Below are positions 1 to 54,804 of a DNA stretch of 54,804 nucleotides, in pieces. Position numbers and translations under genes: made by a program. The notes under the pieces were generated by a model that worked only from the letters and a program-made list of their open reading frames with translations, did no database searches and was not told the DNA's origin. The stretch is from Natrarchaeobius oligotrophus (GTDB taxonomy: Archaea; Halobacteriota; Halobacteria; Halobacteriales; Natrialbaceae): contig NZ_REFZ01000069.1 in NCBI RefSeq assembly GCF_003841465.1, positions 1-54,804 on the forward strand, read 5' to 3'. The stretch's first letter is position 1, and every line of letters begins with the position of its first letter.

Positions 1-502
1 CGCGTCGACCCGTCTCGGTCAGTGCGTAGTTGTTCGTCCGGCGGTCGCGCTCGCTCTTCTCGACGACGCCCTTCTCGACCAGCTGATCGAGGTTCGGATA
101 CAGTCGCCCATGCGTTTGCTCTTCGCCGTAGTACTCCTCGACGACCTCTCTGATCCCGATCCCGTGGCGGTCCTGCCGAGCGAGCGTCGCCAAACACCGA
201 AGCTGAAACTTCGTCAAGTCGCTCGCGACCGCCCGAATCTCTTCGTCCACTCCGCCATCGGTAAGTAAAACGGACTGTTCAGCGTCTGTGGCGGTAGCGA
301 CGGAGCTTTCAGGGTTCGTGTCCGTACTGTGCAACTGACGAGGCCCGCATCCTGACCGAATCCTCGTCGCGTCGGCCGCGTCCTCGCGCGGCGGCGTGTT
401 CTGTGACCCTGCTCCGCGAGTGTCATCTCGGCCACTGGGGTGGCCGGCTGTCCTGCTCTCTTTGGGGTAATCTCTTTTACCCCCCTTGTGCTTGTTATTC
501 AT
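1..502 (-). CDS. PadR-family winged-helix regulator (main part; C-terminus continues at the right end of the window)
   Basis: Likely DNA-binding transcriptional regulator. The ATG at 502-500 gives about 90 low-complexity polar residues, then from residue ~95 a PadR-type winged helix (DLTKFQLRCLATLA, then HGIGIREVVEEYYGEEQTHG, then LYPNLDQLVEKGVVEK, RDRRTNNYALTETGRR). The HGRLYPNLDxLVxKGLVEK wing pattern is typical of haloarchaeal PadR proteins. The frame is still open at base 1. Joined to 54804-54731 it continues in frame as VLKYEYGWFERQ... to a TGA, giving 191 residues, a natural length for the family. It faces away from the PhiH1-like gene at 715, so the two regulators flank a shared control region. 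The ligand and target are unknown. Confidence 0.85.
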   Translation of the reverse strand, partial: MNNKHKGGKRDYPKESRTAGHPSGRDDTRGAGSQNTPPREDAADATRIRSGCGPRQLHSTDTNPESSVATATDAEQSVLLTDGGVDEEIRAVASDLTKFQLRCLATLARQDRHGIGIREVVEEYYGEEQTHGRLYPNLDQLVEKGVVEKSERDRRTNNYALTETGRR

Positions 503-512
503 GACTTCTGAT

Positions 513-595
513 ACGCCCGGGTAGGCGTGAGGAAGTCAACCTCGGGGTGCGCCCACACCCCGAACACGTGCATGTTCTGGCGAGGCTGACTTCCT
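513..595. repeat. Nested inverted repeats (possible structured RNA or transposon end)
   Basis: Seen directly: an outer 15-bp arm AGGAAGTCAACCTCG (530-544) pairs with CGAGGCTGACTTCCT (581-595) with one G-U type mismatch. It encloses two hairpins, CGGGGTG/CACCCCG (543-549/556-562) and GAACA/TGTTC (562-566/573-577). A small hairpin ACGCC/GGCGT (513-517/524-528) precedes it. The fold resembles a cloverleaf between two divergent regulator genes. It could be an IS200/IS605-type end, a small RNA or a replication-related cruciform; no transposase is nearby. Confidence 0.6.
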
Positions 596-638
596 ACATG
601 TAGTGATTAATTCGATCACCTAATACTTTTCCCACCAC

Positions 639-678
639 TAACGGGATCAGAACCCGTCTGTAACGGGATGTTTATCGG
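639..678 (+). promoter_or_regulatory. Promoter and operator of the PhiH1-like repressor gene
   Basis: TAACGGGAT occurs at 639-647 and again at 661-669, 22 bp apart (about two helical turns). ACGGG/CCCGT around 641-657 forms an inverted repeat. The second copy abuts a TATA-like TTTATCGG (671-678), which would start transcription near 702, followed by GGAG just before the ATG at 715. A repressor bound here would block TBP/TFB, so autoregulation is the simplest reading. Confidence 0.5.
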
Positions 679-714
679 TTAGTAGCGTGAACGTATCATC
701 ATACCGGAGTCCAT

Positions 715-1041
715 ATGAGTGGTACACGCCGAGTTAACCGCGAGATGAGGAAGCCGGCGGAGTGGATGCGCTCGCCAGCCGATGACCGTATCCTCGAGTT
801 GATGCAAGACGAGGGCAACATGACTCCTCGAGCGTTGTCGCGCGAAGGGGATGTTCCTCGAATCGACATCAGTCGCGACTACGCTGGCGATCGGTGTCGC
901 GAACTTACCCGGTACGGTCTGCTTGAGCGACTGGATCGTGGCCTCTACCGTCTCACAGACAAGGGCGAGGCCTATCTGGAGGGCGGCCTGGACGTAAACG
1001 ATCTCGATCCGCTCGATGCCGACACCGATTCCTCGGAGTGA
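715..1041 (+). CDS. PhiH1-repressor-like winged-helix protein
   Basis: A 108-residue DNA-binding protein. Residues ~14-85 form a winged helix (RKPAEWMRSPADDRILELM, then recognition-helix region ISRDYAGDRCRELTRYGLLERLDRGLYRLTDKGEAYLEG). The pattern W-DDRIL...G-L--ISRRC--L---GLL--L--GVY-LT--GEAYL is that of the halovirus phiH repressor family. The family is known for controlling lysogeny in phiH, so a lysogeny-maintenance role here is inferred. GGAG precedes the chosen ATG. The gene ends 3 bp from the convergent gene at 1045. Confidence 0.88.
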   Translation: MSGTRRVNREMRKPAEWMRSPADDRILELMQDEGNMTPRALSREGDVPRIDISRDYAGDRCRELTRYGLLERLDRGLYRLTDKGEAYLEGGLDVNDLDPLDADTDSSE

Positions 1042-1044
1042 CAT

Positions 1045-1308
1045 CTACCGTAGCTCCCCGCGCACGAGCTCCATTGCGTCGTTGATCCACTGTGGCAGCG
1101 GCCGCGTCGGCGGGTCGCGATCGACGCACTCGCCGTCGGCGAACTCGAGGACCCACTCGTCGGGCCCGTACTCGATACTCACTGTTCGCCGATCGCCGTC
1201 GGCCTCGATCTCGATGGTAGCGCGGCGTGGGGCCTCCGATGGCACGTCAGCCCCGAGGTCAGTCGCAAGGTCGATCTCGTGTCGCTGTCTGTCTGCCGTT
1301 GTCGACAT
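1045..1308 (-). CDS. Hypothetical protein
   Basis: 87 residues, not recognised. After a short polar N-terminus it is predicted beta-rich (RATIEIEADGDRRTVSIEYG... EWVLEFADGE) with a short C-terminal helix. The ATG at 1308 is preferred to an in-frame GTG at 1338 because the latter lies inside a TATA-like element (about 1341-1333), which is correctly spaced for a leaderless start at 1308. The promoter carries the same 15-mer as the orc1 promoter, suggesting co-regulation with the replication initiator. Confidence 0.65.
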   Translation of the reverse strand: MSTTADRQRHEIDLATDLGADVPSEAPRRATIEIEADGDRRTVSIEYGPDEWVLEFADGECVDRDPPTRPLPQWINDAMELVRGELR

Positions 1309-1354
1309 GACATCCTGACTTTCACGGGATGTAACCAAAAGCGACGCTCCCGGC

Positions 1355-1369
1355 TTTCCGGAATTTCCG
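1355..1369 (-). promoter_or_regulatory. Upstream control site, copy 1 (TTTCCGGAATTTCCG)
   Basis: The 15-mer contains the palindrome TTCCGGAA. It lies 13-14 bp upstream of a TATA-like CTTTTGG for the leftward gene starting at 1308. An identical copy sits in the same orientation and at similar spacing upstream of the orc1 TATA box (2479-2493), and the match extends to 18 of 19 bases. Confidence 0.55.
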
Positions 1370-1390
1370 CGTTGATCCCTGATACCGCTG

Positions 1391-2434
1391 TTAGTGCCCG
1401 CCTACAGCACTGTCGGCTTCGAAATCCACGTTTCCGGGTTGGAACCGCTTTGCCTTTCCGTTGCCGCGACTCTCGACGACGTCATAGTGCTCAAGTTTCC
1501 GCATATAGCTGCGCAGCGTTCGCTCGACGCGTGGTTCGTCAACGCGATCCCGATACTCGTCGTAGAGTTCCCCCGGAGAGATCACGCCCTTCTCGCAGAT
1601 GATCTCGTAGAGGACGGTCTGGTCGTCGTTTAGTCGATCGACTGACCGATCATGGATCGCTTCCCGCGCATTCGGGATCGCACGCTGAATGTGGCGCGGC
1701 TCGATCGAGCGCGCAGAATCGTCGCCGTCTGCGTTCTGGCCGGCCTCGCGAAGCGCCGCGATCGCGACGCGTGCATCGCCGTCGGCTGCCGAAGCGATTC
1801 GTTCGAGCAGCTTTTGCCCGATCACGCGCCGGCCAAACGCACGATTTGCGCGCTCCTCGAGGACGTCGGCCAGCTGTGTTGCATCGTATTTCTCCAGCGT
1901 CAACACCGGGCCGGCACTGATCCGGCTGCGAATGTGATCCGGAACGGTTGCCCAGAGGTCTTCTTCGGTGTGGGCGATCAGGACGAGCTGAATATCGGGA
2001 CAGGTATGCAGATCACGCAAGACGTCTGTTTCCGCGATCTGATCGGCTTCGTCCAGGACGACGTGACGATACTGTCCAGGCAACTGGCGTAGCTGCCGGA
2101 GGACGTCGTCGACCGACATCGTGTCCCGATGGACTGGCGTCTCGAGGACGTCCTTCCCGATCGCGTAGATGATCTCGGAGCGTGTGTAGTCCGTCCAACA
2201 GTCGACGTACGCCGTCCGTGCGCCAGTCTGTTCCTGGATGAGCTGCAACGAGAGGCGAGCCAGCATCGTCTTCCCGACACCTGTCGGGCCGGTGATGAAC
2301 AGATTCCGTGTCGGGTCTTGGCGCGCCGAGAGCCGGTACTCCTCGAGGATGGACTCGAGATCGTCGCGACGGTGGACGACCAGCTCCCGGTCCGGAACAC
2401 GCTCGTCGTTCAGGACGTCGCTGTCCACAATCAT
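1391..2434 (-). CDS. Orc1/Cdc6-type replication initiator (AAA+)
   Basis: 347 residues. Walker A GPTGVGKT is at 49-56, Walker B VVLDEAD at 125-131, and a sensor-2-like GDARVAI at 219-225. A C-terminal winged helix (about 268-332, ending RSYMRKLEHYDVVESRGNGKAKRF) completes the Orc1/Cdc6 architecture at near the usual archaeal length. Known role of the family: ATP-dependent origin binding and MCM loading. On this episome it would direct the host replisome to a viral origin. The start is supported by a TATA box (TTTTATCA, 2466-2459) about 28 bp upstream, giving a leaderless mRNA. No canonical origin-recognition box was recognised next to it. Confidence 0.93.
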   Translation of the reverse strand: MIVDSDVLNDERVPDRELVVHRRDDLESILEEYRLSARQDPTRNLFITGPTGVGKTMLARLSLQLIQEQTGARTAYVDCWTDYTRSEIIYAIGKDVLETPVHRDTMSVDDVLRQLRQLPGQYRHVVLDEADQIAETDVLRDLHTCPDIQLVLIAHTEEDLWATVPDHIRSRISAGPVLTLEKYDATQLADVLEERANRAFGRRVIGQKLLERIASAADGDARVAIAALREAGQNADGDDSARSIEPRHIQRAIPNAREAIHDRSVDRLNDDQTVLYEIICEKGVISPGELYDEYRDRVDEPRVERTLRSYMRKLEHYDVVESRGNGKAKRFQPGNVDFEADSAVGGH

Positions 2435-2458
2435 ACATAACCGATGTGACCCATCAAA

Positions 2459-2493
2459 TGATAAAACCGACGGGCGGATTTCCGGAATTTCCG
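2459..2493 (-). promoter_or_regulatory. orc1 promoter with upstream control site, copy 2
   Basis: TTTCCGGAATTTCCG (2479-2493) lies 12 bp upstream of the TATA box TTTTATCA (2466-2459), itself about 28 bp from the orc1 ATG. The arrangement copies that at 1355-1369. It could be an operator, an activator site or a minimal initiator-binding box. Confidence 0.6.
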
Positions 2494-2518
2494 TGTTCGG
2501 ATTCTCACCGCAAAAGAG

Positions 2519-2752
2519 TCAGTCGGCGTTGAACCGGTCGCGCCAGAAGTCCGTCTTCGCCCACCGCTGGGCGCAGTCCGGATCGTGCGGGATTTCGTCA
2601 ATGTTCAATGCGCGCTTCTCGCAGCCACAGCACTGGATCATCCCGGTCGGCTCGCCGATCTTGAAGCCGTCGTCCCAGACGGGCGTCTCGCTGCGGACGA
2701 CCTGGTACTCCGTGTCGGGCGCGAGCGCGTCTTTCGAGCTCTGGCTCTGCAT
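2519..2752 (-). CDS. Hypothetical protein with Cys pairs
   Basis: 77 residues. The ATG at 2752 overlaps the stop of the preceding gene (ATGA). It contains a CCGC motif and a later HDPDC, so metal binding is possible; nothing more can be recognised. It is the last gene of the leftward operon that starts at 5075. Confidence 0.7.
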   Translation of the reverse strand: MQSQSSKDALAPDTEYQVVRSETPVWDDGFKIGEPTGMIQCCGCEKRALNIDEIPHDPDCAQRWAKTDFWRDRFNAD

Positions 2753-2949
2753 CAGCGCACCCCCAGGACGATTTTGAGTCGGCGAATCGTGAACGAGTAG
2801 TCGCCCAGGTGCCGGAGAACGGTCCCGCCCGTCGTGTCCGCCTTCGGCCCGATCACGAGCTCGAGTTCGCCGTTGCCCGTGACGTCCGCGAGCCGGACGA
2901 GCGGCAGCTTCTCGATCACGGCGGCGACGAGGCCTCCGAGCAGCCCCAT
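2752..2949 (-). CDS. Hypothetical protein
   Basis: 65 residues, start MGLLGGLVAAVIEKLPL, then a beta-rich stretch (ADVTGNGELELVIGPKAD). The N-terminal 13 residues are apolar but too short for a confident membrane segment. It is coupled by ATGA overlap to the next gene and starts directly after the stop of the previous one. Not recognised. Confidence 0.7.
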   Translation of the reverse strand: MGLLGGLVAAVIEKLPLVRLADVTGNGELELVIGPKADTTGGTVLRHLGDYSFTIRRLKIVLGVR

Positions 2950-3186
2950 TTAGATCGCCTCCGCGACCAGGTGGTCGCCCTGTCGCTGAACGCTTGCGAT
3001 GCCACAATCGTTCTCGCCGAGTGCTCGCAGGACCTCCGGCGGGACGCGGTCGACCGACGGCAACAGCACGATCTCGAGGACGCAGTGAGTCGCGTCGGTC
3101 CGGTTGATCGTCCGGGCGTCGCGGACGATCGGGTGCGAGCGGACGGCCTCCGTCGCGGCGCCGACGTTCGCAGTCTGGACGCTCAT
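2950..3186 (-). CDS. Hypothetical protein
   Basis: 78 residues starting MSVQTANVGAATEAV. The ATG at 3186 overlaps the TGA of the gene upstream, which decides this start over longer in-frame options. A mixed alpha/beta pattern with no recognised domain. A middle gene of the 5075-2519 operon. Confidence 0.7.
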   Translation of the reverse strand: MSVQTANVGAATEAVRSHPIVRDARTINRTDATHCVLEIVLLPSVDRVPPEVLRALGENDCGIASVQRQGDHLVAEAI

Positions 3187-3329
3187 TGTCGTTCCCTCCG
3201 GACGACGTCGAGACAGCCAGGACACGTCACGACCGGGCAGTTGTGTGGGTTCACCGGATCGTCGGCGGACGTCCGGATCAGCTCCGAGTCGCAGTCGTCG
3301 CACCGTTCCTCGAGCGTCTCGTCGGTCAC
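3183..3329 (-). CDS. Small zinc-ribbon protein
   Basis: 48 residues with a GTG start. Two CxxC knuckles (CDDC near residues 10-13 and CPGC near 36-39), plus extra Cys, suggest a zinc ribbon. The GTG overlaps the TGA of the upstream SWIM gene (GTGA) and its own TGA overlaps the next ATG, a strong sign of a translated operon member. Function unknown; such viral mini-ribbons usually mediate protein or nucleic-acid contacts (inference). Confidence 0.72.
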   Translation of the reverse strand: MTDETLEERCDDCDSELIRTSADDPVNPHNCPVVTCPGCLDVVRRERQ

Positions 3330-3697
3330 GCCGACCACCTCGGTTCACCGGAAACGTGCTGTCCGAGCTGCTCGTCGACGTCGTCGCGATCGACCCACGA
3401 CGGGATCGGGCGGGCTCCGATCTCGAACTGACACCGGCGGATATGCTTACAGGGGCGCTGTCGGTAGCGATGGTCGTCGCAAAGGCAGCGTGCATCGTCC
3501 GGCGCCGCGAGGTCGACGATGTACTCGCGGCCCGACGCGGTCGTCACCTCGAAGAGGCCGTCGGCGTCGCGAACCATTCCGACCGAATCCATGACCGTCA
3601 TCGGCGTCGTCAGCGCTCGCGCGTCGACCTCGTCGATCACTTCGACTTCGACCTCGGCGTCGTCCGCGTCCGCGTCGGTAGATTCGACGGCGGACAT
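3326..3697 (-). CDS. SWIM zinc-finger protein
   Basis: 123 residues. The middle holds a SWIM signature: EYIVDLAAPDDARCLCDD, then about 12 residues, then CKHIRRCQFE, i.e. CxC...CxH. SWIM fingers are found in recombination and chromatin proteins and in transposases, where they bind DNA or partner proteins. Here the domain stands nearly alone after an acidic N-terminus (DADADDAEVEVEVIDEVD). It overlaps both neighbours by 1-4 bases. The role is unknown; recombination or replication support is plausible from the location. Confidence 0.85.
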   Translation of the reverse strand: MSAVESTDADADDAEVEVEVIDEVDARALTTPMTVMDSVGMVRDADGLFEVTTASGREYIVDLAAPDDARCLCDDHRYRQRPCKHIRRCQFEIGARPIPSWVDRDDVDEQLGQHVSGEPRWSA

Positions 3698-4302
3698 TAC
3701 TCGCTCACCTCCTCGAGCAGCGCCTCAGTGTAGCTCTCGAGGCCCTCACGACTGCCGTGCTTGACGGCGAGTTCTGCGAGATGGGCACCGGGCCCCCACA
3801 GCGACGTCGATTTCAGATCGCGCGCGAAGTCTGCGACGAGATCGTCGACGTCGTGGCCGATGTTGTTCGCGACGCGACTCCAGAAGCGTTGGTTCGGCGC
3901 GTCGAACGACTCCAGGTCGCCGTCGAACTCGACGATCGCCTCTCCGACGCCGAAGAACGCCTGGACGTGGCCGTCGACCTGGACGTCCCACGCGTCGAGC
4001 TGATCGTCGCCGATCACGTACCGGGCGCCGTCCGGCTCGACCTCGAGCAGCGTTCCAATCGCCTCGTTCTCCGGGAAGCGTTTGTTCCGGAGCGCCCAGA
4101 ACTCGCCGAACTCCTCGAGCGTCTCGATTCGGTGGGTGATCTCGAGATCGACCTCTGCGCGCTCGGTGACTTCGCCGCGATCACGAACGACCGTGGCCGG
4201 GCCGGACGCTTCGGCGATGAACGCACGCGGAAGGGGCGTTGCCTGCTCGCCCTCGAGCGCAGCCACGACGTCGTTGTCGTCGGCTTCGATCTCTGCCGAC
4301 AT
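3697..4302 (-). CDS. Hypothetical protein
   Basis: 201 residues, acidic, not recognised. It contains an EVDLEITHRIETLEEFGEFWALRNKRF segment followed by beta-rich and helical stretches. There are no catalytic motifs, signal peptide or membrane segment. Its stop overlaps the ATG of the SWIM gene (TAATG), and it begins directly after the stop of the 4303-4779 gene. Confidence 0.8.
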   Translation of the reverse strand: MSAEIEADDNDVVAALEGEQATPLPRAFIAEASGPATVVRDRGEVTERAEVDLEITHRIETLEEFGEFWALRNKRFPENEAIGTLLEVEPDGARYVIGDDQLDAWDVQVDGHVQAFFGVGEAIVEFDGDLESFDAPNQRFWSRVANNIGHDVDDLVADFARDLKSTSLWGPGAHLAELAVKHGSREGLESYTEALLEEVSE

Positions 4303-4779
4303 CTATTCGTCACCTCCGTTCTCGTCTCCGCGACCATGCAACCGCTCCTCGAGCGTCAGCGCCGACCGCGGGTAGGGGTAGCGCTTGCAGTCGGCGAGGT
4401 CCTTGTCGGTTCGATTCGCGAAGACGACCTCGTACACACGCTCGTCGGGATCGCACTCGTTGTACTCTGCGACCGTTTCGTCGATCCTCTCGACGAAGTA
4501 CTCGCCAGCGGTCCGATCGGAACAACACATTACGACCGTCGTCGCGTCGCGGCCGTCCGGAACGACGTAGTCACCGACGTCGAGTGGCTCGAGATCTTCG
4601 CCATCCTCAGTGACGTCTTCGCCGCCGTCGGCGACCAGGATCTCCGAGCCGTCGGTCCCCTCAACGTGTTCGGGCCCGGCAACGGCACGAGCCTCCGCGA
4701 GCCTGCGCATCTCGCGAGCGCCTTCGCGCTCTTGCTGCTCAGCGCGTCGGCAGACGTGGTCCATGTCGCGGTACATCAT
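4303..4779 (-). CDS. Hypothetical protein
   Basis: 158 residues. An N-terminal helix rich in Arg/Glu (HVCRRAEQQEREGAREMRRLAEARAVAG) looks like a coiled coil. It is followed by a Gly/Asp-rich linker and a compact domain containing VVMCCSDRTAGEYFVERIDETV. The ATG overlaps the stop of the upstream gene. No known family recognised. Confidence 0.8.
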   Translation of the reverse strand: MMYRDMDHVCRRAEQQEREGAREMRRLAEARAVAGPEHVEGTDGSEILVADGGEDVTEDGEDLEPLDVGDYVVPDGRDATTVVMCCSDRTAGEYFVERIDETVAEYNECDPDERVYEVVFANRTDKDLADCKRYPYPRSALTLEERLHGRGDENGGDE

Positions 4780-5075
4780 TGTGGCTGCCCTCCGTCGGTC
4801 GCGACCGCTTCACTACCGATCGGTCCGATGTACCGCCGGCGTCGGGCCCCGCAGTTGGGGCAGGCACACTGGCCGTCGTGATCGTACTCCGTCTCGCAGG
4901 CTGTACACTCGACGCGCCGCGTCTCGGCGTCGTCGCTTTCGTTGTCCTCACTGTTCTCGTCTTCGTCGTCGAAGTGATCCGACGGAACGCCGTGGCGCTT
5001 CTCGAGCGAGCAGTCGGTACAGATCCGTCGGTTTGGACCCGTGGGACGGCTGCACTTGCGGCATCGGCGCGTCAT
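4776..5075 (-). CDS. Double zinc-ribbon protein
   Basis: 99 residues. Ribbon 1 is CRKCSRPTGPNRRICTDC at the N-terminus; ribbon 2 is CTACETEYDHDGQCACPNCGARR near residue 60-80. An acidic linker separates them. The C-terminus carries EAVATDGG, a peptide that recurs in other proteins of this genome. It is the first sizeable gene of the leftward operon; a 19-codon open frame (5131-5072) overlaps its start with ATGA and may be a leader peptide. Confidence 0.82.
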   Translation of the reverse strand: MTRRCRKCSRPTGPNRRICTDCSLEKRHGVPSDHFDDEDENSEDNESDDAETRRVECTACETEYDHDGQCACPNCGARRRRYIGPIGSEAVATDGGQPQ

Positions 5076-5132
5076 TTGTCAGTCACTCGGATTTCCGAAA
5101 CGGTTTCGTCGGTTCGCGTTTGAGCTATCATT

Positions 5133-5190
5133 GGTCTGTGATCAGACCGAGGTCGGGTGTTGATGGCACCCGGCCGGGATTTTCCCGACC
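5133..5190. promoter_or_regulatory. Hairpin-rich divergent control region
   Basis: GGTCTG/CAGACC (5133-5138/5143-5148) forms a tight hairpin. GGTCGGG/CCCGACC (5151-5157/5184-5190) forms a larger one that encloses GGGTG/CACCC (5155-5159/5167-5171). The elements lie between leftward and rightward operons and could be operators, an attenuator of the leftward transcript or a termination signal. Confidence 0.4.
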
Positions 5191-5208
5191 ACCCTCGATC
5201 TCTACTCC

Positions 5209-5285
5209 ATAGTCTATTCTCTATCCTATTAAATGTTTCCAATAGCTTTAGAAAAGTCTCTACTAACAACTATCCGATAGACTAT
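5209..5285 (+). promoter_or_regulatory. AT-rich promoter/operator of the rightward early operon
   Basis: ATAGTCTAT (5209-5217) and its reverse complement ATAGACTAT (5277-5285) flank an AT-rich stretch that holds a TATA-like TATTAAATG near 5228. CTATCC is repeated at 5221-5226 and 5270-5275. The base composition differs sharply from the surrounding coding DNA. Probably a repressor-controlled promoter, perhaps bound by the winged-helix product of the next gene. Confidence 0.5.
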
Positions 5286-5321
5286 TGTAGAAGTAGTTGT
5301 AATAACACCCATGGTGATGTA

Positions 5322-5711
5322 ATGAGTATCGCTCACCAACCGATGAACGAAGATTACGATCCGACGCCGAACGAAGACGATGTAATCGAGGCACTGCACG
5401 AAGGTCGCGTGACGCCGAAGCTGTTGAAAGAACGGACCGATCTGAATGACCAACAGATCAACTACGCGCTAAACCAGCTGATCGCAGCTGGCTGGGTTCG
5501 GAAAGTCACGACTGGGCTCTACGAACTCAAAGATGACCCTCGAGAGCATGTCGGCGATGCTGATGAGGTTCTACAGCGTGTGGTTGAGGAGCTCGAAAAT
5601 ATCGAAGCCGCCTTCGAGCGCGGCGATCCCGACGCAGCCCGCGACGCACTCGAGCGGGCGCAAGAAGCGATTTCAGACGGTGATCCAAATGACGACACAG
5701 ACCAATCCTGA
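5322..5711 (+). CDS. Winged-helix regulator
   Basis: 129 residues. Residues ~18-72 form a helix-turn-helix plus wing (EDDVIEALHEGRVTPKLLKERTDLNDQQINYALNQLIAAGWVRKVTTGLYEL). The C-terminal half is a charged helix (LQRVVEELENIEAAFERGDPDAARDALERAQEAI) likely used for dimerisation. It is the first gene of the replication block behind the ATAGTCTAT operator, so autoregulation and control of early genes is likely (inference). The ATG is chosen because no other in-frame start precedes the domain closely. Confidence 0.83.
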   Translation: MSIAHQPMNEDYDPTPNEDDVIEALHEGRVTPKLLKERTDLNDQQINYALNQLIAAGWVRKVTTGLYELKDDPREHVGDADEVLQRVVEELENIEAAFERGDPDAARDALERAQEAISDGDPNDDTDQS

Positions 5712-5985
5712 CGACGAAACGACCACGAAAACGTTCGATCTGTTTCTCGTGATCGACTGGAAGAACGACAGCGTCCGCCATCGAAAGACTGAGCCGGACG
5801 ACCTCGCACCGACACAGCTGGCGATCCCTGTCTCGATCGACGTCAACGTCCCCGAAGTGACGGTCCCGACGATCGAGGCCGCGATCGACGTGCCGGCCGC
5901 GAGCGTCGAACAGTCGGTCGTCCAGGAGACGCGAGAGCTAGCTGACGACCGCGGGCTACTCGAGGGGGCTGATACGGATGATTGA
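5689..5985 (+). CDS. Hypothetical protein
   Basis: 98 residues beginning MTTQTNPDDETTTKTFDLFLVIDWK, with regularly spaced hydrophobic beta stretches (LAIPVSIDVNVPEVTVPTIEAAIDV). It overlaps the preceding gene by 23 bases and the DHH gene by 8, indicating translational coupling. No family recognised. Confidence 0.7.
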   Translation: MTTQTNPDDETTTKTFDLFLVIDWKNDSVRHRKTEPDDLAPTQLAIPVSIDVNVPEVTVPTIEAAIDVPAASVEQSVVQETRELADDRGLLEGADTDD

Positions 5986-7129
5986 CGACGAACTCCTCTC
6001 ACGCGAGCAACTCGGAACCGGCGAGTGGGCAGTCACGCCCAAACCCGAGCACCTGGTGCCGGACTCGATCGCCCGTGAGCGCGATCGCACCCAGTTCCGG
6101 AGCCAGCTCGCCGACGAGCCGGTCGGCGTGATCGTCACGCACACGGACGCGGACGGCCTCGGGAGTGCGGCACTCCTTGTCGATCACCTCCAGCGGGCGT
6201 TCGACGCGGCCCGCGAGGAGATCGTCGTCCAACCGATCGACTACGACGGCGCGTATCGATTCGAACACGTCGTCGAGGACCTCCAGGACGCCGGCGTGAT
6301 CGAGACACCGATCTACATCAGCGACTTCAACCTGGACGAACTCGACACGCTCGCCGGCCTCGAGACGCTCGCCGCCGACCAGGGCTGCCCGATCACCTGG
6401 TTCGATCACCACCAGTGGAGCGACGACCATCTCGACGCGCTCGAGGACGCGGGCGTCGTCATCGAGATCGACGACGACGAGTGTGCGACGTCGCTGATCG
6501 CTCGCGAACTCGGCCCGTTCGACGACCGTATCCGAGAGCTTGCGGAGTGTACGAAGGATATCGACCTGTGGATTCGCGACGACCCGCGCTCGGAGTTTCT
6601 GAACGTGTATGCGTCCATGGTCGAGACGCCGTGGCAGTACATCAGCGTCGTCCTCGAGCACGGCCCCGACCTGCCCGACGGCATCCAGGCCGAAATCGAC
6701 GAGCGTCTCGAGCGCGATCGCGAGCTCGAACAGATCGCAGTCGAGAACCGGTCGCCGACGCGAACGATCGAGGGGTACGACGTCGTCTGTACGTACTCCC
6801 GCGGCGGCCGCTCGAGCACGATCGGGAACGAACTCGTCGAAGAGCATCCGTCGGATTACGACGTCGCGATCGTGATGAAAACTCACGGCGGAATCGGCAT
6901 CTACAGCCACTCCGACCGGACGGGCTTCGTGCGCTGTCACGAAGTCGCGGAGTGGCTCGGCGGCGGTGGCCACCCGACCGCAGCGGGATGTTCGGCGCCG
7001 GTGCAGACGTTCCGCGAGCTCGCAGATTACTGGAAAACACGGGGTGCGAGCGTTCGCGAGGAGGTGATCGACGCCGTCCATCACGTCGCATCGAGCGAGC
7101 GGCTCGCAGGGGTGAGCAGCGATGAGTGA
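5978..7129 (+). CDS. DHH-family phosphoesterase (RecJ/GAN-like nuclease)
   Basis: 383 residues with the DHH signature: HTDADG at 55-60 (motif I), ISDFN at 114-118 (motif II), FDHH at 142-145 (motif III), and the DHHA1-type GGGGHPTAAG at 328-337. Metal-dependent single-strand exonuclease or nucleotide phosphodiesterase activity is known for the family. In archaea the RecJ-like GAN nuclease acts with GINS at the fork. Directly followed (8-bp overlap) by a PCNA-like clamp, which supports a replication or repair role. All catalytic Asp/His residues appear to be present. Confidence 0.92.
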   Translation: MIDDELLSREQLGTGEWAVTPKPEHLVPDSIARERDRTQFRSQLADEPVGVIVTHTDADGLGSAALLVDHLQRAFDAAREEIVVQPIDYDGAYRFEHVVEDLQDAGVIETPIYISDFNLDELDTLAGLETLAADQGCPITWFDHHQWSDDHLDALEDAGVVIEIDDDECATSLIARELGPFDDRIRELAECTKDIDLWIRDDPRSEFLNVYASMVETPWQYISVVLEHGPDLPDGIQAEIDERLERDRELEQIAVENRSPTRTIEGYDVVCTYSRGGRSSTIGNELVEEHPSDYDVAIVMKTHGGIGIYSHSDRTGFVRCHEVAEWLGGGGHPTAAGCSAPVQTFRELADYWKTRGASVREEVIDAVHHVASSERLAGVSSDE

Positions 7130-7940
7130 GACCGAGCAACAGACGATCGTCGAGGGCGAGTCCTACGTCGCGACGATGGCAGTTGACGATCTCGAGGAGC
7201 TGGTCGACGCGATCAGGCCGATCGAGAGCGTCGTCTATCTCGACTTCGATCACGACCATCTCGAGGTTCGGGCTCGGGATTTCGTGAACGTCTACGCGAC
7301 GCGCGTCCGCAAGCCGATCGACGCGCCCCACGCAACGGTCGCCACGGTCAAGAGTACCGAACTGATCGAAGCCGTCGATGCGATCCGCTGGGCCGATGAC
7401 GACGTCCGACTCGAGCTCGACGACGATCTCTGGATCTTCGATGGCGACGAGAACCGCCGCACGTTCCAGGAGGTCGAGCGCGAACCTACGGACGGCGTTC
7501 GCGACCGGCCGGAGTTCGACGATCTCCTCGAGTGGGTCGAGTGGAACGTCCGTGCCACGTGTGATGCGTGGCAGTTCGCCGGCGCAGTTCGAACGGTCGC
7601 TGAGCCAGCATCAGTAGCTGTCCGGGTCAGCGCGGAGGACTTCGGGGTTCGCGTTGAAGGCGACGGTCGAGAGTTCGACGACGAGGCCGGAGAAATGGCC
7701 CAGATCTGGCCGTACTTCGACCGGTTCGATGCCGACGTCGAAACCGCGTGTGCGGATGCAGACGACGCAACGTGTGTCGTATCCGAGGACTACGCCCGAA
7801 CGGTGGCCGATGCGGTTCCGGTCTCTGGGGACTCGAGAATCGAGATTCGGTTCGGGCACGACCAGCCGCTTTATGTTGAGTCGGAGTCCGGCGTGGAGGT
7901 CGTGATCGCGCCGCGGATCACAGGTGATGACGATGAGTGA
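7122..7940 (+). CDS. Divergent PCNA-like sliding clamp
   Basis: 272 residues. The N-terminus (YVATMAVDDLEELVDAIRPI... DFDHDHLEVRARDFVNVYATRV) follows the first PCNA beta-alpha-beta unit. The C-terminus (IEIRFGHDQPLYVESESGVEVVIAPRI) matches the closing strands of archaeal PCNA, whose conserved end is usually APRI. It is slightly longer than cellular haloarchaeal PCNA, with an acidic insertion in the centre. Role: processivity clamp and partner hub for polymerase, FEN1 and ligase. No polymerase is encoded, so it would tether host enzymes to viral DNA or compete with host PCNA. Confidence 0.87.
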   Translation: MSETEQQTIVEGESYVATMAVDDLEELVDAIRPIESVVYLDFDHDHLEVRARDFVNVYATRVRKPIDAPHATVATVKSTELIEAVDAIRWADDDVRLELDDDLWIFDGDENRRTFQEVEREPTDGVRDRPEFDDLLEWVEWNVRATCDAWQFAGAVRTVAEPASVAVRVSAEDFGVRVEGDGREFDDEAGEMAQIWPYFDRFDADVETACADADDATCVVSEDYARTVADAVPVSGDSRIEIRFGHDQPLYVESESGVEVVIAPRITGDDDE

Positions 7941-8091
7941 CAGCGGTAACTGTGCGAGCGGTACTGAGCGCGAAACTGCCGAAGCAGCAGTAAATCTCTA
8001 CCAATCTCTCGTCGTAATAACAGAGAGCGATAGGCTCACAGATCAGACCAAAGCGGACATCCTCGAAAAACGAGCGGAGGAGTTACGATGA
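7933..8091 (+). CDS. Small helical protein
   Basis: 52 residues. The ATG at 7933 overlaps the end of the clamp gene by 8 bases and its TGA overlaps the next ATG. It is helical and charged (ETAEAAVNLYQSLVVITESDRLTDQTKADILEKRAEEL). No known family. The tight overlap on both sides supports translation. Confidence 0.6.
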   Translation: MSDSGNCASGTERETAEAAVNLYQSLVVITESDRLTDQTKADILEKRAEELR

Positions 8092-8171
8092 AAGTAGCGC
8101 ACATTTGTCCAGTGACGGGTGAGAGCTATATAGTGTCGGGTAGTGTGCGCGACGACGGGGGTGAGTGGTGA
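8088..8171 (+). CDS. Possible 27-residue peptide
   Basis: MKVAHICPVTGESYIVSGSV followed by RDDGGEW and TGA. The start overlaps the previous stop (ATGA) and the stop overlaps the next ATG (TGATG), so it fits the operon exactly, but it is very short. It could be a translated spacer that keeps ribosomes moving between neighbours. Confidence 0.4.
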   Translation: MKVAHICPVTGESYIVSGSVRDDGGEW

Positions 8172-8482
8172 TGTTCTGGCGAACCCGCTACCACCTCGCC
8201 AGGCTGGTCGCCTACGCGATCTGCGAGCCGAAACTCCGACTCGGCAAACGTCGCCACGACAACCACTGCGATCGTTGTGGCGATCACTGCGGGAGATACG
8301 CGGCCCACAAGCTGGATTTCCCGCTCGAGGACGACGAGATCGAGGATCCAGACGCGACGTCGAAGTGGGAGAAGCTACGGGCGATGTGGGACGCTGAGTA
8401 CGTTCGTGTCTGCCTCGAGTGTAGCGTCGAACTCGAATCAGATTCTGAGAACTCGAGCGGAAACGGAGGGGGTTCGCGATGA
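8171..8482 (+). CDS. Zinc-binding hypothetical protein
   Basis: 103 residues. CDRCGDHCGRYAAH (about residues 33-46) and a later CLEC form a plausible four-ligand zinc site. The N-terminus WRTRYHLARLVAYAICEPKLRLGKRRH is basic and amphipathic. ATG chosen at the TGATG junction; GTG codons 3 and 6 bases upstream are possible. It overlaps the methyltransferase start by 4 bases, so the two are probably co-translated. Confidence 0.78.
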   Translation: MFWRTRYHLARLVAYAICEPKLRLGKRRHDNHCDRCGDHCGRYAAHKLDFPLEDDEIEDPDATSKWEKLRAMWDAEYVRVCLECSVELESDSENSSGNGGGSR

Positions 8483-10062
8483 GCGCGGCCGCGGCAGAGA
8501 CCGTAACGGTCGTCGACCTCTTTGCCGGAGCTGGTGGCTTCTCGACCGGCGCCGCGGATGCCGTCGGCGATCTCCGGGAGGATCCAGATGTTGACGTCCG
8601 CCTGATCGCGGTCAACCACGACGAGGACGCGATCGCGACGCACGAAGCGAACCACTCGTGGGCCGACCACTACCACGCGAAGGTCGAGGAACTCCACCCA
8701 CCGGATGTCGTCGAGCCGGGATCGGTCGACCTGTTGATCGCTGGGCCGATGTGCACACACTTCAGCAACGCTCGAGGCGGCCAGCCTGTTGACGAACAGA
8801 TGCGCGCCTCGCCGTGGCACGTCCTCCACTGGATTCAGTTGCTCCAGCCGACGAACATCATCATCGAGAACGTCCGCGAACTCCGCTCGTGGGGGCCGCT
8901 CGACGAGGATGGAGAGCCGACGAAGGACGGATCAATCTTCGAGCAGTGGGTCGCCACGCTCCAGGCGCTCGGCTATACGATCAACCAGGACGACGGCGGC
9001 GAGTTCGGTGTGATCCTCCGAGCAGCGGACTACGGTGATCCGACGACTCGAGAGCGGTTGTTCGTGATGGGAAGTCGGACGCGCCGTCCAACTATTCCCG
9101 AGCCCACGCACTCGGACGACCCGACGGATGAGCTCGCGGACTGGCGACCAGCGGCGGACGTGATCGACTGGAGTGACCCCGGGACGTCCATTTGGACGCG
9201 GTCGCGGCCGCTGTCGAACAACACGATGAAACGGATCGCAGAGGGCATCCGCCAGCACTGCGACCCACGGCTCGACCCCTTCGCCGACGCGATCGCGGAG
9301 TTCGGAACCCGTCGGGACATCGAAGAGCACGGCAAAGACGTCAGGCTCACGGCCGAGCTCCAGGACGATGTCGTCGACGTCGCCAACCTCGAGACCGCAC
9401 TCGAGGAGCGCGACGAGCCGTTCCTCGTCACCGGCGAGATCGAGACGGCACTGTCGGTCCCGATGGTGATGGGCCAACACACCCACGCGAAGGCAAAGCG
9501 AGCTGACTCGGCGCCGGTGCCGACGCTCACCAAACGGGGGGTGATCCATCATATCAATGCCGACGCGTTCGTCCTGCCGCGAAACATGCCCCAGCGCGAC
9601 ATCTACAGCAACCCGACGTACGATCCGGATGACCGGCCGTTCCACACTGTCACGGCGAAGAACCACGACGGGCACCTCATCTCACCGTTCCTCGTCGAGT
9701 ACTACGGCAACTCGACATCGGCATCGATCGACGAGCCACTGCCGACGGTGACGACGAAGGCACGCCACGCGTTGATCGTTCCGGAGTGCTACCCGTGGGG
9801 GCTCGACCTGCGCTACCGGCTCCTCGAGCCGCCGGAGACCAAGCAGGCACAGGGCTTCTCGGCCGACTACGAAATCGTCGCCGAGACGAAGAAATCCAGG
9901 CGCAAGCAAATCGGCAACGCCGTCCCGGTCAACCTCGCGGCGGCGCTGTGTCGGCACGTACTGACCACCGAGATGCCGAGCCTTACGACCTACGGTGCCG
10001 GCATCCAACCCACCGACGTTGACGTCCCGGCCTACGAGGAGGTGGCTGCGACCGATGACTGA
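8479..10062 (+). CDS. DNA (cytosine-5) methyltransferase
   Basis: 527 residues. Motif I FAGAGGFS is at 14-21. Motif IV is GPMCTHFS at 89-96, a variant of the usual GPPCQxFS that keeps the catalytic Cys92. Motif VI ENV is at 130-132. Motif X GNAVPVN starts at 479. The region between motifs VIII and IX is long and would hold the target-recognition domain. Role: transfers a methyl group from SAM to C5 of cytosine, probably shielding viral DNA from host restriction. No cognate endonuclease is adjacent, so it is an orphan enzyme. Recognition sequence unknown. Confidence 0.93.
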   Translation: MSAAAAETVTVVDLFAGAGGFSTGAADAVGDLREDPDVDVRLIAVNHDEDAIATHEANHSWADHYHAKVEELHPPDVVEPGSVDLLIAGPMCTHFSNARGGQPVDEQMRASPWHVLHWIQLLQPTNIIIENVRELRSWGPLDEDGEPTKDGSIFEQWVATLQALGYTINQDDGGEFGVILRAADYGDPTTRERLFVMGSRTRRPTIPEPTHSDDPTDELADWRPAADVIDWSDPGTSIWTRSRPLSNNTMKRIAEGIRQHCDPRLDPFADAIAEFGTRRDIEEHGKDVRLTAELQDDVVDVANLETALEERDEPFLVTGEIETALSVPMVMGQHTHAKAKRADSAPVPTLTKRGVIHHINADAFVLPRNMPQRDIYSNPTYDPDDRPFHTVTAKNHDGHLISPFLVEYYGNSTSASIDEPLPTVTTKARHALIVPECYPWGLDLRYRLLEPPETKQAQGFSADYEIVAETKKSRRKQIGNAVPVNLAAALCRHVLTTEMPSLTTYGAGIQPTDVDVPAYEEVAATDD

Positions 10063-10639
10063 TACGAAGTACTCCGTTCCCGACGGCCATTGGGACGACG
10101 ATCCCGAACCGGAGCCGGAGCTCGAGCGCACCCGCGTCAGCGATCACGAGATCGACGTCATCTTCGTCACGGATCCGGGTGCGGACATGGGCTACGGTCG
10201 CGAGAAGTACACGGCGACGATTCGCTACGACGACGAGACTGGCGAGCCGTACGTCCTCTTCGCCGTCGAACACCGCTGGAAGGGAAACTACTGGCGTGAC
10301 GTCACCGATTGGGACTGGCGCGACGTTCCCGAGCCCGTCCGCCGGCAGATCGCCGCCGTCCTCCCGGTCGACTCGCCCGACGATCTGGACGATGGCGTCC
10401 GCGTGATCGGCGAAGGCGGCGAGTGCCGGTGGGAAAAGTACCACAAGCCACGGATGGAAGCGACGAGCGGCGAGGAGATGTGGGCCGGTAGCTCGCTTCG
10501 GGATGCGGTTCGGTCGCTCGAGTCCGCGGCCGAGCAGCTGGCCGAGACTGGCACCGAGACCGGCGACCGGATCGAGGAGTTGATCGACGACGTCCGGGAC
10601 GTCCACGGCGATCTCGGCGGCGAAGGGGACGAGAGCTAA
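10055..10639 (+). CDS. Hypothetical protein
   Basis: 194 residues, coupled to the methyltransferase by an 8-base overlap. The N-terminal half is beta-rich with many aromatics (GYGREKYTATIRYDDETGEPYVLFAVEHRWKG, then WRDVTDWDWRDVPEPV). The C-terminal 60 residues form a predicted helix (SLRDAVRSLESAAEQLAET). No known family; a partner of the methyltransferase is possible from context only. Confidence 0.78.
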   Translation: MTDTKYSVPDGHWDDDPEPEPELERTRVSDHEIDVIFVTDPGADMGYGREKYTATIRYDDETGEPYVLFAVEHRWKGNYWRDVTDWDWRDVPEPVRRQIAAVLPVDSPDDLDDGVRVIGEGGECRWEKYHKPRMEATSGEEMWAGSSLRDAVRSLESAAEQLAETGTETGDRIEELIDDVRDVHGDLGGEGDES

Positions 10640-10666
10640 AGGCACGCGAACCAGTTACTGAAAACG

Positions 10667-10864
10667 ATGTCTGAATACACTTGCCCCTCACCAGATCCGT
10701 GCCCGTTCACGACCGACGAGATTACCGAACTCACCGAACACATCAACTCGGAGCACGGTGGAGAGTTCGCTCGCGAGGACTGGCCAGACACGCCGGCGGG
10801 CCGAGCGGCGCGATCGCCGGCCGAACCAGAGTCCGACGAACCAGAGGACGATCCCGATGCATAA
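10667..10864 (+). CDS. C2H2-type mini zinc-finger protein
   Basis: 65 residues. The finger is C-P-S-P-D-P-C then 12 residues before H-I-N-S-E-H, i.e. C-X5-C-X-H-X4-H, followed by an acidic tail. Single C2H2 proteins are common in haloarchaeal viruses and plasmids and are presumed DNA-binding. It overlaps the next start by 8 bases. Confidence 0.75.
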   Translation: MSEYTCPSPDPCPFTTDEITELTEHINSEHGGEFAREDWPDTPAGRAARSPAEPESDEPEDDPDA

Positions 10865-11426
10865 GTTCACGCTCACAACGACAGAGGACCTTGAGGACGC
10901 CGAGCTCGTATATCGTTTAGACCTTCCGGAGGGCCACCATCCGGCGTTCGAGATCATCGTCGACTCGCGCGTCGTTGAGGACGTCGCCGAGGACGCATTA
11001 CGACGTGGTCAACACTGGCGCTATGTCCCGATCGGTGAACTCGACGCCGGCGAGCACACGGTTGCGTTCACCAGCTCCGATGTCGTCCCGTTATCGCTCA
11101 CTATCGCCGCTCGAGGCGAACACGATCCACTCTCCGACCTCGAGCGCCTCAAACAGCTGGCTCGCGAGCGCTGGGGCGACGAATGGGCGATCGAGCAACG
11201 TCACTGGGCAGACGGTACGACGACCGAGCACGCCTACCACGTCGAGCCGTCCGACGAACCGGACGTCCGCATTCGAGAGCGGCTGTTCATCGGAGCCGAC
11301 GGCGAACCCTACCACGATAAGGTCCGCGTCCGCCACGAACAGATCCTCGAGGTCATCGAACGTGACGACCCGCCCGACGAGATCGCGTCGGCGTATATCC
11401 GCGAAGACGAGAGGCAGAACAAATGA
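10857..11426 (+). CDS. Hypothetical protein
   Basis: 189 residues, acidic, no recognised domain. It begins with a beta stretch (KFTLTTTEDLEDAELVYRLDLPEG); a middle charged helix (LSDLERLKQLARERWGDEWAIEQRHW) precedes a beta-rich end. Last gene of the 5.3-11.4 kb rightward operon, followed by a palindromic terminator. Confidence 0.78.
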   Translation: MHKFTLTTTEDLEDAELVYRLDLPEGHHPAFEIIVDSRVVEDVAEDALRRGQHWRYVPIGELDAGEHTVAFTSSDVVPLSLTIAARGEHDPLSDLERLKQLARERWGDEWAIEQRHWADGTTTEHAYHVEPSDEPDVRIRERLFIGADGEPYHDKVRVRHEQILEVIERDDPPDEIASAYIREDERQNK

Positions 11427-11454
11427 CTCGAGGCAGGCAACCAGCGCCGGCTCG

Positions 11455-11475
11455 CCACCGAAAAAATTTCGGTGG
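11455..11475. terminator. Bidirectional terminator hairpin
   Basis: CCACCGAAA - AAA - TTTCGGTGG is a perfect 9-bp inverted repeat with a 3-nt loop. It lies between convergent genes (11426 on plus, 11487 on minus). Confidence 0.65.
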
Positions 11476-11486
11476 TTCACCGACGA

Positions 11487-11663
11487 TTAGGCTTCACGGA
11501 CGAACTGGCGGTGGTGCTCGTTGCAAAGCGTATCCACCGTCTTCGTCCCGCCATCGTCGTCGGGCACAACGAACGTGCCGGACCAGAATCGGTCACGAAT
11601 GTACGGGTTGTAGACCTTGCCACAGTACCCGCACGTCGTTTCCGATTCGTCGTTTCCTGACAT
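11487..11663 (-). CDS. Small zinc-finger protein
   Basis: 58 residues. CGYCGKVYNPYIRDRFW near the N-terminus and CNEHH near the C-terminus supply C-x2-C...C-x2-H ligands. The CxxCGKxYxP pattern is typical of haloarchaeal mini zinc proteins. Encoded alone on the minus strand, convergent with the 5.3-11.4 kb operon and divergent from the next promoter. Confidence 0.78.
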   Translation of the reverse strand: MSGNDESETTCGYCGKVYNPYIRDRFWSGTFVVPDDDGGTKTVDTLCNEHHRQFVREA

Positions 11664-11728
11664 TGTTCTGTTCTCCGTAGGATTCCACCTCGTTGGCTTC
11701 CTCCTACACTACCGTGTACACACGCATT

Positions 11729-11781
11729 TGTAATAAGTGTTGCGTACTTCTATACCCAAACACTTATTACAGTTGCGTACT
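11729..11781 (+). promoter_or_regulatory. Composite operator/promoter (13-bp inverted repeat plus 10-bp direct repeat)
   Basis: TGTAATAAGTGTT (11729-11741) is a perfect inverted repeat with AACACTTATTACA (11759-11771). GTTGCGTACT is repeated directly at 11739-11748 and 11772-11781, 33 bp apart. The right arm contains a TATA-like CTTATTAC at the correct distance for a leaderless start at 11796. Binding at either element would block transcription. Confidence 0.65.
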
Positions 11782-11795
11782 ATTGTACTACTGTG

Positions 11796-12110
11796 ATGGC
11801 ACAGAACAACGCCACCGACGACCGAACCGACAACCAGAAAATCAAGATGGCGAAGTGGTTCTCAGAGGAACGCGCCGAATACGAGGACGCGGATGGGTTC
11901 ACGATCGTCTACGAGGATGACGAGTGCGTTATCATCGCAGACCACTCCGGTCACGAGATCAACGAGTGGGCGAGTCGCTTCGACGCCGATCGCGAAGAAC
12001 TCCGTAGTACGTTTCGGGCGCTTGCCGACCAGAAGATGGGCGAGAAGGATGCTCACGAGGCGTTTAGCTACTCTGACCCCGTCGTCTTCGACAAATTCGA
12101 GGACAGCTGA
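11796..12110 (+). CDS. Hypothetical protein
   Basis: 104 residues. A region around residues 10-60 (IKMAKWFSEERAEYEDADGFTIVYEDDECVIIADHSGHEINEW) is beta-rich; the C-terminal half is helical (REELRSTFRALADQKMGEKDAHEAF). Leaderless start directly behind the composite operator, followed after 2 bases by a small helix-turn-helix gene. A regulatory pair is possible; not recognised. Confidence 0.78.
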   Translation: MAQNNATDDRTDNQKIKMAKWFSEERAEYEDADGFTIVYEDDECVIIADHSGHEINEWASRFDADREELRSTFRALADQKMGEKDAHEAFSYSDPVVFDKFEDS

Positions 12111-12112
12111 TC

Positions 12113-12400
12113 ATGCTCTCGGTCGAAGAAGAAATCGAGATGCTCACCGAAGCCGGACTGTTGACCGAGCGCCAGGCGGAGGCGTTCGTGTATCGCGAAG
12201 TCGAAGCCGTCCCTCGAGAGGCTGCTGCTGAAGAGATGGGGATTACGGCATCGACGCTCGACGACTATCGGAGCGATGCAGTCGAGAAGGTGAAGAAGGC
12301 CCGGGCGACGGTTACCGCAGTCGAGACGATCCGGTTTCAGGCCGATCGCGACGATGACGTCGGCCGTGACGATCGGCCACGTAGGACTGGAACCTGGTAG
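12113..12400 (+). CDS. Helix-turn-helix protein (sigma-70 region 4-like fold)
   Basis: 95 residues. LLTERQAEAFVYREVEAVPREAAAEEMGITASTLDDYRSDAVEKVKKA matches the layout of sigma-70 region 4/LuxR-type HTH: a conserved TERQAE start, then a turn before the recognition helix. Archaea lack sigma factors, so it is a DNA-binding regulator rather than a sigma subunit. The gene at 14604 has the same layout (IGDRQAKVYAAIEVGIARDEICERLDMSESNSYQTY). Confidence 0.78.
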   Translation: MLSVEEEIEMLTEAGLLTERQAEAFVYREVEAVPREAAAEEMGITASTLDDYRSDAVEKVKKARATVTAVETIRFQADRDDDVGRDDRPRRTGTW

Positions 12401-12419
12401 CCAGTCAGATCACGATCGA

Positions 12420-12758
12420 CTATTCCTTTGCGGCATCCAAATTCGCGAGCGCAAGCTCTACGCGCTCGCGGAGGTACTCGACGTCGTCGGGATCGGCGCG
12501 CTCGAGCAACGCCTCCACGAGCTTCGGAATCTCTTCACGGCCGACGAGGACCGATCGCGGGTACATCGGATCGTCGCCGAACTCGGAGATCTCCACCGGG
12601 CCCACCTTGCCCTCGAGGTAGCCGACCCAGAGTCCTGGATGCGGGTACCTCATCTCGTCGTCCGGCCCATCCTGCCGAATGGAATGCTGGCCGCGGATCC
12701 GGACGCCATCCGTGTCGGTAAACTGCAACTCTTTCTTGACGGTCGTTGTGTGTGACAT
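12420..12758 (-). CDS. Hypothetical protein
   Basis: 112 residues. Starts MSHTTTVKKELQFTDTDGVRIRG, with a Gly/aromatic core (MRYPHPGLWVGYLEGKVGPVEI) and a helical C-terminus. Encoded on the minus strand between two rightward genes, divergent from parA. No family recognised. Confidence 0.72.
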   Translation of the reverse strand: MSHTTTVKKELQFTDTDGVRIRGQHSIRQDGPDDEMRYPHPGLWVGYLEGKVGPVEISEFGDDPMYPRSVLVGREEIPKLVEALLERADPDDVEYLRERVELALANLDAAKE

Positions 12759-12824
12759 ATCCGTGGCGTGGTAGTATCGGCACTAAATAGTCAGCCACGA
12801 GTACACTGAAAGTGAAAGTAGGAA

Positions 12825-12849
12825 ATCTAAGATTCTGATCTAAGATTCT
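12825..12849. repeat. Tandem 12-mer repeats upstream of parA (candidate centromere/operator)
   Basis: ATCTAAGATTCT occurs at 12825-12836 and 12838-12849 with a 13-bp period, followed by a degenerate third unit (AAGATAATT). Each unit is nearly palindromic. ParA operons of plasmids commonly carry such repeats as parS or autoregulatory sites, so that role is inferred. Confidence 0.5.
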
Positions 12850-12940
12850 AAGATAATTGTCGCAGGTAAGTCACTAAGCTATCATACGCAGATAACGTGT
12901 CTGACAAAGTTACTTAGCGGAGTGATGTATCAACGTAACC

Positions 12941-13816
12941 ATGCTCTCGTACACGGTCTACAGCGAAGCCGGCGGCGTCGGGAAGACGTCGCTATCCGCG
13001 AATCTGGCAGTGGCGCACGCTCGAGCCGGGCTGGACGTACTGGTCGTCCCACTCGACCCACAGGACGGGAGTCTGAGTCGACTGCTCGGCGTCGACGACG
13101 ATCGCGCCGACGGCAGCGCCGACAACCTGGTCCGGCACATGGTCAACTCGCCTCGAGGCCAGTTCGACGACCTCATCCGAACTGCCGAAGGCGTCGACGT
13201 CGTCCCGGAGCACAACATGCTGGCCGATCTTGCCACGCACCTCCGTCGGGAACAACAGAAGGCACAGGATCTGGGCGACGCCTACAACATCCACGCCCAA
13301 CTCCAGCGCGTTCTCCAGGCGGCCGACGTCGCCGGCGACTACGACGTCCTGATCTGCGACCCGCCGGCGACCGAGGGGAACCACCTGTATAACGCGATCT
13401 ACGCGACGCGAAATCTCGTTATCCCGGTCGAGCCGTCCGCAAAAGGAGAGGCATCGGTCGAAGGTCTCGAGGAGCTCGCGACGAACTTCGCCGACCAGCT
13501 GAACATCGAGGTCGGCGTCCTGGTCGCGGTCCCGAACCGATACAGCGATACGCGTGATCAGCGCGAAACGGTCGACCGGATCGGCTTCCCGACACCGGAG
13601 ATCATCGGCGAGCGGGCGTCGATGCTCGAAGGCTGTTGGAAACAGCAGTGCTCGGCGTTCACGTACGTGCGCGAGCACCGGTCCCGGACGCGGGATCACG
13701 AACTCGAGACGCTGGCCCAGTTCGACCGCCTCGCACGCCATCTCGAGGCCGAAGCCGGGATCGACGCCCCGGAACCACCGGAACCGGGCGCACTCGAGCG
13801 GGAGGTGGATGCATGA
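12941..13816 (+). CDS. ParA-type partition ATPase
   Basis: 291 residues. Deviant Walker A GGVGKTS at 11-17 (preceded by EA rather than the common KG), DPQDG at 39-43, Walker B VLICDPP at 136-142, and a PVEPSAKGE stretch typical of the family. ParA ATPases bind DNA nonspecifically and segregate low-copy episomes together with a ParB-like partner. The next gene overlaps by 4 bases and is the likely partner. A TATA-like GTTACTTAG about 27 bp upstream of the ATG suggests a leaderless mRNA. Its presence argues for maintenance as an extrachromosomal element. Confidence 0.92.
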   Translation: MLSYTVYSEAGGVGKTSLSANLAVAHARAGLDVLVVPLDPQDGSLSRLLGVDDDRADGSADNLVRHMVNSPRGQFDDLIRTAEGVDVVPEHNMLADLATHLRREQQKAQDLGDAYNIHAQLQRVLQAADVAGDYDVLICDPPATEGNHLYNAIYATRNLVIPVEPSAKGEASVEGLEELATNFADQLNIEVGVLVAVPNRYSDTRDQRETVDRIGFPTPEIIGERASMLEGCWKQQCSAFTYVREHRSRTRDHELETLAQFDRLARHLEAEAGIDAPEPPEPGALEREVDA

Positions 13817-14250
13817 CCGGCTTCAAGAGCGGTGCGAGCGGCGACGATCCGTTCGGTACCGGCGGTGACGACCAGAACGACGATCGCGATCGCGGCGACG
13901 ACCCCGATCCGATCGGGACGACACCAGCGCTCGAGGATGACGTCGACACCGACGACGGTGGGAGTGGCTCGAGTTCTCCGTCGGAACAGAGTAGCGAGTC
14001 GACGGCTGCCGGCGGTCTCCCGTGGATCTACGACCGCGACGGAATCACCGACGGCCGCGCGAAGACGGTCCAGTTGCACCTGCAACAGACGTCGCTCGAC
14101 CGCGAGCGATCCGTTCGAAGCGATATCGAAGCAGAGTTCGGCGAGTCAGTCAAGAAGGCGGACCTTCGCGAGGCCGCGCTTCTCGTTGGCCTCGAGCACT
14201 CCGACGACGTCGCCGACCAGCTCCGCGAGTGGGGTTACGACTTCAGTTAG
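13813..14250 (+). CDS. Putative ParA partner protein
   Basis: 145 residues. A long disordered acidic/Ser N-terminus (about 70 residues) is followed by a folded C-terminal part (GRAKTVQLHLQQTSLDRERSVRSDIEAEF...KKADLREAALLVGLEHSDDVADQLREWGYDF). That part resembles DNA-binding partners of ParA by position, size and a likely helix-based DNA-binding domain. ATGA overlap with parA. No ParB family motif is recognised, so the role rests on context. Confidence 0.7.
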   Translation: MTGFKSGASGDDPFGTGGDDQNDDRDRGDDPDPIGTTPALEDDVDTDDGGSGSSSPSEQSSESTAAGGLPWIYDRDGITDGRAKTVQLHLQQTSLDRERSVRSDIEAEFGESVKKADLREAALLVGLEHSDDVADQLREWGYDFS

Positions 14251-14314
14251 TGGTAGACTTGGGAATCAAACCGATCACGTAACGGGCGGGACTGAACGTT
14301 CATCGCATGGCGTC

Positions 14315-14366
14315 TTGCAACCAGATGCTTGCAAAGACTTAAGTGGTTGCAACCGTATAGTTGCAA
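14315..14366 (+). promoter_or_regulatory. Operator array of four TTGCAA palindromes
   Basis: TTGCAA occurs at 14315-14320, 14329-14334, 14347-14352 and 14361-14366. Spacing is 14, 18 and 14 bp, giving mirror-like symmetry. Candidate TATA elements (CTTAAG near 14338 and GTATAG near 14355) lie between and beside the sites, so occupancy would repress the gene starting at 14380. Confidence 0.6.
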
Positions 14367-14379
14367 GTGTAGAAGAACA

Positions 14380-14601
14380 ATGGTTGCCCCAGCCAAGACA
14401 CGAGACGGCGACATTCACTGCTCGAACTGCCTGCAAAGTATGGTCGGCGGCGAAATCGAGGCCGAACTCGTCAAGGATAATGGCGATGTGCGTGCGTACA
14501 GCCTCGAGTGCCCTGACTGCGGTGCGACGGGCAGCTACATCAACAAACTCGGCTTCAACCCTGACGAAGCAATCGACGAGCCGTTCACGAAGGACTGGTG
14601 A
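14380..14601 (+). CDS. Zinc-ribbon protein
   Basis: 73 residues. CSNC near residue 13 and CPDC near residue 46 flank a beta-hairpin, the layout of a classic zinc ribbon. ATG at 14380 is chosen because it follows the TTGCAA promoter closely. Its TGA lies 2 bases before the next ATG, so it pairs with the HTH gene. Function unknown. Confidence 0.78.
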   Translation: MVAPAKTRDGDIHCSNCLQSMVGGEIEAELVKDNGDVRAYSLECPDCGATGSYINKLGFNPDEAIDEPFTKDW

Positions 14602-14603
14602 TC

Positions 14604-15191
14604 ATGTCGGATATTACCATCACGGCCAAAAGACGGCCGTCCGAGGACGCAACCGATTGGGAGCGTGCGATGGCGCTGGCCGAGGACCTCTCCCGTTCGA
14701 AGCACATTGGCGATCGACAGGCCAAGGTTTACGCCGCGATCGAGGTCGGCATCGCCCGCGACGAGATTTGCGAACGGCTGGATATGAGCGAGTCGAACAG
14801 CTACCAGACCTATTACGACGCCGAGGACAACGTCGCCCACGCCGAGCACATCGCCACCATGCTCGAGGACCATCCGGCGCTGAATCCGCCGAAAACGGTC
14901 TCCGACGTCAGTATGAGCGAGTTCGACCCGGCTCGCGACAGATTCGACTCCGATACACGTCACGGGCCGGACAAGGATCTGACTGGCGAGCAATACGCCG
15001 ACGGCAGTGATCAACTCGTCACGGTCAGGCAGTCACTCGTCGAGGACTCAGACGGAATTGCGGGCTATCTCATCAATCGAGTGAACCTCTCAACTGGGGA
15101 GTTGGATCGGCGAGCACTCTCAGCAGCACGGCTCGACGAACTCATCGAAGAGGGGGCACTGTCAGAAGCTACTGCATCCCTCAACGACTGA
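14604..15191 (+). CDS. Helix-turn-helix regulator
   Basis: 195 residues. Residues ~30-75 form a sigma-region-4-like HTH (SKHIGDRQAKVYAAIEVG, ARDEICERLDMSESNSYQTYYDAED). The C-terminal half has no recognised domain but is helical and acidic. An upstream GTG at 14598 is possible. Similar in layout to the 12113 gene, suggesting a duplicated family of small regulators on this element. Confidence 0.78.
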   Translation: MSDITITAKRRPSEDATDWERAMALAEDLSRSKHIGDRQAKVYAAIEVGIARDEICERLDMSESNSYQTYYDAEDNVAHAEHIATMLEDHPALNPPKTVSDVSMSEFDPARDRFDSDTRHGPDKDLTGEQYADGSDQLVTVRQSLVEDSDGIAGYLINRVNLSTGELDRRALSAARLDELIEEGALSEATASLND

Positions 15192-15540
15192 GGTAATTCT
15201 GCCCACTCCACACGGGAAGCGATCGGTCCGGGTGTGGGGTTTAGCAGAGGATTTATATAGCGGTCTGCGGTTCATCATGATTCTCAACGGACCTTGCTCG
15301 CGCATGTAACGCCAACGTGTTTTGGTGACGCCGTTACCCGCTCGAGCGGGCTACGAACGGGTGCGGAGAAGTCATCTGCAGGCACGGTCACCCCCACACC
15401 CTGCTTTCCATAACCACCAGCCACCCTTTTGTGCCGACTGAAACCGCCAGACAGCGGCGGCTTCGTCCACTTGGTCAAAGTTTTATTTAACAGAGTGATA
15501 GTGCGTCCGTTTAAATCAAAAGGCGGCACCAACGCCAGCG
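15192..15540 (+). ncRNA. Gene-free stretch with its own promoter and strong hairpins (candidate noncoding RNA)
   Basis: A clear TATA box TTTATATA (15252-15259) predicts a transcript starting near 15280. The transcript would contain only an 11-codon frame (MILNGPCSRM then stop, ATG at 15277). Downstream, GTAACG/CGTTAC (15306-15311/15332-15337) with inner CCAA/TTGG forms a long hairpin, followed by the 14-bp palindrome CCCGCTCGAGCGGG (15337-15350). A second promoter (TTTAAAT at 15510-15516) serves the next gene. No larger coding frame is convincing here. Confidence 0.45.
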
Positions 15541-15717
15541 ATGTCCGAACACGACGACGACCTGTTGGTCGCACTGGCACTGACCGAGTTCTCCGTCCAC
15601 TACGACGACGCAGACCGCGGCCTCTCGAGTCGGGCATGGCAGTTGGCCGCTGATCAACTCGTAGAGTATGACGTCGACGCTCGAGATCTCGTCGACGAGC
15701 TCGAACTCGGAGAGTGA
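15541..15717 (+). CDS. Small acidic hypothetical protein
   Basis: 58 residues, MSEHDDDLLVALALTEFSVHYDDAD... LVDELELGE, helical and very acidic. TTTAAAT lies about 25-30 bp upstream of the ATG, consistent with a leaderless transcript. Last rightward gene before the convergent late operon. Not recognised. Confidence 0.7.
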   Translation: MSEHDDDLLVALALTEFSVHYDDADRGLSSRAWQLAADQLVEYDVDARDLVDELELGE

Positions 15718-15775
15718 TGCCTCTGTCTAATCGCAACCACAGTTTGCAAGAAGGACAGACCGCGAAAAGGAGAGA

Positions 15776-18700
15776 CTACAGCTGACCGGCGACCGCGTCG
15801 ATGCGCGTCCGCAGCTCGTCGACGGCCTCGCGAACCGACCGCCGACTTCCCAACCGAAGACTGGCCTGGCCGGCTTCCTGGTCGATCTCGCGGACGCGGA
15901 CGGGGACGTCGAACGGCAACTCCTCGTCAGAGAGCGCCTCGACGAGCGACCAGCGGGGATCGGCGTCGTCGATCACGGCGGTCGCCTCCTCGAGGGGCTC
16001 CTGGAGCTCGAGTGCCAGCCCGAACGCGAGCAACTCGGCCTCGCGCTCTGTCGTCGCGTCCGCGATGTTGACCTTGCGCGTCGCCGGATCGTCGACGCCG
16101 GGAATCTCGTACTCGCCGCGGATCTTGTAGCGGTAGTCGATCGCGTACTCGGCGTCGTCGTCCATCGAGCCGCCCTCGAGCAGCCGGATCGCCCCCTCCT
16201 GCCAGACCATCTCGTAGTCGACGTTGCGCTCGAAGACCTCGTCGGGGTCGTCCGGGTCGTAGACGCGCTCGGAGTTGCGCCGGATGTAGGTCTCGTCGAG
16301 TCCGGTCAGGAAGCCGTAGCCGGTGACGCTGAACAGTTCGCCCTCGACGTTTCGAGAGTCGCCCTCGACGATGATGTGCTGGTAGGCGCTTTCGGTTGTG
16401 CGCTCGGCCTCCCAGTCGATCAGATCCGGCTGACGGTCGCTTTCGCGCTGGCCGGGCTGGGTCCACTCGACGACCGTCCCGCCCTCGCCGTCCGGCCGAA
16501 CCTCCCAGACGAAGTCGCCGGCGTCGGCCTTCCGGTTGAGGATCGAGACGCCGTCCTCGTCAGCCGAGAAGTCCAGCAACACGGGGATGTCCTGGAGCGT
16601 CGCAAGCACCTCGATCGCATCGAGGACCTGCGAGACGTCGCCGAACGTCCCGGACTCCGTGCCGTCGCTATCGTAGCGCGAGAGCGTCACGCGTAACTGG
16701 ATCGACTGCCCGGCCTCGGCGAACTCCGCGACCTCGAGGACGTCCGTGTTCGTCGCTTCGACCCAGTCGTGTTGCGAGCTGTTGCGGACCGCAAGGGCCT
16801 GGTCGCCCGACGTGTCGTCGATGTCGATCTCCGCGCGAGCGCCGACGACCTGCTCGATCGAGGAGACCGGGTCAAAGAGGACGTCGTAACTCTCGGGATA
16901 CTGCTCCCAGCCTTCGACGACGCCGTCCTCGGGTTCGGTATCACTCGTCGAGTAGCTAAACCGGTCATCTCGGATGTGCGCCCAGTCGAGATAGATATCG
17001 TCCCCGCCGCCGGTGTTCGTGATCTGGAACTGCAGGTTGTTATCCGGGCCGACGTCGTCGACGGAGACCTGGAACGTCCGCAGGTCGTACTGATCGTCGG
17101 TCCCCGACAAGATTCCGGGGTCGATGTCCTCGAGCGTCGTCCCTTCGTACTCGATCTCGATGCCCGGCGAATCGCCAGGGATCGCGAACACGAACTCGCA
17201 CGTCACGCTGGGGATCTCGTATTCGGGCGAAAACGAAAACGTCCGCTCGTCGTTGCCGCCCAGTTGGACCGCCTCGCCGCCGGACCACCGTCCCTCTTCG
17301 TCGATGTTGATCGAGCCGTCGCCATCGGCGTCTTCGGCTTCGGTAAACCACGCCGATTGCAGCATCTCGACCTCGCCGAGAACCGAGAGTTCGAGCGGAT
17401 CCGTGTCGCCGAACGGCCACTCGGCGAGCGCGTCCTCCATCTCCGACTCGGTCTCGGCGTCCTGCATCAACACGTCGCCGCGAGTATCGGAGTCCGGCTC
17501 GTCGACGTTCGCTGTGTAGCCCACGACGTTCTCGATGAACTCTTCGGCGGCGACGTGAGCGTCTTCCTCGACGTACTCGACGTCGCGGTAGTAGTCGTCA
17601 AGCGCAGTACCGCCGACGCCCTCGAGGACGGAGTGGCCGGGTTCTCGGGAGACGCCGCGCAGTTCGTCGATCGGCAACTCGACGCCGTCCTTCCAGACGC
17701 GCATCGGGGCGTCCTCGAGTGCCTCCGAGCGCCACTTTTCGTCTCGCGGGACGGGGATCTCGACGCGCGGCAGGCCGTTGACGACCGGGATCCACTCAAC
17801 CTCGTCGAGGATCTGTGGCTTGAGCGTCCGGCCGGACGGATGGTCGATCTCGACGTGCCACCCGATCGACGGGACAGAGCGCTGCTCGAGGCCGATGCTG
17901 TCGGTTTCAAACGTGACGACTTCGCTATCGGCGTGAACGTACTGCGTGACGGCACGGACCATCACGGCGTACTCCCGCTCCGGATGCAGATCCGCGTTCG
18001 CTGCCTCTTCGGCGTCGTCTGCGACAGTCGTGACGATCCGACCGACGTCGTCACCGTAGTCGTAGTCCGTTCGGCCGAGCCATACCTGATACGACCCGTC
18101 AAAAACTGATTCGTCGATCCACGAAAACGTCGCGCTCGTTTCGTCGACGTCGATCGCCTCGAGATCCGAGGCGCTGAACAGTGCCGTAATCTCGTCGGCA
18201 GTGTGCCACGCGCCCGTTGCGTCCACTGTCTCGGAGCGCACACGGACGTCGTACTGCTCGCCGTCGAGAACGGACTCGATCACGTGCTCCAGTGGGTCCG
18301 CGTCGTACGGGACGGTCGTCTCGTCGTCCCACTCGGTCTCGATCGATCGGCGCCACTCGAGTCGCCACTCACCGTGGTTCAGCGTCGGCGTGATCTCTTC
18401 GACAGCCAGCTCCTCGGGCTCCGATCCATCCAGGACGAACCCCTCGACGTCCGGGAGCGGCGTCGTCCCGCTCTCCGGATCGGACGGCGCGATCGATCCG
18501 TCGGCGTTGACCGCAACGACGATCTCGAACTCGCGTCCGTTGTTGACGCCCTCGAGCGTGTGGCTGGTCGTGTTGGCCGACAACGTCTTGACGAGCTCGT
18601 AATCGTCGCGAAACTCGTCGCCGTCGGTCGTCGGATACCGGATCCAGATCTCGACGTCTTCGTTCCCGTCGAGATCGCTGTCGTCGTACGTCCACTCGAG

Positions 18701-19423
18701 GTCGACCGTGGTCGCGTCCACGACTGAGAGGTCGTCGATCGTCGGCACCCACGACGCTCGCGGGGCGATCGCCTCTGTGATCTCGATTTCGCCCTCGTCA
18801 ACGGGGCTGCCGCCGTCCTCGCTGTCGTGTACGGTGACTCTACTATCCAGGACTTCCACGCCGCCGGCGTCGCCGGGATCGCCGTTATCGCCACCCAGAC
18901 CACTATCTCCACCGTCGCCGCCGAAGCCGGTCCCGTCGGCGTCTTCGCCGTCGTCGCCTGTCGTGTACTCGTCGTCCTCGTCACCACCGGAGCCACCGTC
19001 GCCACCGCGGCCGCCGCCACCACCACCGCCGCCGTAAACCCAGTTTGCTGCGATGTGGCCGCCACCACCTCCCGCCCCGCCGCCGTCGACGATCGCGAGC
19101 AGTGTCCCGTCCCCGACGATCGCGGTTGCGCCCGCACCGTCACCACCGTCACCGGCGAAACTCGCTCCTTCGCCACCGAGACCGCCGTCGTAGTAGCCCC
19201 ACGGCCGGCCGGCGGGGTACAACTCGAGCGTGTCGAGATCGGATACGTCGATTTCGAGGGCGAGCAAACCACCCGGGCCACCAGGACCACCGTCGCCGCC
19301 GTCGTCACCGTCCTCGCCGTCTTCGCCGGCGGCACCGCGGAGCTCCGCCCAGGCGGTGTCGTAGGCACTGACGTCGACCGTTTGTGATGCGCCGGTGTAC
19401 TCGTACGTCTGTGTTATTGGCAT
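15776..19423 (-). CDS. Large tail-tip/fibre protein with Gly-rich head and fibronectin-type III modules
   Basis: 1215 residues. Residues ~35-190 are extremely Gly/Asp-rich (runs such as GDGGDGGPGGPGG and VYGGGGGGGGRGGDG), resembling Gly-rich phage tail domains that may form polyglycine-helix sandwiches. Residues ~222-510 look like three beta-sandwich modules of FN3 type (IDDLSVVDATTVDLEWTYDD; DLEAIDVDETSATFSWIDES). The C-terminal ~700 residues are a large unrecognised beta-rich region. FN3 repeats are common in phage tail-tip and adhesion proteins, so it probably contacts the host surface. Last gene of the late operon, separated from it by the inserted GNAT gene. Confidence 0.85.
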   Translation of the reverse strand: MPITQTYEYTGASQTVDVSAYDTAWAELRGAAGEDGEDGDDGGDGGPGGPGGLLALEIDVSDLDTLELYPAGRPWGYYDGGLGGEGASFAGDGGDGAGATAIVGDGTLLAIVDGGGAGGGGGHIAANWVYGGGGGGGGRGGDGGSGGDEDDEYTTGDDGEDADGTGFGGDGGDSGLGGDNGDPGDAGGVEVLDSRVTVHDSEDGGSPVDEGEIEITEAIAPRASWVPTIDDLSVVDATTVDLEWTYDDSDLDGNEDVEIWIRYPTTDGDEFRDDYELVKTLSANTTSHTLEGVNNGREFEIVVAVNADGSIAPSDPESGTTPLPDVEGFVLDGSEPEELAVEEITPTLNHGEWRLEWRRSIETEWDDETTVPYDADPLEHVIESVLDGEQYDVRVRSETVDATGAWHTADEITALFSASDLEAIDVDETSATFSWIDESVFDGSYQVWLGRTDYDYGDDVGRIVTTVADDAEEAANADLHPEREYAVMVRAVTQYVHADSEVVTFETDSIGLEQRSVPSIGWHVEIDHPSGRTLKPQILDEVEWIPVVNGLPRVEIPVPRDEKWRSEALEDAPMRVWKDGVELPIDELRGVSREPGHSVLEGVGGTALDDYYRDVEYVEEDAHVAAEEFIENVVGYTANVDEPDSDTRGDVLMQDAETESEMEDALAEWPFGDTDPLELSVLGEVEMLQSAWFTEAEDADGDGSINIDEEGRWSGGEAVQLGGNDERTFSFSPEYEIPSVTCEFVFAIPGDSPGIEIEYEGTTLEDIDPGILSGTDDQYDLRTFQVSVDDVGPDNNLQFQITNTGGGDDIYLDWAHIRDDRFSYSTSDTEPEDGVVEGWEQYPESYDVLFDPVSSIEQVVGARAEIDIDDTSGDQALAVRNSSQHDWVEATNTDVLEVAEFAEAGQSIQLRVTLSRYDSDGTESGTFGDVSQVLDAIEVLATLQDIPVLLDFSADEDGVSILNRKADAGDFVWEVRPDGEGGTVVEWTQPGQRESDRQPDLIDWEAERTTESAYQHIIVEGDSRNVEGELFSVTGYGFLTGLDETYIRRNSERVYDPDDPDEVFERNVDYEMVWQEGAIRLLEGGSMDDDAEYAIDYRYKIRGEYEIPGVDDPATRKVNIADATTEREAELLAFGLALELQEPLEEATAVIDDADPRWSLVEALSDEELPFDVPVRVREIDQEAGQASLRLGSRRSVREAVDELRTRIDAVAGQL

Positions 19424-19533
19424 TGGTTCACTGAAAATCGGGTGTCCTTCTACCGCCGCTCGAGTCGCGCTGAACCTCTCAGAAATCAGACCATCGATCG
19501 CTGGCCGCGTACACTACTCGTCAGTCGTTACCG

Positions 19534-19545
19534 TATTTTATGTAG
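19534..19545 (+). promoter_or_regulatory. TATA element serving the GNAT gene (possibly bidirectional)
   Basis: TATTTTAT at 19534-19541 lies 26-33 bp upstream of the ATG at 19567, so the mRNA would be leaderless. Its complement (ACATAAAATACG) is also a good TATA box facing the tail gene at 19423, which needs its own promoter because the opposite-strand GNAT gene interrupts the late operon. Confidence 0.5.
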
Positions 19546-19566
19546 CTTGGATTTCTGCTACCTTGT

Positions 19567-20097
19567 ATGCTGGCAAAAAGATCACCGTTGAAAAGATACG
19601 AATTGTATGAATCATCTATTTCCAATATTGTTGAGTCCAGTCCTGGGCTTTCTATACCCGATTCTGTGGAAATATCATCATTAACACCGGACCACTTTGA
19701 TAAAATAGACAATGTGAGGCCCGGGTATTCGGATACTGCGAAGCACTATTTATCGACTGGTCATGAGGGATTTTGCATTTGGAATGACGGTCAAATTGCT
19801 GCTTTGGCCTGGATGTACTATAATGAATCAGATAGTGTGAAGCGTACAGGATACTTTTCTTTGAAACCCAACCATGCATGGTTTCACGCCGATTGGACAG
19901 TTCCAAGATTTCGCGGTGAAGGAATGCACAAGTATCTGATTAGACACCGAGCATTTGAACTTTCTACTCGCGGGAATAATATTATTGTCGAATCGAACAT
20001 CGCCAGTGATAACACCCCCTCGAAAAAGAATTACCAAAAATTTGGATTCGATGTGTCCGGTCAGTTGTTACTCCTGAGATTTGGATCAGAGAGGTAG
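19567..20097 (+). CDS. GNAT-family N-acetyltransferase (AT-rich inserted gene)
   Basis: 176 residues. The acetyl-CoA pyrophosphate loop is RFRGEGMHKYLIRHRAFE near residues 118-135, preceded by a beta strand (AWFHADWTVP). The C-terminus DNTPSKKNYQKFGFDVSGQLLLLRFG is the usual end of the fold, where an N...Y..GF pattern follows motif A. The gene is clearly AT-richer than its neighbours and lies on the opposite strand inside the tail cluster, so it looks like a recently acquired cargo gene (moron). Substrate unknown: protein, antibiotic or surface sugar. Confidence 0.87.
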   Translation: MLAKRSPLKRYELYESSISNIVESSPGLSIPDSVEISSLTPDHFDKIDNVRPGYSDTAKHYLSTGHEGFCIWNDGQIAALAWMYYNESDSVKRTGYFSLKPNHAWFHADWTVPRFRGEGMHKYLIRHRAFELSTRGNNIIVESNIASDNTPSKKNYQKFGFDVSGQLLLLRFGSER

Positions 20098-20116
20098 TAT
20101 AGTTTTAAGATCCGTT

Positions 20117-20133
20117 AACATTGGCGAAATGTT
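20117..20133. terminator. Possible terminator hairpin
   Basis: AACATT - GGCGA - AATGTT forms a 6-bp stem followed by ATTTCT. It sits between the convergent GNAT and tail-spike genes. Confidence 0.35.
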
Positions 20134-20141
20134 ATTTCTAA

Positions 20142-21578
20142 CTACGTTTCAGCGTTACCAACGTCTTCGTCTGGAGTCCCATCGAACATCGATTCGACGC
20201 GTTTCGTCGTGTTCAGGCCAGCAACAGCCACATCACTTGCGTCGGTCACGTCGAACATCGTCGAATTTGTCGGTGTGGATCCTGCGTTGTAGCCCTGGTT
20301 GCCGACCATCGTGGCCATTCCCCGTTCAATTGTCACGCCGGTAGCATCTTCTGGGATGCCTTGGAACATACATCCGTGGATGCGGTTGAACCACGTGTCT
20401 GCGAAGATTATGTCATCAACATCGTCGAAACCCGAGAACGTGCAGCCTGATACAGATAGACCGCCTGTCGACCCAGACGAAACGTGAACAGCGTTAGATA
20501 TGTCACCGCCGCTGAAGTCTGTTCCACGGATATGCACGTCGACATCATTACAATAAAGGATAGATTCATAATCTCCAACCGGCTCAACCGATGAATTCAC
20601 AAGCCACAGCTTACCGCTATTTGATTCGATGGCCCTCGACCCAACCGATGCTTCCGAGCCAGTGTGTCGGAATCGGAATTTGGAGATCCAGAGATAGTCG
20701 TTGGTCTCGTTGTAGATCGCCTGATCGCCCTCTCTCATGTAACAGTCGGTGATCCAGTGCCGATTGTCATCGAGATGTAGGTTCGTCGCTCCAATGTTGT
20801 CCTCCCACCAGCACTGAGCGAACCAACTACCGTGTGAGGCGACATAGACGCAAGTGTCGTGATGTAACTGGTTGAACCCCATGTTGAAGAATAGAATGTC
20901 CCCGTTTTGATCGAAGATAACGGCAGGTTCTGTGCCAGACCGATATTCTACGGGATCAGAAGTCCGCCCGTCGTCTCCGTCAAACGCCAAGTGCCGCACC
21001 GAAATAAACCGACTGTCGTCGTGGCCATCGCCATCCTGGAGATGCTCGAAGAACGTTCCAGGAAGATCCTCGTGTGCCGTCAGAGTGGTTCCGACACCAG
21101 CGTCCCAACTGTGCTGCTGGCCGACCAAAGAAATAGGCTTTGTGAGGGTGGCCTTCGACTCAAAGACGAACGAACCGACGCCAAACTCAATAACGCCGCC
21201 AGCTTGCGTACAGCTATCATTTATCTGATTAAGTACTTCTGCCACGTCATCGCTCGAATAGCGTCGTTGTTCCGTGTCGTACCCAAGAGCGACGTATTCG
21301 TCTCCGTCATCAAATACGTAGTACTGGTTTTGTCTCGATTTGTTCTGTACTTCTTCTGTACTTACCGCGTCGCTATCTATCGAGTTCGCGAGAAGTTCGT
21401 CGACGTCGAGGCCGGGAATCTCCTCGTCTCCGGTGAGGATCGCCTCGAGTTTCCGGTTGACATGGTCGTCGATGACCTGTCCCCACACGTCTCGGAACTC
21501 TTCGGGGTCTTCTGCTTCGCTCAGGAGAGGGAACTCTACTTCGTCGGTCGTCGGTGGGTCTGGGTAGTTTTCACTCAT
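20142..21578 (-). CDS. Tail spike/fibre with right-handed beta-helix (pectate-lyase-like)
   Basis: 478 residues. After a ~100-residue N-terminal attachment region, AEVLNQINDSCTQAGGVIEFGVGSFVFESKATL starts a pectate-lyase-type beta-helix, with repeated short strands (ILFFNMGFNQLHHDTCVYVASHGSWFAQCWWEDN... VHIRGTDFSGGDISNAVHVSSG... LSVSGCTFSGF). Such proteins trimerise and bind or cut surface polysaccharide or glycoprotein glycans. Base composition is less GC-rich than the neighbouring genes, as is common for exchanged receptor-binding modules. It overlaps the 21571 gene by 8 bases. Confidence 0.85.
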   Translation of the reverse strand: MSENYPDPPTTDEVEFPLLSEAEDPEEFRDVWGQVIDDHVNRKLEAILTGDEEIPGLDVDELLANSIDSDAVSTEEVQNKSRQNQYYVFDDGDEYVALGYDTEQRRYSSDDVAEVLNQINDSCTQAGGVIEFGVGSFVFESKATLTKPISLVGQQHSWDAGVGTTLTAHEDLPGTFFEHLQDGDGHDDSRFISVRHLAFDGDDGRTSDPVEYRSGTEPAVIFDQNGDILFFNMGFNQLHHDTCVYVASHGSWFAQCWWEDNIGATNLHLDDNRHWITDCYMREGDQAIYNETNDYLWISKFRFRHTGSEASVGSRAIESNSGKLWLVNSSVEPVGDYESILYCNDVDVHIRGTDFSGGDISNAVHVSSGSTGGLSVSGCTFSGFDDVDDIIFADTWFNRIHGCMFQGIPEDATGVTIERGMATMVGNQGYNAGSTPTNSTMFDVTDASDVAVAGLNTTKRVESMFDGTPDEDVGNAET

Positions 21579-22389
21579 GGTTGTCGTCTGTGTTGGATTC
21601 GCTGTCGTTGTCGGTATTGGTCAGTCGTGAGTACGCGTACAGGCCAGCGCCGCCGGCAGCGACCGTCGCAACCGGCCCGAAGCCGGGAGTGTCGTCGGCC
21701 GGCTCGTCGGTAGTCGCGTCGTCCGTCTCGACGTCGTCGGTCGCGTCCTCGAGCTCCTCTTCCTGGTCGTCGTCGCGATCGTCGTCTTCGTCTCCATCGG
21801 CCTCGCCGTCGTCCGGGTCGATCGGCTCGCCGCTGATCGTGACCGAGCCGACGCTCGAGGACGAGAGCGTTTCGCTGTCAACGGTGATCTCGTACTCGTC
21901 CGGCTCGGCGAAGACGTGCGTAAGCTCGATCTCGCGGGTTGCGCCCCGCGGGGCCGTGACGTCGATCGTCTCGATGACGTCGCCGTTGGCGCGGATGTCG
22001 ACCGATTCGTCGGCACGTGCCGAGCCGCCGTTCTCGAGCGTGAATGAAATCTCGACTTCGTCGCCAGTCTCGGCGTCGGACGGCTCGACGCTGGTGCCGA
22101 GAAACGGCATCTGGAGGTTCGGCACAGCGCTGCCTCCGCCCCCACCGCCGCCACCACCGCCTCCGCCTCCGCCGTTGCCGCCGTTTCCGTTGCCGCCATT
22201 ACCGCCATTATCGCCGTTCTCACCGTTCTCGCCGTTCGTGAGGGCTGGATCGTACCACACGCCCTCGCCCCAGAGGCCGTCGCCCCACAGACCAGGTGTC
22301 TCCGGCGCTACGGTCGATGCGTGGGCCGGCTGCACTGAGAGCGCAAGCGCACCCGTTGAGGCCAGCATCGACCGTCGTGTCAGTCGCAT
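21571..22389 (-). CDS. Secreted, membrane-anchored protein with Tat-like signal, CARDB-like domain and PGF-CTERM-like tail
   Basis: 272 residues. N-terminus TRRSMLASTGALALSV has a twin-arginine motif and an AxA-like cleavage region. Next comes PGLWGDGLWG, a poly-Gly linker, and a beta-sandwich that looks like CARDB (VEISFTLENGGSARADESVDI... ATREIELTHVFAEPDEYEITV). An acidic linker then leads to TPGFGPVATVAAGGAGLYAYSRL, which resembles the archaeosortase PGF-CTERM tripartite signal, although the tail after it is acidic rather than basic. A strong TATA box gives it a leaderless promoter of its own. Likely exported and lipid- or membrane-anchored on the host cell, unusual for a gene inside a tail cluster. 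Confidence 0.82.
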   Translation of the reverse strand: MRLTRRSMLASTGALALSVQPAHASTVAPETPGLWGDGLWGEGVWYDPALTNGENGENGDNGGNGGNGNGGNGGGGGGGGGGGGGGSAVPNLQMPFLGTSVEPSDAETGDEVEISFTLENGGSARADESVDIRANGDVIETIDVTAPRGATREIELTHVFAEPDEYEITVDSETLSSSSVGSVTISGEPIDPDDGEADGDEDDDRDDDQEEELEDATDDVETDDATTDEPADDTPGFGPVATVAAGGAGLYAYSRLTNTDNDSESNTDDNHE

Positions 22390-22406
22390 ATCAGCCGATT
22401 AGTTGG

Positions 22407-22417
22407 ATATAATATAA
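22407..22417 (-). promoter_or_regulatory. Strong TATA box (TTATATTATAT)
   Basis: Centred about 23 bp upstream of the ATG at 22389, giving a leaderless mRNA for the secreted protein. It is a dedicated promoter inside the late operon. Confidence 0.6.
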
Positions 22418-22454
22418 CAGTTGGGCCACTGGTGGCGGTCGATCCGGCCGGCGG

Positions 22455-23687
22455 TCATCGCTGGACGTCATTTCTCGAGACGAGCGTCTTCCGAGCGCCG
22501 GCGTCGACGACCGACTCTGACGCGATCGGCTCGAGCCACTCCTCGAGATCCTCGGGGATCGGTCCCTGCTGGCCGTCCGGCAGATCGAACAGGATCTCGT
22601 CGTGGCCCGCAGCGAGGATCGCGTTCAGTGCAAAGAGGTCGCCGTCAACGTCGAACGTGAGCTGAACCTCGTCGCGGACCATCCCGATGCGGGTGACGTC
22701 GACGTCGTAGAGGTCGACATCCCCGGGTTGCGAGAGGGAGACGTCGGTCCACGCACCCTGGGTACCGCCCCAGAGTTCGTCTCCCCAGAGGCCGTCGCCC
22801 CAGAGGCCGCTTCCCGGTTGTGGGGCTGCGGCGTCTGGATCCCAGCGTTCGGCCTCGAGCGTGCCGTCGTCTTCGTCGAGTCGCAGCCGAATCAGGCCGT
22901 TGTCCAGGACGATCTCGCCCTCCGGGTCGTGACCGGTCGCGAAAACGCTCTCCCAGACGCGGACGCGCCCCTCCTCGTTCTCGAGGTATTTGTCGGCGAC
23001 GCCGAGCGTGTCGTAGACCTTGCAGTCGTACGGCCCGGCGTCGTCCGCGTAGTCGACGTCGTACAGGAGGACCGGGTCCTCGCCGTCGACGGCGTCGGCT
23101 CCCTCCTCGAGGTCGAACAGCGCGATCTCGCCGAACTCGCTCTCGACGGTCTCGACCGGCTCGGCGCTGTCGCGATCGCCAGTCTCGATGTCGAACCACT
23201 GCGTCTTCCGGGCACTGCCGGGGATCCCCATCAGCGCCTGGCCGTACTCGTTGCCGAACTCGTGCTCGAGATCGAGCGGCGGATAGGACGGCTTGAGCGC
23301 TCGGAAGAAGTCGTGGCGGGTGCCCTTCTTCTTGAGACCGAGGCTCCAGACGTAGACGCCGCGGGAATTTCCTTGTGCCGGCTCGATTGTGGCGCTCTCT
23401 ATCTCGTAGTAGGCTGATTCTGCGTATCTGCCGTTGCGACGGAACAGTGGGAGCGATTCGAGCGACGAATCCGCGAGCTCCTCGAGTTCTTCGGCGTGTA
23501 GCTGGGCCTGCCACTGTGGGATGCCCTGGAACTGGCCCTCGAGTTGCAGGTCCGGCACTTCGCTCGAGAGTTGCTCGACGACGCCGCTGCCCTCGAGGAC
23601 GCTGGCCTCTGCGAGTTGCGAACCGAGCGTGTCGCTCTCGTCAGTCTGTGACGCTTCTCGCAGTGGGAGTTTGTATAAGAGCTTCAT
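22455..23687 (-). CDS. Tail-associated protein
   Basis: About 410 residues; ATG at 23687 (a GTG directly upstream is also in frame). Mixed beta-rich sequence, e.g. SAYYEIESATIEPAQGNSRGVYVWSLGLKKKGTRHDFFRAL, and the motif GLWGDGLWGDELWGG at about residue 300 shared with the neighbouring secreted protein. Gene position between tape measure and fibre genes suggests a distal tail or tail-tip component. No enzymatic motif seen. Confidence 0.78.
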   Translation of the reverse strand: MKLLYKLPLREASQTDESDTLGSQLAEASVLEGSGVVEQLSSEVPDLQLEGQFQGIPQWQAQLHAEELEELADSSLESLPLFRRNGRYAESAYYEIESATIEPAQGNSRGVYVWSLGLKKKGTRHDFFRALKPSYPPLDLEHEFGNEYGQALMGIPGSARKTQWFDIETGDRDSAEPVETVESEFGEIALFDLEEGADAVDGEDPVLLYDVDYADDAGPYDCKVYDTLGVADKYLENEEGRVRVWESVFATGHDPEGEIVLDNGLIRLRLDEDDGTLEAERWDPDAAAPQPGSGLWGDGLWGDELWGGTQGAWTDVSLSQPGDVDLYDVDVTRIGMVRDEVQLTFDVDGDLFALNAILAAGHDEILFDLPDGQQGPIPEDLEEWLEPIASESVVDAGARKTLVSRNDVQR

Positions 23688-23693
23688 CACAAA

Positions 23694-24362
23694 TCACCAG
23701 TCCGGTGTGTAGTCTGCGACGGCCTCGATCACGTCGTCGATCGCGTCCTGAACGCCGTCGAGTGCGTCCTCCATGTTCGGGACCGTCGCCGTCCGCACCA
23801 TCTCGAGCGTGACCTCGATCTCCGCGTGACTTTCCTTCGAGATCGTGTGCTCCAGGATTGCGACCGGGATCGGGTCGCCGAAGACGCCGGGCTCGTCCGA
23901 ATAGGAGCCGTCGGTATGCTCGCGGATGTGGAGTCGGGTCTGCCCCTGAGAGTCGCTTCTCGTTTCGTTCAGCCAGTGCCGGAGAACGTCGACCTGGGCG
24001 TCGAGATCCCCTCGAGCAGCGTCGTACTGGTTCGACTCGTAGCCGCTGGCTGATCCGTCACCCCACTGTGTAGTCTCCTCTGCGCCCCGGGTTGCCGAAA
24101 CCGTGATTTGGTCAGTGCCAGCGCCGCCATCGATATGGTAGCCTTCGCGGCGATTGAAGTCGTGATCGAGCGCGTCCTCGGGGACGAGGTCGCCCGCGAT
24201 CTCCGCGATCGTCGTGACGTATTGGCCGCGCTCAGCCATCACATAATTTCTTGACAATGCGTCTGTCGTCTCGAGATCAGTCTGGAGATGGAACTCGGCG
24301 TCGTCCTCAGCATCCGGGAGTGCATCGATCTCGAGGACGACTCGATCGGAAAGCCCCGTCAC
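23694..24362 (-). CDS. Tail protein
   Basis: 222 residues from a GTG start preceded by a purine-rich GAGGTGAGG. Sequence shows a central beta-rich part and C-terminal helix (MEDALDGVQDAIDDVIEAVADY). It follows the tape-measure gene with the rhomboid gene in between on the other strand, so it is probably a distal tail (Dit-like) or related structural protein, by position only. An internal start at MAERGQYVTT is also possible. Confidence 0.72.
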   Translation of the reverse strand: MTGLSDRVVLEIDALPDAEDDAEFHLQTDLETTDALSRNYVMAERGQYVTTIAEIAGDLVPEDALDHDFNRREGYHIDGGAGTDQITVSATRGAEETTQWGDGSASGYESNQYDAARGDLDAQVDVLRHWLNETRSDSQGQTRLHIREHTDGSYSDEPGVFGDPIPVAILEHTISKESHAEIEVTLEMVRTATVPNMEDALDGVQDAIDDVIEAVADYTPDW

Positions 24363-24433
24363 GGAACCTCACCTCGAGGGAGAAAGTCAAAGTGACCAAA
24401 CAGTTTTGTCGGCCTGTCCTCGAATATCTGAGT

Positions 24434-25069
24434 ATGGGCCTTCGGTCGAAGTCTGAACCGGCCGCGATTACGAAAAGTCCCGCGGACGAAACGTGGGGCG
24501 AAGCGCTGGGCAGGAACCCAGTGGTCCAGACGCTCGTCATCATGATGGGCGTCAGCATCGTGGGATGGGCTGCGACCGGCGGGCAGGGCGTTCCGGATGG
24601 GTTTGCGCTGTCGATGCCGATCGACGAGCCCTGGTGGTCGCTGATCACCGCGACCTACGGACACCTGGACACGGCGCACTTTCTCTCGAACGCGACCGTG
24701 ATCGTGATCGCCGGCGGCCTGATCGCGTTGTCGACGTCCGCGATTCGTTTCCACGTGTTCTTCATCGCGACCGGCGTGCTGGCAGCCATCGGCCAGGTCT
24801 ATCTTGCTGACGTCTTCGGGACGAGCGTCGCCGTGATCGGCACGAGCGGCAGTGCGTTCGCCCTGGCCGGCTACGTAATCGGGTCCGTTTCGACCGGCTC
24901 CGAGTCGACGCGAACGGCCGCAGTCGGCCCGCTCACGATCGTACTGTTGCTGATCGCGGGCGGCGCGACGATCTGGTTCTCGCCGCAGGGAACAGCGTTC
25001 GGATCCCACTTTATCGGCATCCTCCTCGGACTGGTCGCCGGCCGGCTCCATCTGCTGCGCGTGAAGTGA
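24434..25069 (+). CDS. Rhomboid-family intramembrane serine protease
   Basis: 211 residues with about six membrane helices. Rhomboid hallmarks: PWWSLITATYGHLDTAHFLSN (the W-x(n)-H...H..N motif of L1/TM2), GTSGSAFALAGY (GxSG with the catalytic Ser in TM4), and GSHFIGILLGLVAGRL (catalytic His in TM6 with a GxxxG-like packing motif). Both catalytic residues are present. Rhomboids cleave membrane-anchored substrates within or near the bilayer. It lies on the opposite strand within the tail operon, next to genes for a membrane-anchored protein, a possible substrate. ATG at 24434 is preferred over further upstream frames. Confidence 0.88.
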   Translation: MGLRSKSEPAAITKSPADETWGEALGRNPVVQTLVIMMGVSIVGWAATGGQGVPDGFALSMPIDEPWWSLITATYGHLDTAHFLSNATVIVIAGGLIALSTSAIRFHVFFIATGVLAAIGQVYLADVFGTSVAVIGTSGSAFALAGYVIGSVSTGSESTRTAAVGPLTIVLLLIAGGATIWFSPQGTAFGSHFIGILLGLVAGRLHLLRVK

Positions 25070-25071
25070 GA

Positions 25072-26229
25072 TCATGTGATTTGGTCCTCGAGATCGTCGA
25101 TGCGGTCGTTGACGTCGTCGAGTTCGTCCTCGAGCTCGTCGTACGCACTATCGAGTTCGCTCTCGATCGCGTCGAGGGCGCTGCTCACGTCGCGTATCTC
25201 GTCAACGATCACCTCGGTATCGAACGACTGGTCGACGTTGATCTGTTCGATCGTCGGGGCCTGTGGCGTCGTCTGTTCGGCCGTGACGCCGACGTCAGTC
25301 GAGCCGCTCTGATCGGGTTCCGATCGTTCCTGCCCAGTCTGCCCTCTGTCGACTGGGTCCATGAACGGAACCGTGTCCCGAAGTCGGTCCTCGACGCCTC
25401 GGTCGAACTCTCGAAGTCCCTCACCAACTCCAAAGACGTCGAGGCCTTCGCCGACCTCCCGGATTGGTTCGAAAACGCCCGGTCCATCACCGTCCTCGTC
25501 AACGGCGACGTCGCCAGTGCCCTCGCCGACACTCACCGAGACGTTGACGCCGATCGGATCGACGTCTTCGACTTCGAGCGGCAACGGGCCCTCGTCGATC
25601 GCGAACGGGCTGGGGTCATCGACTGCGTAAGGGCTGTCCGGGTGGTCGACGTCGTACGGGTCCTCTGGATGGTCGACGGGCAGAGATTCGACGTCTTCAA
25701 CCTCGAGTGGGAGTGCGTCCTCGTCGATGTAGAGGGGGCTGGGATCGTCGACTGCGTAGGGTTCGTCCGGGTGGTCGACGGCGATCGGCGTCCAGTCGGG
25801 TTCTTCGACACTGATGCTCCCGCCTGCGATTGCGTTACCGACCGCCGATCCGATGAGCGATCCGAGCCCCGCACCGATCCCGCTAGCTGCCCCGCCCGCG
25901 AGGCCGCCGCCGGCGCCGCCGACACCGCCGAGAATGTCGCCGACGAGACTGCCGCCGTCACCCCCGATATCGCCGTCCCAACTCTCGAGAATCTCGAGGA
26001 TGTCCTCCAGGTTGGCGTGGTTGTCACGGTTCCAGCGATGTTCCCGGCGGGCGCGACGCTGTGCACGTCCGCCGCGGCCACCGCCAGCAGCTTGTGCCGA
26101 CATCGTCCCGCCATCGGTCATTCCGACCGGTGTCGCCCCGATCTCCGACTCGATCTGTTGCCGGGCGTTGCGGAGTGACCGATCGTCGATCTCGATATCG
26201 AGAGCAGCCGTTGCAGAAAAGTCACTCAT
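25072..26229 (-). CDS. Probable tape-measure protein (short)
   Basis: 385 residues. The position directly after the frameshifted tail chaperone is diagnostic for the tape measure. Features: a Gly-rich hydrophobic stretch at ~100-140 (GGVGGAGGGLAGGAASGIGAGLGSLIGSAVG), an internal duplication of about 35 residues (each with DHPD-PYAVDDPSP then LPLEVEDV), and a C-terminal coiled coil (ALDAIESELDSAYDELEDELDDVNDRIDDLEDQI). It is short for the family, predicting a tail of only about 55-60 nm by the usual 0.15 nm per residue rule. It starts by ATGA overlap with the chaperone stop. Confidence 0.78.
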   Translation of the reverse strand: MSDFSATAALDIEIDDRSLRNARQQIESEIGATPVGMTDGGTMSAQAAGGGRGGRAQRRARREHRWNRDNHANLEDILEILESWDGDIGGDGGSLVGDILGGVGGAGGGLAGGAASGIGAGLGSLIGSAVGNAIAGGSISVEEPDWTPIAVDHPDEPYAVDDPSPLYIDEDALPLEVEDVESLPVDHPEDPYDVDHPDSPYAVDDPSPFAIDEGPLPLEVEDVDPIGVNVSVSVGEGTGDVAVDEDGDGPGVFEPIREVGEGLDVFGVGEGLREFDRGVEDRLRDTVPFMDPVDRGQTGQERSEPDQSGSTDVGVTAEQTTPQAPTIEQINVDQSFDTEVIVDEIRDVSSALDAIESELDSAYDELEDELDDVNDRIDDLEDQIT

Positions 26230-26806
26230 GGAAATCCTCTCGAATCGGCGCGATCAGCAAGCAGTTCGAGGTAGTCGGCGGGCGTCTCGAGGACAGCCTC
26301 GTAGCTCATTCCGTGGGCGAGTCCGATGACGATGAGGTCGTCGAGTTCGTCTCGCCCTCGCTCGAGTTTCCCGGCGCCCCTGGAACGCCCAGTGCATTCG
26401 CCTTGGCTTCGGCCCACTTCGGGAATCCTGGGTGGCACTGGCCGAGATTTCGGAACGTCTCTGCGAGATCGTCGCCGACGTACGGTGCGTCGACCGTGCT
26501 GGCGGCGACCCACCAGAGCCGGCGTTCGTCTTTCTCGGCAGTGCTGGGCCGTTCACGGTGCATCATCGCTTCCTCCGAGGCAGTCATCGCCCCGAGTTCG
26601 ATCTCTGCCCCGGGGCTCCAGCCTTCCTCGTCACGTTGCCACTGGAGCCCATTCTTGAAGTAGGCCAGCCGGTCTTTTTGAGACTCGGTACGCTCATACT
26701 CGGACGTCGACGAATCGAGTTCGTCCAGTGCCTCATCGAGGGTGGCGATGTGGTCTTTCAGCTCGTCGATCGCGTCCTCGAGAACGTAGGTTTCAGTCGT
26801 GAGCAT
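26226..26806 (-). CDS. Tail assembly chaperone GT-type fusion made by -1 frameshifting
   Basis: Ribosomes slipping -1 at G GGA AAC (26372-26366) leave the 26306-26806 frame after PGN and read LERGRDELDDLIVIGLAHGMSYEAV... to a TGA at 26226. The product would be 193 residues: 147 from the first frame and 46 from the second. Lambda-like phages make G and GT this way at GGGAAAG, and the pair chaperones tape-measure and tail-tube assembly. The second-frame peptide continues helical protein sequence up to the tape-measure ATG, which it overlaps by 4 bases. Confidence 0.75.
26306..26806 (-). CDS. Tail assembly chaperone G-type protein
   Basis: 166 residues in the zero frame. N-terminal coiled coil (AIDELKDHIATLDEALDELDSSTSEYERTESQKDRL), then a globular part ending with a Ser/Thr-rich tail (GETNSTTSSSSDSPTE) that lies beyond the slippery site. 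It sits between the putative tail tube gene and the tape measure, as G does in lambda-type tails. Confidence 0.78.
   Translation of the reverse strand: MLTTETYVLEDAIDELKDHIATLDEALDELDSSTSEYERTESQKDRLAYFKNGLQWQRDEEGWSPGAEIELGAMTASEEAMMHRERPSTAEKDERRLWWVAASTVDAPYVGDDLAETFRNLGQCHPGFPKWAEAKANALGVPGAPGNSSEGETNSTTSSSSDSPTE
26366..26372 (-). other. Programmed -1 frameshift slippery heptamer GGGAAAC
   Basis: In the zero frame it reads G GGA AAC, an exact X XXY YYZ heptamer. Re-pairing gives GGG AAA C. It differs from lambda G/GT (GGGAAAG) only in the last base. The -1 frame stays open for 46 codons and ends overlapping the next start codon. Confidence 0.75.
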
Positions 26807-26807
26807 G

Positions 26808-27713
26808 TTAGGCCTCCGTGACCGTCGCCGAAACGCCCCCGACGTGGTAGTCGATCGGCTCGCTTAGATCCTCTTCCGGAGCGACCAGATTGCTCCAGTC
26901 GTACGAGTTGGGCTGGCAGTCGTCGAGATCGTACTCGATGGTTTCACCCTGTCCGTTCTCCAGCGAGAACGTTGCAGAAGTCTTGTCGACGACGTCGCTG
27001 TCCTGCGTATCGTCAGCGGCGAGTGCGAGCTGGTCGCGCTCGGTGAACGTCGCGTCAGTCGAGAACGACGGTTCGATCGCGTCGACAACGGCGCTGTGTG
27101 GATGGCGGCTCTGTCCGCGCCGGAAGCGTGCCAGACCGGCAAGCGACAGTGACGCCGACTGCATGAGCGACTGCCCCATTCCATCGACATCGAAGTTCGC
27201 ACCGTGCCACTGGTAGGCGTCCTCGTCAGCTGGCTGTTCGATCTCTCCGGGTTCGGTGACGTCGTCCGGCTCGAACCCGTAGAGGACCGTCAGGTCGACC
27301 GTGACATCTTGACCCTGTTCGTAGTTGACCGTCGCCTCGGGCACGATCGCGCCGGTCGGCGTCCGCGGCTCGGTCGACCCATCTGGCAGCGTGACGGCAA
27401 GATACCATGTCGCCGATGGCGCCTCCATTGGCTCGGTCGGGAGTGCGGTTCCGTCGTCGGCAAAGACGAGGTCGTGCCACTCCGCGCCGGCGAGAGTTCC
27501 GGACACGTTGAGCGCGCCCTCCCAGTCACCCGGTCGCGAGCCGGCCGGCGTCGGGTCGTCGGGCTGTCTCGACCGCTCGAGTGCTTGCTCGACCGAGAGG
27601 CTGCCGACGGTGACGTCGATGAACGGCTGATGCCACGTCGGGTCTGTCCCGGGCCCCTCGCCGAACTCGTCCTCGAGCGTGAACGCCACTTCGGCAGATC
27701 CGGCCCCAGTCAT
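26808..27713 (-). CDS. Putative major tail tube protein
   Basis: 301 residues, beta-rich, no catalytic motif. Encoded just before the tail chaperones, the standard place of the tail tube gene. Segments such as SATFSLENGQGETIEYDLDDCQPNSYDWSNL and PIDYHVGGVSATVTEA suggest a tail-tube-like beta fold. It overlaps the previous gene by 4 bases. Identification rests on order and composition. Confidence 0.7.
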   Translation of the reverse strand: MTGAGSAEVAFTLEDEFGEGPGTDPTWHQPFIDVTVGSLSVEQALERSRQPDDPTPAGSRPGDWEGALNVSGTLAGAEWHDLVFADDGTALPTEPMEAPSATWYLAVTLPDGSTEPRTPTGAIVPEATVNYEQGQDVTVDLTVLYGFEPDDVTEPGEIEQPADEDAYQWHGANFDVDGMGQSLMQSASLSLAGLARFRRGQSRHPHSAVVDAIEPSFSTDATFTERDQLALAADDTQDSDVVDKTSATFSLENGQGETIEYDLDDCQPNSYDWSNLVAPEEDLSEPIDYHVGGVSATVTEA

Positions 27714-28060
27714 TCAGACCCACTCGCCAGCCCGGCGATATCCTGAGCTTCTTCCCTCGCTATCGACCGAACACCCTCCTCGATTTCGCTCGGTTCGTCC
27801 GGGTCGGTAGGCCGCACGTCGATGGAGAGGCCTTTGATCCAGACGTCGTCGGCGTCAAGCCGGCGTTCCAGCTCGCACTCGAGTGCATCGAGTTCGACGT
27901 CGACCAGGAGCCGTCCTCCCTGCCGGTCGTCGACCCGAATCTCGGCGTCGTCGACCGTGACGTCGAGCCCGAGGAGGTCGTCGAGGTGTGCTTCGAGGTC
28001 CTGCGACAGGGCCTCGGTCTGTTCACCTACCGCTTCGATCGTGTCGGTGAAGTCTGTCAT
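27710..28060 (-). CDS. Small tail or neck protein
   Basis: 116 residues starting MTDFTDTIEAVGEQTEALSQDLEAHLDDLLG. An alpha/beta arrangement (LDVTVDDAEIRVDDRQGGRLLVDVELDALECELERRL). Start fixed by ATGA overlap with the next gene upstream. Lies in the neck/tail-completion segment of the late operon. Not recognised. Confidence 0.72.
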   Translation of the reverse strand: MTDFTDTIEAVGEQTEALSQDLEAHLDDLLGLDVTVDDAEIRVDDRQGGRLLVDVELDALECELERRLDADDVWIKGLSIDVRPTDPDEPSEIEEGVRSIAREEAQDIAGLASGSE

Positions 28061-28248
28061 GAGTTGTCGTTGTAGTACTCCTCGAGCCGCCGCTCTTCGC
28101 GACGAGCCGTCCACCCGAGAAGGTCTTCGATCGGGGATCGGACAGTCGACGGCGACGAACCGGGAACGTCGACTCGGCAGACGGCTTCGCCGTACTCGAG
28201 ATCGATGTCCTCGAGTGTGAGTGTCGCGCTGATCGTGAGTTCTGTCAT
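28057..28248 (-). CDS. Small hypothetical protein of the neck region
   Basis: 63 residues, MTELTISATLTLEDIDLEYGEAVCRVDVPG... then a charged helix (RREERRLEEYY). Overlaps both neighbours by 4 bases, indicating strict translational coupling. Function unknown. Confidence 0.7.
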   Translation of the reverse strand: MTELTISATLTLEDIDLEYGEAVCRVDVPGSSPSTVRSPIEDLLGWTARREERRLEEYYNDNS

Positions 28249-28751
28249 CGTCTATCTGGATCCTGTTTGCCCGTCAGCCGGACGTCGAAATCGACTCGAA
28301 AGTCGTCCGCGTAGTCGCTCGAGACGTTTTGCTCGTTCTCGATGCGCGCGTCTTCGTAGTGGACGAAGCCGACCTCGTCGTCGGCGTCGACCGACGGATA
28401 CGTACGCTCGGCATCGATCGCCGCCTGCGCGTATCGAACGAGTCGTCGGAACTCGCCCTTCGACGCGATCGTGCCGCCCGCCTCTTCGTGGACGCCCTCG
28501 ACGCGAACGGCGACGACCGTCTCGACGTCGTAGTGAAACTCCGTCCCGATCGGTGTGCGGGCCCGGTCGCCTTCGTCGGCCGAGATCGCCGCCGTCTGCG
28601 AGAGTTCGACGCCTTCGCGACGGCCGGTCTCGAGGACCTCGCTGCTCTCGAAGTCCTGGCGGACGACGGTCTCGTCTGCGAAGTCACCATCCGGCCACTG
28701 GTCGGCGATCGTCTCGAGCACCCAGCGCACTTCGTCCTGGACGTCGGCCAT
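28245..28751 (-). CDS. Probable tail-completion/terminator-type protein
   Basis: 168 residues. Starts with MADVQDEVRWVLETIADQWPDG, followed by a beta-rich domain with an aromatic core (GTEFHYDVETVVAVRVEG... FRVDFDVRLTGKQD), the size and layout of tail terminator proteins. Located between the gp10-like gene and the tail tube gene. Assigned by order only. Confidence 0.7.
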   Translation of the reverse strand: MADVQDEVRWVLETIADQWPDGDFADETVVRQDFESSEVLETGRREGVELSQTAAISADEGDRARTPIGTEFHYDVETVVAVRVEGVHEEAGGTIASKGEFRRLVRYAQAAIDAERTYPSVDADDEVGFVHYEDARIENEQNVSSDYADDFRVDFDVRLTGKQDPDRR

Positions 28752-29200
28752 CAGCTCATCACCCGCCGGACATCAGCCAGCGCGTTCCGGATCGCTCGAG
28801 CCGCCGGGATGCCGCCGGTGACAGAGCCCCAGTTGACTTCTTCTGCGACGACGTGTTCGGGGGCCCCTGGCGGCCGCGTCCCTTCCGGCGGGCTCTCCCA
28901 GTGGAACGACAGTATGGGGTTGCCCTGGATGGTGTGCGGGCTGACGCCATGTTCGAACAGTGCTGTCAGTCCCGGCCACTCGAGGCGAACGCCCACGGAG
29001 CCGGCGTCACGTTCGACGAACGGGCCCTCGACCTCCTCCCAGACGTGCTCGATGTCGTAGCCGTTCCGGGCGGCGTACTCCTGCCAGTTCTCACGAGCGA
29101 TCCGCTCGAGTTGTGGCCCGATCTCTTCTTCCAGCTTCCGCTCGACGTCGTCGAGTAACGCCTCTCGGAGGTCGTCTTCGAAGCTGTCGTCGAGGTCCAT
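28751..29200 (-). CDS. HK97 gp10-like minor head-tail protein
   Basis: 149 residues. N-terminal helices (DDLREALLDDVERKLEEEIGPQLERIARENWQEYAA) and a compact C-terminal domain (VRLEWPGLTALFEHGVSPHTIQGNPILSFHW), a pattern reminiscent of HK97 gp10-like proteins that join head and tail. ATG at 29200 is chosen because it follows the previous stop by 2 bases; longer frames would overrun the upstream gene. Confidence 0.72.
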   Translation of the reverse strand: MDLDDSFEDDLREALLDDVERKLEEEIGPQLERIARENWQEYAARNGYDIEHVWEEVEGPFVERDAGSVGVRLEWPGLTALFEHGVSPHTIQGNPILSFHWESPPEGTRPPGAPEHVVAEEVNWGSVTGGIPAARAIRNALADVRRVMS

Positions 29201-29202
29201 GA

Positions 29203-29904
29203 TCAGATGGTTGAAAAGCCGGTGTACTCGGCCGCCGTGTCCTCGAACTCGTCTGTGAGTGCCGACCGCTTCGTCGACCGGTCGGTGAGGTTGCCGTCGT
29301 TCGAGCGCGACCGTTTGAGCTCGTCGTCGAGTGCCAGTCTCGACGCGGCCTTCGCCGCGACCGCGTCGGCGACGTCCGCCGGGACGCTCGTCACGAGACC
29401 GTCCTCGTCGATCTCGACGTCTTCGCCCAGCGGCCCGTACCGGTACGTGATCCGCATGAAGCGCTTGTTCGGGTCGTCGAACGGCGTCAGTTTCACGCGT
29501 CGCCGGTAGATCGTTAGCCGCCGGCCGCGGTAGTTGAGCGTCCACTTTCGCCCCTCGTCCTCGGTGATCGGTCGCCACGTATCGCGACGCGTCCGCACCT
29601 CGAGTTCGTCGCCTTCCTCCGGATCGAGCGGTAGGATTCGGCGGTTGTTGAGTTGGACCGTGACGGGTTGGACGCTCTCGGCGTCCTGGACGTCGTGGAC
29701 TTCCCACGATCGCGGCTCGTCCGGATCGCCCACGCGCTCGGGGTGGAACGGCCGGCCCGTCCGGTTGATCCACGTGCGTGTGGCCGCCGCGGCACGCTTC
29801 TCGGCGCGCTCGACGAGCTGGTCGGTGGCGCTGTCCGGATTCTTGTCGAGCGCCAGCAGGACGTCGTCTGCGCTCGCATAGCGGACGTCGCTGGAGTTAG
29901 CCAT
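29203..29904 (-). CDS. Head-tail connector (adaptor) protein
   Basis: 233 residues. The N-terminus VRYASADDVLLALDKNPDSATDQLVERAEKRAAAATRTWINRTGRPFHP is typical of gp6/gp15-like adaptors, which start with a helix bundle. The middle is beta-rich (LTIYRRRVKLTPFDDPNKRFMRITYRYG). Overlaps the previous gene by 8 bases. Position after the capsid and before gp10-like protein supports the call. Confidence 0.76.
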   Translation of the reverse strand: MANSSDVRYASADDVLLALDKNPDSATDQLVERAEKRAAAATRTWINRTGRPFHPERVGDPDEPRSWEVHDVQDAESVQPVTVQLNNRRILPLDPEEGDELEVRTRRDTWRPITEDEGRKWTLNYRGRRLTIYRRRVKLTPFDDPNKRFMRITYRYGPLGEDVEIDEDGLVTSVPADVADAVAAKAASRLALDDELKRSRSNDGNLTDRSTKRSALTDEFEDTAAEYTGFSTI

Positions 29905-30778
29905 CGTCGCTGAGCGCCTCGTCGATCGCGGCTTCGACCTCCGCGGGCTCGAAGCGGGTCAGGTACTCGGCCATCTCGGTCTGGCCAGCCGTCTCCAGAT
30001 CGATCTCGGGGCCGATCTCGAGTGTTCCGTCGCCGATGGCGTCCTCGATAGCGTCGATCGCTCCCGTTCGATCCTTGCCGTCTCGTTCGGCCTCCCGGAG
30101 TGCGTACAGGGATTCGATGTCCCACAGCTGATCGTCTTCGAGTTCGAGGCGGTCCTCGAGTTCGTCGATCGTGCACTCGCCCGGATCGAACGGCGCCTCG
30201 AGATTGTCGAGTTCTGGTTTGCGGATGGTTCCGACGATCGCCGACAGCTCCGAGCGCGAGAAGCGGCTTGTGTACTCGTCGGCCCGCTGTTGCGAGACGC
30301 CCGCTTCGTCATCGCGCTCGATGCCCGCGATCTCGCGCAGCTGGTCTCGGTAGGGCTCTTCGTCGTCTTTATCGAACACACGGCCGGCGTCGTCGAGATC
30401 GAGTTTCTCGAGGACTTTCTGGCGCTTCCAGCGATCGAACCCCTCGTAAAAGACGTCGGGGGGCAGGTAGTTGCGCTCGAGCAGTGCCTCGGCAAGGCGA
30501 CCGGCGTCGTAGATCACCTCGAAGTCGCTGCGGGCCTCGAGGGCGTGAACGCCGATGTTCGAGTTGGCGATGTGGTCGTCGTCGAGCCACGTCGGCAAGA
30601 GGCCGAAATAGGTGCGCCCACGCTGGAACTTCGGCGGGCCGGCGTACCCGGCACGACGGGGCACGTTTCGGTCCGTTTTGGTGCTTTGCGGGCCGGTGTA
30701 TCGAAAACCGACGAACTCGATCTCTGCCCAGCCGTTCTCCTCGTATTTCTCTGCGCTTGGAAGTGTACTTACTGGCAT
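29897..30778 (-). CDS. Head-associated hypothetical protein
   Basis: 293 residues, helical and acidic. N-terminal region ENGWAEIEFVGFRYTGPQ... RAGYAGPPKFQRGRTYFGLLPTWLDDDHIANSN is compact. The C-terminal half contains repeated helical segments ending in EYLTRFEPAEVEAAIDEALSDDG. No known family. Lies between the small 30781 gene and the connector, so a virion or head-assembly role is likely. Confidence 0.75.
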   Translation of the reverse strand: MPVSTLPSAEKYEENGWAEIEFVGFRYTGPQSTKTDRNVPRRAGYAGPPKFQRGRTYFGLLPTWLDDDHIANSNIGVHALEARSDFEVIYDAGRLAEALLERNYLPPDVFYEGFDRWKRQKVLEKLDLDDAGRVFDKDDEEPYRDQLREIAGIERDDEAGVSQQRADEYTSRFSRSELSAIVGTIRKPELDNLEAPFDPGECTIDELEDRLELEDDQLWDIESLYALREAERDGKDRTGAIDAIEDAIGDGTLEIGPEIDLETAGQTEMAEYLTRFEPAEVEAAIDEALSDDG

Positions 30779-30780
30779 GA

Positions 30781-30993
30781 TTACGAAGTGATAGTGGCGG
30801 TTGTTTCGACGTCGTTCTCTCGGAATGCCTCAACGAAGTACGGTGCCTCGACCTCGAGGATCGTGGTCTCGCCGTTGTAGACGTAGACCCGGCCCTCGTC
30901 GTCTCGGGCCCAGTGCGTTCCCTGGACCTGGCGGACGTACTCGGTGTCGTCGATCTTGACGGTAACGGTGATGGTAGTGGGTTCGTCGCTCAT
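30781..30993 (-). CDS. Small beta-rich protein downstream of the capsid gene
   Basis: 70 residues, MSDEPTTITVTVKIDDTEYVRQVQG... EGRVYVYNGETTILEVEAPYFVEAF. Likely a small all-beta protein. It starts 6 bases after the major capsid stop; a capsid decoration role is possible from size and position only. Confidence 0.72.
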   Translation of the reverse strand: MSDEPTTITVTVKIDDTEYVRQVQGTHWARDDEGRVYVYNGETTILEVEAPYFVEAFRENDVETTATITS

Positions 30994-30999
30994 GTGGCG

Positions 31000-32223
31000 T
31001 TACTCGGTGATGTCCCGGAGCAGCGCACCGCTCGAGAAGTCCCGGTTGACTGCCTCGTGGTGCATCATCATGAGCGCCTCTTCGCGGTAGCGACCGGTCG
31101 CCAGGTAGCCCTGGGTCTGGCCGCGGCCAGCGGTCTCGACGTACGGCTCGGCGAACTGCTCGATCGCAAGTCGCGGCTGCCCGCGGATCGTGTCCGTCGG
31201 GACGACGAAGATCGAGCTGAGGTCGCCGTGTTTGATCGCGTGCTGGTTCGCGACGATCGGGATGCCGTCGTAGTCGCGGTAGCGAGCGGTTCCCGAGAGG
31301 CCGCGGATCGTCTGGCCGTCGCCAACGTTCTCGCGAACGTACTCGGCCATCGCCGCCTGGTTGCGGACGTTGTTCCGGTCGGCGGCCAGATCGGAGAGGA
31401 CGCGAGCCGTGTCGTGACCGGTGAGGATCGCCGTGTCGCTGTAGACGTCGACGTCGGCGAACTCGTTGAAGTTGTTCAGGAAGCGGTTGACCAGGTCCTC
31501 CGTCAGCTGCTCGTCCTCGGTGACGTGGTACTCGACGAACGAGTCGGCCCAGTCGTCTTCGGCGCGCGTGATGCTGCCGTAGTCGAGGTCGCCAGCATCG
31601 TACGGGTCGCCGTTCGGGTCGGTCGCCTCATCCTCCTCGTCGCTCGAGGCGATGACGCGGTCGAGCGTCGTAATCTTGTCCTCGTCGTCGTATTGATCGT
31701 CGCCCTGGAAGACCGCCTCCGAGATCCCGTCGCGATCGATCGCGAGGTCGAGCTGCTCCTGCTGGAGCTCCCAGAACTCCTCGAAGCCGACGGCGTCCTC
31801 GATCGTCGACCGGATCTCCTGGAGGTCGCTGACCTCGATGACCGTCTCGGAGCGCTTGGGGTCGAACTCGACCGGCTCGACGCCGAACGTCTCGCCCTCG
31901 GGGACGTCGCCGCCCTCGGGGTGCGTCTGGAGGTCGACCGCGTCGGTCGCCGCGCGGTAGGCCTTCGCCGTGACCGGGCCCTCGAGAGAGGCGTTGAAGC
32001 GGTCGACCTGCTGGAGTGCCGAGTACCACTCGTGTTCGGAGTTGTACTGGGCGTACAGCGTCGCCGTGAAGATGCTGTTGACGTGGCCGTCGACGCTCGT
32101 GTCGTACTGTGCCCGCTGGAGCAGGCCGTCGTCCCAGTCGAGCGGGACGTTACCCACGAGGTGGGATTCGACGAACGCTTCCGGGCTGTTCCCGCCGTAC
32201 GAGAGCAGTTCGTTCGGCCTCAT
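31000..32223 (-). CDS. Major capsid protein (HK97-fold candidate)
   Basis: 407 residues. Segments fit the HK97 pattern: a long central helix (SDLQEIRSTIEDAVGFEEFWELQQEQLDLAIDRDGI) and a P-domain/A-domain-like end (TAILTGHDTARVLSDLAADRNNVRNQAAMAEYV; GLSGTARYRDYDGIPIVANQHA; a final RYREEALMMMHHEAVNRDFSSGALLRDITE). The TARYRDYDGIPIVAN region followed by a capsid-like basic end resembles T4-type/HK97 capsids of haloviruses. Encoded after the protease and scaffold-like genes. Confidence 0.8.
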   Translation of the reverse strand: MRPNELLSYGGNSPEAFVESHLVGNVPLDWDDGLLQRAQYDTSVDGHVNSIFTATLYAQYNSEHEWYSALQQVDRFNASLEGPVTAKAYRAATDAVDLQTHPEGGDVPEGETFGVEPVEFDPKRSETVIEVSDLQEIRSTIEDAVGFEEFWELQQEQLDLAIDRDGISEAVFQGDDQYDDEDKITTLDRVIASSDEEDEATDPNGDPYDAGDLDYGSITRAEDDWADSFVEYHVTEDEQLTEDLVNRFLNNFNEFADVDVYSDTAILTGHDTARVLSDLAADRNNVRNQAAMAEYVRENVGDGQTIRGLSGTARYRDYDGIPIVANQHAIKHGDLSSIFVVPTDTIRGQPRLAIEQFAEPYVETAGRGQTQGYLATGRYREEALMMMHHEAVNRDFSSGALLRDITE

Positions 32224-33272
32224 TCGCCGTCACCTCCAGTGATCGCGCCGGCGTCACCGACGGTCTCGGAGTCGTTGCTCGGCGCCGTCACGACCGTGTC
32301 GTCGGTCGTCACGAAGTCGCCCTTCTTGTCGACCGTCTCGACGAGGTTATCCGCGAACTCGTCGTCGTCGGCCATCTTCTGTGCCACTGCGCCGGCCATC
32401 TCGTCGAGCACCTCGTCGCTCGTGACGGCCGCCGCGACGCGCTCGTTGAGCTCCTGCTCGTCGAGCTTCTGATCGTAGCCTTTCATCTGATCGGTGTCAC
32501 CAGGCTGGCCAGCGTCGCGATCGTGGTCGCCGGCCGCCGTGTCGACGGCAGTCTGCTCGGCGGTGCCGCCGCCCCCGAGAACCTCCTGCACGCACTCCTC
32601 GGGGTCTTTGCCGGAGAGCTCGGCGAACTCTTCGACAGTCTCTCGAGCTGCGTCGTTGAGCATCTCGAGCGGGCCGCCATCGTCGCCATCGCCGCCGTCT
32701 CCGTCGTCCTGTTTCTGATCGACGTCGCCACCAGCACCAGCGCCGGCGTCGGCGCCAGCGTTGGCGGTGTCGGTGTCGGTGTCGGTGTCGGTACCACTGT
32801 TCGGGTTCGGGGTGGAATCTGATTCGGTTCCCATGTCTGAGTCGTCTGGTTGGTCGGTGTCCGCGGCCTGGTCGACATCGCCGCCGTCGCCGTCGCCGCG
32901 ATAGTACTCGTCGACGACGTCGCCGAAGTCCTGCGTGAACTCCGACGGGTCCATCTGCTCGATGCTATCGACTACTGCCGAAAGGAGTCGCATCGCACCT
33001 GCCTGAGACATGTCGGTCCGCTCGGCGATCGTGCCGGCGGCCTCGCGCATGTCCTTCTGGTCGACGTCCTGGCCTTCGACCGCGGCCAGCTTCGCGTCGA
33101 CCCCGTCATCCAGGTCGCGGAGTCGCTGTACTACCTCGTCGGGATCGACGGTATCGCCCGCTTTCTGGTCGACCGTCTGGAAGATTTCGTACGGCGAGGG
33201 ATCTTCCGGGAGGTCGCCCAGCGCAGAGCGGGCTTTGCCGTCGACCGTGTCTCTACTGCCGAAAATATTCAT
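32220..33272 (-). CDS. Scaffold-like acidic head protein with repeated VDQK motifs
   Basis: 350 residues, highly acidic with low-complexity stretches (GTDTDTDTDTANAG, DDGDGGDGDDGG). VDQK or close variants occur five or more times (TVDQKAGD, DVDQKDM, DVDQKQDD, YDQKLDE, TVDKKGD). It lies between protease and capsid, where scaffolding proteins are found. Regular motifs could be protease cleavage sites or capsid-binding tags; VDQK also appears in the 37876 gene product. Overlaps the capsid ATG by 4 bases. Confidence 0.75.
   Translation of the reverse strand: MNIFGSRDTVDGKARSALGDLPEDPSPYEIFQTVDQKAGDTVDPDEVVQRLRDLDDGVDAKLAAVEGQDVDQKDMREAAGTIAERTDMSQAGAMRLLSAVVDSIEQMDPSEFTQDFGDVVDEYYRGDGDGGDVDQAADTDQPDDSDMGTESDSTPNPNSGTDTDTDTDTANAGADAGAGAGGDVDQKQDDGDGGDGDDGGPLEMLNDAARETVEEFAELSGKDPEECVQEVLGGGGTAEQTAVDTAAGDHDRDAGQPGDTDQMKGYDQKLDEQELNERVAAAVTSDEVLDEMAGAVAQKMADDDEFADNLVETVDKKGDFVTTDDTVVTAPSNDSETVGDAGAITGGDGE
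32761..32795. repeat. Short tandem repeat (GTGTCG)n
   Basis: About five copies of a 6-bp unit encode the TDTDTDTDT stretch of the scaffold-like protein on the minus strand. In-frame copy-number change would alter only linker length. Confidence 0.6.
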
Positions 33273-33278
33273 GTGGAG

Positions 33279-33323
33279 AACATGGCCATGTTTCCCTTGC
33301 GTGGGGCGCCGGCCGCACGCCCC
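33279..33323 (-). terminator. Intergenic palindrome plus GC hairpin
   Basis: GGGGCG/CGCCCC (33303-33308/33318-33323) forms a hairpin after the protease gene and before the scaffold-like gene. A perfect 14-bp palindrome AACATGGCCATGTT follows at 33279-33292. They may slow transcription or shape the mRNA between protease and scaffold genes. A similar GGGGCG hairpin occurs at 47271-47288. Confidence 0.4.
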
Positions 33324-33340
33324 GTCATCGGGAGTCTGTG

Positions 33341-34204
33341 CTACTTGGTGAGCTGCTCGACGATCGCCATCTCGAGTTCCGCGAGCCCGCCTTCGCGGTC
33401 AAGCAACCGCTCGCCCATCAGCTCATGGACGTTCTCGTGGAGTGCATCGATCTGGACGTCGACCGGGTCCTGGTCTCGATCTTCGGCTTCGAAGTACGCC
33501 CCCCACGCCTCTCCGCTGGCGTACGCCCAGTCCCCGTCGAGATCCAGCTTCTGTTCGATCTGGCCGGCCAAGCTGTTACGCCGCTGGAGTCGGCGCCGGA
33601 TCGTCGCCTCGAGCAGCCCGCCGTGCTTGAAGTCGACGACGTCGAAGTCCGCTGCCGGGTTCATGACCTTCTCTGCGCTGCCGAGTGTGACGGCGTGGAG
33701 GTCGCAGTCGACGGTCACGCGCGTCCCGTCCGGCGCCTGGTGCTCCTGATTCGAGTAGACCGTCACAGAGTAGCCGCCGTAATCGTCGTTCAGACAGCGC
33801 AGCCGGGCCAGCTTGCTCTTGGTCGTCTCGTTGCCGATGTTCGCGACGAGCGTGAACTCCTGATCGTCGACGGTCGTCTCGTAGTGTCGGCCGTCGTCGC
33901 TCTCCCACTCCCAGATCGGGATGCCGACCGGGACATCGTCGTGTTTGACCGAGATGATCCCCGGCTCGCGATCGCTCTCGAGGAAGCGCTCGAGGGCGGT
34001 CGCGACGGCGTCCATCTGGATTTGCTGGCCCGTCCGATCGACGATCTCCACGCTGGCGGGCCCTTCGATGATGAAGTTCTCCGCGTCGAAGATGGGGTAC
34101 TCCCACTCGTCAGGGACGGCCTCGCGGGTGAGGCGGCGGTCGCGAATCGGGCCCACGGGCTCGGCCTTCTGGCCAACGTTCTGATTGACAACTCGGATGC
34201 TCAT
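33341..34204 (-). CDS. Prohead protease-like protein (XkdF/S78-like)
   Basis: 287 residues. FIIEGPASVEIVDRTGQQIQMDAVATALERFLES followed by GIISVKHDDVPVGIPI matches the layout of XkdF-like prohead proteases: the substrate-binding 'GPASVEIVDxxGxxI' strand, then a His in KHDxxPVG. A candidate catalytic Ser lies in DLHAVTLGSAEKVMNP. Such enzymes mature the capsid and scaffold. Position between portal-side and scaffold genes fits. Active-site residues are assigned by eye only. Confidence 0.68.
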   Translation of the reverse strand: MSIRVVNQNVGQKAEPVGPIRDRRLTREAVPDEWEYPIFDAENFIIEGPASVEIVDRTGQQIQMDAVATALERFLESDREPGIISVKHDDVPVGIPIWEWESDDGRHYETTVDDQEFTLVANIGNETTKSKLARLRCLNDDYGGYSVTVYSNQEHQAPDGTRVTVDCDLHAVTLGSAEKVMNPAADFDVVDFKHGGLLEATIRRRLQRRNSLAGQIEQKLDLDGDWAYASGEAWGAYFEAEDRDQDPVDVQIDALHENVHELMGERLLDREGGLAELEMAIVEQLTK

Positions 34205-34206
34205 GG

Positions 34207-34593
34207 TCAGATTCCCTTGCCGCTGAGGACGATCATGCCGACATTTGCATCCGACCAGGCACGGATGAACTCGCTCCCGGATTGAAACCCGGTCGCCTCG
34301 GTGTCGCCGGTGCTGATATTGTCGATCTCGAGGTCGACGCGTTCGAACCAGTTTTCACCGTCGTGCGAGCACTCGATCGTGATATCCATCCCGCCGCCGT
34401 CAGAGCGACCCATGACGGTGAGTTCGGTACTGCCGGAGTTCTTCTCGAGAACGGCTGCGTTCTCGGGATCGGTCACCTCGCCATCGGTGACGGTGACCGA
34501 CGACTCCGTGACCGCTGTATCGACCATCACGCGGTCGTTGAGGTTGGTGAGCTGTGCGACGGTTTCGAGAAGCTGTTCGATGCTTGGTCTCAT
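34207..34593 (-). CDS. Hypothetical head-gene-cluster protein
   Basis: 128 residues. Starts with a short helix (IEQLLETVAQLTNL), then a beta-rich domain (STELTVMGRSDGGGMDITIECSHDGENWFERVDLEI... EFIRAWSDANVGMIVLSG) that looks like a small beta-sandwich. Overlaps the portal stop by 4 bases. Probably a virion or decoration protein by context. Confidence 0.72.
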   Translation of the reverse strand: MRPSIEQLLETVAQLTNLNDRVMVDTAVTESSVTVTDGEVTDPENAAVLEKNSGSTELTVMGRSDGGGMDITIECSHDGENWFERVDLEIDNISTGDTEATGFQSGSEFIRAWSDANVGMIVLSGKGI

Positions 34594-36242
34594 GCGCCTG
34601 GTAGTGTGTCGTCGGCGTCCGGGACAGTATCCGCCGGGCTGTCATCCCCAGATTCGTCTGGCGGTTCGTCGGTCGACGGCTCGAGGGCCTCGACGTCGAT
34701 CTCCTGGTCCGGGATCTGTAGCTGGCCATCCTCGACTGCGACCTTCGTTCCGGTCTCGCGAGCGATCTCGATCCCCCGCAGCACCTCGAGTGGCGACAGG
34801 GACGCGTCTTCGGTCTCGGGATCGACGTACGCGAGTTCCCAGTCGCAGTGGCCCTGGACCATCTCGATGATCCGGCACAGCTTGTCGAGCGCCTTGTCTT
34901 TCGTGTCCTGGTGGGCCGACGCGATCGCCGAGTTCGTGATCTCGACCTGCGTCCCCTCTGCGTTCAGCCCGCCCGTCTCCGAGAGTTCGTTCTCGAAGGC
35001 GTCGGTGATCCCGAACATGGCACGGACCTGCGACATGAGGCGCTCGACCATCGGCTCGCGGCCGTTGATGCCGGACGACGTCGACAGGTCCAAGATCTCG
35101 ATCTCGACGTCGTCGGGGTTGCCTTCGTACATGAGGCGGCCCTCTTCCCACGGATTCTTCGACTCCTCTTCGTTCAGCGAGGCGCTCAGACTCTCGCGGA
35201 CGCTCTTGCCGTAGGCGACCAGAAACTTGTCCGGGAGCTGTTGATCGTTCTGCGGGTTGAGATACTGGAGCTCGTAGTTGCGCGACCACTGGAGGATGGC
35301 CTGGAGTTTGATCAGCGGCAGGATCGGCGATCGGCCGTCGAGTCCGTTCCGGATTGGGAAGTGCCGGGCCCAGTCGATCACTTCGTGTTTCAGGAATAGT
35401 CGCTCGACATCGTCTTTCCGCCCGCTGCTCATCTCCGCGTAGCCGACCTCCTCGAGCTGAGCGTGACACTGCGGGCAGACCTCGGTCGGGTGATCGGCGT
35501 CGTCCTCGAAGGTGAGGTCGCCCTCTTCCCAGTACTCCCCGCGATGTTGTGGGCACGTCCACCAGCCGCCGTGGCGATTCTTCTCGTCGAGGACCGGATA
35601 GAGCCGCGTCGGATCGGCATGGACGAGCTCTTTGATCTCCGTTGGTTCCCACCTCGAGGTCGATCGGACCGAGCGGCCGGCGACCTGGACGTCGCGCTCG
35701 ACGTGTTGGTACGTGAGCCGAACGAGAACGGTCGAGACGCCGTGAAAGGACTGGTAGTCTTCTTCGTATTTCCACAGCGAGGCGAGTGACTGGCCGTCGT
35801 CGTTGACCGCCTCGACGAACTTCGAGAGCCAGTGTTTCTGTGCCTTCGACGGGCCCTCGAACTCCGTGTGGCCGCACACTTCGCACGTCTCGCGCTCTTC
35901 GTCGTACTCCGTCCCGCAGTTCGTACAGCAGTCGGTGAACGACGGGACCGGCACCGGAAACTGGTTCCGGTACATCTCGTCGCGGAAGCGTTTGAGCGTC
36001 GTCGCGAGCTCCGTCGAGTTGAGCGAGAACGACCGCAGGTCGATCTTGCTCCAGACACCCGATTGACTCGAGACGCGAGGGACCGGGCCGATCGCGCCGA
36101 CGTGGCGATCCCGGGTTTTGTCTTTCGTCTGTGGCGTTGAGGCGATCTGTGCCTGCAACGACTGTTCGACGTTGCCGTCCGGCCAGACGAGATGCAACTC
36201 GCCGTTGTCGTCCTCGCCGAGTTTCGTCGTGTTCACTGCCAT
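34590..36242 (-). CDS. Portal protein with embedded zinc ribbons
   Basis: 550 residues. C-terminal two thirds follow the portal pattern (an IEILDLSTSSGINGREPMVERLMSQVRAMFGITDAFE stretch, then the long helix NAEGTQVEITNSAIASAHQDTKDKALDKLCRIIEMV). The N-terminal part contains CTNCGTEYDEERETCEVCG, and a second set CPQHRGEY...CPQCH, two zinc ribbons not usual in bacteriophage portals. Portals form the dodecameric DNA gate and bind terminase. Directly downstream of TerL, with which it shares the operon. Confidence 0.83.
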   Translation of the reverse strand: MAVNTTKLGEDDNGELHLVWPDGNVEQSLQAQIASTPQTKDKTRDRHVGAIGPVPRVSSQSGVWSKIDLRSFSLNSTELATTLKRFRDEMYRNQFPVPVPSFTDCCTNCGTEYDEERETCEVCGHTEFEGPSKAQKHWLSKFVEAVNDDGQSLASLWKYEEDYQSFHGVSTVLVRLTYQHVERDVQVAGRSVRSTSRWEPTEIKELVHADPTRLYPVLDEKNRHGGWWTCPQHRGEYWEEGDLTFEDDADHPTEVCPQCHAQLEEVGYAEMSSGRKDDVERLFLKHEVIDWARHFPIRNGLDGRSPILPLIKLQAILQWSRNYELQYLNPQNDQQLPDKFLVAYGKSVRESLSASLNEEESKNPWEEGRLMYEGNPDDVEIEILDLSTSSGINGREPMVERLMSQVRAMFGITDAFENELSETGGLNAEGTQVEITNSAIASAHQDTKDKALDKLCRIIEMVQGHCDWELAYVDPETEDASLSPLEVLRGIEIARETGTKVAVEDGQLQIPDQEIDVEALEPSTDEPPDESGDDSPADTVPDADDTLPGA

Positions 36243-36245
36243 AAG

Positions 36246-37871
36246 TTACCAGTCTAAGTGTTCGAAATCGTCGCTGCTGACGTGCTCGACCGACTGATTC
36301 GGCCCTCTCGAGGCGATCTCGAGCGCGTCGAAGCGGTCGTCGTGAGCGGCGTCCGGGAACGGCAGCCACTCGTCGCGGATGAACGACTCCCAGCGCTCGT
36401 TCTCCTCGCTCGCCACCTTCACCTTGCCCTGCTGGAAGCGGTTGGCCAGTCGGTGAAGGCGCTGTTCCTTCTCGCCCTCCGACGGCGACTTCGTGACGGT
36501 GACGTCGAGGACATTGGCCATGACGTCCGCGATCTCGTCACCCTCGAAGTTGGACTCGACGAGCAGCTCGCCGACTGGGTAGTCCGACAGGTGGACGCCG
36601 ACGAACTCCTCTGCGGCCTCTTCCCACATGTAGCCGCGATCGCGCCAGAGGTCGATCGCGTACTCCTGGTCGAGGTCGCGGTCGTACGCATACACAGCGA
36701 GCGCCCAGTAGTCCGACTCGCCGCGCTGTGCAGCGGCCAGGTTGTTCGGGTTCGCGAAGTCCAGGCCGGCGTACCACTCGAGGGCGTCCCAGTCGTCTCG
36801 AGGGATCGGATCGACGAATCGGAGCCAGTCGAGGCTGAGGACGCGCCCGACCGCAGCCTCGGGGTTCTGCTGGTTCTCTGCCTGCCAGAGGCCCGTGTCG
36901 CCGGCCTTCGAGACGACCTTCGTCAGGAGCGTCTCCGGGCGCTCGAACTCCGGCCAGAGCGTCCGAAACCCGTTGGCCGGTCGGATGCCGTCGTCGATCA
37001 CGTCGACGTCCGTCGGCAGATCGCGTAGTGAGTCGTAGACCTCGCCGTCGGTCGCGTGGACCTCGTACTCCTCGTTCTCGATGACGTGGAAGTCCGACGT
37101 CGCCCGCCAGACGCGAGCCGCCCACCCGGGTTGGGAAACGCCGCGAGCGATGAAGTCGTCCCACTCGGGCGTGTTCGTCGAGAGGACGTGCTCGCGGTAG
37201 ACGTCGTCGGGCGTTTTGCGCGTCCCGATGACGATGTTCAGCGACTTGTGCGGGAGGCAGGTCGCCCCGCGCTTGGCGGCGACGTTGTCGTAGTACTCCT
37301 CGAAGTTCTCGGAGATCTGGGATCGAAGGGCCGTCGTCTGGTTCGTCAGCGTGGCGATGTCGTCGTAGATGATGACGTCGTAGTGCGACCCCGTGTCCGA
37401 CGTCCGGATCGAGAGCGGCTCGAGCGTCGGCTCGATGTTCGTCCGCCCAGCGTCGAGCTGGATCGTCGTCTTGCTCGAGTCGTAGATCGGAACGCCGTAG
37501 CGCTCGCAGGCTTCCTCGATCGAGGCGACGGCCGTCTTCGCTCGCTTGTCCGCGTGTTTCTTCTTGTGCGAGACGATCGCCATCCGGATCGACGGAAAGT
37601 TGACCGCCAGCCACGCCGGGACGACCTCGATCGTCGAGACGGTCTTCCCGTAGTTGCGCGGGCCCAGGAGTGCGATGTTCTTCGGGGTGTGCGGCTTGAA
37701 GACGGAGTCGTCGATGAGCTGGTACCAGTCGCGGAGGTGCTCCGGCGGGAACAGGATCCCCTCGGTTCCGAGGTGCTCGATCGAGAAGGCCGGCAGCCAG
37801 CGTTTGGTTGCCGCTGGGTTCGAGAGTACCTTCGCGAACTTGTCGCTCGGCGCGTCGGCTTCTGCGGACAT
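36246..37871 (-). CDS. terL: Terminase large subunit
   Basis: 541 residues. ATPase domain: Walker A GPRNYGKT at 70-77 and Walker B VIIYDD at 166-171, with a TRKT motif (217-220) of the coupling type. Nuclease domain: GLDFA (Asp371), LLVESN (Glu439) and HDDRFDALE near the C-terminus, the three acidic clusters of RNase H-like terminase nucleases. It packages DNA into proheads. Domain order and length match tailed-virus TerL. Confidence 0.95.
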   Translation of the reverse strand: MSAEADAPSDKFAKVLSNPAATKRWLPAFSIEHLGTEGILFPPEHLRDWYQLIDDSVFKPHTPKNIALLGPRNYGKTVSTIEVVPAWLAVNFPSIRMAIVSHKKKHADKRAKTAVASIEEACERYGVPIYDSSKTTIQLDAGRTNIEPTLEPLSIRTSDTGSHYDVIIYDDIATLTNQTTALRSQISENFEEYYDNVAAKRGATCLPHKSLNIVIGTRKTPDDVYREHVLSTNTPEWDDFIARGVSQPGWAARVWRATSDFHVIENEEYEVHATDGEVYDSLRDLPTDVDVIDDGIRPANGFRTLWPEFERPETLLTKVVSKAGDTGLWQAENQQNPEAAVGRVLSLDWLRFVDPIPRDDWDALEWYAGLDFANPNNLAAAQRGESDYWALAVYAYDRDLDQEYAIDLWRDRGYMWEEAAEEFVGVHLSDYPVGELLVESNFEGDEIADVMANVLDVTVTKSPSEGEKEQRLHRLANRFQQGKVKVASEENERWESFIRDEWLPFPDAAHDDRFDALEIASRGPNQSVEHVSSDDFEHLDW

Positions 37872-37875
37872 CGTA

Positions 37876-38487
37876 TCACCGGACTTCGCGTATCTCGTGG
37901 CGACACCAGTCGTGAACGACGTGGTTGCTCGAGGGTGGATCCTCGACGAACCGGCTCTTTGCCTCGCCCATCAGGTCGACGATCTCGTGATACGGGAGGC
38001 CCTCTTCCGGGACCTGCTCCATGATCCACTCACAGGCCGGGTGTTCGGGGTCGGGGCCACCCCACCGAAAGCGACGGCCGGCGAGTCGATCCTGCCGGTA
38101 GCCGCGCATCCGTGCCTGGAGGATGAGTTGGTTCAGATGCTGGCGGGCGTTCTTGAACGCCCAGCCGCGGTTGATCGGGAAGCGGTCGGCCATCTCGTCG
38201 GCGATCGAGTAGATGTCCCACGGCTCGCTCGAGAGCTCGCCACGCCAGAAGTCGCGGTACTCGTCGTGCGTGATCGGCTGGACGTCCTCCGGGGTGGCCG
38301 GTGGCTCGAGGGCGAACTCGTACTGGACGACGTCGACGATGTTCTCGAGGACCAGGTCCGGCATGTTCTGCGACCGGGAGAACTCCGGCTGCTTGTTGAT
38401 GTGGCGGCCGTACTCGGCCTTCTGGTCGACGTCGTCGTGTCGCTCGAGGTGAGCGAGGATGTGGTAGCCCAGTGAGTTCATGCTCAT
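37876..38487 (-). CDS. Hypothetical protein between terminase genes
   Basis: 203 residues. ATG at 38487 overlaps the TGA of the TerS gene; a second in-frame ATG lies 6 bases later. Helical, with a DDVDQKAEYGRHINKQPEFSRSQNMPDL N-terminal part and a segment GWAFKNARQHLNQLILQARMRGYRQDRLAGRRFRWGG that is basic and may contact nucleic acid. It carries the VDQK motif also repeated in the scaffold-like protein. Possibly an accessory terminase or winged-helix protein. Confidence 0.76.
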   Translation of the reverse strand: MSMNSLGYHILAHLERHDDVDQKAEYGRHINKQPEFSRSQNMPDLVLENIVDVVQYEFALEPPATPEDVQPITHDEYRDFWRGELSSEPWDIYSIADEMADRFPINRGWAFKNARQHLNQLILQARMRGYRQDRLAGRRFRWGGPDPEHPACEWIMEQVPEEGLPYHEIVDLMGEAKSRFVEDPPSSNHVVHDWCRHEIREVR

Positions 38488-39206
38488 GCCCGGAGGTCCT
38501 CTGCGAGGTCGTCGATCAGGTCCTGCGTCGACTCGTCCAGGCCGTGTTCGTGATCGTGGCTGTGGTCGACCTCGCCCGAGACGTCGACGGCGATCTCGTC
38601 GGCACCGAGCATATTGTACTCCTTGAGCCACTTTCGATCCTCCTTTCGGAGGCGCTGTTGTGTCTTCGTGACAACGGACTCGGTGTAGCGGTGCTCCTCG
38701 CGCATGTCGTGTTCCGTCGTCTTGATTCGCGTCTCGCGATCGACGAACGCGTTCCCGGATTCGAGGTCGGCTGGTTTATCAGTCGCCCAGTTATCCGAGT
38801 GGATGATCTTGATGTGGTTGACCGCAATCTCCGAGAGGCGTGCCTTCTCCCCGACGATCGGGTCGCCGTTCACTCGCCGGAACTTCTCGACGTAGCTCTC
38901 GTATATCTGGTCGCACAGTTCGCGGAGCGGATCGTCGATCACCTGCTGGTAAAAGCGGTTGCTCTCGACGAACAGTGCGTGCGTAACGGCGTTCGTGTTA
39001 TCCTCTGGTGCGCCACCGTCGTTGCCGACGGCGTTCGTGTTGCCCTCGTGGCTCGAGCCGTCGGCGTTGGTTCCGCGGTGATGGCGGCACTTGCCGTCCT
39101 CGAAGTCCGTCCCCCAGCCGGCAGGGCGTCCGCAGGGATCCCCGCTCGAGTTGCGACCGCCGTGGTCGCCACACTCGTTCTCGTAGTTTCGATCGGATTC
39201 TGCCAT
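38484..39206 (-). CDS. Terminase small subunit-like protein
   Basis: 240 residues. The N-terminus has a zinc-binding motif common in small terminases: CGDHGGRNSSGDPCGRPAGWG... GKCRHHRG, and then GAPEDNTNAVTHALF, matching the widespread 'GAPKGNxNAVKHG' signature of phage TerS. Later helices and a C-terminal His/Asp-rich tail (DHSHDHEHG) may chelate metal. ATG at 39206 is chosen over a GTG at 39242 that would overlap the upstream gene. It is followed by the 37876 gene and TerL. Confidence 0.82.
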   Translation of the reverse strand: MAESDRNYENECGDHGGRNSSGDPCGRPAGWGTDFEDGKCRHHRGTNADGSSHEGNTNAVGNDGGAPEDNTNAVTHALFVESNRFYQQVIDDPLRELCDQIYESYVEKFRRVNGDPIVGEKARLSEIAVNHIKIIHSDNWATDKPADLESGNAFVDRETRIKTTEHDMREEHRYTESVVTKTQQRLRKEDRKWLKEYNMLGADEIAVDVSGEVDHSHDHEHGLDESTQDLIDDLAEDLRA

Positions 39207-39231
39207 GAGGTAAGTTGTTTTCGGAAGTCGG

Positions 39232-39654
39232 TCAGTCGCCACTCGAGGCGGCGGGAGGGGTGATTTCGAGGGCGTTCAGGACGTCCTGCGTTCGGTTCGA
39301 GGGTGTGTAGCCAGTGATGAATGCCCGGTGTCGGGCCCGGTCCCATGGGATTCCATGACCGTCCGCCGGCGACGGGAGTGAGAGGTCGATGACGCGGTCG
39401 TCGGAATCGCGAAGGAACCAGTGAGCGCCATCAGCGTCGTCGTACACATCGGCCCAGCCGATGCGATACACCTCGAGGCCGGCGTCTTTGCCACCTCGAG
39501 CGTGGAAGTAGGCCTCGCTCAGAACGTAGCAAGCCTCCTGGATCGGGTCGACGCCGTCACTCTCGTAGTCGTCGTGGCGGACGTCAGGGTTGTGCCGAAC
39601 GTACTCTCGGAGCTTCCGAGCAGTGTCGTTCGGCTCGACGAGAACCTCAGTCAT
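39232..39654 (-). CDS. Hypothetical protein upstream of terminase
   Basis: 140 residues. Core: ACYVLSEAYFHARGGKDAGLEVYRIGWADVYDDADGAHWFLRDSDDRVIDL, an alpha/beta pattern with an aromatic centre, sometimes found in halovirus accessory proteins. No catalytic motif that I recognise. Followed closely by the TerS gene. Confidence 0.75.
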   Translation of the reverse strand: MTEVLVEPNDTARKLREYVRHNPDVRHDDYESDGVDPIQEACYVLSEAYFHARGGKDAGLEVYRIGWADVYDDADGAHWFLRDSDDRVIDLSLPSPADGHGIPWDRARHRAFITGYTPSNRTQDVLNALEITPPAASSGD

Positions 39655-39666
39655 AGAAAGTCATGG

Positions 39667-39897
39667 CTACCGCAGTTGGCTGAACAGATCGTCGCGGAAA
39701 TTCCGAAGCTGCTCTCCGAGCCGGCGGTCGACGATCGTGTCGATCTCCTCGAGAAGCTCGTCCGGGACGTCGTCTGTCGAGTCCGGGCCGTCCTCGAGAC
39801 GTCGCTTCAGAAACTCCTCGTAGGACTCGCCGTCGCGTTTGCGCTCCTGGAGATCCTCGCGGAACTCCGTCGAAACCGGAATGCTGCTATCGGTCAT
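39667..39897 (-). CDS. Small antitoxin-like/ribbon-helix-helix candidate
   Basis: 76 residues: SIPVSTEFREDLQERKRDGESYEEFLKRRLED resembles haloarchaeal VapB-type/RHH DNA-binding N-termini (beta strand then two helices). The C-terminal helix (ELLEEIDTIVDRRLGEQLRNFRDDLF) is probably for oligomerisation. No toxin gene is directly adjacent, so a plain regulator is equally likely. Confidence 0.7.
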   Translation of the reverse strand: MTDSSIPVSTEFREDLQERKRDGESYEEFLKRRLEDGPDSTDDVPDELLEEIDTIVDRRLGEQLRNFRDDLFSQLR

Positions 39898-39903
39898 AGG
39901 ATT

Positions 39904-40110
39904 CTATGAGATGGTCGGTTCGGGAACGCAGTCCGCACAAGCGAGGCAGTTCCGTCGACGGTCATCGTCCGGGTCGATGCTGGCCTCGTAGACGAAGAGG
40001 TACTCGGCAGTATTCGTACACGGATCCGGCCCGTCGCCGCGATACATCGGGCATTGCTCGTCGGTCTCGATCTTGGTGCGGTCGTAAATCGTTGGCTCGC
40101 GGGGAGTCAT
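39904..40110 (-). CDS. Cys-rich hypothetical protein
   Basis: 68 residues with CPMYRGDGPDPC and CLACADC motifs, a plausible zinc site. Occurs in a run of short leftward genes between the tRNA region and TerS. Function unknown. Confidence 0.68.
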   Translation of the reverse strand: MTPREPTIYDRTKIETDEQCPMYRGDGPDPCTNTAEYLFVYEASIDPDDDRRRNCLACADCVPEPTIS

Positions 40111-40149
40111 GGCTTTCTATGAGGCACGTTACAGCGGAACTCCGGGGAG

Positions 40150-40323
40150 TCAATCGGTGATCGGAAAGGACGTCGTCGCCGGCACGTCGGCGTTCGGCGA
40201 CGGGCCCGGACGGACAGCGTTGAGGCAGTGTCGACAGACACCGTCGCCGCGGTAGGTTGCCGGCGCGTCGAACATGCCGCCCTCGGGGCACTCAGCGACG
40301 AGCTCGAGCGTGCAGATCCACAT
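40150..40323 (-). CDS. Small Cys-rich protein
   Basis: 57 residues, MWICTLELVAECPEGG... GVCRHCLNAVRPG. Four Cys plus one His in a C...C...CxHC arrangement suggest a zinc knuckle. Starts 4 bases after the stop of the 40328 membrane protein gene. Function unknown. Confidence 0.66.
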   Translation of the reverse strand: MWICTLELVAECPEGGMFDAPATYRGDGVCRHCLNAVRPGPSPNADVPATTSFPITD

Positions 40324-40327
40324 GGGG

Positions 40328-40633
40328 TTAGTCCTCGCGATCGGAGTCGTCGCTCGTGTTTTTCGAGTGTCCGTTTTTGAACGTGACCGAGATGTACCGG
40401 GTGATTTCGACTTCTTTCACTTCCGCAGCATGATAAAAGAGGAATAGCAGGACGCCCATCGCCAGTGCGTGATGCGGGTGGACGTCCCAGAGGACCGTGA
40501 AGACGAGAAACCCGGTCGCCATCGATGCATAGAGGATGCTTTTGATCACCTTCCATCGATCGGACGACATGTATTCATTGACTCTCCGTTGGTTCTCGAT
40601 GCAGTTCTGGTACGGGTTTGGTTCGAAACTCAT
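40328..40633 (-). CDS. Two-helix membrane protein
   Basis: 101 residues. Two hydrophobic segments, VIKSILYASMATGFLVFTVLW and HHALAMGVLLFLFYHAA, separated by a short turn, with charged N- and C-termini. The topology resembles small viral membrane proteins including holins, but no lytic enzyme is nearby, so the lysis role is only a possibility. Overlaps the next gene by 4 bases. Confidence 0.75.
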   Translation of the reverse strand: MSFEPNPYQNCIENQRRVNEYMSSDRWKVIKSILYASMATGFLVFTVLWDVHPHHALAMGVLLFLFYHAAEVKEVEITRYISVTFKNGHSKNTSDDSDRED

Positions 40634-41223
40634 GATTCATCGATATCGCTGATAGCAGAGGGCTGGGGGTCGATTCCGAGATCCTGGGCTGCTTCCTGAC
40701 GCCCGTAATCGATGTCCATCCCGACACCGCGGTAGTGTTCCTCGACGAGATCCCAGCGCCAGCTGTTCGCCTCAGCATGCGCCGTCACGATCGTGCCGCC
40801 GCCTGGAGCCTCGAACAGCGTCACGTGAACCTGGCGTTTGCAAAGCCACTCCGGGGCGCCGGGGAACGGTTTCGAGCCATAGTGCCGAGCGTACGAGGCC
40901 ACCTCGGTGTTGCCGTTCCAGTCGGTTTTCAGCGCGGCGAGTGGCTCGACGAGATAGCCGGCCTCCTCGAGATCGGCGACGACGTCCTCGTGCGGGACGT
41001 CCAGCGTCGCGACGTGCTCTCGCCTCGAGGTCTCGTAGGCTGCGTAGAACTCGTCGCCGAGTTTGTGTTTCGCGACGGCGTGGGCCATCGGGATGAAGAC
41101 GCGCCGGAGCGGTTGCCATGGAATCTCATAGAACTGCGGCCCGTAGTAAAAGCGGGCGGCGCCGAGACCCGCAATGCCAACGGCGGCGAGCTCGTAGATG
41201 TGATCGAGTATTGGTTCGAGCAT
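40630..41223 (-). CDS. Membrane-anchored hypothetical protein
   Basis: 197 residues. N-terminal segment LAAVGIAGLGAARFYYG is a single hydrophobic helix or signal anchor; the rest is soluble, with GTIVTAHAEANSWRWDLVEEHYRG and a Gly-Asp-rich end. Overlaps the two-helix membrane protein gene, so they may act together at the cell membrane. Not recognised. Confidence 0.76.
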   Translation of the reverse strand: MLEPILDHIYELAAVGIAGLGAARFYYGPQFYEIPWQPLRRVFIPMAHAVAKHKLGDEFYAAYETSRREHVATLDVPHEDVVADLEEAGYLVEPLAALKTDWNGNTEVASYARHYGSKPFPGAPEWLCKRQVHVTLFEAPGGGTIVTAHAEANSWRWDLVEEHYRGVGMDIDYGRQEAAQDLGIDPQPSAISDIDES

Positions 41224-41243
41224 GTTGTACAAACGAGAGGGAA

Positions 41244-41316
41244 TCGGATCGGTAGGAGTCGAACCTACGTGTTCTCGGTCTACAGCCGAGCGCGTCGGCC
41301 ACTGCGCTACGATCCG
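41244..41316 (-). tRNA. tRNA-Tyr (GUA)
   Basis: Acceptor CGGATCG (41316-41310) pairs with CGATCCG (41251-41245), followed by discriminator A at 41244. The C1-G72 pair is the archaeal tRNA-Tyr identity element. The anticodon stem is CTCGG/CCGAG with loop CTGTAGA, giving anticodon GUA. The T-arm is GTAGG-TTCGACT-CCTAC. No intron and no encoded CCA. It may compensate for viral codon use or act against host tRNA cleavage. Confidence 0.92.
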
Positions 41317-41335
41317 TGGTCGCAGGGATTTCTGT

Positions 41336-41425
41336 GTCGCCCCCTTGACGGCGACTTCCGCGATGGTATTCCCACTCGTGGCGGTACTCCGGTCGCGGCA
41401 GACCGGTGGCAGCGCACGGGGCGAC
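41336..41425. repeat. 90-nt structured element between the two tRNA genes
   Basis: GTCGCCCC (41336-41343) pairs perfectly with GGGGCGAC (41418-41425), a 8-bp closing stem. Inside is a 6-bp hairpin CCGGTC/GACCGG (41389-41394/41401-41406). It has a tRNA-like size but no T-loop TTCGA, so it may be a decayed tRNA or another folded RNA. Confidence 0.45.
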
Positions 41426-41440
41426 CGTGACACTGTCGGA

Positions 41441-41513
41441 TGAGTCGACTCGGATTCGAACCGAGACACGCCGCTTCTTCAAAGCGGTGCGCTCCCAGTT
41501 GCGCTACCGACTC
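41441..41513 (-). tRNA. tRNA-Phe (GAA)
   Basis: Acceptor GAGTCGG (41513-41507) pairs with TCGACTC (41448-41442); discriminator A at 41441. Anticodon arm CCGCT-TTGAAGA-AGCGG gives anticodon GAA. T-arm CTCGG-TTCGAAT-CCGAG. D-arm GCGC...GCGC. No encoded CCA, no intron. The acceptor differs from the usual archaeal GCC-starting tRNA-Phe. Confidence 0.9.
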
Positions 41514-42051
41514 GTGTGTAGAGAGGTCTGAAAGCGGGCTGGTGGAACGTGATTCGCGGCCGTGGGTCGACGTCGAGATCGCGCGCTTTCGCGGGCGGTC
41601 GATCGTCGAGCCGCCGACGTCCGAGTTGTCCCCGGGGTGGCCGACGGCAAACCCGCACCGCGTGCTCGTCGCGAACCTGGTGACAGTATCGAGATGAACC
41701 GAACTACCAACGAACTCCGTGTCGTAATCGTGACAGTCGCCGCGTGAAGCGATGGATCGTGCCGGGTAGGCGTTCCGATCGATATGCGTCACCAGCCCTG
41801 GGTCGCGACGAGAAACGGGTCTGTTCGAAGAGGATAGAGGGGGAGCCCTCAGTCCGATGTGCTCGGTCACCAGGCGAGCAGGGGTCGGGACGTCATCGGG
41901 ACCCCGGCGTGGGGAGTCGAACCCCGTCTGCGGCCTACCGCCGCCGGGGAGAGAGGATGTCGCGAGTTGACCAGGTTTGCGTGCGGCCATCGAGCCGCGT
42001 CTGGAGCCCTCCGGTCTTGGACTTCGTCCGTCGACCATCATCGGGGGTCGG
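41514..42051. other. 538-bp stretch without a convincing gene (tRNA-region debris)
   Basis: No frame here has the acidic composition or overlaps typical of the neighbours. Contains an armless tRNA-like element (41902-41949), a TGCTCG/CGAGCA hairpin (41860-41865/41875-41880), a GAGGG/CCCTC hairpin (41837-41841/41846-41850), and a 14-16 bp direct duplication around TCATCGGGG near 42039-42065. Likely a noncoding RNA-rich region or tRNA-gene remnants. Confidence 0.5.
41902..41949 (-). ncRNA. Armless tRNA-like element (acceptor plus T-arm)
   Basis: CCCCGGC (41949-41943) pairs with GCCGGGG (41908-41902), and a T-arm GGGG-TTCGACT-CCCC lies next to the 3' half. In place of the D and anticodon arms there is only about 15 nt, forming GCGG-TAGG-CCGC. 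It is 48 nt long. Either a tRNA pseudogene with an internal deletion or a mini-tRNA-like RNA. Confidence 0.5.
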
Positions 42052-42414
42052 TCATCGGGGATCGGTCGCGATGAAATGCTGAATGTCCGCGATCTGTTGG
42101 GACGACCATCGACCCGACTCGCGAGCTGCATCGGCGTCGATCGCGTCCGGATAGCCCGTAATCACCTCGCGGGTCGCGGCGTCGACGACCAGAGTGTAGG
42201 AGACGCCGCCGAACTCCTCGCGAAGATGGTAGATGTCGCGGTTGACCTTCGTCGCCGTCCCGCGCTCGATACAGCCCCGGACGATATCGCCGTCCAGGTG
42301 CCGCTTTCGGTCGCCGTTCAGCCCTTTGATCTTCTGGCCGAAGTGCGTCTCCGGCCGCCAGGCCGACGGTTCCCGGGGGAGCGGGGGCGATGCATCCGTC
42401 GGCTCCGTGGACAT
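42052..42414 (-). CDS. Hypothetical protein, toxin-like fold possible
   Basis: 120 residues. RHLDGDIVRGCIERGTATKVNRDIYHLREEFGGVSYTLVVDAATREVITGYPD looks like a short helix followed by a small beta-sheet, the layout of DUF4258/barnase-like RNase toxins, but conserved active-site residues cannot be confirmed. Lies just downstream of the 42419 zinc protein gene. Confidence 0.72.
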   Translation of the reverse strand: MSTEPTDASPPLPREPSAWRPETHFGQKIKGLNGDRKRHLDGDIVRGCIERGTATKVNRDIYHLREEFGGVSYTLVVDAATREVITGYPDAIDADAARESGRWSSQQIADIQHFIATDPR

Positions 42415-42418
42415 GGCG

Positions 42419-42991
42419 TTAGTCGCTGACCGCGACCGGCGTCGACGACGTCGACGTTGCGTGGGGTGGGCGCTTGAGTGCGCGAGCGAACGCGATCGCC
42501 ATCACTTCCGTCTCGTGGCCCTGGGCAGCTCGGCGCTGTTTCAGCTCGCGGACGGTCGCGCCGAAGCGCTTGCCGTCGAGCTCGTGATCGGTCTCGTAGG
42601 ACACGTAGCGGAAGATGTTCTTGACGAGTGGCTTGAGCTCCTCGAGGGATTTGTTCCGGTGGTTGCCGTTGCAGTCGGTCCCGCAGTGAAGGCAGTAACA
42701 GGTGCCGAACCGCCGGTTGTGATCCCACGGCGTGTGTTCCTGCGAGCCGTTCTCCGTTCGATCGTACCACTCGTTGATCTCGAGGTACTGTGGCGGGCTC
42801 TCGCGGTAGTCCTCGAGCAGCTTCTCCGACGGTTGCTCGAGTTTCTTCCGGTGTTTGGGCCCGACTGTCCTGATCTGTGAGAAACAGGAATTACAGACCT
42901 CACTCGAGTGCCAGATCAGCCGCTTGAAGGTCTTATACCCTCGTTCATCGGACGGACGCGTCTCGAACGGAAGGTTTGTGAACTGTCTCAT
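42419..42991 (-). CDS. Zinc-binding hypothetical protein
   Basis: 190 residues. CNSC near residue 33 and CYCLHCGTDC near residue 97 form a split zinc-binding module. The middle contains many basic/aromatic residues (HRKKLEQPSEKLLEDY, RRFGTCYCLHCG), suggesting nucleic-acid binding. ATG at 42991 chosen because the residues upstream are GC-rich noncoding DNA with a promoter at 43105. Confidence 0.75.
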   Translation of the reverse strand: MRQFTNLPFETRPSDERGYKTFKRLIWHSSEVCNSCFSQIRTVGPKHRKKLEQPSEKLLEDYRESPPQYLEINEWYDRTENGSQEHTPWDHNRRFGTCYCLHCGTDCNGNHRNKSLEELKPLVKNIFRYVSYETDHELDGKRFGATVRELKQRRAAQGHETEVMAIAFARALKRPPHATSTSSTPVAVSD

Positions 42992-43036
42992 GGCTGCGAG
43001 GAAAGGGTCGGACCACGGGCTGTGGGACAAAGACGG

Positions 43037-43112
43037 CCGGCGGATGCCGGCGGCCTGTTCGGCGAGCCCTCGACTGTGGTCTTACTATCAATTCGTGAGA
43101 GTGTCATAAATA
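43037..43112 (-). promoter_or_regulatory. Promoter with hairpin leader
   Basis: On the minus strand a TATA element TATTTATG lies at 43112-43105, predicting initiation near 43080. The leader holds CCGGC-GGAT-GCCGG (43037-43050). It would drive the genes from 42991 leftwards. Confidence 0.45.
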
Positions 43113-43136
43113 GACGATAGTTACCGGGGTATGGTG

Positions 43137-43373
43137 TCACTTATTGGCCGAGTAGAATTTCTCTCTCGCGTCAGTAAGCCCTCTGTCACGTGTGATGACG
43201 CCCGTATCCTCGAGCGCGTAGAGTGCTTCCCTTGCTGTCCGTGGGTCGATAGCGGCCCGGTCGGCGATTTCGGCCTGTGTGAGGCTTGTTTCGGCTGACT
43301 CGAGGACGACGTACACGAGTTTGGCCGTCGACGAGTGATCCGAGATCGCCGTCGGGAACGGTGAGTCACTCAT
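43137..43373 (-). CDS. Winged-helix DNA-binding protein
   Basis: 78 residues. SSTAKLVYVVLESAETSLTQAEIADRAAIDPRTAREALYALEDTGVITRDRGL is a compact MarR/TrmB-type winged helix that fills almost the whole protein. ATG at 43373 overlaps the stop of the zinc-ribbon gene upstream. Likely a small regulator. Confidence 0.82.
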   Translation of the reverse strand: MSDSPFPTAISDHSSTAKLVYVVLESAETSLTQAEIADRAAIDPRTAREALYALEDTGVITRDRGLTDAREKFYSANK

Positions 43374-43647
43374 CGTCGACCAGCTCCTGGAGGACGTCGA
43401 TGTTGGCGGTCGGGACGAGCAGCCGAAACGCGTGTTCGAACGATCGCGGAGGCTCGTTGGCGGGATCGGCGTCGACGGCGCGCGCTCGAGAGAGCATCGT
43501 CCGGTAGGCCTCGCGGAGATCCGGGTGGACGTCGTCGCGATCGTCGAACCAGTCCTGTGGTTGGCCGCAGCTGCGGCAGTACCTCGAGGCCGCGGTGATC
43601 CGCGTCTCGCAGTGCGGGCAGTGGTTGGTGTAAGAACCACCCGTCAC
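43366..43647 (-). CDS. Zinc-ribbon protein
   Basis: 93 residues from a GTG start overlapping the previous stop (GTGA). CPHC near residue 10 and CRSCG near residue 24 make a double-CxxC ribbon. The C-terminal half is helical (SFEHAFRLLVPTANIDVLQELVDDE). Next gene is a winged helix, so both may form a regulatory pair. Confidence 0.76.
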   Translation of the reverse strand: MTGGSYTNHCPHCETRITAASRYCRSCGQPQDWFDDRDDVHPDLREAYRTMLSRARAVDADPANEPPRSFEHAFRLLVPTANIDVLQELVDDE

Positions 43648-43871
43648 GATGGCTCACCCGTCATGTCGAGTTGCATATCGACGTCGGTCTGCTCGCCCCA
43701 GCCGTCTTCGCCGTCGGACTGGCACTTATAGGAGTGTGAGTAGACGACGCGGGTCGCGATGCCCTGGTTCTGCTCGGGTTCGAGGTCGGCGGCGTCGAGC
43801 GAGCGCTCGAGCGTCCACCCGCAGGACTTGCACTCGGCGCGAATGACGCCCACGGGTTGCTGGTTACTCAT
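43644..43871 (-). CDS. Zinc-ribbon-like hypothetical protein
   Basis: 75 residues. CKSCGWTLERS near residue 14 and YKCQSDG near residue 49 give at least three Cys. ATG at 43871 overlaps the stop of the 43864 gene. Member of a run of short, overlapping leftward genes. Function unknown. Confidence 0.7.
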   Translation of the reverse strand: MSNQQPVGVIRAECKSCGWTLERSLDAADLEPEQNQGIATRVVYSHSYKCQSDGEDGWGEQTDVDMQLDMTGEPS

Positions 43872-44109
43872 CGCGATCGGCCCCCTCAGACTGCTCGGTT
43901 CCCGTGTCTTGTTGTCGGAGTTCGTGGTTCCCATACTGGATATAAACGGGCGTCCCTCGCAGACAGTGGTAAGCGTGAGACGCGAGGTAGAACGGTAGTA
44001 ACGCCACTCTTTGCCAGAGTGGAAGGTCTGACTCGGGCCGCAGTCCAGACCACAGGAACGCGCCACTGCTCCGTTCAGTATCGCTCGAGGCGTTGTCGTC
44101 ACTCGACAT
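43864..44109 (-). CDS. Hypothetical protein with possible membrane contact
   Basis: 81 residues. A central segment LPLWQRVALLPFYLASHAYHCLRG is hydrophobic and amphipathic, flanked by acidic, polar termini (MSSDDNASSDTERSS, DTGTEQSEGADRDE). It overlaps the 44099 gene by 11 bases. No known family. Confidence 0.66.
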   Translation of the reverse strand: MSSDDNASSDTERSSGAFLWSGLRPESDLPLWQRVALLPFYLASHAYHCLRGTPVYIQYGNHELRQQDTGTEQSEGADRDE

Positions 44110-44326
44110 TGCGATCAGCCTCCGTCTGTAGTGAACGCTCGATTTGGTCGATCGCGTTCTGTGCTCGCTCTTGAACTAACTCGTCTCCGTCCGGCCGAAT
44201 GTGGTCCGAGAACATCCGCTTCGCAACCCTAAATTCGGCTCTGTCGAACACCTCAGACGCGTCGTAGGCATCGCCGCCGTAGAGGACCTGTCTAACCTTT
44301 TGCTCAACGAGTTTTCGATCCACCAT
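44099..44326 (-). CDS. Hypothetical helical protein
   Basis: 75 residues, MVDRKLVEQKVRQVLYGGDAYDASEVFDRAEFRVAKRMFSDH... AQNAIDQIERSLQTE. Mostly helical, no known domain. Its ATG (44326-44324) touches the stop of the 44326 gene. Confidence 0.66.
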   Translation of the reverse strand: MVDRKLVEQKVRQVLYGGDAYDASEVFDRAEFRVAKRMFSDHIRPDGDELVQERAQNAIDQIERSLQTEADRNVE

Positions 44327-44526
44327 TAGGCACCACCCGTGCGTACTTGCCGATGCTCTCTCCAGCCGAGTTTCTTCTCCTGCTTCCATTCGTCGTCGCA
44401 ACTCCGCTTCTTCTCAAGGTATACGGCTTCTAACCCCGAGACTTCTTTTGTGACGATTCGGAACAGAGCGCCCTGATAGCGATAGCGAACCTGTTCCATT
44501 CCGCTCGAGGTGTTGTCGTCAGACAT
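44326..44526 (-). CDS. Hypothetical protein
   Basis: 66 residues, MSDDNTSSGMEQVRYRYQGALFRIVTKEVSGLEAVYLEKKRS. Short beta stretch then a basic helix. Starts one base before the stop of the large 44527 gene ends. Not recognised. Confidence 0.66.
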   Translation of the reverse strand: MSDDNTSSGMEQVRYRYQGALFRIVTKEVSGLEAVYLEKKRSCDDEWKQEKKLGWREHRQVRTGGA

Positions 44527-47064
44527 CTACCCAGCCACCTCCGTTGAACCGCCGAGCGAGAGCGGTTGTTGCTCGACTGTCGGGCCCATCGTCACGACCG
44601 TCTCCTCCGTGGGCGACGGTCGATCGACGTCGACGAGCCGGACCCCAAGGTCGAACCACGGGCCCAGTTCGTCGTGATCCTCGAGCAGCCAGGGATCCGG
44701 CGGCCAGAACAGAACCCTTCCGAGCGGGTCGTCCGGATCGCCGTACCGCTTCGGTGGCAAGTACTCGAGCAGCAGGCCGTCGGCAGCGTCCAGGAGGTCG
44801 CCGCTCTCGACGAGCGGTGGGACGAGTGCCTCCCGGCGTTCCTCGGGCGTCTGGAACGAGAGTGTGAGACGATAGCCGTCCTCTCCGTCGAGAACGCCCA
44901 GCGACACGAGCATGGTCTCGTGATTGCGGACCGTTCGCGTCGAGACGTCCGCTCGATCCGCCAGTTCGCTCTGTGACAGTGGCCGGTCAGCCTCGAGAAG
45001 TGCCTTCACGATCGCCCCGGCTGACGGCGGGAGTTCGGGAAGGATCGACGTCGTCGGCAGGGTGGCGAAAGCGTACCGGAGCTCGTCGACGCGAAGATCT
45101 CGAGGCTCGTCTTCGCTGGCGAGTTGCTCGAGTGCTCGTGCCGCTGCGAACGGATCCGGGACGAACGCGTGACAGAGCGTGACGCCGACATCCGTCGGTC
45201 GGATGCGCTTTGGGAGGAGGATGCGGTTCGCGACGGCTGCGATCGCCGAGCGGTCCGGCTCGGTGACCGGAACGCGAACTGCAACCTCCGGCGCGTCCTC
45301 GTGGAGATCGTCGGGAGAGCCGAGTGCTGCCTCGAGGGGCTCGCGAAGGCGATGTGCGTCCGGTCCGCGAACAACGATCGAGCCGATCAGCCGCCCCATT
45401 GGATTGTGGGCATCAACCGTCGGCGTGAACGCTGCGGATCGTTTCTCGGATCGTGATTCGAACAGCTGGCGATAGACGTTGTACGCGTCGTCTTTGGCGT
45501 CAGTGTAGCGAGACTGGATCGCCGCCGAGATCGCGACGGTGATCGCCAGCTCCTCGAGGTCGTCACGATCGGCGCCGGATGGAACGCGAATCTCTCGGAC
45601 GAGATCTATCCCTGCGGCATCCAGGAGGTGGACGATTGAGCCGGTCAGACCGTGAGCCAGACGCATGATCGCCGAGCGGAAGGCATCGCGATCGTCGTAG
45701 TTGCCGTTGCGAAGATCAACCGTGAGGTCCTGGATGCGTTGGCCCCAGTCGACGAGCTCGTCACGGAGGATCTGCGGATCCGCAAGGGCCTCGTCGGAGA
45801 GTGCTCCGATACAGCGACCGGCCCGGAGGATCGCCGGTGGTTCGTCGATCGCGAGGACTCGGGACGGCGGGAGGATGTCGTCCAAAAACCACGGGGTCGC
45901 TAACGCCACTGCGGTACTCACCGTGTAGGGTAGGGGCTCGCTCGCCTGTACAGCTACCACGGCCTCGTCGGCGTTGCGGTCGTAGCTCACCTCGTGTGTT
46001 CGGCCGTCTCCGGCCGGTAGCTGGCCGTCTGTGACGGCCACGCTGCCCGCGGTCGCACAGGCCGCCGCTGCAGCGTGGTTGTGGCGGCTCATCCAACCGA
46101 CGTCGAACGGCCGGGCCCCGTCCTCTCCACCCCCTCCCGTACGCGGGGTTACACGGCACTGGGGAGAGGATTTTCCGGAGTCGCTAACGCAGTCCGAAAG
46201 CTCGCTCTGCCTGCCGATTTCGGCGTCGAGAACGTCCAGTACGCGCCGGCCGGCTTCGAGCAGTTCGACCTTCCGGTTGTTTTTCGGGTCGAACGTCGAA
46301 ACCAGATCGGCTCGCTCGAGTGAGAGGATCGTCTGGCGAACTCGTGAACCATCAACTTCGGGGAACTCGCCGTATAGCTGGCTGTAGGACAGCGCTTCGC
46401 TATCCTCGTCAGCGAGCCGTCGAAGCGTCGCGACGTCTCGGCCGTCCGGATCCAGGTCGGTTACCGCGGCGTCGACGACGTCAGCCAGTGGCCCGTCAGT
46501 ACGGTCCGTGTGACGCCAGTCGCTAACGCCGGGCAGCTGATCACGATGCTCGCATTGGACGAACGCTTGCGTGACGCCCGTCGCGACGAACCGAACGTCG
46601 AGGCCCTGCGAGAGCGCGGCGATCAACCGACAGATCTTCACGCGCTTGCGCCGCTCGAGCTGCTCGAACTCCCGGTCGACAACGAAGGCGATCGTTGGCG
46701 GCTCGCCCTCGAGGGCGTCGAACAGCTTGGCGGTCGCGACGACGTCCTCGACGGTCGAGTGTCCCTGGCCGAGCGTCGGCACGATCTCGGCGCCGAGTCG
46801 CCACGCTTCTCGCCGATCACCGAGCGCGACGTCGCGGATGCGTGACCGAATCCAGTACGGTACGCCTCGCTCCTCGAGGTCGTCGTAGAGCTCGGGAACG
46901 GTCTGGCCGTGGGCGAGCTCGCGAACGGCGCGAACGAACGCGTCGACGACGTCGGCGTGATCGAACAACTCACTCCAGAGGTCGGTCACCGGCTGGTCGG
47001 AGATCTCGATGACGGCCGCTGCCGCCGGAACCTGTCGCGTCGGCGAGAGTCCGGCGTCCGTCAT
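44527..47064 (-). CDS. Large helix-turn-helix protein of unknown function
   Basis: 845 residues. At least two DNA-binding segments are visible: SYSQLYGEFPEVDGSRVRQTILSLERADLVSTF near residue 230-265, and SQSELADRADVSTRTVRNHETMLVSLGVL in the C-terminal fifth, a clear winged helix. The N-terminal part contains PPTIAFVVDREFEQLERRKRVKICRLIAALSQGLDVRFVATG, a nucleotidase/ATPase-like alternation without an obvious Walker A. Large HTH proteins of this kind occur in haloarchaeal viruses and plasmids. Candidate roles are replication control or a master regulator. First large gene after a noncoding stretch. Confidence 0.85.
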   Translation of the reverse strand: MTDAGLSPTRQVPAAAAVIEISDQPVTDLWSELFDHADVVDAFVRAVRELAHGQTVPELYDDLEERGVPYWIRSRIRDVALGDRREAWRLGAEIVPTLGQGHSTVEDVVATAKLFDALEGEPPTIAFVVDREFEQLERRKRVKICRLIAALSQGLDVRFVATGVTQAFVQCEHRDQLPGVSDWRHTDRTDGPLADVVDAAVTDLDPDGRDVATLRRLADEDSEALSYSQLYGEFPEVDGSRVRQTILSLERADLVSTFDPKNNRKVELLEAGRRVLDVLDAEIGRQSELSDCVSDSGKSSPQCRVTPRTGGGGEDGARPFDVGWMSRHNHAAAAACATAGSVAVTDGQLPAGDGRTHEVSYDRNADEAVVAVQASEPLPYTVSTAVALATPWFLDDILPPSRVLAIDEPPAILRAGRCIGALSDEALADPQILRDELVDWGQRIQDLTVDLRNGNYDDRDAFRSAIMRLAHGLTGSIVHLLDAAGIDLVREIRVPSGADRDDLEELAITVAISAAIQSRYTDAKDDAYNVYRQLFESRSEKRSAAFTPTVDAHNPMGRLIGSIVVRGPDAHRLREPLEAALGSPDDLHEDAPEVAVRVPVTEPDRSAIAAVANRILLPKRIRPTDVGVTLCHAFVPDPFAAARALEQLASEDEPRDLRVDELRYAFATLPTTSILPELPPSAGAIVKALLEADRPLSQSELADRADVSTRTVRNHETMLVSLGVLDGEDGYRLTLSFQTPEERREALVPPLVESGDLLDAADGLLLEYLPPKRYGDPDDPLGRVLFWPPDPWLLEDHDELGPWFDLGVRLVDVDRPSPTEETVVTMGPTVEQQPLSLGGSTEVAG

Positions 47065-47392
47065 GCTCGACCACCGCCGGCGGGCGTTTGATCAAAGCCG
47101 TTGCTGGTCGGATCGTGTGCGAGCGACCGGCTTATCGCGGTGGATAGATGCATCTCTCTGGGTGGAATCGCGTATTTGGACCGACGCCGTTGGACAGCGC
47201 CGCCGCTCTCTGTGAGCGCAAACTTTAACTCGATAGCCGCCGCAGAACGAACCAACGAGGCGGGTTCTTCGGGGCGCGCCAACGCCCCGCTGCGGTAACC
47301 ATCGAACAGCGGATGGTATCTGCTCCTATCTTGGTTGCTGCCTGTTTGTCTCGGCCCGTACTTAAATCTAGAAGGACCGTCAGACGGAGCGG
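47065..47392. other. 328-bp intergenic region with terminator-like hairpin
   Basis: GGGGCG-CGCCAA-CGCCCC (47271-47288) is a GC-rich hairpin like the one at 33303-33323 and would end leftward transcription of the genes above. A 30-residue frame (ATG 47153) ends overlapping the 47064 start with ATGA and may be a small leader peptide, but evidence is weak. No other gene is convincing. Confidence 0.45.
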
Positions 47393-47491
47393 TCACAGCG
47401 ACCACCCCGAGCAGCTGACGGCGACGGCGATCGCGAGGCAGATCAGCACGCCAGCGAACAGTGGGACCAACCCGTGCTGCCACGGCTTCAC
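47393..47491 (-). CDS. Small single-pass membrane peptide
   Basis: 32 residues from a GTG start that overlaps the previous stop (GTGA). GLVPLFAGVLICLAIAVAVSC is an evident transmembrane helix. Such single-helix peptides are common in viral genomes; function unknown. Confidence 0.6.
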   Translation of the reverse strand: MKPWQHGLVPLFAGVLICLAIAVAVSCSGWSL

Positions 47492-48006
47492 TCCCGATCA
47501 CCCGTGTTGATCGAGTAGCGGTACCAGCCGCGCGGGTCGCCGTAGTCTCGAGCGCTGACGTGGTTGCGGTCGGTGAGCGCATTCAGCGCCCGGCTGGCTT
47601 GCTTTTCGTTCAACTCGTCAGTTCGCTCCGCGATCTCGCCGAGTCGAAGCTCTTCGTCGGCCTCGAACAGGATCTCGTAGACCTGCCGTTGCGTCGGTCC
47701 GAGAGTCGGCCGGGGATCGACCAGGACGTCCTCCGGGAGCCGACCATCGCGAAGACACTCGAGGCGATCGTCGACGTCGACCGGCGGGAAGTCGTGATGT
47801 GACTTCGCGAGGCCGAGTTTGTTCAGTGCGGTTTTGACCTTGGTCCGCTGCTCGCGCAGCTCGCGCTGGACCTCGTAGACGGTCCGGGCCCCTTCGACGG
47901 CGTCCAGAAACGTCTCGAGGTCGTTGCGCTCGTCGATGTCGTACTTCTCTCGGACCGACTCGTAGCGACGCTCGGCCGGTGGCCGGCTCTCGATCTCCGA
48001 CGCCAC
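47488..48006 (-). CDS. Winged-helix protein with two HTH-like regions
   Basis: 172 residues. The first part (TVYEVQRELREQRTKVKTALNKLGLAKSH) and the second (ETLGPTQRQVYEILF-type region, then LRLGEIAERTDELNEKQASRALNALTDRNHVSARDYGDPRGWYRYSI) both read as helix-turn-helix with a wing. ATG at 48006 follows the stop of the 48008 gene by 1 base. Probably a regulator. The exact order of motifs is read by eye. Confidence 0.8.
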   Translation of the reverse strand: MASEIESRPPAERRYESVREKYDIDERNDLETFLDAVEGARTVYEVQRELREQRTKVKTALNKLGLAKSHHDFPPVDVDDRLECLRDGRLPEDVLVDPRPTLGPTQRQVYEILFEADEELRLGEIAERTDELNEKQASRALNALTDRNHVSARDYGDPRGWYRYSINTGDRE

Positions 48007-48007
48007 G

Positions 48008-48148
48008 CTACAACACCTCCGACGTCGCCTCGTAGCGGTCAGCCAGCTTCTCGAGGTCGGCGGCGAGATCGCGAAGCTCGTCCGGCTCGGGATCGTTCCG
48101 GCGGACGACGCGGCGAATCTCCTCGCGGAACTCGACGTCCTCAGACAT
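48008..48148 (-). CDS. Small acidic/helical protein
   Basis: 46 residues, MSEDVEFREEIRRVVRRNDPEPDELRDLAADLEKLADRYEATSEVL. Two likely helices. ATG at 48148 overlaps the tail of the methyltransferase gene by 8 bases. Function unknown. Confidence 0.68.
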   Translation of the reverse strand: MSEDVEFREEIRRVVRRNDPEPDELRDLAADLEKLADRYEATSEVL

Positions 48149-49484
48149 CTCGATCGACCCCCGTGGCGTCCGTGTATGCAGTTAGGGGCGTTTCTTCGTC
48201 CTCGAGGAGGCGTTCCGGCTCGTCGACGTTGATTCCGACACGACGTTGCGCCATCGCGACGTAGTCCGGGTTGAGCTCAATCCCAACGAACCGAAGGCCG
48301 AAACGCTTCGCCACGAGGCAGGCAGTTCCGGTCCCTGCAAACGGATCGAGTACGATACCGGGCTGTGTCACCTCGGTTTCGCAGTCGCAGTCGGGCACCC
48401 AACCGAGAGTGCGCTTGAACGTCGTCGTGAACTCTCGGAAGTAGCCGCCGAGGGCGGCCTTCGCCTCGAGGGCGAGCTCCTGCACCCCATCGGAGTTGAG
48501 TCCGGACCGATCTTGTTGCTTCCCGGCTGCCGCGTCGGCAAACCCGTACGCTCGAACGGCCTCAAGGTGCTCCTCGGTCAGGTCCGAGGACTCGTACACC
48601 TCGATCGCCCGCCGGAGTTGCTCACGGTCGGGATCCTCAACGTCCCACGGATCGATCTCTTCTACCTCACGCACGTACGGAGTGCCGCAGTCGGCGCAGA
48701 CTCGGTCCGGGCAAGATGATTTGATCGGTGTCTCGCAGAGTTCCTCTGGGAACACCGCGAAGTGTGTATCCGGATACTGCGCAGGGTTAATCTCGAGGAG
48801 ATCTCCCGGGTTCTTCCCGTTCGGATGGACGAACTGACCCGGGTTCAGGGTCTCCTCGTTTGCGACGCTCTGGCGCTGCGAGTGTTCGTGGCGGTTGTCG
48901 GCCCTGGTGCTGCGTTCTATCGAGACGGTGGCGTGAGGTTCGCGGATAGCATCGAGGTTGAACCAGTAGTCGGGATTCGGAGTCAGGTGGAACAGGAACT
49001 CTTTGGTCTCGTTCAGTCGGTCGTGCGCCGAGCTGGGCATCCCGCTCGGCTTGTGCCACACGGCGTCCGCTCGAACGACCCACCCCGTGTTCTCGAGCGC
49101 GATCGCCACGCGATGTGGAACGAGCATCTTGGACTTCCGACGGAACCCTCGCCTCGAGTGGTCGACGTCCGCGTCGTGGCCCCCGACGGCGTCCGACTGC
49201 GATCCCCATCCGGGGCTGCTCGCGAACGTATCGCCGAGGTTGAGCCACCACGAGCCGTCCTCGCGAAGCACCCGCCGGATCTCGGCGCCGATGTCGACCA
49301 GCGCATCGATGTACTCCCCGAGCGATTCCTCCAGACCGATCTGTCCGTCGACGCCGTAGTCGCGGAGGCCGAAGTAAGGCGGTGACGTGACCACGCAGTG
49401 GACCGACGACTCTGGAAGCTGTGTGAGCGTTTCTGCGGCGTCCCCCCGATGGATATCGTTCTCCCATCGGTCGATCTCGCTCAT
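48141..49484 (-). CDS. DNA methyltransferase, beta class (N4-cytosine or N6-adenine)
   Basis: 447 residues. Motif IV TSPPY at 33-37 comes first and the SAM-binding motif DPFAGTGT at 380-387 comes near the end, the beta-class order. Upstream sequence GDAAETLTQLPESSVHCVVTSPPYFGLRDYGVDGQIG is typical of haloarchaeal DNA methylases. A Cys pair insertion (CPDRVCADCGTPY) may bind zinc. Start ATG at 49484 overlaps the preceding stop (ATGA). Likely protects viral DNA; target unknown. Together with the C5 enzyme at 8479 it gives the virus two modification types. Confidence 0.9.
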   Translation of the reverse strand: MSEIDRWENDIHRGDAAETLTQLPESSVHCVVTSPPYFGLRDYGVDGQIGLEESLGEYIDALVDIGAEIRRVLREDGSWWLNLGDTFASSPGWGSQSDAVGGHDADVDHSRRGFRRKSKMLVPHRVAIALENTGWVVRADAVWHKPSGMPSSAHDRLNETKEFLFHLTPNPDYWFNLDAIREPHATVSIERSTRADNRHEHSQRQSVANEETLNPGQFVHPNGKNPGDLLEINPAQYPDTHFAVFPEELCETPIKSSCPDRVCADCGTPYVREVEEIDPWDVEDPDREQLRRAIEVYESSDLTEEHLEAVRAYGFADAAAGKQQDRSGLNSDGVQELALEAKAALGGYFREFTTTFKRTLGWVPDCDCETEVTQPGIVLDPFAGTGTACLVAKRFGLRFVGIELNPDYVAMAQRRVGINVDEPERLLEDEETPLTAYTDATGVDRDV

Positions 49485-50179
49485 GTCGAAACCACCTCGC
49501 TCAACGAGACCTGGGCCGAGTCTGGCCCGCCCGGTGACTGCGTTTCGTCGGTGACTTCTTCGAGCTGCTCGAGGTAGTGCCAGTAGCCGTTCTGGAAGAT
49601 TGACGTCGTATCGCAACTGTCGAACCCAGTTCGGTAGGCCCACACGAGGCCATCCTCTCCGCCCGGATTCCCGACGTGCGTCCGAAGCCCGTTGCTTAGC
49701 GTTGGATCGTCGTCGTAGTCGTTGGCGAGCTCAACGATCCGGTCGCCGTACGCTCGCTTCCAGCGCTTTGGGCCGCCGACGAACACGCCCTGGCAGCCCC
49801 TTATCGCATCGAACTGCTCTTCGATCGGGAGTCCGGGCTGGAGAACCCAGTACCGCATTACCTCGCCGCTTCCGACCGGCAATTTGCAGTTGTACAGCCA
49901 GTCGAGGTGCTTCTCTATCGTCGCTTCGGCGTCGCCGTAGACATCCGGGAGGACGAAGAAGTCCGGCGACGTGGGCATCTCGGTCAGTGCACGGTCGAGC
50001 GTCTCGTAGTACGCATCGGCGTCGAACGAGTCCGTGTACGCGCCGTTGTCGACGAAATACGGCCCGTCGTGTGGCGTCATCTTCTGCGGTGTCCATCCGA
50101 ATCCGTGCGTGTGCGAGGGCGCGTGCTTTCGAGCCTTTCGGAGGTTGTCCGGCGACCCACCGGTGTAATAAAGCCTCAT
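49481..50179 (-). CDS. TGT/DpdA-like TIM-barrel protein (possible DNA deazaguanine transglycosylase)
   Basis: 232 residues. Motifs line up with the tRNA-guanine transglycosylase family: VDNGAY (43-48) in place of DSGGF, LPDV near 78-81, VGG (134-136), HVGNPGG (168-174), and DSCDTTS (187-193), similar to the nucleophile region D-M-F-D-C-V. DpdA proteins use this fold to insert 7-deazaguanine into DNA. A short size and lack of the zinc CxCxxC motif of true TGT fit the DpdA-like viral group. No deazaguanine synthesis genes are present, so preQ0 would come from the host. Identity is inferred, not confirmed. Confidence 0.6.
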   Translation of the reverse strand: MRLYYTGGSPDNLRKARKHAPSHTHGFGWTPQKMTPHDGPYFVDNGAYTDSFDADAYYETLDRALTEMPTSPDFFVLPDVYGDAEATIEKHLDWLYNCKLPVGSGEVMRYWVLQPGLPIEEQFDAIRGCQGVFVGGPKRWKRAYGDRIVELANDYDDDPTLSNGLRTHVGNPGGEDGLVWAYRTGFDSCDTTSIFQNGYWHYLEQLEEVTDETQSPGGPDSAQVSLSEVVST

Positions 50180-51504
50180 CAGTCGTCACCTCCCTCGAGG
50201 GCGAACGTGTCGTCGATCGCTCGCCGCAGCCAGTCGACGTCGGTGCACTGGAGGCAGAGATCGCGCTGGTAGCCCGCCCGGTGATCGAGATAGCTGACGC
50301 CGAAAACGCTGGTGAACTCGGCGTGACAGTTGTCGCAGGTCTCGATCCACTCGCGGGTGAGCAGGCTGGGGTGATCGCCCGGCTGCCACCAGTAGGAGTA
50401 GCCGAACAGATGATGCTCCCCACAGCGGTACTCGAAGTCCTCGAGGTTCTCGCCGGGATCCAAATGGACGTCTTCGGTCGCCCCGCAGACAGCACACTCG
50501 CGGTCGGACCCCATCGGGTGGCCGTACCGCTCGGCGAGCTGCTCGCGAAGACGCTCGCGGCGTTCGTCGACGAACGGCTCGACGTCGAACCGGCGAACGC
50601 CCTGCGGGTTGCCCCCGCAGTTCGGACACTCACACAGAAGTGCCGGCTGGTAGGGCCGCTCGATCTCGTGGCCGCAGTTGTCGCAGTAGTAGCCGACGAT
50701 CGGCTGGCCGTTCTCCACGCGGCGGGGCCAGGTGACGCGGGGTACCGAGACCACGCCGCCGTCGGTGACGACCTCCCGCTCGAGCTCTAGGCGATCTTCC
50801 CACTCTTCTTTCGAGTGAACGGTGACGAGATAGTCGCGATCGTCGTTCTCCAACTTGAGCCGCGTCTGGAGATCGGCCGCCTTTTCGGCCATGGAGGCCG
50901 TAGGGAACTCGAACGTCTCCCGGGGTCCGTCGTTGTGATCCCGGACGAGAACGTGCGGGGTCGCATCCTCGTCGATCGAGTCTCGAGCGTGTCCGAGGTT
51001 GTTCCGGGCGATCGCCTGGTCGCGGCTGATGTGGAACGACAGTAGTTCCGGCTCGCCGTCCTGGTTGATGGTTTCGTAAGCGACGCTCCAGTACCGGTCG
51101 TGTGTCCGCGCTCGCGGCTGCAGCCACGTCGTAACGGTGAATCGGTGGTCGCCGCGAACGACTTCGGCCTCGCCACGGTCAACGACGCCATCAGCATCCG
51201 GATCGTCGTCCCACTCGAGGACCTCGAACGTCCAGTCGCTCGGCGTTTCGTTGAGCCGGTTGAAATCGAACCAGTGCGGCGCGTGTGGGTTTACCCCCTC
51301 TTTTGTGCGATCGGTTCCCCCGTCAGTCGCGACCTCGCGATCGCCGTCGGCCTCGAGCAGGCACTCAAAACACGGCAACTCTGGAACATTGGTATCCGGG
51401 CCAGGGCACCCCTCGGTGCCGTTGACGCACTCGTTGCTCTGGTCCCCGACGCCCGCCTCGTTTCGAACGGCGTCGACGCTCTGGTAGTGACGACGGCGGC
51501 TCAC
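50179..51504 (-). CDS. Multi-zinc-ribbon protein with VATDGG linkers
   Basis: 441 residues. Cys clusters: CVNGTEGCPGP... CFEC; CDNCGHEIERP... CECPNCGG; CAVCGATEDVH... CGEHH; CDNCHAEF... CLQC. Long acidic linker with REVATDGGTD and a similar REVVTDGGVV. GTG start overlapping the next gene's stop (GTGA). Such proteins are frequent in halovirus accessory regions; function unknown. Confidence 0.78.
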   Translation of the reverse strand: MSRRRHYQSVDAVRNEAGVGDQSNECVNGTEGCPGPDTNVPELPCFECLLEADGDREVATDGGTDRTKEGVNPHAPHWFDFNRLNETPSDWTFEVLEWDDDPDADGVVDRGEAEVVRGDHRFTVTTWLQPRARTHDRYWSVAYETINQDGEPELLSFHISRDQAIARNNLGHARDSIDEDATPHVLVRDHNDGPRETFEFPTASMAEKAADLQTRLKLENDDRDYLVTVHSKEEWEDRLELEREVVTDGGVVSVPRVTWPRRVENGQPIVGYYCDNCGHEIERPYQPALLCECPNCGGNPQGVRRFDVEPFVDERRERLREQLAERYGHPMGSDRECAVCGATEDVHLDPGENLEDFEYRCGEHHLFGYSYWWQPGDHPSLLTREWIETCDNCHAEFTSVFGVSYLDHRAGYQRDLCLQCTDVDWLRRAIDDTFALEGGDD

Positions 51505-52296
51505 GCCGACTCACCCCCGTCGGGGTCGGCGTCCGCCTGTAGTGTGCAGTCTTCAAGCCACTCGTCGATGGATTCCGCGTCGAGTAGCGGGACCCATCGA
51601 CACGTTGTGCAAGCGTATGGGCGGTTCTTGAACCCGTCCGGGTGCCCGTACATTGGGTTTTTGTCCGAACATCGCGGACAGATCCATGCCCAATACGGCT
51701 CAGACGGCTCCTTTTTCTCGTCTTCTGGGATTCCGTGATCGGTCGTGTACTCCGTACAGTAGGACTCAGAACGCTCCTTACGCTCGCGTTCCTTCTCAGG
51801 ATACTCGGCCTTGAGCCACGCTCTGACGTGTTCTGCCGATCGACTACCGACTCCGTTGAAGTCGGTCAATTTCCCGTCGTTGACGAGATAATCTATGAGG
51901 TGGTCTTCCGTCTCGAACTTCTCTGCCAGCTTTTTTGCAGGGCGACTCGAGACGCCCATGTCCTCGAAGAACCGCTCCTTTCTCCGTTCAGTTCCGGTCG
52001 TGCACTGGCCGCCGTCGGTCGCGACCTCGCGATCGCGAACGTCGATGTCCATCCGCTCGGCGGCTGCGTCCAGGTCGTCGATCGTCAGCGTCGCCCAGTC
52101 GTCGTTGAGCATCTCGAGCGTCGCCCGCGTGGTCAGCTCCTCGATCTCGTCGCTCGTCTCGACGGCGTACCGGCGAGCGAGTCGCTCGGGCTCGAGGCCG
52201 TGACTGACGCTGACGCGTGCCTCCGAGAGTCGCTCCTGCCAGCGGTTCTCGACTACCTCGAGGTCGGTCCCGCCGTCGGTCGCGACGTCGCGATCG
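51317..52296. repeat. Dispersed 27-bp repeat encoding DREVATDGG (three close copies)
   Basis: CCGCCGTCGGTCGCGACC and flanking bases recur at 51317-51343, 52009-52035 and 52270-52296, with weaker copies at 4789-4806 and 50756-50775. All lie on the minus strand in the same reading frame, giving (R)EVATDGG or VATDGG. The core GGTCGCGACC is a perfect 10-bp palindrome. Confidence 0.55.
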
Positions 52297-52385
52297 TCTT
52301 CACCGCGACCGACCAGATCGGCCCCACAGTGTTCACACCGGTAACAGACACTACTCTCTTCGTCGCAAACGGGGCAAATAGTCAT
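51501..52385 (-). CDS. Zinc-ribbon/HhH protein with VATDGG repeats
   Basis: 294 residues. N-terminal ribbon CPVCDEESSVCYRCEHCG, then DRDVATDGGTD, a helical segment, a second DREVATDGG, a possible helix-hairpin-helix (LTDFNGVGSRSAEHVRAWL), and a C-terminal Cys pair CPRCSDKN... CTTCRW. HhH plus ribbons suggest DNA binding. Overlaps its neighbours by 4 bases. Function unknown. Confidence 0.78.
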   Translation of the reverse strand: MTICPVCDEESSVCYRCEHCGADLVGRGEDDRDVATDGGTDLEVVENRWQERLSEARVSVSHGLEPERLARRYAVETSDEIEELTTRATLEMLNDDWATLTIDDLDAAAERMDIDVRDREVATDGGQCTTGTERRKERFFEDMGVSSRPAKKLAEKFETEDHLIDYLVNDGKLTDFNGVGSRSAEHVRAWLKAEYPEKERERKERSESYCTEYTTDHGIPEDEKKEPSEPYWAWICPRCSDKNPMYGHPDGFKNRPYACTTCRWVPLLDAESIDEWLEDCTLQADADPDGGESA

Positions 52386-52783
52386 TGCGGCTCACCTCGC
52401 CCGTTCGCCTCGGCGATCGTGGGTGTGGGCCCGCGGATACTCTGTGTACCTGCGACCGGGCCGATGTCGTCGAACGTCTCGTCGCAACAGTAGATCGCAC
52501 CGGCCATCGACTTGTGCAACTCGCCGCACCTGTGACAGCCGGCGCTGGTGATCACGTACGTCGTGTTCGCTGACCGGATCTTGCCACCCCACGGTCTGAG
52601 GTAACCGTCTTCCCGAACTCGCTTTGCTGAGTGGCTGATCGCCTGCGGAGAGAGGTCTTCGGTGGCGCGCTCTTGGACGAGCCGCCGAAGCTTCTTGGAC
52701 GAGATGTACCGGCTGTTCTGCTCCTGGGCAGCTAGCGTCCGTCGAACGAGCGCGTCGAGTTCCTCGGGCTCGAGCGAGGACAT
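52382..52783 (-). CDS. Winged-helix/zinc hypothetical protein
   Basis: 133 residues. SRYISSKKLRRLVQERATEDLSPQAISHSAKRVREDGYLRPWGGKIRSANTTYVIT looks like a winged helix with a wing ending in TYVIT. CHRCG... CCDE follows as a zinc site. Overlaps the next gene by 4 bases and starts at the stop of the 52783 gene. Confidence 0.75.
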   Translation of the reverse strand: MSSLEPEELDALVRRTLAAQEQNSRYISSKKLRRLVQERATEDLSPQAISHSAKRVREDGYLRPWGGKIRSANTTYVITSAGCHRCGELHKSMAGAIYCCDETFDDIGPVAGTQSIRGPTPTIAEANGRGEPQ

Positions 52784-53130
52784 CAGGCAGCCACCTCCGT
52801 TGCCTCGAGGAAGCCCTCACATTTCCGGATGAGGAGGTCCCGCGTGATCTCCGACTGCTTCTCGTTCTCGATGATCGCCTGGAGATGGTCGGCGTTCGCG
52901 GGTGCCAGAAGCCCGTGCCACGTAATCAACGACCCCTCTTCGACGAGGGCGTCGACGGCATCTTCGAGCTCGGCTTTCGAGCAGTCGATGTTGTCCTTGC
53001 TCGCCTCCTGTTTCAGGCGCTTCGTCCCGGTGAACAGTTCGCCGCTGGCGTCCTGGACACCATCCGGTTCGGGGGCAGTGCGCTCGTTGATGAGCGATAG
53101 CACCTGCGCCTCGAGTGCTGTCGACGGCAT
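52783..53130 (-). CDS. Hypothetical protein
   Basis: 115 residues. A LEDAVDALVEEGSLITWHGLLAPANADHLQAIIENEKQSEITRDLLIRKCEGF stretch reads as a helix-turn-helix-like fold with a short wing. No known family. Strictly packed between neighbours. Confidence 0.7.
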   Translation of the reverse strand: MPSTALEAQVLSLINERTAPEPDGVQDASGELFTGTKRLKQEASKDNIDCSKAELEDAVDALVEEGSLITWHGLLAPANADHLQAIIENEKQSEITRDLLIRKCEGFLEATEVAA

Positions 53131-53420
53131 CAGGCATCCACCCCCTCGGTGGCGAGTTTCTTTGCCATCACTTCGCCGAGTTCGACGACGATCACAGGGC
53201 AGTCCCGAACGTCCTCGAGTTTCTCTTGCGTCCGATAGGCGTACTCGGTCGCCTTTTCTTCGGCGTCGTCGCCGTAGAAGTACCGCCGGTTCGATTTGGC
53301 CATGTAGCCGTCGGCGAGGCCGGTTCCATCGTACTCGATCACCTTGACCCCGCTACCGGTCCTGCGGATGCGGAAGACAACCTCTTGGCCGATGCTCCGA
53401 CGGTCTTCGATACTCGCCAT
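53130..53420 (-). CDS. Hypothetical protein
   Basis: 96 residues. Beta-rich N-terminus (QEVVFRIRRTGSGVKVIEYDGTGLADGYMAKSNRRYFYGDDAEEKATEYAYRTQEKLEDV), C-terminal helix. Starts at the stop of the 53420 gene. Not recognised. Confidence 0.7.
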   Translation of the reverse strand: MASIEDRRSIGQEVVFRIRRTGSGVKVIEYDGTGLADGYMAKSNRRYFYGDDAEEKATEYAYRTQEKLEDVRDCPVIVVELGEVMAKKLATEGVDA

Positions 53421-54175
53421 CAGGCATCCACCCCCTCGTCGCTCTCGGCGTCGTCGAGCGTCGTCTGGTGGGGCTGCTGGGTCTCTTCGATTTCGGCACC
53501 GTCACCGAGGTAGCTGACCGGGATGATCTCGTCGTGGATGAACCGGCCGAGTAGCTCGGGTTTCATCTCGCCTGGATCCCAGATGGCGAGATATCCCGAC
53601 GAGTACAGCACCAACTCGACGAACATATCCCGCCAGTGGGTCGTCAGCGCGACGCCGACGTCGGCGTTGATCGCGTCTTTCTTCAGCGCACCTTTGCCCC
53701 ACTCGATCGAGACGTCCTCGAGCTCGCTCTCGCGAGTCGTCATCTTCACGACGTAGTCCCGGTCCGCGTCGCGCTGGTTGCGCACGAACTGCCAGGGTTT
53801 CAGGCGCACGGGCGAGATCTCCGTCCGGCACAGATGCTGGAACTCGTTGAACGGCCAGTCTGGTTCGTGCTCGAGGTCGCTTGCGTGTGTGCGCTCGGCG
53901 AGGATCCATCCGTCGCCGTCGACGTCGGCGACCCAGTCGGACGCGACCGTTTTGCTGACGGTCCGCGTTTCGACGTCGATCTCGTGACCGCTGGTCATGA
54001 CGCGCTCGTCCTGTTTGGGAACGTCGCCGGCGATCTGGCCCGATTGGATCGTGAGCTCGTCGTCGAGGTAGGTCTGCGTGCGCTCGACGAAGAGCGTGCG
54101 ACCGGTCTGGTCGTGATAGTTCTCGAGTGGCTCGTCGGCGGCCTCGGCAAGAAGTCCGAGCTGCCCGTCGATCAT
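53420..54175 (-). CDS. Hypothetical protein
   Basis: 251 residues. Beta-rich sequence with RTLFVERTQTYLDDELTIQSG, SGHEIDVETRTVSKTVASDWVADVDGDGWILAERTH and WPFNEFQHLCRTEISPVRLKPWQFVRNQRDADRDYVVKM. The last is reminiscent of an enzyme-like core but no catalytic motif is evident. ATG at 54175 follows a strong Shine-Dalgarno GGAGGT 9 bases upstream, the clearest SD in the window. Not recognised. Confidence 0.76.
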   Translation of the reverse strand: MIDGQLGLLAEAADEPLENYHDQTGRTLFVERTQTYLDDELTIQSGQIAGDVPKQDERVMTSGHEIDVETRTVSKTVASDWVADVDGDGWILAERTHASDLEHEPDWPFNEFQHLCRTEISPVRLKPWQFVRNQRDADRDYVVKMTTRESELEDVSIEWGKGALKKDAINADVGVALTTHWRDMFVELVLYSSGYLAIWDPGEMKPELLGRFIHDEIIPVSYLGDGAEIEETQQPHQTTLDDAESDEGVDA

Positions 54176-54333
54176 AGCGAGTACCTCCGCCCGGAACCGT
54201 CCGGGCAACGGAACTGGAACTGGAGCCGGCCGTCGCCGTTCGAACGGCGGACACGCTGGTGTGCGGCACCGACGTTACCGCAGTAGCGACAGCGCCGCTG
54301 GTTGGTGTGACAGCGGCCGGTAAAGCCCGTCAC
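54172..54333 (-). CDS. Small zinc-ribbon-like protein
   Basis: 53 residues from a GTG start overlapping the previous stop (GTGA). CHTNQRRCRYCGNVG and a final RCPDGSG supply four Cys in a rubredoxin-like spacing. Its TGA overlaps the next ATG (ATGA). Function unknown. Confidence 0.66.
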   Translation of the reverse strand: MTGFTGRCHTNQRRCRYCGNVGAAHQRVRRSNGDGRLQFQFRCPDGSGRRYSL

Positions 54334-54731
54334 TGACCGCCACCCCCGTTGCTGTCGCACTCCGCACGAACTGACTCGAGAATCCGAAGCGCGTGACCGA
54401 ACGCGTCCCCTTCCTCGACCACACCTCGGTCCTGGTCGTAGTCGATGACGTCGACGTCATCCAGTTTCGGGAGGTGCGTCTGGTAGAGCGCGACGTACAC
54501 GCGCTTGCGCTCTTTGGAGGTCAGCTGCCCGGCCGGCTTTTCGAGTTCGGCCGATGCGACGATCTCCGAGAGCTTGCGGATCGTGATTCGGTCGTCGATC
54601 CGAGAGACGACGTCGACGATCAGTCGGCGGCGCTCGTTCTCGATCGCACTCGAGGCCTCGTCGACGGTCAGCGGAGACGGCTGCGGCCGCTGGATGAGGT
54701 CGCCGACGTACTTGGTGAGCGTCGACATCAT
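54330..54731 (-). CDS. DUF7344-like winged-helix protein
   Basis: 133 residues. ERRRLIVDVVSRIDDRITIRKLSEIVASAELEKPAGQLTSKERKRVYVALYQTHLPKLDDVDVIDYDQDRGVV matches the haloarchaeal winged-helix pattern with the invariant RKRVYIALYQTHLPKLxxxxVxxYDxxRG signature. Often a regulator of surface or element genes. ATG at 54731 overlaps the stop of the PadR gene (TGATG), so the two regulators form an operon. Confidence 0.84.
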   Translation of the reverse strand: MMSTLTKYVGDLIQRPQPSPLTVDEASSAIENERRRLIVDVVSRIDDRITIRKLSEIVASAELEKPAGQLTSKERKRVYVALYQTHLPKLDDVDVIDYDQDRGVVEEGDAFGHALRILESVRAECDSNGGGGQ

Positions 54732-54804
54732 CAATCAGCCCTCGCGTCGAGTGCGACCTGCGTGCCGACCTGGCGCTCGAACCAGCCGTACTCGTACTTG
54801 AGGA
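54731..54804 (-). CDS. C-terminal end of the PadR-family regulator (continues from base 1)
   Basis: Bases 54804-54731 read, after completing the codon begun at base 1, VLKYEYGWFERQVGTQVALD then ARAD and TGA. They continue the PadR protein that reaches base 1 (RTNNYALTETGRR), supplying the normal C-terminal helix. The joint length is 576 nt. See the entry at 1-502. Confidence 0.8.
   Translation of the reverse strand, partial: LKYEYGWFERQVGTQVALDARAD

Follow-up and report, generated by a model that had tools for sequence, protein, structure and literature searches.

The window, which is the whole stretch of DNA analysed here (54,804 nucleotides of a Natrarchaeobius oligotrophus contig), carries on its minus strand a tail module in which the genes follow one another as in lambda, in the order tail tube, chaperone and probable short tape measure. 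The chaperone gene thus sits between a Pfam-matched tail tube gene and a probable tape measure gene, and the features on which the following discussion turns are these:

26808–27713, minus strand: tail tube protein of 301 amino acids, matching Pfam PF18906 (Phage_tube_2) above its cut-off (39.7 bits; cut-off, 27)
26306–26806, minus strand: 0-frame open reading frame of a gpG-like tail assembly chaperone, 166 amino acids, with an ATG start and a TGA stop
26366–26372, minus strand: slippery heptamer G_GGA_AAC, read as GGA AAC in the 0 frame and as GGG AAA in the -1 frame
26315–26357, minus strand: possible, suggestive downstream stimulatory hairpin, separated from the heptamer by an 8-nt spacer
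26226–26372, minus strand: -1 frame extension, a T-like domain of 46 residues past the slip, ending at TGA 26228–26226 and supported by alignment, third-position bias and a structure model
26226–26229, minus strand: ATGA overlap between the -1 frame stop and the start of the next open reading frame (ATG 26229–26227)
25072–26229, minus strand: probable short tape-measure protein of 385 amino acids, with glycine-rich and C-terminal coiled-coil parts

The GGGAAAC of the 0-frame open reading frame (26372–26366) is phased as CCG GGA AAC, i.e., G_GGA_AAC, and downstream of it the -1 frame meets no stop before the TGA. A -1 shift at this point would therefore join 147 residues to 46 and give a fusion of 193. 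An earlier note had claimed, from the letters alone, a G_GGA_AAC in a tail chaperone gene, a 193-residue fusion and a -1 frame running to the start of the tape measure. Its coordinates and fusion length were right (the 0 frame runs from 26806 to 26306), the heptamer is present in phase, and the -1 frame does reach the next start, through the ATGA overlap and in the gene order it gave. The model of the 0-frame protein has a pLDDT of 86, with residues 151–163 below 50, and the last 19 or so residues are Ser/Thr-rich and predicted to be disordered. The T-like domain is modelled as three helices with a pLDDT of 90.

Neither Pfam nor NCBIfam holds a curated family that matches the chaperone, and its only profile match is to the unnamed phrog_19457. 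It does align across the slip site with the annotated chaperone of HCTV-1, a distant match (hhalign, E 6e-6), and is 52% identical to the chaperones of BJ1 and CGphi46 (Graaviviridae), which have the same neighbours. A Foldseek search of the PDB with its fold gave no significant match. The best VIA-align match is weak (3klu, YqbN; Z 5.1 over 93 residues, rmsd 3.6) and serves only as a lead; YqbN is presumably a prophage chaperone. In BFVD a single match fell under E 0.001, and it carries no name, while the fold search with the T-like domain returned nothing significant.

Relatives of the gene were found on three IMG/VR contigs, by sequence match in 18 of 125 host-family genomes, and by profile match in 41 of 391 genomes of the class. 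The resulting set holds 49 non-identical haloarchaeal loci, which form 46, 39 and 18 clusters at 90%, 70% and 50% protein identity, respectively; these loci share ancestry rather than being independent events, and identity to the window protein goes down to about 22%. All 49 have an in-phase X_XXY_YYZ heptamer that follows the chaperone domain and precedes the 0-frame stop. It is GGGAAAC in 44 loci and GGGAAAT in two, with AAAAAAC, AAAAAAT and AAATTTG found once each. Wherever the 0 frame reads Gly-Asn at the slip, glycine is encoded by GGA (46/46), although GGA makes up only 10–13% of the Gly codons, so that it is the nucleotides and not the peptide that are constrained. The A-site codon specifies Asn in 48 of the 49 loci and Lys in none. 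The earlier note had named lack of conservation of the heptamer and the second frame as what would speak against it; both are conserved throughout the set.

Some individual loci deserve a separate remark. The exceptions to G_GGA_AAY are L062 (A_AAT_TTG), L060 (A_AAA_AAC) and L066 (A_AAA_AAT). The -1 frame of L062 becomes open no more than about one codon ahead of the heptamer, and its 0 frame ends two codons past it, so that a slip in this locus must lie at the heptamer. L018 has two tandem in-phase heptamers (at about 1965–1980), G_GGA_AAG followed by G_GGA_AAC. In L015, about 30 codons directly ahead of the heptamer (MGEDQRISTVANLPVHYLIWAEARIGELTG) are duplicated in tandem, which is not the case in its near twin L014.

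Past the 0-frame stop, the -1 frame continues for 77–185 nt in 49/49 loci, and its product can be aligned over 43 of them. The third codon position takes a share of 0.41–0.58 of the changes in this stretch of the -1 frame, as against one third. In the region of overlap, the changes are spread more evenly over the codon positions (0.33–0.43), as expected for dual coding. The -1 frame thus encodes a conserved, codon-constrained, helical C-terminal domain.

Taken alone, the window copy proves little. GGGAAAC occurs four times in the window against 5.0 ± 2.3 expected, which places a single heptamer at chance level, and at 63% G+C long open frames are frequent and several frames are open here. A gene rich in G+C that contains the heptamer by chance and happens to be open in further frames would account for these observations. 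However, when the stretch from the end of the chaperone domain to the 0-frame stop was resampled with synonymous codons, an in-phase X_XXY_YYZ (with Y being A or T) appeared in about 5.6% of trials per locus, which corresponds to 2.7 of 49 loci, as against the 49 found; such a reading also fails to explain the conserved, codon-constrained -1 domain. It is the conservation across loci that provides the decisive evidence beyond chance, and in view of these comparative data an accidental origin, which is refuted for the family, is vanishingly improbable for the site discussed here.

The -1 domain might also be made as a separate protein by independent initiation or reinitiation without any frameshift. 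Overlap and coupling of genes are frequent in haloarchaea, and the window copy does offer GTG, ATG and TTG codons in the -1 frame, 45–141 nt upstream of the heptamer. In 27 of the 49 loci, however, the part of the -1 frame that precedes the slip is free of start codons; beyond the slip, the nearest one comes no sooner than after 54 nt (21 nt in L062, the exception) and mostly falls within the domain. As initiation would furthermore leave the conserved GGA AAC codons unexplained, we regard it as highly unlikely. Slippage of the RNA polymerase on the GGGAAA run would yield the same fusion, in this case from an edited mRNA, and the site does contain two short homopolymer runs. Nevertheless, three identical bases make a short run by the standards of polymerase slippage, few of the heptamer variants are homogeneous, and the conserved in-phase GGA AAC is a better fit to tandem slippage of tRNAs, all of which makes a transcriptional origin of the fusion extremely unlikely. 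The most economical interpretation is that the tRNAs slip in tandem on GGA AAC. From the conservation of the site we infer that haloarchaeal ribosomes can undergo -1 slippage, and on the comparative sequence evidence the virus almost certainly makes two versions of its chaperone, as some ribosomes would slip back by one base.

We therefore consider it very likely that the gene encodes a tail assembly chaperone in which a minority -1 slip on G_GGA_AAC yields a T-like extension. Most ribosomes would stay in frame and produce the 166-residue gpG-like chaperone with its disordered Ser/Thr-rich tail. A minority would slip back one base on the heptamer, with the tRNA on GGA re-pairing with GGG and that on AAC with AAA, and would then read the folded 46-residue T-like domain and terminate at the TGA that overlaps the next start. 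If the two products share their work as in lambda, the short one might serve as a coat for the tape measure and the long one to bring in tail-tube subunits, and slippage would fix their proportions.

As to what might assist the slip, the 61-nt fold downstream of the heptamer in the window has a z of -1.98, and similar stems are kept in L007 and L008, the two closest relatives of the window. Over the 49 loci, however, downstream RNA structure has a mean z of -0.42, and none could be aligned from one subgroup to another; a conserved downstream stimulatory structure is consequently not claimed, despite the stem in the window. No clear signal of a Shine-Dalgarno-like stimulator upstream was found either (mean z -0.46). 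The host genome has tRNA-Gly(UCC), tRNA-Asn(GUU) and both tRNA-Lys species, as seen in a sample of its tRNAs taken through the loci, part of which were typed. It is conceivable, if rather doubtful, that haloarchaeal ribosomes favour tRNA-Asn(GUU) when they slip, much as happens at eukaryotic-type sites, and that a conserved RNA structure is perhaps unneeded. This idea comes from AAG having its own tRNA-Lys(CUU), which would re-pair poorly with AAA. Against a general preference for Asn stand the G_GGA_AAG sites reported for HCTV-5 and for a Natronolimnobius provirus (the latter in PMC7911831), as well as the use of AAC by bacterial phages.

The lambda G and GT proteins provide the classical comparison. 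They share with the window a short and a -1-extended chaperone encoded before the tape measure and a site of the X_XXY_YYZ type, but lambda has a bacterial host, and its slippery sequence is G_GGA_AAG (PMC7618472), where the A-site codon specifies Lys. The suggestion in the earlier note that the lambda arrangement is conserved down to the heptamer consequently holds for the type of heptamer and not for its exact sequence. Exactly GGGAAAC has been predicted as the frameshift site in the tail chaperones of Colossus (phiCbK group) and KL1 (PMC3556154, PMC3483164); in contrast to the window, these have bacterial hosts, and the likeness rests on the heptamer and the type of gene.

Nor is the window site the first haloarchaeal case. 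A 2016 review (PMC5009743) reports -1 frameshifting predicted in the tail chaperones of HVTV-1 and HCTV-1, -2 and -5, with G_GGA_AAC as the HCTV-1 site. In fact, the HCTV-1 record (DNAM5_122/123) has a joined chaperone CDS with G_GGA_AAC in the same place. HCTV-1 (Druskaviridae) thus resembles the window in gene position, heptamer and distant protein similarity across the slip site, but belongs to another virus family and order and has a larger chaperone, which two open reading frames separate from the tape measure. Another haloarchaeal siphovirus, Hardycor1 (HrrHc1_110/115), likewise has a -1 slippery site in the chaperone gene preceding tmp; this site is G_GGA_AAT, with G_GGA_AAG in a Natronolimnobius relative (PMC7911831). 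In contrast to the window, its tape measure has 703 amino acids, and the likeness is known from the site and its position. In the HF1-group haloviruses, too, the tail tube and tape measure genes are separated by two CDS, for which a frameshift fusion was proposed (PMC7230728), but that shift is +1 and lacks a conventional slippery sequence.

For the BJ1/Graaviviridae lineage, we found no earlier mention of a frameshift in the open-licence literature. The BJ1 paper does not mention one, the records of BJ1 and CGphi46 annotate none, and the 2021 taxonomy paper has the word once, in a reference title. The present results point to an unannotated frameshift in BJ1 and CGphi46, and many haloarchaeal provirus tail chaperones probably need a joined annotation. 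A 2021 review (PMC8211752) counted a single reported case of programmed -1 frameshifting in archaea and a few virus predictions. To these, our study adds an extensive comparison of loci, in which the support for the present case is unusually strong, together with a compact, strongly conserved site suited to reporter work in a haloarchaeon.

The tail module is homologous to that of the BJ1-like Graaviviridae and has the same order, and on this comparison the window would derive from a siphovirus or provirus that resembles the Graaviviridae and whose host is a haloarchaeon of the Natrialbaceae. The assignment of 25072–26229 as a short tape measure is probable, given its position, a weak profile match (phrog_794, E 0.011) and its conservation, as the open reading frame after the chaperone is kept in 10 of 11 inspected loci at 375–463 amino acids. 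The putative tape-measure gene contains a 101-nt segment in two copies that are offset by 129 nt and 78% identical (25559–25788, minus strand), a 43-codon duplication that could have a bearing on tail length. At the end of the tail module, a 1215-amino-acid open reading frame with a fibronectin type III domain (15776–19423, minus strand) perhaps encodes a receptor-binding or tip protein. The viral contig also carries predicted genes for tRNA-Tyr(GTA) and tRNA-Phe(GAA), at 41244–41316 and 41441–41513 on the minus strand.
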